A stretch of 35,799 nucleotides of DNA from Bacteroidales bacterium. Its GTDB lineage: Bacteria; Bacteroidota; Bacteroidia; Bacteroidales; VadinHA17. The stretch spans positions 1-35,799 of the forward strand of contig WOYX01000049.1 of NCBI GenBank assembly GCA_011620595.1, given 5' to 3'. The notes under the pieces are model-generated. The model was given only the letters and a program-made list of their open reading frames with translations, ran no database searches and had not been told where the DNA came from. Shown one piece after another: positions 1-35,799 of this stretch; positions within the stretch are counted from its first letter, which is position 1, and each line of letters starts with the position of its first letter. The position numbers and the translations under genes are program-made.

Positions 1-2095
1 TGGCCTCATCGGAACAGACAGTCTGCGTCGCCGGCGTGGCTACGCCTACAGGCTTAATAATAGTAACTGTAAGTGTTTCTGAGGTGACCTGACATGAAGC
101 CCCGATACTTTCTTCGACTTTTACTGTGCCTGGGTTGGTGGCGCCCCAATTCACGGTGATCGAATTGGTGCCCTGCCCGCTGGCAATCGATCCACCGGTG
201 ACCTCCCAGAGATAGTTGTGGCCTGCCACATTGGCTGTAGTATAAATTACCCCCGCAGCATTCGGGCAAACAGTAGCAGGACCTGCCACGGAAGGTGCTG
301 GTGGAGTTCCGATAATAACATTTACATTAACAGTGCCGCTAATATCCAGAACAGGATCGCCCGGCATACCGCCAAACTCAATATAATATCCTTCAGGGCG
401 CCAAATGCCGGAGCCTATACCAAACCCATTGTCATCCCAGGTCCCCTCCGTCAGGTAATGACAGAAATCCTGATCACCGTCATCGTTGGGCTCACCGTCA
501 TCCCAGTTTGCATAGGTAATTTCAGAACCATTCTCATCCCCCAGCCAGAATGAGGTTCCGGCATCAGGGCCCGTCACCCATTGCCAGTCTCCCTCAGCCG
601 AGTAGAAGTCGCTTGCACCAACCCAGACCGCACCTCCTGTCATCTGGGACCTGAGGAAAGTGTTTTCAGCAGCGGAGCCAATTGTAACCAAGTACCCCTG
701 CATTCCGAAAAGATGCGACCTGTCGGCAAACAGAATCGCGTCATGCCATCTGGTGTTGAGTACCGGAACATACCGATAATAATGCCCTGTTGAAGGCAAT
801 ACCCTCTCCAGAGAGATGATTATCTCCCTGTTGCCAGTGACCGGACCCGGATTGCTGTTGGAATAGGTGAGGGTCCGAAGAACACTTTCATATTGGGAGG
901 TAGTTGCCCTTCCGCTAAGTACCAGCAACCCATAATTTGCATTATATGTTGCCGTGATTCCGTGTCCCGGAGTAAAGCCAAGCAGATCCTGTCCCGCCTG
1001 GAATCCTGTTCCAATCTGAACATAAGCACCGGAAATGATCTGATCTGCACCGTCGGTTATGGTCAGTTCAGGAGCAATTAATAACGGGGTGCCGCAATAC
1101 TCAAGATCTCCTGATACATAAAGATCAGGAGGCGGGGGCAGGCAACCGAGCGCATTGAAGACAATGGCATCCAGGTAACAATAATCCGAGCCTGAAGCCA
1201 GCCTTATCCTTATCTGATTAGTGTTTTGCGATGCAGTTACAATTTCAGTCAGAAAAATCGGAGACTCTCCAACATACGGCGTGAGTTGCCTGGGCGTTCC
1301 CCATCCGGTGCCGTCTGATTCCTCAACAGAAAGAACGGAGGAAGCGACTCCGGTTACATCAATAGGTCTCCAGATTATGTAATACTGCTGACCGGCCGGA
1401 ATTGTGTGAGGCAGGCTAATTATAGCCCAGTCGCCGCTGCTGTTGAATGATGCCCCTCGCCCGTCAGGTACACCGGAGAGATAGGTATAATTTGAAACAC
1501 TGTTCTGATTAGTCGAGGCCACCGGTAATGCATTACCTGAAAACAGCCTGGAGGAATAGCCTGCTCCGCAGATATCGGAGTAGCATTTTGTAGCATTATA
1601 AGAGATCGCATCAAGATAAAAGTCATTTGTGCCGGAAGCCATATATATTCTCAGAAACCGCGTGTCATTTTCTGCTGTGATCTCAGAACTGAAAAACGAT
1701 TTGTTCGAAGTGGTCAGTAATCCACTTAATGAATGCTCGGTAAAATTTACGTTATCGAGAGACTCACGCCACCAAATTATTGTGGAACCCGACATGCTCT
1801 GATGCTGTCTCCAAAAAAAAGTGTAAGTCTGGCCAGCCCTCACTGTATCAATCAGGTCAATAATGATATACTGACCATGGTTGCTGAAGTAGGCTCCGGA
1901 GCCATCAGGAGTACCAAGTGCGTTTGATCCTGTAATGCCCTCATATGCATGATCCGTCACCAGTATCGACCCAAAGCCCTGTACCGTTTGGGAAATCTTC
2001 CCCGCTCCGCACTGAGGTGATGCAGTTTCGGCAAAAAACAAACTAAAAATAACCACCAGCGATGGCAGTATTGCCTTTCTGTTACCTATAAACAT
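1..2095 (-). CDS. Secreted modular adhesin with C-type lectin and PKD-like domains (3' end outside window)
   Basis: The frame is open from an ATG at 2095 to the window edge (698 codons visible), so the C-terminus is missing. It begins with a signal peptide (residues 1 to about 28: basic start, hydrophobic core, cleavage near ETASPQ). Two homologous ~143-aa modules follow (29-172 and 176-318). Both open with CGAG and share PDG.GA.F, a W-R segment and a closing ASG..FYLDAI/YCYLDAI motif, so they look like an internal duplication of a beta-sandwich binding module. Residues about 325-430 resemble cadherin/VCBS-like repeats (SGRAT..QYE..LRTLTY). A C-type lectin domain spans about 435-590, with EPN at 535-537 and WDDN at 553-556, the calcium/sugar site of mannose-type lectins. 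A PKD-like domain (about 600-690) precedes the break. Inferred role: a surface or secreted glycan-binding adhesin, probably exported by T9SS; the sorting domain would lie beyond base 1. Confidence 0.8.
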   Translation of the reverse strand, partial: MFIGNRKAILPSLVVIFSLFFAETASPQCGAGKISQTVQGFGSILVTDHAYEGITGSNALGTPDGSGAYFSNHGQYIIIDLIDTVRAGQTYTFFWRQHQSMSGSTIIWWRESLDNVNFTEHSLSGLLTTSNKSFFSSEITAENDTRFLRIYMASGTNDFYLDAISYNATKCYSDICGAGYSSRLFSGNALPVASTNQNSVSNYTYLSGVPDGRGASFNSSGDWAIISLPHTIPAGQQYYIIWRPIDVTGVASSVLSVEESDGTGWGTPRQLTPYVGESPIFLTEIVTASQNTNQIRIRLASGSDYCYLDAIVFNALGCLPPPPDLYVSGDLEYCGTPLLIAPELTITDGADQIISGAYVQIGTGFQAGQDLLGFTPGHGITATYNANYGLLVLSGRATTSQYESVLRTLTYSNSNPGPVTGNREIIISLERVLPSTGHYYRYVPVLNTRWHDAILFADRSHLFGMQGYLVTIGSAAENTFLRSQMTGGAVWVGASDFYSAEGDWQWVTGPDAGTSFWLGDENGSEITYANWDDGEPNDDGDQDFCHYLTEGTWDDNGFGIGSGIWRPEGYYIEFGGMPGDPVLDISGTVNVNVIIGTPPAPSVAGPATVCPNAAGVIYTTANVAGHNYLWEVTGGSIASGQGTNSITVNWGATNPGTVKVEESIGASCQVTSETLTVTIIKPVGVATPATQTVCSDEA

Positions 2096-2228
2096 TCTAC
2101 AGCGTACTATTTATGGCCTCCAACTGCTGCCTGATACTTTTACTGATACTTTTACTTATACTAAGAAACGCTGAAATGGTTACTTCATTGTAGGAGAAAT
2201 TACATCTCTCAAAGCGTGAAGGTCCTAC

Positions 2229-2260
2229 AAAAAAAAAGTGCCGGCAACCGGGGCCGGCAC
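2229..2260 (-). terminator. Rho-independent terminator of the ftsX-queA operon
   Basis: On the minus strand, a perfect 8-bp GC-rich stem (GTGCCGGC / GCCGGCAC, 2238-2260, loop of 7) is followed by nine T residues (2229-2237). It lies 49 bases past the queA stop codon, in the right orientation to end that operon before the lectin gene. Confidence 0.88.
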
Positions 2261-2309
2261 GATTTATCCACATTGGCAAATGTTTATTAACATGTATCAG
2301 TGCTGAAAA

Positions 2310-3359
2310 TTAAAGAATTAGCATTGCATCACCGTAGGTTCCGAAGCGATATTTCTCCTTAACGGCGGTGCGGTAGGCTTCAAATGTCAGATTGTAGCCG
2401 GCAAATGCGGAAACCATCATCAGCAGCGTCGAATAGGGAAGATGGAAGTTGCTCACAAGCATATCGGGCACCTTGAACTCATAAGGCGGAAAGATGAACT
2501 TGTTCGTCCAGCCGTTGAACGGCTTGACCATACCAGAGGTTGAGACCGAACTTTCAAGCGTACGTATGACCGTAGTGCCGACAGCACAGATCCTGTTCCT
2601 CCGATGCTTTGCATTGTTGATGGTCCCGGCCGCAGCTTCGGAGATGATGATCCTCTCAGAATCAACCTTGTGCTTGGTCAGATCCTCAACATCCACATTC
2701 CGGAAATTTCCCAGTCCCAGATGCAAAGTGATCTCCGCGAATTCCACACCCACTATCTCCAGTCTCTTGAGTAACTCTCTGCTGAAATGCAGTCCTGCCG
2801 TAGGCGCAGCCACTGCACCCTCATGCTTGGCAAAGATAGTCTGGTACCTGTCGCTGTCCTCGGGCTCCACAGGCCTGTTGATAAACCTTGGCAGGGGAGT
2901 CTCTCCCAGGGAATAGAGGGTCTGCTTGAACTCTTCATATGTACCGTCAAAGAGAAACCTCAGTGTCCTGCCCCTGGAGGTGGTGTTGTCAATCACCTCC
3001 GCAACAAGCATATCGTCCTCACCGAAGTAAAGTTTGTTGCCGATCCGGATCTTTCTGGCCGGGTCGACAAGCACATCCCACAATCTCTGCTCACGGTTCA
3101 GCTCCCTCAGGAGAAAAACTTCTATCTCTGCACCTGTCTTTTCCTTGTTGCCGTAAAGCCTTGCAGGGAAAACCTTCGTGTTGTTGAAGACCAGCACATC
3201 ATGCTCCCTGAAATACTCAACAATATCCTTAAATATCTTATGTTCAACCTCTCCGGTGTCACGATGCACAACCATCAACCTCGATTCGTCCCTGTTTTTT
3301 GAGGGATAAAGTGCAATCAGTTCCTGGGGCAGGGTGTACTTAAACTGAGATAGTTTCAT
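2310..3359 (-). CDS. queA: S-adenosylmethionine:tRNA ribosyltransferase-isomerase
   Basis: QueA transfers and isomerises the ribosyl group of S-adenosylmethionine onto preQ1-modified tRNA to make epoxyqueuosine in the cytoplasm. The 349-aa product has the usual family length and landmarks: the N-terminal [11 protein letters not shown] segment, [11 protein letters not shown], the GAEIEVFLL stretch, GETPLPRFI, the highly conserved [11 protein letters not shown] motif, [10 protein letters not shown] and the C-terminal [10 protein letters not shown]. The ATG at 3359 (MKLSQFKY) is preferred over an upstream in-frame TTG at 3425, because that extension would run into truB. It is the last gene of the ftsX-DUF3098-uppP-truB-queA operon, 28 bases after truB, and is followed by a strong terminator. 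Confidence 0.96.
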
Positions 3360-3387
3360 GATCCATTTCCGATTAGTGCAAGAATAT

Positions 3388-4110
3388 TTATACGAATGAA
3401 TTTCTTTTTTGTTCCAAATTCTCAAGAAAAAATTGCAATTCTTCTATAGTCAGTGCCTTGTCATTGCGAAATTCGCCTATTGCGTCACGGACAAGTCCTG
3501 ACAGATGAGCCCCGCTACCCAGTGCCGCACCCAGGTCACGCGCAAAAGCCCTGATATATGTGCCCTTGCTGCAGACGATCCGTATACGTGCCTCCATCCC
3601 GTTGAAATCAAGCAGCCTGAGCTCATGGAACTGTACCTTCACCTTGTCCAGCTTTTTGTCGATCTTTTTTCTGGCAAGCTTGTAAGCCCTCTGGCCGTCG
3701 ATGAACTTCGCTGAAAAAAGAGGAGGTTCCTGGTCCTGCTCGCCAAGAAATTCTTTCAGCCTATCTTCAATCATCCCGGCAGTGATGTGATCTGCCGGAT
3801 ACTCCCTGTCGACTTCACTCTCCAGGTCAAACGAGGGTGTTGTCTGTCCGAATCTTATCACTGCCGTATACTCCTTGTCCATTTTCCCGAACTCCTCAAT
3901 CTTCTTTGTCGCCCTACCCGTACAGACTATCATCAGGCCTGTCGCCAGCGGATCCAGCGTCCCGGCATGACCTACCTTCAGCTTCTTCAGTCCGCAGTGA
4001 TGCCTGATAGCATACCTGACCTTCTTCACCAGGTCAAAGGAGGTCCAGTAAAGCGGCTTTTGCAGCAGCAGTACCTCACCCTCCTCAAAATCCGCACAGC
4101 TCTTCAGCAC
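3388..4110 (-). CDS. truB: tRNA pseudouridine(55) synthase TruB
   Basis: TruB makes pseudouridine 55 in the T loop of tRNAs. The product shows [19 protein letters not shown] at its start, the catalytic [11 protein letters not shown] loop (nucleophile Asp53 when counted from the GTG), the ATK.IEE..K.YTA segment, [18 protein letters not shown] and [15 protein letters not shown]. No ATG precedes the conserved core. The GTG at 4110 gives the usual short N-terminus and starts two bases after the uppP stop codon. A TTG at 4152 would add 14 residues and overlap uppP, so the exact start is uncertain. It sits between uppP and queA, the common Bacteroidota arrangement. Confidence 0.93.
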
Positions 4111-4112
4111 CC

Positions 4113-4889
4113 TCAGGCAAAAATTATAAGTGACAGTCCTACTACAAGACAATAGAGGGCAAACCAGCCCAGCTTGCCCTTTCGGACTATGTTTATCATC
4201 CAGCGGCAGGCGACATAGCCTGACACAAAGGCAGCAACAAAGGAGATTATCAGCGGGAACATCACCACATCTACAGCGGCACTTTCGGTTGTGATGACTT
4301 GCATAAAATTGGCTCCTATTATCGGGACAATGACCATCAGGAAGGAGAAGCGCGCCAGCTCATCCTTGCTGTTCCCCAGCATCAGTCCGGTTGCTATGGT
4401 CGAACCCGACCTTGACCAGCCGGGAAGTACGGCGAAAGCCTGGGCGATGCCCATTACGAAAGCGCCGCCGTAGGTGATCGGCTTGTCTCTCTTCTTCACG
4501 AAATGGCCGAGAGCAAGGAACAGGGCTGTCACAAGCAGAAATGACCCGGTGATGTCCATATCTGCAATGAAAAGTGATTCAACCTCATCTCTCAGTGTGA
4601 ACCCGACAATCGCCACCGGTATCATCGAAACGATAATCTTCAGCGCATATACCATCTCCTCGTTCATCGTGAACCTGAAGACCCCTTTCAGTAGTTTTAT
4701 TATCTCCTTCCAGAATACTGCTATTATACTCAACACTGTTGCACCGTGAACAGCAACAGAAAAGAGGAAACTCTCCTCTATTCCGTCGAAAACATATTTC
4801 ACTATCTCAAGGTGCCCGTCACTGCTGACCGGCAAAAACTCAGTCAGTCCCTGTACCAGACCAAATATCAGGGCTTCGTACCAATTCAT
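4113..4889 (-). CDS. uppP: Undecaprenyl-diphosphatase UppP/BacA
   Basis: This integral membrane enzyme dephosphorylates undecaprenyl pyrophosphate so that the lipid carrier can be reused for peptidoglycan and O-antigen synthesis. The 258-aa protein is hydrophobic throughout, with about eight membrane spans. It carries both family motifs: (E/Q)xxxE as Q13-GLT-E17 followed by FLPVSSDGH, and the PGxSRSG motif as LPGWSRSGST (Arg160). The residue after VSS is Asp24, where Thr or Ser is common; I do not take this as loss of function. ATG start at 4889. It lies 31 bases downstream of the DUF3098 gene. Confidence 0.94.
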   Translation of the reverse strand: MNWYEALIFGLVQGLTEFLPVSSDGHLEIVKYVFDGIEESFLFSVAVHGATVLSIIAVFWKEIIKLLKGVFRFTMNEEMVYALKIIVSMIPVAIVGFTLRDEVESLFIADMDITGSFLLVTALFLALGHFVKKRDKPITYGGAFVMGIAQAFAVLPGWSRSGSTIATGLMLGNSKDELARFSFLMVIVPIIGANFMQVITTESAAVDVVMFPLIISFVAAFVSGYVACRWMINIVRKGKLGWFALYCLVVGLSLIIFA

Positions 4890-4920
4890 TCCTTCTTCCC
4901 GTGTTCCGTGTAATTGATTA

Positions 4921-5169
4921 TTACTCCCTGGGCCTCTTCATAATCGCATATATCTCAAAAATAAACCCGGCCAGGACGATCAGCGGAGCAAGTGTTATCC
5001 TCCTGAAACTGAAAATATCCTCTGAAAAGACTGTCGGATCTTCAGACCGTCCGCCCGCCATGAGAATGAACCCCAGGATAATGACACCAAATCCGATTGC
5101 CATCAGCTTGTAGTTCTCCCTACCCAGGGCAAACCCGGGTTTTTTGTCATCTTCTTTTTTAGCTGCCAT
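4921..5169 (-). CDS. DUF3098 small membrane protein
   Basis: An 82-aa protein with a charged N-terminus (AAKKEDDKKPGFALGREN) and two hydrophobic segments (about residues 23-40 and 58-75), separated by GGRSEDPTVFSEDIFSFRR. This matches the Bacteroidota family DUF3098, which is nearly always encoded between ftsX and uppP. Its function is unknown; its position suggests a link to FtsEX or to envelope assembly. The ATG at 5169 is chosen over an upstream in-frame start at 5241, which would run into ftsX. The gene begins five bases after ftsX ends. Confidence 0.88.
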   Translation of the reverse strand: MAAKKEDDKKPGFALGRENYKLMAIGFGVIILGFILMAGGRSEDPTVFSEDIFSFRRITLAPLIVLAGFIFEIYAIMKRPRE

Positions 5170-5173
5170 ATTT

Positions 5174-6052
5174 CTAATAATATAATTTATCCTCGTGTAT
5201 ACCCAGATACCTGTTAACGGCAAAAAAGGTGGAAACCGCATTTATAACCACACCCGCCACTGCCAGCGCCAGGCAGAGCAGCAGGAAAAGATTAATATTC
5301 TCGTAGGTGAATAGTGTAAAGAATTCCTTTTCTATCAGATACATGAGGCCCATTAGCAGACCTATCGCTATGAGCGCTGCCAGGAACCCGAAGAAGATGC
5401 TCCGTAAGATGAACGGCTTCCTGATAAACGACCTGTTGGCCCCGATCAGCTGCATGGTATTGATAAGGAACCTCTTGGAATAGATGGAGAGCCTGATTGT
5501 ATTGTTGATGATAGTCAATGCTATCAGAAACAGCAATGCGCTTATAATAAGCAGAAAGAGAGTTATTTTCCGGACATTGTCATTTATCAGGTTTAGAATC
5601 GACTCCTGGTAGTACACTTCATCAACAACAGGATACTCCGTTATCATCCTTTCGAGCTTGATTACACTGTCAGGATGGGTATAATCTGCAAGAAGGTAGA
5701 CATCAATCGTAGGCATCAGGGGGTTATATCCCAGGAAATCGAGGAAATCCTCTCCCAGCTCCTCCGTCAGCTTAACGGCAGCCTCATCTTTGGAAACATA
5801 TTCAGTCTGTTTGACATAAGGTCTGGCATCAAGCTCCTTCTGCAGCATCCTGATGTCAGCCTCCCTGGCATCTTCTTTCAGCATTATTGTAAACGACAGA
5901 CTCTCACGGAAATAGTCAGAAAGCTGCCGTGCATTGATCAGCACCATACCCAGTATGCCGAGCAAAAAAAGCACCAATGAGACACTAACAACAAGTGTCA
6001 CATAGGAACTGCCTAACCTGTACCTGGATATTCCTCCGGCTGATTTTGTCAC
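5174..6052 (-). CDS. ftsX: Cell division protein FtsX (permease-like)
   Basis: FtsX is the membrane partner of the ATPase FtsE; in other bacteria the pair controls peptidoglycan hydrolases at the septum. The 292-aa product has one N-terminal membrane segment (about 18-38), a periplasmic domain (about 40-165) beginning SFTIMLKEDA, and three C-terminal segments with the FtsX/MacB core NNTIRLSIYSKRFLINTMQLIGA. The start is GTG at 6052, which gives the normal short cytoplasmic N-terminus; no nearby ATG fits. ftsE is not adjacent, as is usual in Bacteroidota. It is the first gene of the ftsX-queA operon. Confidence 0.93.
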   Translation of the reverse strand: MTKSAGGISRYRLGSSYVTLVVSVSLVLFLLGILGMVLINARQLSDYFRESLSFTIMLKEDAREADIRMLQKELDARPYVKQTEYVSKDEAAVKLTEELGEDFLDFLGYNPLMPTIDVYLLADYTHPDSVIKLERMITEYPVVDEVYYQESILNLINDNVRKITLFLLIISALLFLIALTIINNTIRLSIYSKRFLINTMQLIGANRSFIRKPFILRSIFFGFLAALIAIGLLMGLMYLIEKEFFTLFTYENINLFLLLCLALAVAGVVINAVSTFFAVNRYLGIHEDKLYY

Positions 6053-6068
6053 TGTGGAAACTTTGTGT

Positions 6069-6076
6069 CAAAAATA
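6069..6076 (-). promoter_or_regulatory. Candidate -7 box for the ftsX operon
   Basis: The minus strand reads TATTTTTG, an exact TAnnTTTG match, 17 bases before the ftsX GTG. No TTG lies at the expected spacing, so the support is only this box and its position. Confidence 0.3.
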
Positions 6077-6159
6077 GCACACAAACAGCCATTTTCTGCA
6101 GGAGACCGGCGATTTTTTGATAACAAGCTATATATCTGGTACTTGCAGTGTCTAGAGGG

Positions 6160-7182
6160 TTAAATATCCAGAACTGTTACCCAGCCAAATTCATCGGGCT
6201 CATCGCCGTACTGAATACCTACCAGCTTATTGAAAAGCTTAAGGGAAACCGGTCCCGGATTACCGTCCTTGCAGTATTCATAGATCTTACCCGTATCGGG
6301 GTCGACAATCTTTGCGATTGGGCTGATTACGGCCGCGGTACCGCATGCTCCTGTCTCATCGAACTCAGCCAGCTCTTCCACCGGTACTTTCCGTATCTCG
6401 GTTTTCATGCCAAGCTTCTCTGCTAAGGATATCAGGCTTTTGTTTGTGATTGACGGCAGGATCGATTCTGACAGCGGGGTTATGTAGGTGTTGCCCTTTA
6501 TCCCGAAGAAATTAGCGGGGCCGCATTCATCGATATATTTCTTTTCTTTGGCATCAAGGAAAAGTGCATTGCCATAACCTCCATCGTGTGCCTTGATGAT
6601 TGCCCTGAGGCTGGCGGCATAGTTGCCTCCCACCTTGATATTGCCGGTGCCCAGCGGTGCAGCGCGGTCTACGTCCCGGCATATCATCATGTTTACGGGT
6701 TTGATGCCCCCCTTGAAGTAGGGGCCCACGGGTGTTACAAAGACGAGGAATGTATACTCAGTTGCGGGTTTCACGCCAACCTCTGCGCCGCTGCCAAAGA
6801 GCAGGGGCCTGATATAGAGTGATGCTCCTGATCCGTGGGGTGGAACATATTTCTCGTTAAGCCTGACGGCTGTGAAGATTGCCTCCCTGAAAAGCTCTGT
6901 CGGCACCGGTGCCATTACAATGCCTTTTGCCGAAGAGGTCATGCGCCTGGCATTGTCCTCCCAACGAAACAGTCTGACTTTTCCGTCACGGCCCCTGTAG
7001 GCCTTGAGTCCTTCAAATGACTCCTGTCCGTAATGAAGGGCTGTAGCTGCAATGTGTACACTGATATGTTCCGATTGGGAGATTTCAGGTTTGCTCCACT
7101 CTCCGTTTTTATAGTAACACCTGACGTTATAATCAGTTTTCATATAGCCAAACGGCAAATTTTTCCAGTCAAGATCTATCAT
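6160..7182 (-). CDS. ilvE: Branched-chain amino acid aminotransferase
   Basis: A PLP-dependent class IV aminotransferase that interconverts leucine, isoleucine and valine with their keto acids, at the last step of synthesis or the first of breakdown. The 340-aa length and motifs fit the larger BCAT subgroup: GQESFEGLKAYR, RPLLFGSG, the PLP lysine in NIKVGGNYAAS (Lys183), the ECGPANFFG segment, and GTAAVISPI near the C-terminus. ATG start at 7182. The gene has its own promoter (7206-7235) and is separated by 107 bases from ftsX. I see no hairpin terminator between them, so read-through into ftsX is possible. Confidence 0.95.
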   Translation of the reverse strand: MIDLDWKNLPFGYMKTDYNVRCYYKNGEWSKPEISQSEHISVHIAATALHYGQESFEGLKAYRGRDGKVRLFRWEDNARRMTSSAKGIVMAPVPTELFREAIFTAVRLNEKYVPPHGSGASLYIRPLLFGSGAEVGVKPATEYTFLVFVTPVGPYFKGGIKPVNMMICRDVDRAAPLGTGNIKVGGNYAASLRAIIKAHDGGYGNALFLDAKEKKYIDECGPANFFGIKGNTYITPLSESILPSITNKSLISLAEKLGMKTEIRKVPVEELAEFDETGACGTAAVISPIAKIVDPDTGKIYEYCKDGNPGPVSLKLFNKLVGIQYGDEPDEFGWVTVLDI

Positions 7183-7205
7183 GATAATATATGTTATGGT
7201 TGTCC

Positions 7206-7235
7206 CAAATGTAAGATTTAAAAAATTAGTTCCAA
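7206..7235 (-). promoter_or_regulatory. ilvE promoter, Bacteroidota primary sigma type
   Basis: On the minus strand, a TTG (7233-7235, inside TTTGG) is followed after 19 bases by TACATTTG (7206-7213). This fits the TTTG-N19..21-TAnnTTTG consensus described for Bacteroides primary-sigma promoters. It lies 23 bases upstream of the ilvE ATG, giving a leader of under 20 bases. It is the clearest promoter in the window. Confidence 0.68.
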
Positions 7236-7241
7236 AGGATT

Positions 7242-9362
7242 TTATACTCCGGTCAGCTTTTCGTCGGCGAAAGACCTGAGGGCTCTTACCTGTTCTTCGT
7301 GCGGCACGGATTGCAATCGTCTTGCCGTTTCAGTGAGGAAGGGATTCTGCTCAACCATCGCAATCATTTTTCTGAACCAGGCCTTTGTATCATAAGCCTT
7401 ACCGTAAGCCATCTCCTCGCGGTAGAGCCTGTCGGCCATGGAGATGAAATCCACCCTGCCTGTAAAATCATAAACCGCATCATGCAGCACCATGCCGGCC
7501 AAACTCTCCTGATGTGGCTGGAAGGCTGTCTCCATAAGTTCCGTGACAACTTCCAGCGTCTGGTTCTCAAAACCGTAAACTGCCAGTATCTCTTCAGCTC
7601 TCTTCCTGGCGGCGGATAGCGGTTCACCGTAATCAAAGACATAACCGTAAAAGATAAACAGCGATGCCAGCCTGACATTTATGTAATCGCGGTCTTCAAG
7701 CTGCTCCGCCCTCGCCAGAAGATCGACCTGCAGAGATACACTCCGTATATGGTCAGGGCTGTGAAAAAAGAGGTCGGGCGAGGCATTCTCGGAATACCTG
7801 GCAAAAACATGTTCTTCAACATCGAGTATGCGTATCATCTCAATCCGGTTGAAGAACTTCCTGTTTGGTGAACCATCCGGCTCTGAAAACTCAGGCCTTA
7901 TGCCCGTAACAAAGTACATGTCAAGGTCGCCCTTGTATTTCACCGGCATTCTGCCGCGGTATTCACATGTAAAATAATCCTTCACGAATTCATAGGTAGT
8001 GCCGGAAATATTGATCTTACCGGCTTCACCGGAAGACTCCATCCTGCTGGCGGTGTTGACGGTATCACCCCAGATGTCATACGTGAGCTTCGTATGCCCT
8101 ACGACACCTGCTATTACCGTTCCTGTATGGATGCCTATCCTGATGTCCCAGAAGCGAGCGGCATTGTTGGAGGGATCATTCCTCATGAACTCCATATACT
8201 TCTGCATCTCCAGTGCTGCCAGCACTACCTCCACGGGATTGGTCCTGTTCCTCTCCGGAATACCTCCGGCACACATGTAGGCATCGCCTATGGTCTTTAT
8301 CTTTTCTATCCTGTATTTCTGGGTAACCAAATCAAAATGGAAGAAGAAGCGGTCTAGCTCATCTATCAGAACTTCCGGATTCATCTCTTCGGCAATCTTG
8401 GTAAATCCCTGAATATCTGAAAAAAGCACTGTAACGAAATTATACTTGGTCTTTGCTGCCTTGCCCTTTGACATTATCTCCTGGGCCGTCCCTCTGGGCA
8501 GCATGTTGGCGAGAAGATTATCTGATTTTTCCTTTTCGTGCTTTAGTTCCTCGGTCCGTTCCGCAATCAGTTCCTCAAGCCTCTTCTGCCTCTCCATAAA
8601 GCGACGGTGTGTGTGCCTGCGGATAAGCATGCCCCCAAGAACAAGAAGCAACGGGTATATTACCAAGGCCAGCGGAGAGAGGTACCACGGTGCCCTTACC
8701 CTGAATGCAAATGAGCCCTCTCCCATCACATCTCCGCCCCGGACACGGTGGCGGTACATGAATGTGTACCTTCCCTGGCTCAGGTTGGTGTACTCCTTGT
8801 AGCTCCTGCCGGTCCATGCACTCCATTCCACATCAGGTCCGGCCATGAAAAACGAGTATTCTGTTGCACCGTCATTCTCCATGGTGAAGACTATGCCTTC
8901 CCTGTGGTTGAGAACCGGTATCTCTTTTTTCATGTCAATCAGGTAGCCTGACCTATAAAGCCTGATATTTAATATCTTACATGAATCTTCAAGGATGTCT
9001 GCCCGGTCTGCCACCAGCGGGTCAGAAAGCCACACACCAACTGACGGCTGACCGGAGAGCCGCTTATCTGTAACCGGCGGATCAAAGAGCCACACACCAA
9101 CTGCCGGCTGACCGGAGAGCCGATTATCTGTAACCAGCGGGTCAGAAAGCCACACACCAACTGCCGGCTGACCGGAGAGCCGCTCGCCTGTAACCGGCTT
9201 ATCATAAAGCCGAGCTCCTGCCACCGGCAGACCGTAGAGCCTGCCACCTGCCACCGGCAGACCGTAGAGCCTGCTACCTGCCACCGGCAGACCGGCAGAC
9301 CATAATCCTGCTGTAAGCAGCAGGCTGCACAAAACTTTACCGTGGAAGAATTTGAAGATCAT
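7242..9362 (-). CDS. Membrane class III adenylate cyclase with decapeptide repeats and degenerate HD domain
   Basis: 706 aa. A signal peptide (about 1-23) is followed by about ten tandem 10-residue units (about 25-120; LPVAGGRLYG becoming QPAVGVWLSD/PLVTDNRLSG). Next come a Y_Y_Y-like beta-sandwich (about 150-222, ending GEGSFAFRVRAPWY), a membrane segment (about 226-248), a coiled coil (252-282) and a class III catalytic domain (about 305-490). Metal-binding aspartates are D316 (FSDIQGF) and D360 (TIGDAYM). Adenine-type specificity residues are K356 and D429, and the transition-state residues N436 and R440 are present, so cAMP synthesis is predicted. The C-terminal region (about 505-690) aligns with the HD domain of the paralogue at 12523-13917, but the HD pair is replaced by IFYGYVFDYGE and the later DAD by HDAVYD, so it should be catalytically dead. 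The ligand sensed outside the membrane is unknown. ATG at 9362, divergent from rdgB. Confidence 0.88.
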   Translation of the reverse strand: MIFKFFHGKVLCSLLLTAGLWSAGLPVAGSRLYGLPVAGGRLYGLPVAGARLYDKPVTGERLSGQPAVGVWLSDPLVTDNRLSGQPAVGVWLFDPPVTDKRLSGQPSVGVWLSDPLVADRADILEDSCKILNIRLYRSGYLIDMKKEIPVLNHREGIVFTMENDGATEYSFFMAGPDVEWSAWTGRSYKEYTNLSQGRYTFMYRHRVRGGDVMGEGSFAFRVRAPWYLSPLALVIYPLLLVLGGMLIRRHTHRRFMERQKRLEELIAERTEELKHEKEKSDNLLANMLPRGTAQEIMSKGKAAKTKYNFVTVLFSDIQGFTKIAEEMNPEVLIDELDRFFFHFDLVTQKYRIEKIKTIGDAYMCAGGIPERNRTNPVEVVLAALEMQKYMEFMRNDPSNNAARFWDIRIGIHTGTVIAGVVGHTKLTYDIWGDTVNTASRMESSGEAGKINISGTTYEFVKDYFTCEYRGRMPVKYKGDLDMYFVTGIRPEFSEPDGSPNRKFFNRIEMIRILDVEEHVFARYSENASPDLFFHSPDHIRSVSLQVDLLARAEQLEDRDYINVRLASLFIFYGYVFDYGEPLSAARKRAEEILAVYGFENQTLEVVTELMETAFQPHQESLAGMVLHDAVYDFTGRVDFISMADRLYREEMAYGKAYDTKAWFRKMIAMVEQNPFLTETARRLQSVPHEEQVRALRSFADEKLTGV
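9008..9300 (-). repeat. Intragenic 30-bp/60-bp tandem repeat in the cyclase gene
   Basis: A 30-bp unit (10 codons) is repeated about ten times in phase. The copies nearest the gene start (9211-9294) repeat every 30 bp, around CCACCGGCAGACCGTAGAGC in + strand orientation. The three copies at 9001-9180 repeat every 60 bp as two diverged half units; by eye, the 60-bp copies at 9061 and 9121 differ at five positions. This is a higher-order repeat, in which a 30-bp unit diverged in pairs and was then amplified as 60-bp blocks. Confidence 0.9.
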
Positions 9363-9385
9363 CTCTGGTAATAACGCAGATATAA

Positions 9386-9393
9386 CAAAAATA
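9386..9393 (-). promoter_or_regulatory. Candidate -7 box for the membrane cyclase gene
   Basis: TATTTTTG on the minus strand, 23 bases before the ATG at 9362. It matches TAnnTTTG, but no TTG is seen at the right spacing. Confidence 0.3.
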
Positions 9394-9448
9394 ATCTTTT
9401 ATTTCACTGTTTTGGCTGTCTGAGGATACCCTGACAGTATGCAATGAT

Positions 9449-9456
9449 TAATTTTG
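9449..9456 (+). promoter_or_regulatory. Candidate -7 box for rdgB-porZ
   Basis: TAATTTTG, an exact TAnnTTTG match, 19 bases before the rdgB ATG. No clear -33 TTG. Confidence 0.38.
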
Positions 9457-9475
9457 TCAATTATCCGATCATATA

Positions 9476-10063
9476 ATGGAACTACTGTTTGCTACAAACA
9501 ATAAGCACAAGATCAGGGAGATAAGTGATCTGCTGGACGAAGACTTCCGAATTATGGGACTCTCTGACGTGAACATCACCGAAGATATCCCTGAAGAGGA
9601 GGATACTCTTGCCGGCAATGCTCTCAGCAAGGCCCGATACGTTTATGAGAGGACCGGCATGAATGTCTTTGCAGATGACACTGGGCTCGAGGTTGACGCC
9701 CTGGGAGGTGAGCCGGGGGTTTTCTCAGCACGGTATGCCGGCGAGGGAAAAAGCTTCGATGACAATATTGACAAACTGCTGCTACGGATGGAGGGGGTCA
9801 CTGACCGCAGGGCGCGCTTCCGCACAGTCATTGCCCTGATACTTGATAACAGGGAGCACCTTTTTGAGGGAACGGTTGAGGGAGAGATTCTCAGTGAGAG
9901 GCGGGGAACAGGAGGCTTCGGCTATGACCCGGTCTTCCGTGCTGAAGGCTATGAGCTCACCTTCGCCGAGATCCCGCTATCGGAGAAGAACACCGTCTCC
10001 CACCGCGCCCGTGCAATGAGAAAACTGCTGGAGTTCCTTGCATCAGTGAAAGAGAGACAATAA
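9476..10063 (+). CDS. rdgB: RdgB/HAM1 non-canonical purine NTP pyrophosphatase
   Basis: This enzyme hydrolyses dITP, ITP and XTP to monophosphates, which keeps deaminated purines out of DNA and RNA. The 195-aa protein is full length, with the family motifs: N-terminal LLFATNNKHKIREI, the EDTLAGNALSKA segment, FADDTGLEVDALGGEPGVFSARYAGE, GTGGFGYDPVF and the C-terminal EKNTVSHRARA. ATG at 9476. The porZ gene starts 26 bases after its stop codon, so the two are probably co-transcribed. Confidence 0.96.
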   Translation: MELLFATNNKHKIREISDLLDEDFRIMGLSDVNITEDIPEEEDTLAGNALSKARYVYERTGMNVFADDTGLEVDALGGEPGVFSARYAGEGKSFDDNIDKLLLRMEGVTDRRARFRTVIALILDNREHLFEGTVEGEILSERRGTGGFGYDPVFRAEGYELTFAEIPLSEKNTVSHRARAMRKLLEFLASVKERQ

Positions 10064-10089
10064 ACCGCAATCAGTGCGGCTCCGGAATA

Positions 10090-12387
10090 ATGAAAAAGCT
10101 ATTTCTCACGTTAGTGATGACCTGCCTCACCCTGCCCCATTACGGACAGGGCCCGGTGGGGTCATGGAAGGATCGGCTCTCCTATAGCTCCTCGCTGAGC
10201 CTCGCTGCCGGAGATAACAAAGTCTTTTCCTCGGCCGGTGCTGCGATACTTGTCTACGACATCCCGTCACGGACTGCATCTTCCATCTCGCGGGTCACGG
10301 GCCTGAATGAGACCCTGGTGAGCTCTGTTGCCTGGTGCGAAGAGGAAGAGACACTGATCATTGTCTACAGGAATACATCCGTTGACCTTCTGCGAAAGGG
10401 CATCGTCACAAACATTCCCGACATCAAAAACAAATATATCCCGGGACTCAAGGAAATTTACGGCGTCACCGTTGCTGGCACCAGGGCCATGCTTGCAGGA
10501 AGCTTTGGCATCGTTGTGCTTGATATAAGGGGAAGGTATGTCGCTGACACCTGGAGGCCGGGTTCTGACGGGGATGTTAACACCGTATCGGGAACAGCCA
10601 TCCTCGGAGACAGAATTTACGCCGCCACAGCCACCGGGGTCTTCTCCGCGCCTCTGGCCAGGCCGGGACTCTCATTCTTCGGTAACTGGGAGAGGCTGGA
10701 GGGTCTCCCCGCTCCAGGGTCATCATACAGCGGCATCGCTGCCGCCGGCACTGCACTTTTCATCACCAGGCCAGGGTCAGCTTCATCTGCTGACTCTCTC
10801 TTCCGGATCATCCCGGGACAAGATGCCTCCCTCATCCATGCCTCGCCCGGGGGAAGCATGAGATCGGTAACGGCTACCGGCAACAGTGTAAGCCTTGCCA
10901 CAACCTCTGCGCTCCGGATGTTTTCCGTCCAGGGCGTATTGCAGAAGGAGATCACCAGTTACGCGTCCGGTACAGCAAACCCGGTAACAGCAACCGTCAC
11001 CGGACAGACACTCTGGATTGCCGATGCTTCTGCAGGACTCGTCTCTACCGATGATTATTCAACATATGTCAGCCACACTCTCCCCGGGCCATATACAAAC
11101 AATGTTGCTGACATTCATTTTGCCGGCAACAATTTTTACGTGACAGGAGGCACCGTTGACAACGCCTGGGGGAATGTCTACCGCCCCCTGCAGGTTTTCA
11201 CCGGCTCAGGCGACAAATGGAGGAGCACCATACTTTACCGGCCGGAAGACAGGGACGCCATGAGGGTGATAGCGGACCCTGAAGATGAAACCCATTATTT
11301 CGTCTCATCATGGGGAAACGGCCTGTATGAGTTCAGGGATGGTGAGATGGTCATGAATTACAACCAGGAAAACTCTCCCCTGTCAAGTATCATTCCCGGC
11401 GAAAACTATACCCGCATTTGTGGTCTTGCATTTGACCGCGATGGCTACCTCTGGATGACACAGTCAGGGGTTCCCGGTAACCTGAAGGCCCTGACACCTG
11501 ACGGAAACTGGATCTCAACCTCACTTAATCTGGGTGTCCCGGTGACAGGAGACATGGTCATCGACCGCAACGGATTCATCTGGGTGATCCTGCCCCGCGG
11601 CTACGGGCTGCTTGTATATGACCCGGCAGGAACGCCGGCAACACTGACCGATGACAGATATCTGAGGCTCCAGGTGACAGACACCGAAGACCATGTGATG
11701 AACAACCTCTTCTCAATTGCGGCTGACAGTGACGGCAGCATCTGGCTCGGCACCGACATGGGCCCGGCAGTTTTCTACAACCCGGGCAAGGCATTCACCG
11801 GTGAACTGAAGGCAACAAGAATAAAGATCCCGAGAAACGACGGGTCGGGTCTCGCCGATTACCTGCTCGGGACAGAGACCGTGACCTCCATCTGTGTTGA
11901 CGGGGCCAACAGGAAATGGTTGGGCACCATGAGCTCCGGGGCATGGCTTATGTCTGATGACGGCAAGGAGGAGCTCATCCATTTCAACAGCAGCAACAGT
12001 CCCCTGCTCTCCGACAATATTGTAAAAATAAATATAAACCCGGTCACCGGGGAGGTGTGGTTCGGCACCTCGGAAGGCATCATCTCGTTCCGAGGTGATG
12101 CCACGGCAGGAAAAGAGGATTTTTCGTCCCTCTATGTCTTCCCCAATCCTGTAAGGGAGGACTTTGAGGGGGTGGTGACCGTAACGGGACTGGTCGAAAA
12201 CTCCTCCGTCAAGATCACTGACATCAGCGGCAACCTCGTCTATGAGACAACCTCGACGGGTGGACAGGCAACATGGGACCTCCGCAATTACCGGTCGGAA
12301 AGAGTAACAACGGGGGTCTACCTGGTCTTCTGCAGCAATGAGGACGGCAGCCTGGCAAAAGTCACAAAGATGCTGGTGATAAGGTGA
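10090..12387 (+). CDS. porZ: Type IX secretion system protein PorZ-like
   Basis: 765 aa with a signal peptide (1 to about 19, ending HYGQ). It then has the PorZ-type N-terminus (GSWKDRLSYSSSLSLAAGDNKVF, with YD and I..VTGLNET motifs) and two successive beta-propeller regions with short blade motifs such as DRDGYLWMTQ, DRNGFIWV and DSDGSIWLGT. A C-terminal T9SS sorting-type domain (about 680-765: VFPNPVREDF, VKITDISGNLVYE, GVYLVFCSN, KVTKMLVIR) closes the protein. In Porphyromonas gingivalis PorZ is an outer-surface partner of the PorU sortase, which attaches T9SS cargo to A-LPS. Such proteins are often misnamed two-component regulators because of the propeller repeats. The gene follows rdgB, with recO a few kb further on. 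ATG at 10090. Confidence 0.85.
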   Translation: MKKLFLTLVMTCLTLPHYGQGPVGSWKDRLSYSSSLSLAAGDNKVFSSAGAAILVYDIPSRTASSISRVTGLNETLVSSVAWCEEEETLIIVYRNTSVDLLRKGIVTNIPDIKNKYIPGLKEIYGVTVAGTRAMLAGSFGIVVLDIRGRYVADTWRPGSDGDVNTVSGTAILGDRIYAATATGVFSAPLARPGLSFFGNWERLEGLPAPGSSYSGIAAAGTALFITRPGSASSADSLFRIIPGQDASLIHASPGGSMRSVTATGNSVSLATTSALRMFSVQGVLQKEITSYASGTANPVTATVTGQTLWIADASAGLVSTDDYSTYVSHTLPGPYTNNVADIHFAGNNFYVTGGTVDNAWGNVYRPLQVFTGSGDKWRSTILYRPEDRDAMRVIADPEDETHYFVSSWGNGLYEFRDGEMVMNYNQENSPLSSIIPGENYTRICGLAFDRDGYLWMTQSGVPGNLKALTPDGNWISTSLNLGVPVTGDMVIDRNGFIWVILPRGYGLLVYDPAGTPATLTDDRYLRLQVTDTEDHVMNNLFSIAADSDGSIWLGTDMGPAVFYNPGKAFTGELKATRIKIPRNDGSGLADYLLGTETVTSICVDGANRKWLGTMSSGAWLMSDDGKEELIHFNSSNSPLLSDNIVKININPVTGEVWFGTSEGIISFRGDATAGKEDFSSLYVFPNPVREDFEGVVTVTGLVENSSVKITDISGNLVYETTSTGGQATWDLRNYRSERVTTGVYLVFCSNEDGSLAKVTKMLVIR

Positions 12388-12522
12388 TCATCCTTACCCG
12401 AAAGAGGTCCTGCCATACTGCCAATGAGAAGAATTGCCGACGTTACAGTAGTCGACAGGACAGTTGTGATGAGGTGATCACACATCTGTGAAAGAGTAAC
12501 GATGGTGCTTGTAATGAGGTGA
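12388..12522 (+). other. Two in-phase remnants of the porZ 3' end
   Basis: Just beyond the porZ stop, the same reading frame holds two further copies of the tail KMLVIR-stop: RTVVMR-stop (stop at 12475-12477) and MVLVMR-stop (stop at 12520-12522). All three are followed by TCA, giving repeated aGGTGATCA. Stops are 90 and 45 bases apart. The last copy is preceded by ERVTM, resembling ERVTTGV inside porZ. The stretch lies between the convergent porZ and cyclase genes and shows no other gene. Confidence 0.5.
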
Positions 12523-13917
12523 TCACTCTTCCGTGATCAGGCTTTGTATCCTTTCAATCTGAAGCTTCTTGTTAACCTCCCTGAGACTGCGGGCGGTGGC
12601 AGTGAAGTACTGATGCCCTGATATAAACTTCACCTGCATCTTGTTCCAGTCGTTCAGATTTGTGATCTTGTCCTGAGCCTTCATCTCCTCAAAAAGGGTG
12701 TTGGAGACCGGAATGAAGTCGCTCCTGCCCAGGTAGTCCAGATCGGCATCGCAGATGATCTGCTCCAGGATGTTTGACGGCCTGGGAGGCAGTTTTGTTG
12801 ACATGATTATCTCGCAAATACGTTTTATCTGCTCATCACTGTAGCCGTATGCCGGAAGCATCTCCTGCGCCATAAGAGTACTCTGGTACTCATGATCATC
12901 ATATGACACCGTATGGCCGGCATCGTGGAAGAGCGCCGCCGTCTTCAGTAGCAGTATCTCCTCATCACTGCACCCTTCAGCCCATCCTATCAACTCCACC
13001 TCCGTAACCACATCCACGGTGTGCTTGACGTTATGATAAAAGAGAAACTCAGGCAGCTCCCTCTCAAGCTTGTCGAGTATAATCTCCTGTATGTCAGTGA
13101 ACTGTATCAGGCCAAACTTGACCCTGAAGGCTTCATTGGGCCGGAAACCGTGTCCGTCAACCGACAATGCGGGCAGGAGACCTCGTACCTGGTACATATG
13201 GACACTTCCGGTGTACTTCACCGGAAGCTTGCCGTAGAAGTCACAGCTGAAGAACTCCTTTATCAGCTCATAGGTCATTACCGAAATGATGATCGACTCA
13301 TTCTCCGCGACAACCTCTATCCTGCTTGCAGTGTTCACTGCCCGCCCCTTGATATCATATGACACCTTGTTCCTGCCCGATATGGTGGCAGTGACCGGAC
13401 CGGTATGAATGCCTATTTTCAGGTTCCAGATCCTGTCGCTGCCTCTCTTTCTGGTTTCATACTCCTTCAGAAAATGTCTCAGCTCAACAGCCGCCATTAC
13501 TACCTCAACAGGGTTGGTGATATTCTTTGTCGGTATCCCTCCTGCGCACATTATGGTGTCACCGATAGTCCTGATCTTTTCAACATGATACTTCCCGATG
13601 ATTCTGTCGAACTCATAAAAGATCTCATCCAGCTCATCCATAACACGGTCGGAGTCCATATTCTCAACGAGCTTTGAGAAGCCGTGAATATCTGCGAACA
13701 GAACCGTGACCATGTTGTATCTGAACGACTTCTCCTCAGCCTGCGGTTTGGCTCCCGGCAGCTCCTGCCTTTCAATCAGAAGCCTGTACTTCTCATTGAT
13801 TTCCAGCAGCCTCTGCTTCTCCTTCTCAAGTTTCTTGACATGTTCATCAAGCTCCTTGTTCTGACGCGCAAGACGCGCTATGCGCTTGAGAAGCTGATCT
13901 TTTGATCTCAGGTCCAT
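12523..13917 (-). CDS. Soluble class III nucleotide cyclase fused to an intact HD phosphohydrolase domain
   Basis: 464 aa with no signal peptide or membrane span. An N-terminal coiled coil (about 5-50) leads into a class III cyclase domain (about 65-245) with metal-binding D76 (FADIHGF) and D120 (TIGDTIM), and N195/R199 in NTASR. At the base-specificity positions it has R116, where adenylate cyclases have Lys, and D188. The C-terminal domain (about 265-450) keeps the HD ligands: H299, HD at 331-332 (FHDAGH), H342, and D390/D392 (CDADLDYLGR). Predicted role: makes cAMP or a related cyclic nucleotide, with an attached hydrolase that may act on the product or on another phosphoester. It is a paralogue of the membrane cyclase at 7242-9362, whose HD domain is decayed. 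ATG at 13917; convergent with porZ. Confidence 0.87.
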   Translation of the reverse strand: MDLRSKDQLLKRIARLARQNKELDEHVKKLEKEKQRLLEINEKYRLLIERQELPGAKPQAEEKSFRYNMVTVLFADIHGFSKLVENMDSDRVMDELDEIFYEFDRIIGKYHVEKIRTIGDTIMCAGGIPTKNITNPVEVVMAAVELRHFLKEYETRKRGSDRIWNLKIGIHTGPVTATISGRNKVSYDIKGRAVNTASRIEVVAENESIIISVMTYELIKEFFSCDFYGKLPVKYTGSVHMYQVRGLLPALSVDGHGFRPNEAFRVKFGLIQFTDIQEIILDKLERELPEFLFYHNVKHTVDVVTEVELIGWAEGCSDEEILLLKTAALFHDAGHTVSYDDHEYQSTLMAQEMLPAYGYSDEQIKRICEIIMSTKLPPRPSNILEQIICDADLDYLGRSDFIPVSNTLFEEMKAQDKITNLNDWNKMQVKFISGHQYFTATARSLREVNKKLQIERIQSLITEE

Positions 13918-13942
13918 TGATGGGATTTGATGTGTAAATATA

Positions 13943-13950
13943 CAAATTTA
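13943..13950 (-). promoter_or_regulatory. Candidate -7 box for the HD cyclase gene
   Basis: TAAATTTG on the minus strand, 25 bases before the ATG at 13917; exact TAnnTTTG but no matching TTG upstream. Confidence 0.33.
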
Positions 13951-13993
13951 AACGCAGCAGCCTCAGGCCCTGTCTGCTGTGCGTAAACTTTAA

Positions 13994-14001
13994 TACATTT
14001 G
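13994..14001 (+). promoter_or_regulatory. Candidate -7 box for recO
   Basis: TACATTTG, identical to the ilvE -7 box, 17 bases before the recO ATG. The -33 element is not recognisable. Confidence 0.4.
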
Positions 14002-14018
14002 AGTGTGAATATCAGACA

Positions 14019-14741
14019 ATGCTGATAAAAACCGAAGCCATACTGCTACATCATGTCCGTTATTCCGACAACTCGCTGATAGCGCAATTCTACACCCGCG
14101 ATCATGGCAGGATGTCAGTGATGGTGAGAGGCCTCTCCTCAAAAAAGGGCAACGCGCGGTTAAGCTATTTCCGTCCGATGAATGTCTTCAGCCTTGAGAT
14201 ATACTACAGCGAGAAGAGGGAGGTCCATAACCTGAAAGAGATGAGCCTGGCCTTCATTCCCAAAAACACGCCGGCCGATATCAGACGAAGCACCCTGGCG
14301 TTGTTTATCAGCGAGGTTCTCTATAATATCATACGGGAGGAAGATGTCAACCGCATGCTGTATGATTTCATCCGCTCTTCATCAGTAAACCTGGACGAGA
14401 TGCAGGAGGGCATCAGCAACTTCCACCTGTGGTTCCTGGTGGCATTCATGGCCTATACAGGCATCGGTCCGGCCGCAACACAGCAGCGTAATGTATATTT
14501 CGACATGCTTACCGGACAGTTCACCCCCAATCAACCCATGCACCCTGATTTCCTGGAGCCGCACCATGCAGCCATATTCAACAGGCTGCTGCAGATGCCT
14601 GCAGAGGAGCTGGATACAATACATCTTCAGGGTGAAGAGCGTTCGGAGCTGCTTGAAAGGATCCTCAGGTATTACAGCCTGCACCTTGCAGGCATAAGGC
14701 AATTCCGTTCACTGACGGTTCTGAGGGAACTGTTCAGGTAA
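14019..14741 (+). CDS. recO: DNA repair protein RecO
   Basis: RecO works with RecR to load RecA on single-stranded DNA during gap repair. The 240-aa product has the N-terminal OB-fold pattern (TEAILLHHVRYSDNSLIAQFYTRDHGRMSVMVRGLSSKKG) and the helical Bacteroidota-type C-terminus (NFHLWFLVAFMAYTGIGP.., FDMLTGQFTP, LERILRYYSLHLAGIRQFRSLTVLRELF). It lacks the four-cysteine zinc finger found in some RecO proteins. ATG at 14019, transcribed alone or ahead of the GH3-family gene 112 bases downstream. Confidence 0.93.
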   Translation: MLIKTEAILLHHVRYSDNSLIAQFYTRDHGRMSVMVRGLSSKKGNARLSYFRPMNVFSLEIYYSEKREVHNLKEMSLAFIPKNTPADIRRSTLALFISEVLYNIIREEDVNRMLYDFIRSSSVNLDEMQEGISNFHLWFLVAFMAYTGIGPAATQQRNVYFDMLTGQFTPNQPMHPDFLEPHHAAIFNRLLQMPAEELDTIHLQGEERSELLERILRYYSLHLAGIRQFRSLTVLRELFR

Positions 14742-14829
14742 AATTTCAGTGGTGCTGATATTTTTCCCAGGCCGGTCCGGACGATGGCCCCGATTTTAGT
14801 CTGACAGTTCAGAATCTGCCGTTTTTATG

Positions 14830-14837
14830 TAAGTTTG
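14830..14837 (+). promoter_or_regulatory. Candidate promoter -7 box for the GH3-family gene
   Basis: TAAGTTTG lies 16 bases before the ATG at 14854. A near match to the -33 element (TTC at 14808-14810) lies 19 bases upstream. Confidence 0.42.
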
Positions 14838-14853
14838 AAAAAAATCGGAGTCA

Positions 14854-16368
14854 ATGCCATTTATCCCTTCGGTTATAAAATGGATAACCACCAGGCGACG
14901 TTCACAGATCGAACTGTTCAGAAAGTACCCGGTTGAGGCGCAGCAGGAGGTTTTGAAGAGACTGCTTGCCCGGGGCAGGAACACGGTATGGGGAAAAGAG
15001 CATGGCTATTCATCCGTCACGACACAGGAGCAGTTTGCCGGCAATGTCCCGCTGCAGAGCTATGAGGAGCTCATACCCTGGGTGGAAAGACTGAGGGCGG
15101 GCGAGAAGGACCTCCTCTGGCCGGGAGAGGTGAAGTTGTTTGCCAAGTCGTCCGGCACCACCAGCGCAAAAAGCAAATTCATACCTATCACGGAGGAATC
15201 TCTTGAGCAGACACACTACCGTGGTACAAAGGACTGCCTTGTTCTCTACACCTCACTTAACCCTGCCACAAAGATTTTTCTCGGGAAAGGTTTGACTCTG
15301 GGAGGCAGTCACCAGATAAACAACTCCAGCAATAATTCGATATACGGCGACCTGTCGGCCATACTGATAGAGAATGCCCCGGCATATGCCGATCTGATGC
15401 GTACTCCTCCCGCACATATAGCACTTATTGAGGACTTTGAGGAGAAGATGAAGCTGATAACCGAAAAAACAGTTAATATGAACATCACCAGTATCTCGGG
15501 AGTACCCTCCTGGAACCTGGTGCTTATAAAAAACATACTCCAGACCACCGGGAAGAAAAATCTTCACCAGGTATGGCCCAACCTGGAGGTCTTCTTTCAC
15601 GGCGGCGTCAGCTTTGCACCGTACCGGGAACAGTACAGGAAACTGCTTCCTGACCCCAGGATGCACTACATGGAAACCTATAATGCATCGGAGGGTTTCT
15701 TTGCCATTCAGGATGACCTCACCGACAGCTCAATGCTGCTGATGCTCGACTACGGTGTCTATTACGAATTCATCCCCGCGGACGAGGCATACAATGACAA
15801 CCCCCGCACCCTCACCATTGGTGAGGTAGAAAAGGGCGTCAACTATGCCATGGTGATCTCCACGGACGGAGGCCTGTGGCGCTACGCCATTGGCGATACA
15901 GTGGAATTCACAAGCCTCTTTCCTCACAAGATCAAAATCACCGGCCGCACAAAACACTTCATCAATGTCTTCGGAGAGGAGGTGATAATTGACAATGCAG
16001 AAAAGGCTCTGGATAAGGCATGTGCAGGGACCTCTGCGTATATTGCCGAATATACGGCAGGACCGGTCTTCATGGGTACGGAAACCCGGGGAGCACATGA
16101 GTGGGTGATCGAATTTGACCAGGAACCTGATGATATCAGACATTTCACCGATATCCTTGATATTACCCTTCAATCAGTCAACTCAGACTATGAAGCCAAG
16201 AGATACAAGGATCTCACCCTCACCCGGCCAGTGGTGAGAGTGGTTCCGCCCGGCACATTCTACAAGTGGTTCAGGGAGCGGGATAAGCTTGGCGGACAGC
16301 ATAAGATGCCGCGGCTTTCCAACAGCAGGGAGTTTATTGAGAGCATACTTGAAATTGCCTCCCGGTAG
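14854..16368 (+). CDS. GH3-family acyl-adenylating amide synthetase (auxin-responsive GH3-like)
   Basis: 504 aa, soluble. It has the three nucleotide motifs of the GH3 branch of the ANL superfamily: SSGTTSAKSKFIP (99-111), YNASEGFF (276-283) and the YAIGD motif (344-348). In plants these enzymes couple amino acids to jasmonate, auxin or other acids through an acyl-adenylate. The bacterial members, common in Bacteroidota, have no established substrate that I know of, so only the adenylate-forming chemistry can be predicted. Here GH3 is the gene-family name and not glycoside hydrolase family 3. ATG at 14854; the deoxynucleoside kinase follows after 73 bases on the same strand. Confidence 0.9.
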   Translation: MPFIPSVIKWITTRRRSQIELFRKYPVEAQQEVLKRLLARGRNTVWGKEHGYSSVTTQEQFAGNVPLQSYEELIPWVERLRAGEKDLLWPGEVKLFAKSSGTTSAKSKFIPITEESLEQTHYRGTKDCLVLYTSLNPATKIFLGKGLTLGGSHQINNSSNNSIYGDLSAILIENAPAYADLMRTPPAHIALIEDFEEKMKLITEKTVNMNITSISGVPSWNLVLIKNILQTTGKKNLHQVWPNLEVFFHGGVSFAPYREQYRKLLPDPRMHYMETYNASEGFFAIQDDLTDSSMLLMLDYGVYYEFIPADEAYNDNPRTLTIGEVEKGVNYAMVISTDGGLWRYAIGDTVEFTSLFPHKIKITGRTKHFINVFGEEVIIDNAEKALDKACAGTSAYIAEYTAGPVFMGTETRGAHEWVIEFDQEPDDIRHFTDILDITLQSVNSDYEAKRYKDLTLTRPVVRVVPPGTFYKWFRERDKLGGQHKMPRLSNSREFIESILEIASR

Positions 16369-16441
16369 AATCTTTTTGTCAACAGAGGCCTCTTCTCCCT
16401 CCCTTTTTCCTATATTTAACCTCTGATTTAATCTTCTCTTT

Positions 16442-17056
16442 ATGCATATAGCAATAGCTGGAAACATCGGGTCAGGAAAGACGACCCTGGCCGGACTGCT
16501 CGCAAAACACTATGGCTGGCAGCCTCATTATGAAGATGTTGACGATAACCCATATCTCAACGATTTTTATGAGGACATGCAGAGATGGTCATTCAACCTC
16601 CAGATATTCTTCCTGAATTCACGTTTCACCCAGATCCTCGAGATCAAGAAGGCGAAGAACACCATTGTTCAGGACCGCACCATATATGAAGATGCCTATA
16701 TCTTCGCCCCCAACCTGCACGCCATGGGGCTGATGTCAACGCGTGACTTTGAGAACTATTTCACCCTCTTCAAGCTGATGAGCTCGCTGGTGGAACCGCC
16801 TGATCTGCTGCTCTACCTCAGGGCCTCGGTGCCGACACTGGTAAACCAGATCCAGAAACGGGGACGCGAATATGAGAGCTCCATCAGGATTGACTATCTC
16901 AAGAGACTTAATGAACGCTATGAGGCGTGGATTGAATCATACAAACTCGGCAAACTGCTTATTCTTGAGGCCGATTACTATGACTTCCCCGAAAACAAGG
17001 AGCATCTCAGTGAGGTGATAGACAAAATCAATGCGGAACTGCACGGGCTCTTCTGA
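16442..17056 (+). CDS. Deoxynucleoside kinase (dAK/dGK type)
   Basis: A 204-aa cytoplasmic kinase that phosphorylates deoxynucleosides for nucleotide salvage. It shows a P-loop at residues 7-15 (GNIGSGKTT), the base-binding EDVDDNPYL segment, the family motif DRTIYEDA (78-85; the Arg is catalytic or structural in relatives), and a lid region around QIQKRGREYE. Its length fits the bacterial deoxyadenosine/deoxyguanosine kinase family; the exact base preference cannot be read from sequence. It is followed by a terminator. Confidence 0.92.
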   Translation: MHIAIAGNIGSGKTTLAGLLAKHYGWQPHYEDVDDNPYLNDFYEDMQRWSFNLQIFFLNSRFTQILEIKKAKNTIVQDRTIYEDAYIFAPNLHAMGLMSTRDFENYFTLFKLMSSLVEPPDLLLYLRASVPTLVNQIQKRGREYESSIRIDYLKRLNERYEAWIESYKLGKLLILEADYYDFPENKEHLSEVIDKINAELHGLF

Positions 17057-17080
17057 TTTTTTTCTGAAAAATAACATGAT

Positions 17081-17107
17081 AAACCATTACGGCAGATGGT
17101 TTTTTTT
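17081..17107 (+). terminator. Terminator after the deoxynucleoside kinase gene
   Basis: AAACCAT (17081-17087) pairs with ATGGTTT (17096-17102) across an 8-base loop, and the T run continues to 17107. It lies 24 bases after the stop codon. The stem is short and AT-rich, so it may be weak. Confidence 0.6.
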
Positions 17108-17108
17108 C

Positions 17109-17116
17109 TAAATTTG
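17109..17116 (+). promoter_or_regulatory. Candidate -7 box for the M16 protease gene
   Basis: TAAATTTG sits directly after the terminator T run and 48 bases before the M16 ATG. No clear -33 TTG. Confidence 0.33.
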
Positions 17117-17164
17117 TTTACGACATAGTCGTGTCAATGTCTTAAATACTAATATTGTCTGATC

Positions 17165-19969
17165 ATGAAAAAAATGATTTTTTTGTCTTTGCTTGCTTTT
17201 GTTGCCATCGCTGCAACTGCACAGGGCACCATGGATACTACAGTGCCCCCTGACCCGGATTTCCGCATCGGAAAGCTCGACAACGGCCTTACCTATTACA
17301 TCCGTCACAATACGGAGCCTGCCGGCAGGGCCAGCTACTACATCATTCAGAACGTGGGAGCAATCCTCGAGAAGGATAACCAGAACGGCCTCGCCCATTT
17401 CCTTGAGCACATGGCATTCAACGGAACCAAACACTTCCCGGGAAAAGGCATTCTGAACACGCTTGAACGTCACGGCGTCGCCTTCGGACGCAATATCAAT
17501 GCCTACACCAGTTTTGATGAGACGGTTTATAACCTGAGTGACGTACCGGTAGACAAGCCCGGACTGATCGACACCAGTATGATGATCCTCGCCGACTGGT
17601 CTGACTTCCTTACACTGGACGCAGACGAGATCGACAAGGAACGAGGAGTGATAATGGAAGAGTGGCGCTCGCGGCGCGATGCATCATGGAGGATGATGAC
17701 ACAGATGCTTCCCGTGCTTTTCGAGGGATCGCAGTATGCAGTAAGGGATATTATAGGCGATACGGCGGTCATCAGAAACTTTGAGCCTGAAACACTGCGC
17801 GATTTCTACCACGACTGGTACCGGACGGACCTGCAGGCCATTGCGGTGGTAGGTGACATTGACGTTGACGCTGTAGAAACAAAGATCAGGAAGATATTCT
17901 CACCGATACCGGCTGTTGACAACCCTCTTCCCAGGCCGCAGAACCTTCTTGTCCCGAAACAGGGCACCCAGTACCTGCTTATCACTGACCCGGAAGCCCC
18001 GGAGAGCTCCGTGAGTTTGATCACACACGACCGTGAACCCGATCTCAGGACAAAGGATATTGATTATATCTTTGACAGTTATGTGGTTGCCCTGATGAAC
18101 AGGATGATGGGCAGTCGCTTCAGTGAGATCGTACAGAAGGGAACCCCTCCGTTCGTAAACGGATCACTGAACTACGGGCCATTCCTCGCCAGGGACTATA
18201 ATGCCCTCGTCCTCTCCGCCACGGCTAGTGAAGACCAGGAAGCCAAAGCCTTTGAAGCCGCACTGACGGAGCTTGAAAGAGTAAGAAGACACGGCTTTAC
18301 CAAAGGTGAGCTGGAAAGGGCCAAAGCCACTATGCTTTCCAATTTCGAGAACATGTACAAGCAGAGGGACAAAATCAGCAATGACCGGTGGGCATCGCAG
18401 GTAAGTGATCATTTTCTTACCGGCGAACCGATACCCTCTCTTGACCTGCAATACGAATATTATAAAAAATTACTCCCGGAGATCACACTGGAGGAGGTCT
18501 CTGCCAGGCTTCAGGGACTCATCTCCGACGACAACAGCTTCATTGTTGTACAGGGCCCCGATGACAGAGAACATCTCAGCGAGGCTGAGGCCTTTGAACT
18601 GGTAAGAAAAGTCAAAGCTGCTGATATCAAACCTTATGAAGACCTGACCGGAGGCACAGACCTTATTGGTGAGCCTCTTCCCGGAGCCGAGGTGATAAAG
18701 AGTGTTCCACTGCCCCGGTTCAGTGCAACGGAGTGGACTCTTTCAAACGGCGCAAAGGTTGTCTTCAGACATGCTGATTATGAGAAGGACAATGTAACCC
18801 TGTCAGGATATGCCTTTGGCGGCGAATCGCTCTATCATGACTCCCTGGTGCCATCACTTTCGTTATTTCCGGTAGTCATATCAATGTACGGTGCCGGAGA
18901 GTTTGACAACGTGGCACTGACAAAGATGCTTGCAGGCAAAAAGGCTTCCGTCTCACTGGGGCTGCAGGAGACGTTGCAGACCGTGTCAGGCTCCTCGACA
19001 CCGAAGGACTTTGAAACGATGATGCAGCTTCTGTACCTCCGTTTTGCGCGTCCCAATTATAACAGGGAGGCCTACGACGCAATCATCGGACGATACACTG
19101 CAGTGATAACGGCCATGCAGAAGAATCCCAACAAGATCATGTCAGACAGTCTCCAGATGAATATGACAGGATACCACCCCCGTACATTCCTCATGACCCC
19201 GGAGTCGATGAAACTGATCAGTTACGATGATGTGAATCATATTTACCAGACTGCCTTCGACGACGCTTCGGCATTTACCTTCTTCATCACCGGCAACATT
19301 GAGGAGGAGGTGGCACGGGAAATGGCTGCCAGGTATATCGGCTCCCTGCCCTCGAAGCACAGCAGCGAGACATGGAAGGACCTGGGTATGGACCAGCCGG
19401 AAGGCACCGTCAGGAAGGAGATTGCCATTCCCCTCACGGTGCCCAAGGCAACGGTAATAATGAGTTACAGCGCAGACTCAAAATTCATCCCGTCGAACTA
19501 TCTGAAGATGGACGTGCTAAAGAATATCCTTGACCTCGTCTATACAGAAAAAGTGCGTGAGGAGGAGGGCGGCACCTACGGCGTCAGCGTGAATGCCTCA
19601 TCAGAAAAGAGACCGAAGGAGAAAGCAAATCTGCTGATAGCCTTTGAGTGTGATCCTGACAGAGCACCGGAACTTAAGGAGATAATTTACAGGGAGCTTG
19701 CCGATTTGGCTAAAAACGGGCCTACGCAGGTCAACCTGGAAAAGGCCGTCAGCAATATGCTCAAAACCCGGGAGGAGGAGCGCGAACACAACAGCTACTG
19801 GGGCAAAGCCGTACAGGGATACTACCTCAACGGAATCGACAGGAATGACCCGGCAAACTATGAGGATATCCTAAACAAATTAACGACGAAGGATATAAGG
19901 AAAGTAGTAAAAAAGCTGCTTGCCAAGGCTGACCTGCTGGAGCTGGTATTTGTGCCGGAGAAGAAATAA
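17165..19969 (+). CDS. Secreted M16-family zinc metalloprotease (PqqL-like)
   Basis: 934 aa with a signal peptide (1 to about 20, cleavage after ATAQ). It has the usual two-half M16 layout. The N-terminal half holds the inverted zinc motif HFLEH (78-82), with E81 as the general base and downstream acidic ligand candidates E159/E166 in KERGVIMEEW. It also has the NAYTSFDETVY strand. The second half (about 500-930) lacks the zinc motif, as normal, and carries the conserved YTEKVREEEGGTYGVS segment. M16 enzymes cleave peptides inside a closed chamber; secreted Bacteroidota members probably degrade peptides in the periplasm. ATG at 17165. Its terminator is not apparent. Confidence 0.95.
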   Translation: MKKMIFLSLLAFVAIAATAQGTMDTTVPPDPDFRIGKLDNGLTYYIRHNTEPAGRASYYIIQNVGAILEKDNQNGLAHFLEHMAFNGTKHFPGKGILNTLERHGVAFGRNINAYTSFDETVYNLSDVPVDKPGLIDTSMMILADWSDFLTLDADEIDKERGVIMEEWRSRRDASWRMMTQMLPVLFEGSQYAVRDIIGDTAVIRNFEPETLRDFYHDWYRTDLQAIAVVGDIDVDAVETKIRKIFSPIPAVDNPLPRPQNLLVPKQGTQYLLITDPEAPESSVSLITHDREPDLRTKDIDYIFDSYVVALMNRMMGSRFSEIVQKGTPPFVNGSLNYGPFLARDYNALVLSATASEDQEAKAFEAALTELERVRRHGFTKGELERAKATMLSNFENMYKQRDKISNDRWASQVSDHFLTGEPIPSLDLQYEYYKKLLPEITLEEVSARLQGLISDDNSFIVVQGPDDREHLSEAEAFELVRKVKAADIKPYEDLTGGTDLIGEPLPGAEVIKSVPLPRFSATEWTLSNGAKVVFRHADYEKDNVTLSGYAFGGESLYHDSLVPSLSLFPVVISMYGAGEFDNVALTKMLAGKKASVSLGLQETLQTVSGSSTPKDFETMMQLLYLRFARPNYNREAYDAIIGRYTAVITAMQKNPNKIMSDSLQMNMTGYHPRTFLMTPESMKLISYDDVNHIYQTAFDDASAFTFFITGNIEEEVAREMAARYIGSLPSKHSSETWKDLGMDQPEGTVRKEIAIPLTVPKATVIMSYSADSKFIPSNYLKMDVLKNILDLVYTEKVREEEGGTYGVSVNASSEKRPKEKANLLIAFECDPDRAPELKEIIYRELADLAKNGPTQVNLEKAVSNMLKTREEEREHNSYWGKAVQGYYLNGIDRNDPANYEDILNKLTTKDIRKVVKKLLAKADLLELVFVPEKK

Positions 19970-20467
19970 ACTCACCAATCAGACGGCCCATCTCGGGGTC
20001 TTCCCTGAAGTTTATCCTGAAACGCCACGGGTACCACTTGAGCAGAGGCTTCACGGAGCGACAGATGATGCCCGCAGCCCTTGAGAGCAATACCAGCCAG
20101 CCCTGATATCCTCTGCACTGAACCTGTGTTTCCTGCTGATGCGGGCCCTGGCTTTCTCTCGTGTCTCAATGTAAAGAACAGTATGGGTCCGGGTCAGTTC
20201 AATCACGCTATTCCTGAAATTATCAATTACCGAACCTATACCCGGAATAAAATGACCGGCGGAGCTGACAACGCCACAGCCGGGGTGAAGGTGACCGAAC
20301 ACAGCTCCACTCCCGTGGTAAGTGGAACGTATTCTTCAACCCGGCTTGCTCCCCTGTCACAGAATGCATAGCAATCGTGTTTCATTCAGTTGATAATCAT
20401 AAACTTATTGTCAGCATCTAATCTTTTGCGGATGATCAGGCCTCTCTGTTTATAATTTTGGTGAGAG
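19970..20467. other. 498-bp gap with possible decayed minus-strand reading frame
   Basis: No intact gene is recognised. On the minus strand, a frame beginning at an ATG near 20393 (MKHDCYAF) stops after about 49 codons. A second frame (SAGHFIPGIG...SRKHRFSAEDIRAG) runs to about 20110. A third frame continues the same stretch as LVLLSRAAGIICRS...KWYPWRFRINF into the end of the M16 gene. This pattern could be a frameshifted remnant downstream of the GH28 gene, but I recognise no family and chance is possible. Confidence 0.22.
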
Positions 20468-21940
20468 TTATTTGAAATCAATATCAGTGGATTTATAATG
20501 AAAAACAGGCTTCTTTCTGCCACCGGGTTCCGATACCTGAAGGTTACGGAAGGCAACTCCGTGAACATCGTCAAGCACCACTGCCGTGCGGTAATCCTTC
20601 TTATCACACACCAGCCTTACGTTCTCGAATGTGATACCCTTTGCATGCCTGATATAGAAGCCCCAGGCCGGCAGCTCTTTAAACATGGAAAATTCCGGGT
20701 AGTTCTTCTCAAGCTCGGGAACTTTATCGAGTTCGTCAAGTCCCACCTTTGCGTAATGGGGATTGCCTCCGCCAGGATAATGAATCTCTATATTTTTTAA
20801 TGTGATATTTTCTATCATGGCATCAGGCAAGCCGGAAATGATCGAAGGAGATACATTGCGCGGCAGATCCTCCACCGGGCCTTCATAGTTGTATCCGGCA
20901 TCAGGCTTGGTGGCAGGTACTTCAGCATAGACATTCCTTATGGTAACCCCGTTGATACTGCCCGTTTTGGTGCCGCTTCTCTTTCCTATACGCAGGAAGA
21001 TGACATTACCCGTATTCAGAGACCTGAGACCGTCGACAACGATATTCTCTACGATGCCTCCGTCAACGGCAGCAAATGTTATCGCTGACCGGTAGGTATC
21101 AAAGACCAGGTTATTGACAATGGTGATATTGCGGAATCCTCCGCGTCCCACCGTGCCGAACTTGATGCCGTTGGCACTCGTCCTGACCGTGTTGTTGTAA
21201 ATTTGTACATTCTGGCAGATGAAGTCGGCACTGTGCGACTTCAGACAGATGCCGTCATCGGCTGCATCGAAGTATGAATTGGAGACCACCACGCTGTCGC
21301 AGTCGACTATGTCGACACCGTCGTTGTTCCAGTACGACTTGCTGTCGACTGTGATATTTTCAATGACCAGATTGGTGCACTGATCATACTGTTGGTTCCA
21401 GCTGCCGGGATCCTTGAGCATTATATCCCTGATAACAATATTCCTGCATCCCCTGAAGTATATGTTCTGCGGCCTTATGGTCTCGTTCGGCCGGTCATAC
21501 TTCAAAGGGTCTTTGACCACCCCCTTGTGGATCATGTCAACAAGATTGTTGGCCACCTGGAACCCCTGGCCGTCAATCACCCCCTTGCCTGTGATACCGA
21601 TGTTCTCCTGATCCAGGGCAAAGATCATGGCAGTCCAGTTGTAATTCCTCTCATAATCGAAGGGATTTACCGAGCCTACAAGTATAGCACCCTCTTCCAG
21701 ATGAATCGTCACATTCGACTTGAGATAGATGGTACCCGTGAGATAGCGTCCGACATAGAAAACCAGACGTCCGCCACCGTTCTCACTTATGTAATCAATA
21801 CCCTTCTGGATGGAGTTCGTGTTGAGAGTGGTACCGTTTGATTTCGCACCAAACATCGATGCGTTGTAATCCTTTGCCTGAAGCAGCAGCGAAGCGGCAG
21901 CCAGGGTCAGGGTTAATAAGATCTTGCCTGTTCTCATCAT
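20468..21940 (-). CDS. GH28 family polygalacturonase-like glycosidase, secreted
   Basis: 490 aa with a signal peptide (about 1-22, LLTLTLAAASLLLQA) and a right-handed beta-helix with GH28 signatures. An early YLTGTIYLKSNVTIHLEEGAIL segment is followed by NNDG (Asp207) and ADDG (Asp228/229), the expected general acid and water-activating aspartates. Where classic polygalacturonases have GHG, this protein has ANG (Asn257), so substrate or mode may differ. FLRIG..SG occupies the region of the usual RIK. Predicted role: cleavage of galacturonic acid linkages of pectin in the periplasm or outside. The ATG pair at 21940/21937 places the signal peptide at the N-terminus; an ATG at 22024 would add 28 residues before it. 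It follows the GH106 gene on the same strand and probably acts on the same polysaccharide. Confidence 0.9.
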   Translation of the reverse strand: MMRTGKILLTLTLAAASLLLQAKDYNASMFGAKSNGTTLNTNSIQKGIDYISENGGGRLVFYVGRYLTGTIYLKSNVTIHLEEGAILVGSVNPFDYERNYNWTAMIFALDQENIGITGKGVIDGQGFQVANNLVDMIHKGVVKDPLKYDRPNETIRPQNIYFRGCRNIVIRDIMLKDPGSWNQQYDQCTNLVIENITVDSKSYWNNDGVDIVDCDSVVVSNSYFDAADDGICLKSHSADFICQNVQIYNNTVRTSANGIKFGTVGRGGFRNITIVNNLVFDTYRSAITFAAVDGGIVENIVVDGLRSLNTGNVIFLRIGKRSGTKTGSINGVTIRNVYAEVPATKPDAGYNYEGPVEDLPRNVSPSIISGLPDAMIENITLKNIEIHYPGGGNPHYAKVGLDELDKVPELEKNYPEFSMFKELPAWGFYIRHAKGITFENVRLVCDKKDYRTAVVLDDVHGVAFRNLQVSEPGGRKKPVFHYKSTDIDFK

Positions 21941-22036
21941 TTCAAGTTTTTTTGAAGGGTACGACTGAGCACCCGGATCGTTGTCATTATATCTGTCGCG
22001 CCAGTGGAAAAGCCTGTTTTTCATTCGAAGTCAGTT

Positions 22037-24919
22037 TCATATCCTGTAACAGGTGACCGGGCCGGTCATTCCCATTGATTGCATCGGTTGGTTCTTGTTG
22101 CCGGCGTTGGTCCAGTACTGTGCAACCGGATTTTCAGTAAGGGACTTCATATAGTTGCCCATGGAGGTTGTCACAACCACCTCCAGCAGATTCTCGCCTG
22201 GCCTAAGGTAATCACTGATATTAAAGATCCGGCGGCCGTACCATTTTACTCCGCAGCTCACTCCGTTGAGCCTCAGTTCCGAGGTGCCGTACACCTTTCC
22301 GAGATTGATAAGTGTCCCTTCCGGTGTCTCACACCTGATCGTGTTGCGGTAAGTCACCGTCCCCGAAAAGTGAACAAAATCAGGCATCTCCTTCAGGTCT
22401 GTCAGTCGGTCCATCATGATCTCCCTCACTGAGCCGTCGCGGCAGTGGCTGAACTCAGTCCTCCATCCGCCTTCAATGACCTGCATCTCCCCGCCGGAGG
22501 CAGGCGGGGGCCTCCACTGCTCCGCCGTCCGTCCGCGGTCGAAGACGAAAAGCAGTGACTCGGCAGGTCCGATTTCGATGGTAATGCCGTTGTCGGCGTC
22601 AGTAATAACCCGGTAGCGACTGCCACTCTCCGTATCCCACAGGGAACAGCGTTTCCCGCGGGTCATCTCCCGGGAAAACAATATTCTGGTCTTATGCGTG
22701 TCATGCAGATGCGAATTTATGATGAAGATATATTCTGATCCGTCATCTCCCCGGTAGCGGGTCTGCATCAGGAACGGACCGGGATTTTCAATCGAAATGT
22801 ATGGTGTGATGGAATACTGCTTCTGAACTGTTTTATACCAACCAATAAAGTCTTTTTCGGGCTTTTTGAGCATTATAAACCGTTCCTGGTATGCTTTCAT
22901 CCTTTCTACTGCAATATTTATCAGCCTCTCTCTCTCACTGTGGTTATGCCATCCGACAGCCCTGGACGGGGCGGTTTCAACAGAGAAAACCCTGCCCCCT
23001 GACTGAACAAATTGTGCCAGTTTTTCTGCCGTTGCCGGTTCAAGGCTCTCAACCTGTACCATGAAGAGGGTGTGATACCGTCGCGGACCGTAACTCAGGC
23101 AGCCTTTCTCAACCTTCGCGCCGACCAGTATTCGCTCCGAGACATAATCGCAACCGCTGCCGTTTTTGACTATCGCCTCCCATACCAGTGAGAGATATTG
23201 GGCATGAAGCACCGATGGAAAAGGCTCATTCTGCATTCCGATAAGGCTCCACATATCAGCCGTAGGCGGCAGTATGGCTATGTCGGCATACATGTCGCAG
23301 TTCTGCAGTATGGCCGACAGCCTGGCCTTGTACTCATTGAGCAGGTGAAAATGCGGCCACCAGTTGTTGTTTTCATTAAAATAGCCGCCATAGCGCAGCC
23401 AGCCGGGCCAAGGTGCCTCCGGCGGAGAATAGTTGAATCCGTGAAAGATGGAATGGGTGACCCCCGAGATGATGCTCTGGTCGCTTCCAACCTTCAGGTT
23501 CTCGAGTGAGGTGTTGAAGACGGTGTAGGTGTCTGTCATCTCCTCGCAGCTTATGAGCCTCTTATCACTCAGATGGGCTGCAGAAGAGACATATTTGTTC
23601 ACCATGGTGTAGGCACGTCCGCGGCGGTAGTCACTCTCGGGCATCTCCTCCCCTATGCGGTGCTTCAGCCAGTTCATGGTCCACGACTCACCCTCGGGTA
23701 TATCAACGGCCATACTGCTCTCCAGGGGAAAGAATCCCCGGCCGTAGGCCTGCATGCGCGAGCTGACGCCCAGATCACCGCACCACGATGCAAATGTCTT
23801 CAGGAACCGCTCTTCCAGTAGCTCCGCCCTGGTGATCTCGAAGTCATACCTCATCCGGCAGATCATCTCCCCAAACTCCGGTCCGAAGGCAGCACCGTAG
23901 TTATAGTCAGTAACATTACCCATGGCGCCGCTGCGGAATAGCACAAAAGGGAGAAAGGGAAAGATGTCATAACCTCTTCTCCTGATGAACTCACTCCTCA
24001 TCCCTTCAGTCCAGTTGGCACCTTCCAGCTCCATGCTGTCGGTGAAGAGAGCCCGCAGGTGTTGTTTGAGAGGGCCCGTACGGGCTTCAATGGCACCGGA
24101 CATGCGATCAAGGAATCCCCGGACCGCTGCTTCGTTGTAATGATCAAGCACAGGCCCGCTGGCACCGGGGGCACCGTTGATCACCTCCATGAAGCCGGTG
24201 ATCTCCACCAGGGCATACAGTGCATGATTGCCAGAAGGGACTGAGAGATTGATTACCTCGTCTCCGCTTTCTTCCGACAGGTTGGTAATCTGTTCAGTTG
24301 TTGAGAGCGGATCGGGTACCAGTGTCAGTGAAAGTATCCTTTGTCTCCTGCCTTCCCATGGAGAACTGACAGGCGGGTCGGCCTCAGCCAGAATCTCGTC
24401 CCTGGAGATTGTCATTTCAAGCGGCCCATGGAGCTTTCTGACGGCGATCACCACAATTCGTGTCTGCTCCTCTTCCGCAAGATACTCCGCCCCGAAAGGC
24501 CATCCAGAGCCTACTATCAGGTCACAGGTCATGCCAAGACTCTTCGTCTCATCAAAGACCACCTGCAGCATCCCTATCCACTCATCGCTGAGCCACTGCA
24601 GGGAGGGCTTTCCCATGTCATCACCTTCGGAACGCGAGGGGAACTGTACAGGGTTAATCTCCACACCTCCTATTCCTGCCTCTCTCAGCAGCCGCAGCTC
24701 CCTGACAAGCTCTGAGGCTTCCACCTTGTTGCCGTTCCACCACCACCGCACAAAGGGCCGGTAATGTGTATCAGGATTACTGAACAGCTCGTACAGTCCG
24801 CTGGCACCCTTTACCCTCTCCCTCCCGGTCGTGGTGTCAGAAAGAAGGGTCAGCCGGCCCGCTGCCAGCAATCCAGCCGCAGTAAGAGCACTGCCCGATA
24901 TGAACCTTCTTCGCTTCAT
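22037..24919 (-). CDS. GH106 family alpha-L-rhamnosidase
   Basis: 960 aa, matching the large (about 900-1100 aa) GH106 family. It has the characteristic RPFVRWWWNGN start, GGVEINPVQFP, GSGWPFG, the FTDSMELEGANWT segment containing a conserved acidic site, DIFPFLPFVL, SRMQAYG and SCEEMTDTYTVF, and a C-terminal beta-sandwich ending GENLLEVVVTTSMGNYM. The N-terminus MKRRRFISGSALTAAGLLAAG resembles a twin-arginine signal. GH106 enzymes release terminal L-rhamnose from rhamnogalacturonan. Its ATG overlaps the stop of the 2H phosphoesterase gene (ATGA), and GH28 lies immediately downstream, so the pair looks like a small pectin module. No SusC/SusD pair is present in the window. Confidence 0.92.
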   Translation of the reverse strand: MKRRRFISGSALTAAGLLAAGRLTLLSDTTTGRERVKGASGLYELFSNPDTHYRPFVRWWWNGNKVEASELVRELRLLREAGIGGVEINPVQFPSRSEGDDMGKPSLQWLSDEWIGMLQVVFDETKSLGMTCDLIVGSGWPFGAEYLAEEEQTRIVVIAVRKLHGPLEMTISRDEILAEADPPVSSPWEGRRQRILSLTLVPDPLSTTEQITNLSEESGDEVINLSVPSGNHALYALVEITGFMEVINGAPGASGPVLDHYNEAAVRGFLDRMSGAIEARTGPLKQHLRALFTDSMELEGANWTEGMRSEFIRRRGYDIFPFLPFVLFRSGAMGNVTDYNYGAAFGPEFGEMICRMRYDFEITRAELLEERFLKTFASWCGDLGVSSRMQAYGRGFFPLESSMAVDIPEGESWTMNWLKHRIGEEMPESDYRRGRAYTMVNKYVSSAAHLSDKRLISCEEMTDTYTVFNTSLENLKVGSDQSIISGVTHSIFHGFNYSPPEAPWPGWLRYGGYFNENNNWWPHFHLLNEYKARLSAILQNCDMYADIAILPPTADMWSLIGMQNEPFPSVLHAQYLSLVWEAIVKNGSGCDYVSERILVGAKVEKGCLSYGPRRYHTLFMVQVESLEPATAEKLAQFVQSGGRVFSVETAPSRAVGWHNHSERERLINIAVERMKAYQERFIMLKKPEKDFIGWYKTVQKQYSITPYISIENPGPFLMQTRYRGDDGSEYIFIINSHLHDTHKTRILFSREMTRGKRCSLWDTESGSRYRVITDADNGITIEIGPAESLLFVFDRGRTAEQWRPPPASGGEMQVIEGGWRTEFSHCRDGSVREIMMDRLTDLKEMPDFVHFSGTVTYRNTIRCETPEGTLINLGKVYGTSELRLNGVSCGVKWYGRRIFNISDYLRPGENLLEVVVTTSMGNYMKSLTENPVAQYWTNAGNKNQPMQSMGMTGPVTCYRI

Positions 24920-25482
24920 CGATCACCAAAGGGGAATTCCCGGATAATGTCCCAGCTACGCCCGTTGTGTTTGAGCAGGAAGATACTTTCTGCCCGGAAA
25001 CTGCCAGTGAACTCCTCCTTCTGCACCACCGGCCATGCCTCACTGAAAGCCGTTTTCGTCAGGTCTCTCGTGGCTACGGTTAAATGAGGCTGAAGCTCTT
25101 TTGTTACCTCATGCTGTTCGAAGCCGAGGCCGTCGATGAGCATCTCCCGGAGTCGTACGTACAACGCCCTGACAGGCTCGGGATTGTTGACCCTGATATA
25201 GATCACCCGTGGAGGAAAGCAGCCGTAGCCGTCAAGCTCAATCTTGAAAGGTTGCTCCTGCAGTGCGAATCTCGCCAGTGCTTCGGATATACCAGCCTCA
25301 TCGGCGAAGCTCCTCCTGAAGGGCATCTGCAGGGTTATGTGAGCGGGCGACCTGAGGGCATGGCCGGCGCCGTACTCATCCCTCATCCTTTTCTTGATCT
25401 CCCTGATCTCTTCTCTTAACCCGGCGTTCGGGATGAGGGCAATGAAGTAGAGATCCCTTCCTTTATCACGCAGATCCTTCAC
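24916..25482 (-). CDS. 2H phosphoesterase, ThpR/2'-5' RNA ligase-like
   Basis: 188 aa, soluble, with the two HxT motifs that define the 2H superfamily: HIT at 48-50 (AHITLQMPF) and HLT at 133-135 (PHLTVATRD), placed in the usual symmetric halves. Relatives are RNA 2',3'-cyclic phosphodiesterases (ThpR) or ligase-like proteins; the true substrate here is unknown. It starts with GTG at 25482, overlapping the nhaA stop (GTGA), and its own stop overlaps the GH106 ATG (ATGA), so its translation is probably coupled on both sides. Confidence 0.85.
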   Translation of the reverse strand: MKDLRDKGRDLYFIALIPNAGLREEIREIKKRMRDEYGAGHALRSPAHITLQMPFRRSFADEAGISEALARFALQEQPFKIELDGYGCFPPRVIYIRVNNPEPVRALYVRLREMLIDGLGFEQHEVTKELQPHLTVATRDLTKTAFSEAWPVVQKEEFTGSFRAESIFLLKHNGRSWDIIREFPFGDR

Positions 25483-26792
25483 TCTTCAATTGTCTGGCCG
25501 TGACCCTTACGACAGTACCTTAGCATCAAGTATCCGGAAAGACCCGATACCATAGAGCCCGCGAGGATACCCAACTTAGCCGAATTCATTATCATTGGAG
25601 CGTCGGCGAAGGCAAGGTTGGCAATAAACATCGACATGGTAAAACCCACTCCGGCCAGCATGGCTGTTCCGATTATCTGCCTCAATGATACTCCGGGAGG
25701 CAGGCTTGCAAATTTCATTTTGATACCTGCATATGAAAAGAGAGTCACCCCTATTGTCTTTCCAAGGAAGAGACTCAGCCCAAGGCTCGTTATCAAGGCG
25801 ATGTCAGGCTGCATCCCGGCACTTAAGGCCACTCCGGCATTGAAGAAGGCAAAAAGGGGCATTATCAGGTATGCCACCCAGCTTTGAAGCTGATGCTCGG
25901 TTTGCTGCAGGGGGGACTGCACTCTGGAGAGCCACTCTTCAATATCATCAATCTGTTCCATCTGCACAGAGGTCAGCAGGGCAGAATGAGTCAGATCTGT
26001 CTCCCTGATTTCGTCAGCTATCTCACAAAGCTTCCCTGTAAAAGTCCGGACATCCGTTCTTCTTCTCAACGGTATCGTAAAGGCCAGCAGCACGCCGGCA
26101 ATGGTTGGGTGAATGCCCGACTTGAGGAAGAGATACCAGATCACAATGCCACAGAGTAGATGAAAATATTTCGGGAAAATGTTAAACAGGTTCAGGACCA
26201 CCAGGATAGCCATCGGTATGGCGGCCCAGAGCAGCATCATCCATTCAATGGACGAACTGTAAAAAAGTGCTATCACAAGGACCGCCCCTATGTCATCGAT
26301 AATGGCGAAGGCTGCAAGGAAGACCTTGAGCCCTGTCGGCACCCTGTTGCCAAGCAGTTTCAGTATTGCCAGGGAGAAGGCAATGTCGGTCGCCATGGGT
26401 ATTCCCCATCCGTGTGACGCCAGCGGATTCTTGTTCAGGAAAAGGTAGAATATAATCGGAATCACCATGCCTCCGACGGCAGCAATAAGGGGAAGGGCCG
26501 CCTTTGCGGGTGAATTGATCTCACCTATCATCAGCTCACGCTTGATCTCAAGCCCGATCATGAAGAAGAAGATGGCCATCAGTCCATCATTTACCCAAAG
26601 TATCAGGGGTTTCTGAAGGCTGAAGCTTCCGGCATCAATGCCAACAATAGTCTCCCTGAGACTGTCATAATAATGACTTAGTGGTGTATTGGCCAGTATA
26701 AGTGCCAGTATCGTGGCTCCGAAAAGAAGAATTCCGCCGAGACTCTGTGTTCGGTCGAATTTCTGAAATGTTGTTACAATTATGCTCTTCAT
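25479..26792 (-). CDS. nhaA: Na+/H+ antiporter NhaA
   Basis: Electrogenic sodium-proton exchanger of the inner membrane, used for pH and sodium tolerance. 437 aa, rich in membrane spans. It carries the NhaA landmarks FFFMIGLEIKREL, the unwound-helix motif ATDIAF (Asp136) and the ion-binding pair in IIDDIGAV (Asp166/167). The C-terminal half has GVGFTMSMFIANLAF. The ATG at 26792 (MKSIIVTTFQKF) is preferred over a TTG ten codons upstream. A hydrophilic loop (about residues 265-310) is longer than in E. coli NhaA. It heads the overlapping series nhaA, 2H phosphoesterase, GH106. Confidence 0.95.
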   Translation of the reverse strand: MKSIIVTTFQKFDRTQSLGGILLFGATILALILANTPLSHYYDSLRETIVGIDAGSFSLQKPLILWVNDGLMAIFFFMIGLEIKRELMIGEINSPAKAALPLIAAVGGMVIPIIFYLFLNKNPLASHGWGIPMATDIAFSLAILKLLGNRVPTGLKVFLAAFAIIDDIGAVLVIALFYSSSIEWMMLLWAAIPMAILVVLNLFNIFPKYFHLLCGIVIWYLFLKSGIHPTIAGVLLAFTIPLRRRTDVRTFTGKLCEIADEIRETDLTHSALLTSVQMEQIDDIEEWLSRVQSPLQQTEHQLQSWVAYLIMPLFAFFNAGVALSAGMQPDIALITSLGLSLFLGKTIGVTLFSYAGIKMKFASLPPGVSLRQIIGTAMLAGVGFTMSMFIANLAFADAPMIMNSAKLGILAGSMVSGLSGYLMLRYCRKGHGQTIEE

Positions 26793-26904
26793 ATTTTGCA
26801 GGCAGCCCGACCTTTGATACAACTCCGGACATCGGTTTCAAAGATCAGAATTTAATAATAAATCCATATCATTCCCCTTACTGAATTGCTGCTTGTCATT
26901 AATA

Positions 26905-27303
26905 CTACTCAAACCAGGTCATTATGTAAACCGCCCTGTCATGCTGTATATCGGTTGCCCTGTATGAAATCCCTGCATCATTCTCAATGTAGTAAACCCA
27001 GTAGCCGGAGACTATGCCCGGACTATAGTAGACCCGGCGAAGGTAGAGCCGATCTCCCGCAACAAAATCGCATCTCCTGCCGTAGGCGGAGATCTTCCCG
27101 TAGACATCCTCCATGGTGGTCTTTACCCAGATGAGATTCGGACCGTCGTAGTTTTCCGGGCCGGTCTGGCGGTGGTCAACAAACTCTCCGACATACTTTC
27201 GGGTTATCATCAGCTCACCGTCATCATGGACGATAGACTTGTTCCTCAGAGCAGTGCAGGAAGCGGTCAGAATCAGTAATATCAGAAATGCCAGTTTTTT
27301 CAT
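26905..27303 (-). CDS. Small lipoprotein of unknown function
   Basis: 132 aa beginning MKKLAFLILLILTASC, a lipoprotein signal with lipobox LTASC (Cys16). The mature part contains TRKYVGEFVDHRQTG, LIWVKTTMEDVYGKISAYGRRCDF and GDRLYLRRVYYSPGIVSGYWVYYIEND; I do not recognise the family. It lies between nhaA and a divergent CDP-alcohol gene, 112 bases upstream of nhaA on the same strand, and could be co-transcribed with it. ATG at 27303. Confidence 0.75.
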   Translation of the reverse strand: MKKLAFLILLILTASCTALRNKSIVHDDGELMITRKYVGEFVDHRQTGPENYDGPNLIWVKTTMEDVYGKISAYGRRCDFVAGDRLYLRRVYYSPGIVSGYWVYYIENDAGISYRATDIQHDRAVYIMTWFE

Positions 27304-27575
27304 TTGATTATTTGATTTATTTCATTGGTCGAATGGAACTTGCATGAAGAAATAATCATCTCCTTTTGTGAGTCGCTGCTCATGCAGGTTTCATGCGAAT
27401 TATGGTTATTCCGACTTGAAGGCTTAGATCACCGAACCCGGTGATGCAATAAAATTACGCAATTCTCCGGCTTCCTGTGGAGCCCGTTCAGATTTTTGTC
27501 CATATTTGTATCGTCTTTGTCAGAATAATTAATTCGGCACCTGAGAATTCCGGGTTTCATTCGAATAAGAATCTG
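27304..27575. promoter_or_regulatory. Divergent intergenic region with a perfect short hairpin
   Basis: This 272-bp region separates the divergent lipoprotein and CDP-alcohol genes. It contains ATCACCG-AACC-CGGTGAT (27428-27445), a perfect 7-bp inverted repeat with a 4-base loop and no T run on either side. It could be an operator rather than a terminator. No consensus promoter pair could be placed with confidence. Confidence 0.3.
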
Positions 27576-28133
27576 ATGCACAGGGAAAACTTCTTTACCG
27601 TTCCGAACCTGATAAGTTCCTATCGGCTGCTTGTATCCCCCCTGATCCTTTACTTCATAATTGCAGGCAATGAGAAGCTCTTTGCCATCTTCCTGATGAT
27701 AAACCTTCTGTCTGATATCCTTGACGGTTTCATAGCCCGGAGGTTTAACATGCAGACTGAGATCGGAGCAAAACTCGATTCGTTTGCCGATAACCTGACC
27801 TATCTGCTGGCATTTGCCGGTTTGCTTGTTTTCAGGATGGAAGAGCTGCAACCACATCTTGTCAGTTTTTTCATCTTCGTTGCAATGCTGGTGCTAACGG
27901 TTATCGTCTCACTGATAAAATTCAGAAAGTTCCCCAGCTTTCATCTCTACCGGACAAAAACTGGCGGTTATGTACAGGGGGCCTTTTTTGTATATGTTTT
28001 CACCCTGGGGTTCTGGACACCGTTCTATTACCTGGTGATTGTATGGGGCATCATAGGGGCATTGGAGCTATTGCAATACAGATGGTTATTCCTGAGATGC
28101 GGTCAAATGTCAGGGAACTTTACGGGGTGCTAA
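27576..28133 (+). CDS. CDP-alcohol phosphatidyltransferase family protein
   Basis: 185-aa membrane protein with the full catalytic signature of the family: D47-IL-D50-G51-FI-A54-R55-...-G64-AKL-D68-SFA-D72. These enzymes transfer a phosphatidyl or other phospho group from a CDP-alcohol to a second alcohol (for example in phosphatidylglycerol phosphate, phosphatidylserine or ether lipid synthesis); the acceptor cannot be read here. The ATG at 27576 (MHRENFFTVPNLIS) fits the usual N-terminus, and the frame upstream of it does not look like protein. The TauE/SafE gene follows after 25 bases. Confidence 0.88.
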   Translation: MHRENFFTVPNLISSYRLLVSPLILYFIIAGNEKLFAIFLMINLLSDILDGFIARRFNMQTEIGAKLDSFADNLTYLLAFAGLLVFRMEELQPHLVSFFIFVAMLVLTVIVSLIKFRKFPSFHLYRTKTGGYVQGAFFVYVFTLGFWTPFYYLVIVWGIIGALELLQYRWLFLRCGQMSGNFTGC

Positions 28134-28158
28134 AGGAAAGGCATAAAAGAACCAGACA

Positions 28159-28956
28159 ATGATTTTTCACTCCGCCTTTGAAAACAGCTATCTCTGGTAT
28201 CCCCTGATCGGCTTTGCGGTCGGACTGATAGGTACCTTTATCGGCGGGGGCGGCGGCTTTTTCTTCATGCCTCTCCTGATTCTGATTTTTGGCGTCCCGG
28301 CCAACATTGCACTCGCAACATCTCTTGCCGCCACACTGCCCATATGCATAATCGGATCTGTGGCCCACTACCGTAACGGTCACATCAAGGTACGTACCGG
28401 GCTTATTTTTGCCACAGCGGGGCTCCTTGGAGCTCTTTCAGGAGCAAGCTTAACCAGCCTGATAACTCCTAAACAACTGCAGGTCAGCTGGGGCATCTAT
28501 CTCATCCTGATAGCATTGCAGCTGATAATCAGCACCTGGCGAAGCAGGAGGGATAAAGCCAATGGCATTGTAAGGCCTGAAAGCTCGAGGCTCGGCAAAG
28601 CCGCAACAGGAACATTCTTCGGTTTTGTTGCCGGAATAATTACCGCCTCATTCGGGACAAGCGGTGCAACACCGGTCCAGGCAGGATTGTTTGCAATGAA
28701 AGTGCCGGTGAAAATGGTGATAGGCACCTCCCTTATGGTTGTAATGGTTAACACTGCCTCCGCCCTCGGAGCACACTTCCTGGTAGGAGATATTGACCTG
28801 ACACAGGTCTACTTCCTGACCGCCGGCACAATAATCGGCTCATTACTTGGGCCCAGACTCCTTCATGGTATTAAGCTCGACAGTGTGGAAGGACCGATAC
28901 GCACATGGTACGCAATAGGGATGATCATTTTTGGCATTCTCATAATAGTGCGCTGA
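28159..28956 (+). CDS. TauE/SafE family membrane permease
   Basis: 265 aa with about eight membrane spans in two repeats. The first has GFAVGLIGTFIGGGGGFFFMPLL and the second GFVAGIITASFGTSGATPVQAGL, the paired glycine-rich motifs of the TauE/SafE family. Members export sulfite, sulfoacetate or related organic anions; the substrate here is unknown. It lies between a CDP-alcohol gene and a probable gene remnant. ATG at 28159. Confidence 0.88.
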   Translation: MIFHSAFENSYLWYPLIGFAVGLIGTFIGGGGGFFFMPLLILIFGVPANIALATSLAATLPICIIGSVAHYRNGHIKVRTGLIFATAGLLGALSGASLTSLITPKQLQVSWGIYLILIALQLIISTWRSRRDKANGIVRPESSRLGKAATGTFFGFVAGIITASFGTSGATPVQAGLFAMKVPVKMVIGTSLMVVMVNTASALGAHFLVGDIDLTQVYFLTAGTIIGSLLGPRLLHGIKLDSVEGPIRTWYAIGMIIFGILIIVR

Positions 28957-29352
28957 TGATCGCCTCAACCCGCAATAGCTGATCAATATGTACCGGAAGG
29001 TTTACATGGTTATCCTGGTGTACTTCGTGCCTGGCACAGCAGGAATCTGGTTCATCAACAGGAACAAAGAACCGGAAGTTGCACGCTGGAGCTGGATAAA
29101 ACAGTTCACCTGCTTCATCATAACCAGCTTTCTCTTTTTTCAGCAGAATGGGTCAGGGCCTTATACTCTATTCTTTTATTATTCTCTGCATCGAGCCTGT
29201 GTATAGCTATCATCTGCCTGATCTGATCGACCAGCGTCAGGGCAAACCATTGCCGGCTACCGGGTTGACGATGAAAATCCATTTCTTCTGTTTCTCCACG
29301 GCGTCTCTCTTTGTGAGTTATAAACCGAACTGACTTTTGTTGATTCCGGATG
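28957..29352. other. 396-bp gap between TauE/SafE and GH30 genes
   Basis: Apart from the short remnant at 28988-29206 and a partly overlapping frame at 29148-29333, I see no intact gene, RNA gene or convincing terminator in this convergent region. Confidence 0.4.
28988..29206 (+). pseudogene. Short membrane ORF, possibly a remnant of a phosphatidate cytidylyltransferase-like gene
   Basis: 72 codons starting MYRKVYMVILVYFVPGTAGIWFINRNKEPEVARWSWIKQ, then a second hydrophobic segment (FTCFIITSFLFF), then a change to non-membrane-like residues and a stop. The pattern of hydrophobic helix, INRNK, a charged WIK linker and a second helix reminds me of the N-terminus of small cytidylyltransferase-like membrane proteins found beside CDP-alcohol genes in Bacteroidota. 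A partly overlapping frame (29148-29333) carries more hydrophobic residues, which would fit a frameshift. The family call is a recollection, not a proof. Confidence 0.3.
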
Positions 29353-30834
29353 TCAGATATCCCGTATAACCAACGTGCATATCGAATGTGGCAGGCTGAC
29401 GGTAACGGCGGCCTTACTGCCCGAACAGAGCCTGTAGCTGATCTCCTCGGATGTGGGATTCATTACCACTACCGCAACAGTACCGTCCGTGTTCAGGAAG
29501 GCCGTTGTCAACAGCTGGGCTCTGCTTGAAGAAGAGATTATCCTGTTTGCACCCGGCCTGATGAACTTCGAGAAATGACCGATATAATAAAAGGAATTCA
29601 TATAGTGCAGAGTACCCTCACTGACCCTGGCGTGAACAGGGGCAAAACAGAAATTGCCAACATGATTGGGTCCTCCGGTCTCATCCAGAAGGATGTTCCA
29701 GTCTGTCCATGCCACGGCTCCGTTGTTGAAGTCGTGAATCATGTTCTCACCGTATATCTCGCCCCATCTCCACTGGTCGAACGTCTCCCAGCTGAAAGGG
29801 TAATTGCAGGCTTCAGTCAGCAACAGGTTTGTCTCAGGGAATGCTTCGGCCACCCTCTTCACATTCTCATACTGCCTGCCACCGGTCCAGACTTCATACC
29901 AGTGGAATCCTATTCCCCATACATACTTCGCAGCCTCGGCGTCGCCAAGTATCTCTGAGGCTCTGTGATATATCAGGTCACGGTTGTGATCCCAGGCTAT
30001 TAGTTTCTTGTCGCCCAGGTTGTTGCTATGCAGTGTCGGGCCGAGATAATTCTTTATGAAATCCCTCTCCTCCGCTGCCGTGTAGATGCAACTCTCCCAT
30101 GTCTGACGGGCCATCGGCTCATTCTGCACCGACAGACCCCACACCGGCACACCGGACTGCTCCAGGGCATTGATATATCTGACATAATAATTGGCCCATG
30201 GCTGATAAAATTCAGGCAGCAACTTGCCTCCGAAGAGCATGTCGTTGTTGCCCTTCATCCACGCAGGTGGGCTCCAGGGACTGACAAACAGGGGAAAGCT
30301 GTTTACGGCTGTCTCCATTGCTCTTTTTATGAATGGTATCTTGTACTTCTCGTCGTGCGCGATGCTGAAGGTTGTCAGTTCCCTGTCACCCTCCTCAACA
30401 TAGGTGTACATGTCACTCGAGAAATCACAGCTGTTCATGTTGGTTCTGCCGAAGCTGTAACCTATGCCTGATGACGGGTCAAAATATGCCTTCATGAATT
30501 GGCTCTGCACCTCCCCGGGCAGCTTTGCCCAGGTTTCAGCTGCAGCATCGGTGAAGGCCCCGCCGATGCCAAGGAAAACCTGGCATCTCCGCGCCGGATC
30601 TATAAAGAGCGAGGGCTGTGTCTCAAGGGGCTGATCAAAGTCGCTGAAAACCAAAGTATCAGTTGGCGACAGCCTGTAGTCAGTGCCCTCGGCTGTTGTG
30701 TAAACAATGACATGTTTACCTTCTACGGAGAATGCATCACCGGTTTTGACCGCCGCTGATGATTTGTCTGTGCTGTTGTTGCCGGTACATGCAGCCAGCA
30801 ACAAAATACCTGTTAGGAGTGACCAGTGCTTCAT
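29353..30834 (-). CDS. GH30 family glycosidase lipoprotein (glucosylceramidase-like)
   Basis: 493 aa. The N-terminus MKHWSLLTGILLLAAC is a lipoprotein signal (Cys16). The TIM barrel shows GIGGAFTDAAAETW, SFGRTNMNSCDFS, FVSPWSPPAWMK, the acid/base glutamate in SVQNEP (E239), GFHWYE, and the nucleophile in LLLTEACN (E341), followed by a C-terminal beta-sandwich. GH30 covers beta-glucosidase/glucosylceramidase, beta-1,6-glucanase and beta-xylosidase activities; the architecture is closest to the glucosylceramidase/beta-1,6-glucanase branch. The ATG at 30834 gives a proper signal; an upstream in-frame start would overlap the GH20 gene. It follows GH20 after 68 bases. Confidence 0.92.
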   Translation of the reverse strand: MKHWSLLTGILLLAACTGNNSTDKSSAAVKTGDAFSVEGKHVIVYTTAEGTDYRLSPTDTLVFSDFDQPLETQPSLFIDPARRCQVFLGIGGAFTDAAAETWAKLPGEVQSQFMKAYFDPSSGIGYSFGRTNMNSCDFSSDMYTYVEEGDRELTTFSIAHDEKYKIPFIKRAMETAVNSFPLFVSPWSPPAWMKGNNDMLFGGKLLPEFYQPWANYYVRYINALEQSGVPVWGLSVQNEPMARQTWESCIYTAAEERDFIKNYLGPTLHSNNLGDKKLIAWDHNRDLIYHRASEILGDAEAAKYVWGIGFHWYEVWTGGRQYENVKRVAEAFPETNLLLTEACNYPFSWETFDQWRWGEIYGENMIHDFNNGAVAWTDWNILLDETGGPNHVGNFCFAPVHARVSEGTLHYMNSFYYIGHFSKFIRPGANRIISSSSRAQLLTTAFLNTDGTVAVVVMNPTSEEISYRLCSGSKAAVTVSLPHSICTLVIRDI

Positions 30835-30902
30835 AGTGGTAGTTTTGTCAAATTCAGTTAATCTGAATTGTGCCGGACAGCGTATTTCACCATATCCGGA
30901 CT

Positions 30903-32480
30903 TTACTGTTCCTGTTCCAGCAGCTTCCAATCCACCTTTCCGGAAGGGAAGAAACCGATATCCATCACTTGCATCCTTTCGCCATGATCTGCCAGCCGTA
31001 CTTTGTACTCGTCCCAGCTGCGCATCTCCGCAGGTGTCCAGCCAATCTCGGCATATCCCGGAAGCCTTGGAAAGAGCAAGTATTCTGCTTCGGCACGGTC
31101 AGACACGGTTTCTGCCCATAGCGGTGCTTCAATCCCTATGATATTCTCCTTTTTTATCTCAGGAACCAGCGTGGCCGGATCCCAGTTGTATCCGTGGTCG
31201 ACCTCGATGTAGCCGGCCCAGTGCAAACCGTAAATGCTCGTCGAATCATATTGCATATCAATATAAGCATATTTCGATGGAGACATGAGAACCCGGGCTC
31301 CCTGCTCAATCCCTTTGACGGCATTCCCGGCCCTGGCCCAGTACTGAACAACAGAATTGGGTTTGAGTGTGGCATGGGCGATCTCATCCCACCCAAGAAT
31401 ACGTTTCCCGTATGATGTCACTATATCCTGTACCTTGTTGACAAAGTATACGTAGTCATTGAGTTTGGTAGAGTGTGATTCATCACCCCCGATATGAATG
31501 AAGGGTCCGGGTGTCAGGGCTGCCAGTTCACGTATGACATCATCCACAAATTTGTATGTTACATCGGACCTCGTGTTGAGGGTGCTGAATCCCACGTTTA
31601 TCCCGGTATAGAGCTCCGTAGCCTTCCCGTCTGTATTCAGACAGGGATAGGAGGCCAGTGCGGCATTGGTATGGCCCGGCATGTCTATCTCGGGAATTAC
31701 AGTCACATATCTCTCCTGCGCATAACTGACAATATCGGAATACTGCTCCTGGGTATAGAATCCGCCCTCACCTCCTCCGACTTCCGTCTTGGCTCCGTGT
31801 TCAGTAAGGTTGGGCCACGATTTTATCTCGATTCTCCAGCCCTGGTCGTCAGTTAGATGAAGATGCAACACATTCATCTTGTAGGCAGCCATCTGGTCGA
31901 TAAAGATCCTGATATCCTCCACGCTGAAGAAATGGCGGGCTACATCGCGCATTGCCCCGCGATAGGAATAGAGGGGGTAATCACGTATTGTGCCTGTGGC
32001 AATCTCCCACGGACCTTCCTGTGCCGTCGCAAACTCTATCCTGGCAGGCAGGAGCTGCCTGAGGGTCTGGATACCGTAAAAGATACCTGCCGGCTTGTTT
32101 GCTTTCACGGATAGACCTTTTTCGGAAACATTTAGTTCATAACCCTCATCGCCCAGCTCCTCTCCGACGTCAGCCAGAGAAAGCAAAATGTCGCCGCGGC
32201 CGGGTTCGGCTCCGGAAGAGATTACCTCCATGCCCAATCCTGTTGCCGGATTGAGTCTGTCAGCTAGGTAGTTGCCCAGCCGGACCATCTCCTCCGACCC
32301 ATCCTGAACATAGATGTCTGAATGCGGGGTCAGCCTGAAGGTTCCTCCTGCAGCTTCAACGAATACCGGCTTTGGTATGATGCTGTTGACGGTGAGATCG
32401 GTGGGTTCTGATGTACAGCCGGTCAGGCTTATTAATGCCACAAATGTCATAATTACCGTAATAAGATGTCTGCTTTTCAT
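30903..32480 (-). CDS. GH20 family beta-N-acetylhexosaminidase lipoprotein
   Basis: 525 aa with a lipoprotein signal (FVALISLTGC, Cys22). A GH20b N-terminal domain (about 30-170) leads into the catalytic barrel, with YRGAMRDVARHF, MNVLHLHLTDDQGWRIEI, EIDMPGHTNAAL, the catalytic pair D333-E334 in HIGGDE, and W residues in GIEAPLWAE. It removes terminal GlcNAc or GalNAc by substrate-assisted catalysis, from chitooligosaccharides, glycoproteins or peptidoglycan fragments. The ATG at 32480 is chosen because it begins the lipoprotein signal. GH20 precedes GH30 in what looks like a two-gene operon, with a -7 box at 32545-32552. Confidence 0.94.
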   Translation of the reverse strand: MKSRHLITVIMTFVALISLTGCTSEPTDLTVNSIIPKPVFVEAAGGTFRLTPHSDIYVQDGSEEMVRLGNYLADRLNPATGLGMEVISSGAEPGRGDILLSLADVGEELGDEGYELNVSEKGLSVKANKPAGIFYGIQTLRQLLPARIEFATAQEGPWEIATGTIRDYPLYSYRGAMRDVARHFFSVEDIRIFIDQMAAYKMNVLHLHLTDDQGWRIEIKSWPNLTEHGAKTEVGGGEGGFYTQEQYSDIVSYAQERYVTVIPEIDMPGHTNAALASYPCLNTDGKATELYTGINVGFSTLNTRSDVTYKFVDDVIRELAALTPGPFIHIGGDESHSTKLNDYVYFVNKVQDIVTSYGKRILGWDEIAHATLKPNSVVQYWARAGNAVKGIEQGARVLMSPSKYAYIDMQYDSTSIYGLHWAGYIEVDHGYNWDPATLVPEIKKENIIGIEAPLWAETVSDRAEAEYLLFPRLPGYAEIGWTPAEMRSWDEYKVRLADHGERMQVMDIGFFPSGKVDWKLLEQEQ

Positions 32481-32544
32481 ATTTGTCAAAAATTGTTCTG
32501 TTACTCTTCCTGAGCGCCTGTCTGCTGACATGCCGTTCTGCATT

Positions 32545-32552
32545 CAAATATA
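32545..32552 (-). promoter_or_regulatory. Candidate -7 box for the GH20-GH30 operon
   Basis: TATATTTG on the minus strand, an exact TAnnTTTG match, 64 bases before the GH20 ATG. No clear -33 TTG. Confidence 0.4.
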
Positions 32553-32640
32553 CATTATTTAAATAACGCATCGCCGGAGCACGGCAACGGTAATCCATGA
32601 AAGGATGCCATCTCACAGAACGTAATCGGCAAAAACCTGT

Positions 32641-32789
32641 CAGATGCTGATTGTGCAGGCTGCCTGCAGGATAATCCCATCAGATGGCGTCAGCTGGCAC
32701 CGTTTCAGGTTAACCTGATCAGGTGCTGACTGCATGGGATATCTTCAGATCAGCATTATCAAATGGCTCCGGCTGGCACAGCTTTCAGA
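32641..32789 (+). repeat. Imperfect tandem duplication upstream of the acyltransferase gene
   Basis: The two copies share blocks such as CAGATGCTGA/CAGGTGCTGA at the start, and CAGATGGCGTCAGCTGGCAC / CAAATGGCTCCGGCTGGCAC followed by TTTCAG near the end. They are offset by 79 bases, with lower similarity in the middle. The second copy ends just before the TATTTTTG box. Confidence 0.55.
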
Positions 32790-32796
32790 TAATTAT

Positions 32797-32804
32797 TATT
32801 TTTG
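32797..32804 (+). promoter_or_regulatory. Candidate -7 box for the lipid cassette
   Basis: TATTTTTG (exact TAnnTTTG) ends 11 bases before the ATG at 32816. This implies a nearly leaderless transcript; no TTG is seen at normal spacing. Confidence 0.38.
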
Positions 32805-32815
32805 TATACTCCGCC

Positions 32816-33679
32816 ATGAAGGTAGTAGACGCAAAAGAGTTCGAAACCCTTTCTTCACTCTTCAGGGGAGAGAGGGGACAGCGCCTGGCTGAATTCATAA
32901 TTCGGCTGCTGGCGATTGACAAGGTCAATTGGGTATATGATCACTCGGGCGCCTACACCGGTCCCGAATTTACCTCCCGGCTTCTTGATGACATCGGCGT
33001 CAGCTATGTGGTAGGCAATGCCGGGAGACTCAAAAATCTGCCTGACGGAGCCTTCATCACCGTTTCGAATCACCCTTACGGAGGCCTGGACGGGATAATG
33101 ACGATAGACCTGTTTGCCCGGCTGCGGCCCGATTACAGGTTGATGGTCAACAAGTTGCTGTCAAGGATAAAAACCCTCAACGATAACTTCATTTCGGTGA
33201 TCCCAACCGGCAATAAAAAGACGGGCGTAAAAGCTGCCAGCCTCAGGGGAGTACGCGAGACACTGGAGCACCTTCGTAACGGCCACCCCGCCGGCTTCTT
33301 TCCATCAGGTGCCGTCTCCGACTTCAGCCTGAGAGATATGCGTGTCAGGGACAGACAATGGCAGGAGAACATCCTCCACATGATCCGGTCTGCTAAGGTG
33401 CCCGTGCTGCCGGTTCGTTTCTTCGACGGTAACTCGGCTTTTTTCTACTTTCTGGGCCTCATAAGCTGGAGAATCCGAATCCTCAGGCTCCCCTCCGAGG
33501 TTTTTAACAAACGTGGAGAGCAGCAGCGTATCGGGATAGGCAACCTCATATCGGTTGAAGAGCAGCGGCAATTTGCTGATAATGTATCATTTGGGGCTTT
33601 TCTTCGGAAAATGGTATATGAAATGCCCCTGCCGGCATCATTTATACCGGGAAAAATGCTTAATCTTATGGCACTCTAA
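32816..33679 (+). CDS. PlsC-like acyltransferase (NHPxGGxDG subgroup)
   Basis: 287 aa. The acyltransferase block I is SNHPYGGLDG (H86 to D92), one residue longer between His and Asp than the classic HX4D. It is followed by a basic VNKLLSRI segment, NFISVIPTGNKKTG and a block III-like GFFPSGAVS. This form resembles O-acyltransferases that finish aminolipids such as ornithine or glycine lipids, and also ordinary lysophospholipid acyltransferases. Predicted to move an acyl chain onto a lipid hydroxyl at the inner membrane. ATG at 32816 (MKVVDAKEF); a longer in-frame start at 32723 lies upstream of the -7 box and looks non-coding. The CDP-alcohol gene begins 10 bases after its stop. Confidence 0.82.
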   Translation: MKVVDAKEFETLSSLFRGERGQRLAEFIIRLLAIDKVNWVYDHSGAYTGPEFTSRLLDDIGVSYVVGNAGRLKNLPDGAFITVSNHPYGGLDGIMTIDLFARLRPDYRLMVNKLLSRIKTLNDNFISVIPTGNKKTGVKAASLRGVRETLEHLRNGHPAGFFPSGAVSDFSLRDMRVRDRQWQENILHMIRSAKVPVLPVRFFDGNSAFFYFLGLISWRIRILRLPSEVFNKRGEQQRIGIGNLISVEEQRQFADNVSFGAFLRKMVYEMPLPASFIPGKMLNLMAL

Positions 33680-33689
33680 AGCGGTAGTG

Positions 33690-34403
33690 ATGACTGAAGA
33701 AAACTCCGGCAAAAAATCATTGAAGTCACTGCTTAACGGCGGCATTATCAAATCCGTCTTCAGTGACAGGGCAAGAACCAACCTCTTCAAGAAACAGGAG
33801 CAGGTTGCCATCTCATGGCTTGTTCAGCGTATCCCTTCATTTGTCAGCTCCAATCTTCTGACTGCAATCGGCTTCTTCGGCAACCTGATCGTGGCGGGCA
33901 GCTTTATCCTGGCATCTTACTTCAGCAGAAGCTTTCTCCTGTTGGGACTTCTTGGCTTTATGATCAGCTGGTTCGGTGATTCGCTTGATGGAAGGCTTGC
34001 TTACTACCGGAAAAAACCCAGGAAACTCTACGGCTTTGCTCTTGATATCACCATTGACTGGATAGGCATCTTCATTATCGGTTTCGGTTATATTGTTTAT
34101 GCCGAAGAGGTATGGGAGCTTTTCGGGTACGGCTTCGTTGTCATGTACGGTTGGGAGATGATAGTTGCCCTCATCAGGTACAAGATTACCGGCAGGTACT
34201 CGATCGACTCCGGACTGATCGGGCCGACAGAGGTGAGAATCATCATCGGTATCATCATGGTGGCGGAGGTCTTCCTCCCGGGATCACTCCTATATACCGC
34301 AGGTATTATTGTTATAGCCCTCTTTGTTTTCAATGTCATCGATACCAGAAAACTGCTCCGTGTGGCTGATGACATTGACAAAAAAGAGAAGCAGGAGCTT
34401 TAA
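33690..34403 (+). CDS. CDP-alcohol phosphatidyltransferase family protein with altered AR motif
   Basis: 237-aa membrane protein. The family motif is seen at D97-SL-D100-G101-RL-A104-Y105 ... Y114-G115-FAL-D119-ITI-D123. All four aspartates and the glycines are kept, but the arginine normally following the alanine is Tyr105, with a second Tyr and RKK behind it. The N-terminal 30 residues are soluble and charged, and about five or six membrane helices follow. The product lipid is unknown. The start at 33690 lies 10 bases after the acyltransferase stop; the GNAT gene follows after 34 bases, so the three genes should be one transcript. Confidence 0.83.
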   Translation: MTEENSGKKSLKSLLNGGIIKSVFSDRARTNLFKKQEQVAISWLVQRIPSFVSSNLLTAIGFFGNLIVAGSFILASYFSRSFLLLGLLGFMISWFGDSLDGRLAYYRKKPRKLYGFALDITIDWIGIFIIGFGYIVYAEEVWELFGYGFVVMYGWEMIVALIRYKITGRYSIDSGLIGPTEVRIIIGIIMVAEVFLPGSLLYTAGIIVIALFVFNVIDTRKLLRVADDIDKKEKQEL

Positions 34404-34437
34404 CCCGCTCCGAACCATACCATACAATCTGACTGAA

Positions 34438-35559
34438 ATGGGAGAAATAACAATCAAGGAGGTGATTACACGGAAAGAGCTCCGTGACTTCATCTATCTG
34501 CCTGAAAAAGTTCACAGGGACGAACCGGATTGGCTGCCACCTATATATATGGATGAATGGGAGATCTTCGACCGAAAGAAGAACAAGTCTTTCAGCTATG
34601 CTGACGCAATACTGCTGCTGGCATACAGGGACGGCAAACCGGTTGGCCGCATCATGGGACTGATAAATAAAAGGTATAATCAGATCAATAATGAAAACCA
34701 TGGCAGATTCTGCTTTATGGAATGCTATGACGACAGAGAGGTGTTCCATGCCCTCTTAGGCCATGTCGAGGAGTGGATCCGCCAAAACGGAATGACCATG
34801 ATTGTCGGGCCCCTGGGTTTCTCCGACAAGGACCCTCAGGGATTTCAGATCGAAGGATTTGAATACCCACAGTTTATCACCGCTGCCAACAATTCACCCT
34901 ACATGGTCCCCCTCATTGAGAACGAGGGCTACACGAAAAAAGTGGACCTTGTCGATTACCTGGGAGAGCTACCGAGAGTCTTTCCGGAAGTATATGAAAG
35001 GGTACTTGAAAGAGTCGGGAGGGCAGGGGAATTCAAAATCACCGAATTCCCGAGTAAGAAGAAACTGAAACCTTATATTATCAGTATTCTCGAACTGATG
35101 AACGAGACTTTCGCCGAGATTTACGGTTTTGTGCCTCTTACTGATAAGGAGAAGACAGACTTTGCCGCCCGCTATCTGCCAATCCTTGACCCGAAATTCA
35201 TCAAGGTCGTTGAAAAGGATGACCAGCTTATCGGTTTTGCCATAGGGATGCCCGACCTGAGCAAAGGTATAAAAGCCTGCCGCGGGCGACTCCTTCCGTT
35301 TGGCATATTCAGGGTGCTCAGGGAATCAAAGCGGTCAAGAAAGCTGATAATGATGCTTGGCGGGGTGAAAAAGGAATACAGGGGAAAAGGCATTGATGTC
35401 ATGATGGGGGTAAAGATACTTCAGGATGCCATTAACAGCAGAATGGAGACCATCGACAGCCATCTCGTCCTCGAGGACAACCTCAAAATGAGAGGCGAAT
35501 ACGAACGCATCGGTTGCAAGGTGGTTAAAAAGTTCCGGATATATCAGAAAGAGCTATAG
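34438..35559 (+). CDS. GNAT-fold N-acyltransferase-like protein (~370 aa family)
   Basis: 373 aa, soluble. It belongs to a family I recognise by HRDEPDWLPPIYMDEWEIFDRKKN near the N-terminus, PVGRIMGLINKRYN, FCFMECYDD, IVGPLGFSDKDPQGFQIEGFE, NNSPYMVPLIENEGYTKKVDLVDY, and a second GNAT-like half with GGVKKEYRGKGIDVMMG (acetyl-CoA/acyl-CoA loop) and LVLEDNLKMRGEYERIGCK. Such proteins are usually annotated only as GNAT N-acetyltransferases. Some bacterial lipid N-acyltransferases, including a ceramide synthase described in Caulobacter, come from the GNAT superfamily. Given its place in a lipid cassette, an N-acylation role in lipid synthesis is a reasonable but unproven inference. ATG at 34438. 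Confidence 0.78.
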   Translation: MGEITIKEVITRKELRDFIYLPEKVHRDEPDWLPPIYMDEWEIFDRKKNKSFSYADAILLLAYRDGKPVGRIMGLINKRYNQINNENHGRFCFMECYDDREVFHALLGHVEEWIRQNGMTMIVGPLGFSDKDPQGFQIEGFEYPQFITAANNSPYMVPLIENEGYTKKVDLVDYLGELPRVFPEVYERVLERVGRAGEFKITEFPSKKKLKPYIISILELMNETFAEIYGFVPLTDKEKTDFAARYLPILDPKFIKVVEKDDQLIGFAIGMPDLSKGIKACRGRLLPFGIFRVLRESKRSRKLIMMLGGVKKEYRGKGIDVMMGVKILQDAINSRMETIDSHLVLEDNLKMRGEYERIGCKVVKKFRIYQKEL

Positions 35560-35649
35560 CTCCAAGACCTTCGTCTGATGAGGCAATAGGTAGTAGTGAA
35601 AATGTTTCTATTATGGATTTTTGATATAATCAAATTTCGCAAATCACTT

Positions 35650-35799
35650 CAGACCTTCCGACCTCAGACCTTCAGACCTCAGACCTTCAGACCTTCCGAC
35701 CTTCAGACCTCAGACCTCAGACCTTCCGACCTTCAGACCTCAGACCTCAGACCTTCAGACCTCAGACCTTCAGACCTCAGACCTTCAGACCTCAGACCT
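35650..35799. repeat. Tandem array of mixed 7- and 8-base units
   Basis: Twenty consecutive units of CAGACCT or CAGACCTT, three of them with CCG in place of CAG, fill the last 150 bases and run off the window edge. Seven-base and eight-base units are interspersed, so no reading frame is kept. The array starts 90 bases after the GNAT stop codon, in a region with no other feature. Confidence 0.95.

Follow-up and report, generated by a model that had tools for sequence, protein, structure and literature searches.

Opposite decay of the cyclase and HD domains in two paralogous proteins of Bacteroidales

Among the closest described counterparts of the proteins analyzed here is CAPE (COMBINED AC with PDE), present in liverworts and other plants with motile sperm, in which a class III adenylyl cyclase and a class I phosphodiesterase share one chain. 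Passages in PMC5159850 and PMC8115329 present both activities as demonstrated for the Marchantia protein. The phosphodiesterase of CAPE is N-terminal, with membrane spans between the two domains, whereas the HD domain of our proteins is C-terminal, shorter and only distantly similar to class I enzymes; moreover, their sequences suggest that the two activities are divided between two paralogues, one soluble and one membrane-bound, hereafter abbreviated as S and M. In our judgement there is about an even chance that labour has been divided in this way, M being a receptor-type cyclase and S an HD hydrolase of the M product. We found no paper on a bacterial cyclase-HD pair in the open-licence PMC literature, and such a fusion was not found in the accessible part of the 2005 signalling census (PMC1183210).

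Among known hydrolases, class I phosphodiesterases (PDE4D, PDE9A and PDE10A) have YHNxxHxxDV and HDxxH in the same order as S, with a QxxF pattern after the second Asp, the sequence likeness being confined to the first two motifs; the HD domain of S has about 215 residues, whereas most of the PDE chains compared have about 300. Small HD phosphohydrolases of the YpgQ/2pq7 type, which act on other nucleotides or have unknown substrates, share the fold and size of the S domain, and to our knowledge show neither fusion nor linkage to cyclases.

Composition and neighborhood of the gene pair

The window, namely the whole stretch of 35,799 nucleotides that was analyzed (contig WOYX01000049.1, assembly GCA_011620595.1), carries the pair and the parts of M as follows; for relatives, f denotes sampled families, G genomes and L relatives.

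7242..9362, minus strand: M, membrane class III cyclase with a C-terminal pseudo-HD domain, 706 residues (ORF, PF00211)
9476..10063, plus strand: rdgB (Ham1 family), between M and S, a neighbor conserved in the host family
10090..12387, plus strand: porZ (type IX secretion), between M and S, a neighbor conserved in the host family
12523..13917, minus strand: S, soluble class III cyclase-HD protein, 464 residues (ORF, PF00211)
9003..9296, minus strand: in-frame tandem repeats of 30/60-bp units, M residues about 23-120, after a putative signal peptide (TRF)
8748..8882, minus strand: Y_Y_Y (periplasmic sensor-type) domain of M, residues 161-205 (Pfam, below cut-off)
8622..8687, minus strand: hydrophobic segment taken by eye as the M transmembrane helix, residues 226-247
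7908..8453, minus strand: M cyclase domain, residues 304-485, with FSDIQG, EKIKTIGD, YDIWG and VNTASR all present
7245..7904, minus strand: M pseudo-HD domain, equivalents of the HD pair, H342, D392 and QxxF lost; H534, H538 and D628 kept

Both reading frames, and the order of a cyclase domain followed by a C-terminal HD fold in each, agree with the first-pass annotation. PF00211 matches M (E 5.4e-54) and S (E 9.7e-39) above its curated cut-off, and these two were the only class III cyclases when the assembly (96% complete) was searched throughout, a third copy not being found. Their alignment runs through the C-terminus (35% over M residues 254-702, 284 bits). Six cyclase residues are present in both window proteins, which we take to be the two metal Asp, the Lys/Asp base-specifying pair, an Asn and an Arg; K114 and D188, both present, are presumably the adenine-specifying pair.

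M and S flank rdgB-porZ, as had been noted earlier, and the same placement is found in 37/37 same-family loci fetched, which were chosen for having both genes on one contig. The two are not one operon, since the intervening rdgB and porZ are encoded on the opposite strand. An S match occurs in 111/117 genomes of the host family and in 152/247 genomes sampled in the order. The PycC models of PADLOC match M (best E 4e-16) and S (9e-11), which we take as ordinary class III similarity. A Pycsar defence locus was rejected, for the PycTM model has no match in S or M and the adjacent genes scanned (ilvE-type aminotransferase, rdgB, porZ and recO) are housekeeping genes rather than a PycTM or PycTIR effector.

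M recalls the Reg_prop/Y_Y_Y sensor proteins of Bacteroidota, and the M protein of relative L108 contains Reg_prop, Y_Y_Y, cyclase and HD together; the output of M is a cyclase, however, not a kinase or regulator, and its Y_Y_Y match in the window is weak (21.8 bits vs a cut-off of 26.6), whereas relatives L074 and L108 score above the cut-off. The long relative L090 (1,225 residues) has no Reg_prop match and a Y_Y_Y score just under the cut-off. A dispersed repeat as the source of the N-terminal repeats was rejected, as a 180-bp query from them was found once in the genome. By eye, different versions of these repeats are present in relatives L040 and L041.

The HD domain of S and its relatives

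The S protein has the following parts.

13183..13722, minus strand: S cyclase domain, residues 66-245, six catalytic/substrate residues present in the window copy
12526..13170, minus strand: S HD domain with the full ligand set, residues 250-464
13021..13038, minus strand: YHNVKH (Y294-H299), as in the YHNxxH of class I cyclic-nucleotide phosphodiesterases
12913..12927, minus strand: HDAGH (H331-H335)
12892..12894, minus strand: H342
12742..12750, minus strand: DAD (D390-D392)
12625..12636, minus strand: QVKF (Q428-F431), QxxF pattern

The ligands listed for S in the first-pass annotation (H299, H331-D332, H342 and D390/D392) are all confirmed, and S has H295 and H335 as well. Comparison with HD families gives a match of PF01966 to residues 298-392 of S (E 1.5e-7, over the cut-off), in which H299, H331-D332 and D390 are present. 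AlphaFold predicts the two C-terminal domains with confidence (mean pLDDT 95.0 in S and 95.5 in M), and both models match HD proteins in PDB. These matches, together with intermediates in other genera that retain part of the ligands, rule out chance or misreading as the origin of the HD assignment in M, and speak against an M C-terminus unrelated to HD domains.

The affinities of the S domain within the HD fold are divided. Its model superposes about equally on 2pq7 (Z 17.1), PDE10A (Z 17.0; 195 residues, 3.1 Å) and YpgQ (Z 16.4), and its best PDB profile match is 2pq7, an HD hydrolase of unnamed substrate (E 4e-7), with PDE9A at E 0.006. The profile alignment to phosphodiesterases covers only the YHNxxH-HDxxH part (54 columns, hhalign probability 42), and PDEase_I (PF00233) scores 16.5 bits, under its curated cut-off of 24.8. 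HNxxH, HDxxH, a later Asp and Gln/Phe do occur in S in the class I order, the first two alone being profile-aligned; QxxF is a pattern match only, since neither hmmsearch nor hhalign recovered an alignment to the conserved Gln/Phe of PDE4D. That the fold fits YpgQ-type hydrolases as well as phosphodiesterases was counted against the division of labour.

At least 586 relatives were confirmed, and the 80 loci listed carry the names of Bacteroidota taxa except for one of Chlorobiota. Of the 22 closest hits outside the order (at least 154 bits), 7 lie within 1 kb of a PF00211 cyclase (expected 0.046) and 11 lie within 3 kb of, or in, such cyclases (expected 0.10); the other 11 include 3 without a cyclase on the contig and two more than 1 Mb away. 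In G463, one of the next two close-hit genomes, PF00211 was not found. The layouts of the close relatives comprise a neighboring gene (G377, G482, G478), a cyclase-HD fusion (G401) and a kinase-AAA-GAF-cyclase-HD protein (L170), and the lower-scoring matches L177 and L178 are fused to PycTM, a Pycsar effector domain.

These data bear on whether the HD domain might act instead on another nucleotide (dNTP, ppGpp or a noncanonical one) in the manner of YpgQ, the cyclase fusion then serving nucleotide-pool sensing. The structural scores and the 2pq7 profile match agree with such a substrate; so do the weaker HD hits (100-151 bits, genomes searched), which are rarely near cyclases (0/35 within 1 kb and 2/35 within 3 kb), the four HD relatives that adjoin another small gene, and the position of rdgB, a house-cleaning nucleotide hydrolase, between M and S. 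Yet the close relatives are linked to class III cyclases in several layouts, the combination of YHNxxHxxDV, HDxxH and QxxF is reminiscent of class I phosphodiesterases, and no rdgB turned up near S in 12 loci whose S is 54-62% identical (regions of up to 17 kb). We regard another nucleotide as a fairly unlikely substrate.

Opposite decay among relatives

Relatives picked by hand across the order comprised 63 copies of S (39 from the host family, 24 from others) and 75 of M (40 and 35, respectively), and the two proteins have decayed in opposite halves. The seven HD residues are intact in 63/63 S copies, as well as in two further S rows, while H335 varies in 6/63; they are intact in 1/40 M copies of the host family and 22/35 of other families. 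Conversely, the six cyclase residues are intact in 72/75 M copies, failing in 3/75 rows, and in S they persist in 31/39 host-family copies and 1/24 copies from other families. A further 18 rows of M type include 4 in which the first metal Asp is missing and the HD is kept (f19, f48 and two of f90). Mean pairwise identities over 703 genome pairs of the host family follow the same pattern, being 0.677 for the S cyclase and 0.805 for the S HD, 0.817 for the M cyclase and 0.391, the lowest of the four, for the M HD. QxxF is kept in 63/63 S copies and in HD-intact M (Q 23/23, F 22/23), and decays in HD-broken M (Q 28/52, F 7/52).

In the window copy of M, F-I-F replaces F-H-D, P replaces H342 and D-A-V replaces D-A-D, and Pfam HD has no match at E<1; with I-F in place of the HD pair, M lacks the full H...HD...D set of metal ligands of HD superfamily hydrolases and belongs with them by fold only. 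Its loss, previously described as that of the HD pair and the DAD motif, is partial, since H534, H538 and D628, equivalent to H295, H299 and D390 of S, remain; what has gone is the HD pair together with H342 and the last residue of DAD. The earlier suggestion of a regulatory role for this domain could be extended to a conserved nucleotide-binding module of the membrane cyclase, which would accord with the predicted intact fold and with the equivalents of H295 and D390, kept in 75/75 M copies even without the HD pair. We consider this improbable, though not negligibly so, because the domain drifts fast. Given an identity of 0.391 as against 0.817 for the M cyclase, relaxed constraint fits the sequences better than a strongly conserved regulatory surface. 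Many different residues fill the lost ligand positions, as in drift.

In a tree of 92 rows that spans many families, a single branch with support 99 separates S from M, which rules out a recent local duplication. Midpoint rooting draws a four-row M group (f19 and f115) beside S, so M need not be a clade. The absence of the first metal Asp from S copies implies at least 8 changes on the tree, and the HD losses in M, which are not independent, at least 4. To see whether M might lose its HD only in the presence of S, families were tallied by hand. On H299, H331, D332, D390 and D392, the M HD was broken in 2/15 families sampled without a listed S hit vs 7/16 with both proteins (one-sided Fisher 0.07); adding H342 gave 4/15 vs 7/16 (Fisher 0.27). 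The two broken cases without S are f7, whose copy ends at the contig end, and f15 in G342 (80% complete); f15 and f54 stand on both sides of the tally, in f13 the HD occupies a frame of its own, and f30 was tallied as intact although 1/3 of its genomes is broken (G145, with S split).

The annotation had also proposed a self-limiting switch, which in its full form would make the window S bifunctional and M a second cyclase regulated by its own pseudo-HD. The window S does hold all six cyclase and seven HD residues, most same-family copies remain intact, and according to passages in PMC5159850 cyclase and phosphodiesterase are both active in one chain of CAPE. The cyclase of S drifts faster than its HD, however, its residues are mostly decayed in other families, and the first metal Asp, lost repeatedly on the tree, is absent even in 4/39 host-family copies. 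A self-limiting switch is thus possible for the window S but is not the conserved feature of the protein, and as an account of the pair we find it quite unlikely. The complete cyclase of the window S was, in turn, counted against the division of labour.

Since class III cyclases act as dimers, S and M might also form a complex in which their cyclases heterodimerise, M recruits the live HD and the S cyclase is the docking or allosteric half. The 24 other-family S copies, of which 7 keep the first metal Asp and 17 do not, mostly retain D120 (24), R199 (24), K114 (22) and N195 (22), which resembles the non-catalytic half of a heterodimer, and the shared neighborhood of the host-family loci would suit such a partnership; nevertheless, the genomes sampled from other families carry S and M on separate contigs or at a great distance, and in several families with M no S hit was found in the sampled genomes, so that a complex seems rather unlikely.

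A possible division of labour and its meaning

The division of labour is favored because S keeps the HD and M keeps the cyclase, with the opposite halves drifting; and the conserved role of S would be its HD, because outside the host family cyclase residues are missing from most S copies. One ancestral cyclase-HD protein may have given rise to S and M, which would have parted before the sampled families of the order diverged and then specialised in opposite directions. M would be of receptor type, with a periplasmic Y_Y_Y module, a single span of the membrane, a coiled coil and then its intact cyclase, the HD having apparently decayed in the host clade to a folded, ligand-poor domain; in relative L108 a Reg_prop propeller accompanies the Y_Y_Y module. 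We infer catalysis in both proteins, the M cyclase most likely making cAMP. S would be the matching soluble hydrolase, its HD most likely hydrolysing the cyclic mononucleotide made by M, and its cyclase, complete in the host genome, has decayed in most sampled copies of other families. The messenger level would then be set by sensor-driven synthesis through M and cytosolic breakdown through S, and the decay of opposite halves suggests that the two are matched to turn an internal messenger on and off. Against this reading, the Arg-Ser/Thr-Ala cassette of classical cAMP receptors is, by eye, absent from all seven cNMP-binding proteins of the genome.

More broadly, and with somewhat less than even confidence, we propose that the S-type HD represents an unnamed class of bacterial cyclic-mononucleotide phosphodiesterases of Bacteroidota, either attached to the end of cyclases or encoded by a gene beside them, with other kin fused to Pycsar-type effectors, and that in Bacteroidales opposite decay turned the two copies of a duplicated cyclase-HD protein into a receptor cyclase on the one hand and, on the other, a dedicated phosphodiesterase whose cyclase domain is a relic.

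Passages in PMC6989115 describe B. thetaiotaomicron as being without relatives of cya and crp, and B. fragilis as being without detectable cAMP. Many uncultured Bacteroidales carry relatives of the M/S pair, probably for a cyclic mononucleotide, in contrast to these best-studied gut members of the same order, which are said to lack the messenger. Should the HD prove to be the enzyme that breaks the messenger down, a directly assayable phosphodiesterase would be added to those of Bacteroidota, the presence of close HD kin next to cyclases would have an explanation, and nature would offer in this pair a clear example of a bifunctional enzyme whose activities have been divided between paralogues.

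The cyclase pair and its HD domains

A search of the whole source assembly (3.08 Mb in 63 contigs, 96% complete) with PF00211 found two matches only, a membrane and a soluble class III cyclase hereafter abbreviated as M and S:

Window 7242-9362, minus strand: M, 706 aa, PF00211 class III cyclase with a C-terminal pseudo-HD region
Window 12523-13917, minus strand: S, 464 aa, PF00211 class III cyclase with a C-terminal HD domain

The plus-strand genes rdgB and porZ lie between them, an ilvE-type aminotransferase gene comes after M, and recO flanks S. That the pair flanks rdgB-porZ, as the first-pass annotation stated, extends to relatives, the order S - porZ - rdgB - M being identical in all 37 fetched loci of the window's family that carry both genes on one contig. 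Two repeat stretches are present in the window. In-frame tandem repeats with 30- and 60-bp units follow the putative signal peptide of M (9003-9296); by eye, loci L040 and L041 of relatives carry other versions, and the long array is absent from the nine other same-genus copies compared, of which L047 has a short one. A (CTTCAGAC)n-like 8/15-bp tandem repeat (35647-35799) reaches the contig end.

The earlier claim that each cyclase ends in an HD-type region is borne out by a curated Pfam HD match in S and by the M-S alignment, which extends through the C-terminus (35% over M residues 254-702), a Pfam search of M itself returning no HD match at E<1. S carries the motifs YHNVKH (294-299), HDAGH (331-335), H342 and DAD (390-392); in M the corresponding places read FHSPDH, FIFYGY, P and DAV, so that M keeps the equivalents of H295, H299 and D390 and has lost those of H331, D332, H342 and D392 (S numbering throughout). 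The reported loss of the HD pair in M is thus correct, whereas that of DAD is only partial.

The C-terminal domains were modelled from alignments headed by S (64 rows, including some M copies with intact HD) and by M (50 rows), with mean pLDDT of 95.0 and 95.5, respectively. The best PDB match of the M model is 2pjq (Z 16.0, 185 residues, 3.0 A), with 3b57 (15.5), YpgQ 5dqw (15.2) and PDE10A 4dff (15.1, 194 residues, 3.8 A) in further rows; the S model matches 2pq7 (17.1), PDE10A 4dff (17.0, 195 residues, 3.1 A) and YpgQ (16.4). With a confident model and HD proteins as its best matches, the C-terminus of M appears HD-related, and the unrelated fold that would have undone the annotation did not emerge. 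The scores of these predicted structures tie, and phosphodiesterases are not separable from other HD hydrolases by modelled fold.

Opposite decay of the two paralogues

The S query (P0002) matches 111 of 117 family genomes, mostly twice per genome, and 152 of the 247 in a sample of the order; neither S nor M was found at E 0.001 in G095, a 96% complete genome of the same genus. The comparison set was hand-picked and comprised 40 stretches of the family, taken from 39 genomes, and 60 of the order. M is 529-706 aa long in the window's family; in other families it is, in many of the genomes sampled, an ORF of about 1,190-1,300 aa. That of L108 has Reg_prop, Y_Y_Y, cyclase and HD domains, and in that of L090 the region ahead of the cyclase gives no more than a Y_Y_Y match below threshold. 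Twelve loci with an S 54-62% identical to that of the window had none of the window's neighbours within up to 17 kb. In L125 (G145:C10:127500-129900) S is found as two adjacent ORFs, a cyclase of 298 aa and an HD protein of 179 aa, through either fission or frameshift.

In a 92-row tree a single branch with support of 99 separates S from M. We scored seven HD residues (H295, H299, H331, D332, H342, D390, D392) and six cyclase residues (D76, K114, D120, D188, N195, R199) in 63 S rows and 75 M rows. The window's family supplied 39 of the S rows and 40 of the M rows; the remaining 24 and 35 came from 15 and 22 other families, respectively. All seven HD residues are intact in every S row (63/63) vs 1/40 M rows in the family and 22/35 elsewhere; all six cyclase residues are intact in 40/40 and 32/35 M rows vs 31/39 and 1/24 S rows, respectively. 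The first metal Asp is kept in 35/39 family and 7/24 other S rows, some other failures being the mild D188E change. Pairwise identities averaged over the 703 pairs of 38 family genomes follow the same pattern, with 0.677 for the cyclase and 0.805 for the HD domain of S vs 0.817 and 0.391 for those of M; the HD domain is the more conserved part of S in 99.1% of pairs and the cyclase that of M in all. To account for S copies without the metal Asp the tree requires at least eight changes, and for M copies without HD residues at least four.

The division of labour is clear in the window's family and in the sampled S copies; elsewhere it is a trend with exceptions, as follows from several misfits. 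The three M rows short of a cyclase residue come from families f19 and f115, which the tree places together next to S. A further 18 M-type rows include four with an intact HD and no first metal Asp (L272 of f19, L273 of f48, L265 and L266 of f90), and because of these the membrane copy is seen to have taken an S-like course in some lineages. H335 of S varies in 6/63 rows. As regards a possible restriction of HD loss in M to families with S, the HD of M, when scored by five residues, is broken in 2/15 families without an S match vs 7/16 with S (one-sided P of 0.07); scoring by seven residues gives 0.27.

Candidate substrate of the HD domain

The YHNxxHxxDV and HDxxH motifs of S are arranged as in class I phosphodiesterases. 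The profile of the S-headed alignment matches 2pq7 (4e-7) and YedJ (8e-5) ahead of PDE9A and other class I enzymes, which match weakly (E 0.006 and up) and align over the YHNxxHxxDV-HDxxH part only; hhalign to PDE4D covers 54 columns with probability 42. Farther along the chain, all S rows (63/63) have a QxxF motif. M copies retain it where the HD is intact (Q 23/23, F 22/23), and it has decayed where the HD is broken (Q 28/52, F 7/52); from this covariation the motif seems part of the same functional site as the HD ligands. In class I enzymes a conserved Gln, with which the Q of this motif may coincide, recognises the purine, with Asn or Thr there in plant CAPE, according to PMC8115329.

Across the phylum, the same profile has matches in 142 of the 296 genomes sampled. 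Among the 22 best matches outside the order (>=154 bits), the distance to a PF00211 domain is at most 1 kb for seven and at most 3 kb for 11, vs 0.046 and 0.10 expected under random placement, the matches being partly related by descent and not fully independent; the count leaves out the next two, G463 (no PF00211 match) and G584 (not searched). Among 35 weaker matches (100-151 bits, that of G463 included; 41 genomes searched for PF00211) none falls within 1 kb and two within 3 kb, so that cyclase linkage is a feature of the close relatives of the S HD. This association is the strongest reason for considering a cyclic mononucleotide as candidate substrate.

The layouts outside the order include neighbouring genes, with 37 bp (G377), 23 bp (G482) or 257 bp (G478) between cyclase and HD domains, a cyclase-HD arrangement (G401) and a 1,865 aa protein kinase-AAA-GAF-cyclase-HD protein (L170). 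In L159 and L166 response-regulator cyclases adjoin HD genes that stand in a row with, or are fused to, YitT-DUF2179 membrane proteins, a recurrent cluster also represented by L153:1516-2973, L171 and L172 (in L159 at 604-2058). Two of the scanned proteins with lower-scoring HD matches are fusions with the Pycsar effector domain PycTM (L177:259-1497, E 1.6e-34; L178:1344-2519, E 9.8e-37; about 3.5 kb around each examined), which suggests a Pycsar-like effector whose signal is trimmed or gated by the HD. A separate HD gene adjoins a short gene starting with an RHAKSSW motif, presumably phosphohistidine-phosphatase-like, in L174, L175, L176 and L180.

Proposed circuit and its significance

In the best overall explanation, to which we give about an even chance, the Y_Y_Y domain of M would sense something outside the inner membrane and drive its cyclase. 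The product would probably be cAMP, given the presence of K114/D188-type residues, which we take to be determinants of base specificity. The HD of S would remove this product in the cytosol, and the window's S may add some itself, because its cyclase residues are intact. The HD of M in this genome is unlikely to be a hydrolase; the retained H295 and D390 equivalents may leave it a binding role.

Seven cNMP-binding proteins, candidate receivers of the signal, are encoded in the genome, and by eye none of the seven has the classical cAMP cassette. CRP-type DNA-binding domains were found in four of the five scanned with Pfam (L003, L004, L006, L008). In the fifth (L005:1405-3243), the cyclic-nucleotide-binding domain precedes an aspartase/fumarase-type lyase domain in one fusion protein; this is possibly an enzyme directly regulated by cyclic nucleotide, although by eye its phosphate cassette is atypical.

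Every part of the system comes from a known superfamily, and the new element is the pairing by opposite decay. The closest known design is plant CAPE, in which both activities are joined in one chain (PMC5159850, PMC8115329); the open-licence literature searched yielded no description of a cyclase-HD pair in bacteria or of labour divided between its members. In PMC6989115, B. thetaiotaomicron is said to be without relatives of cya and crp and B. fragilis to have no detectable cAMP; conservation of the pair among other Bacteroidales is therefore of interest.
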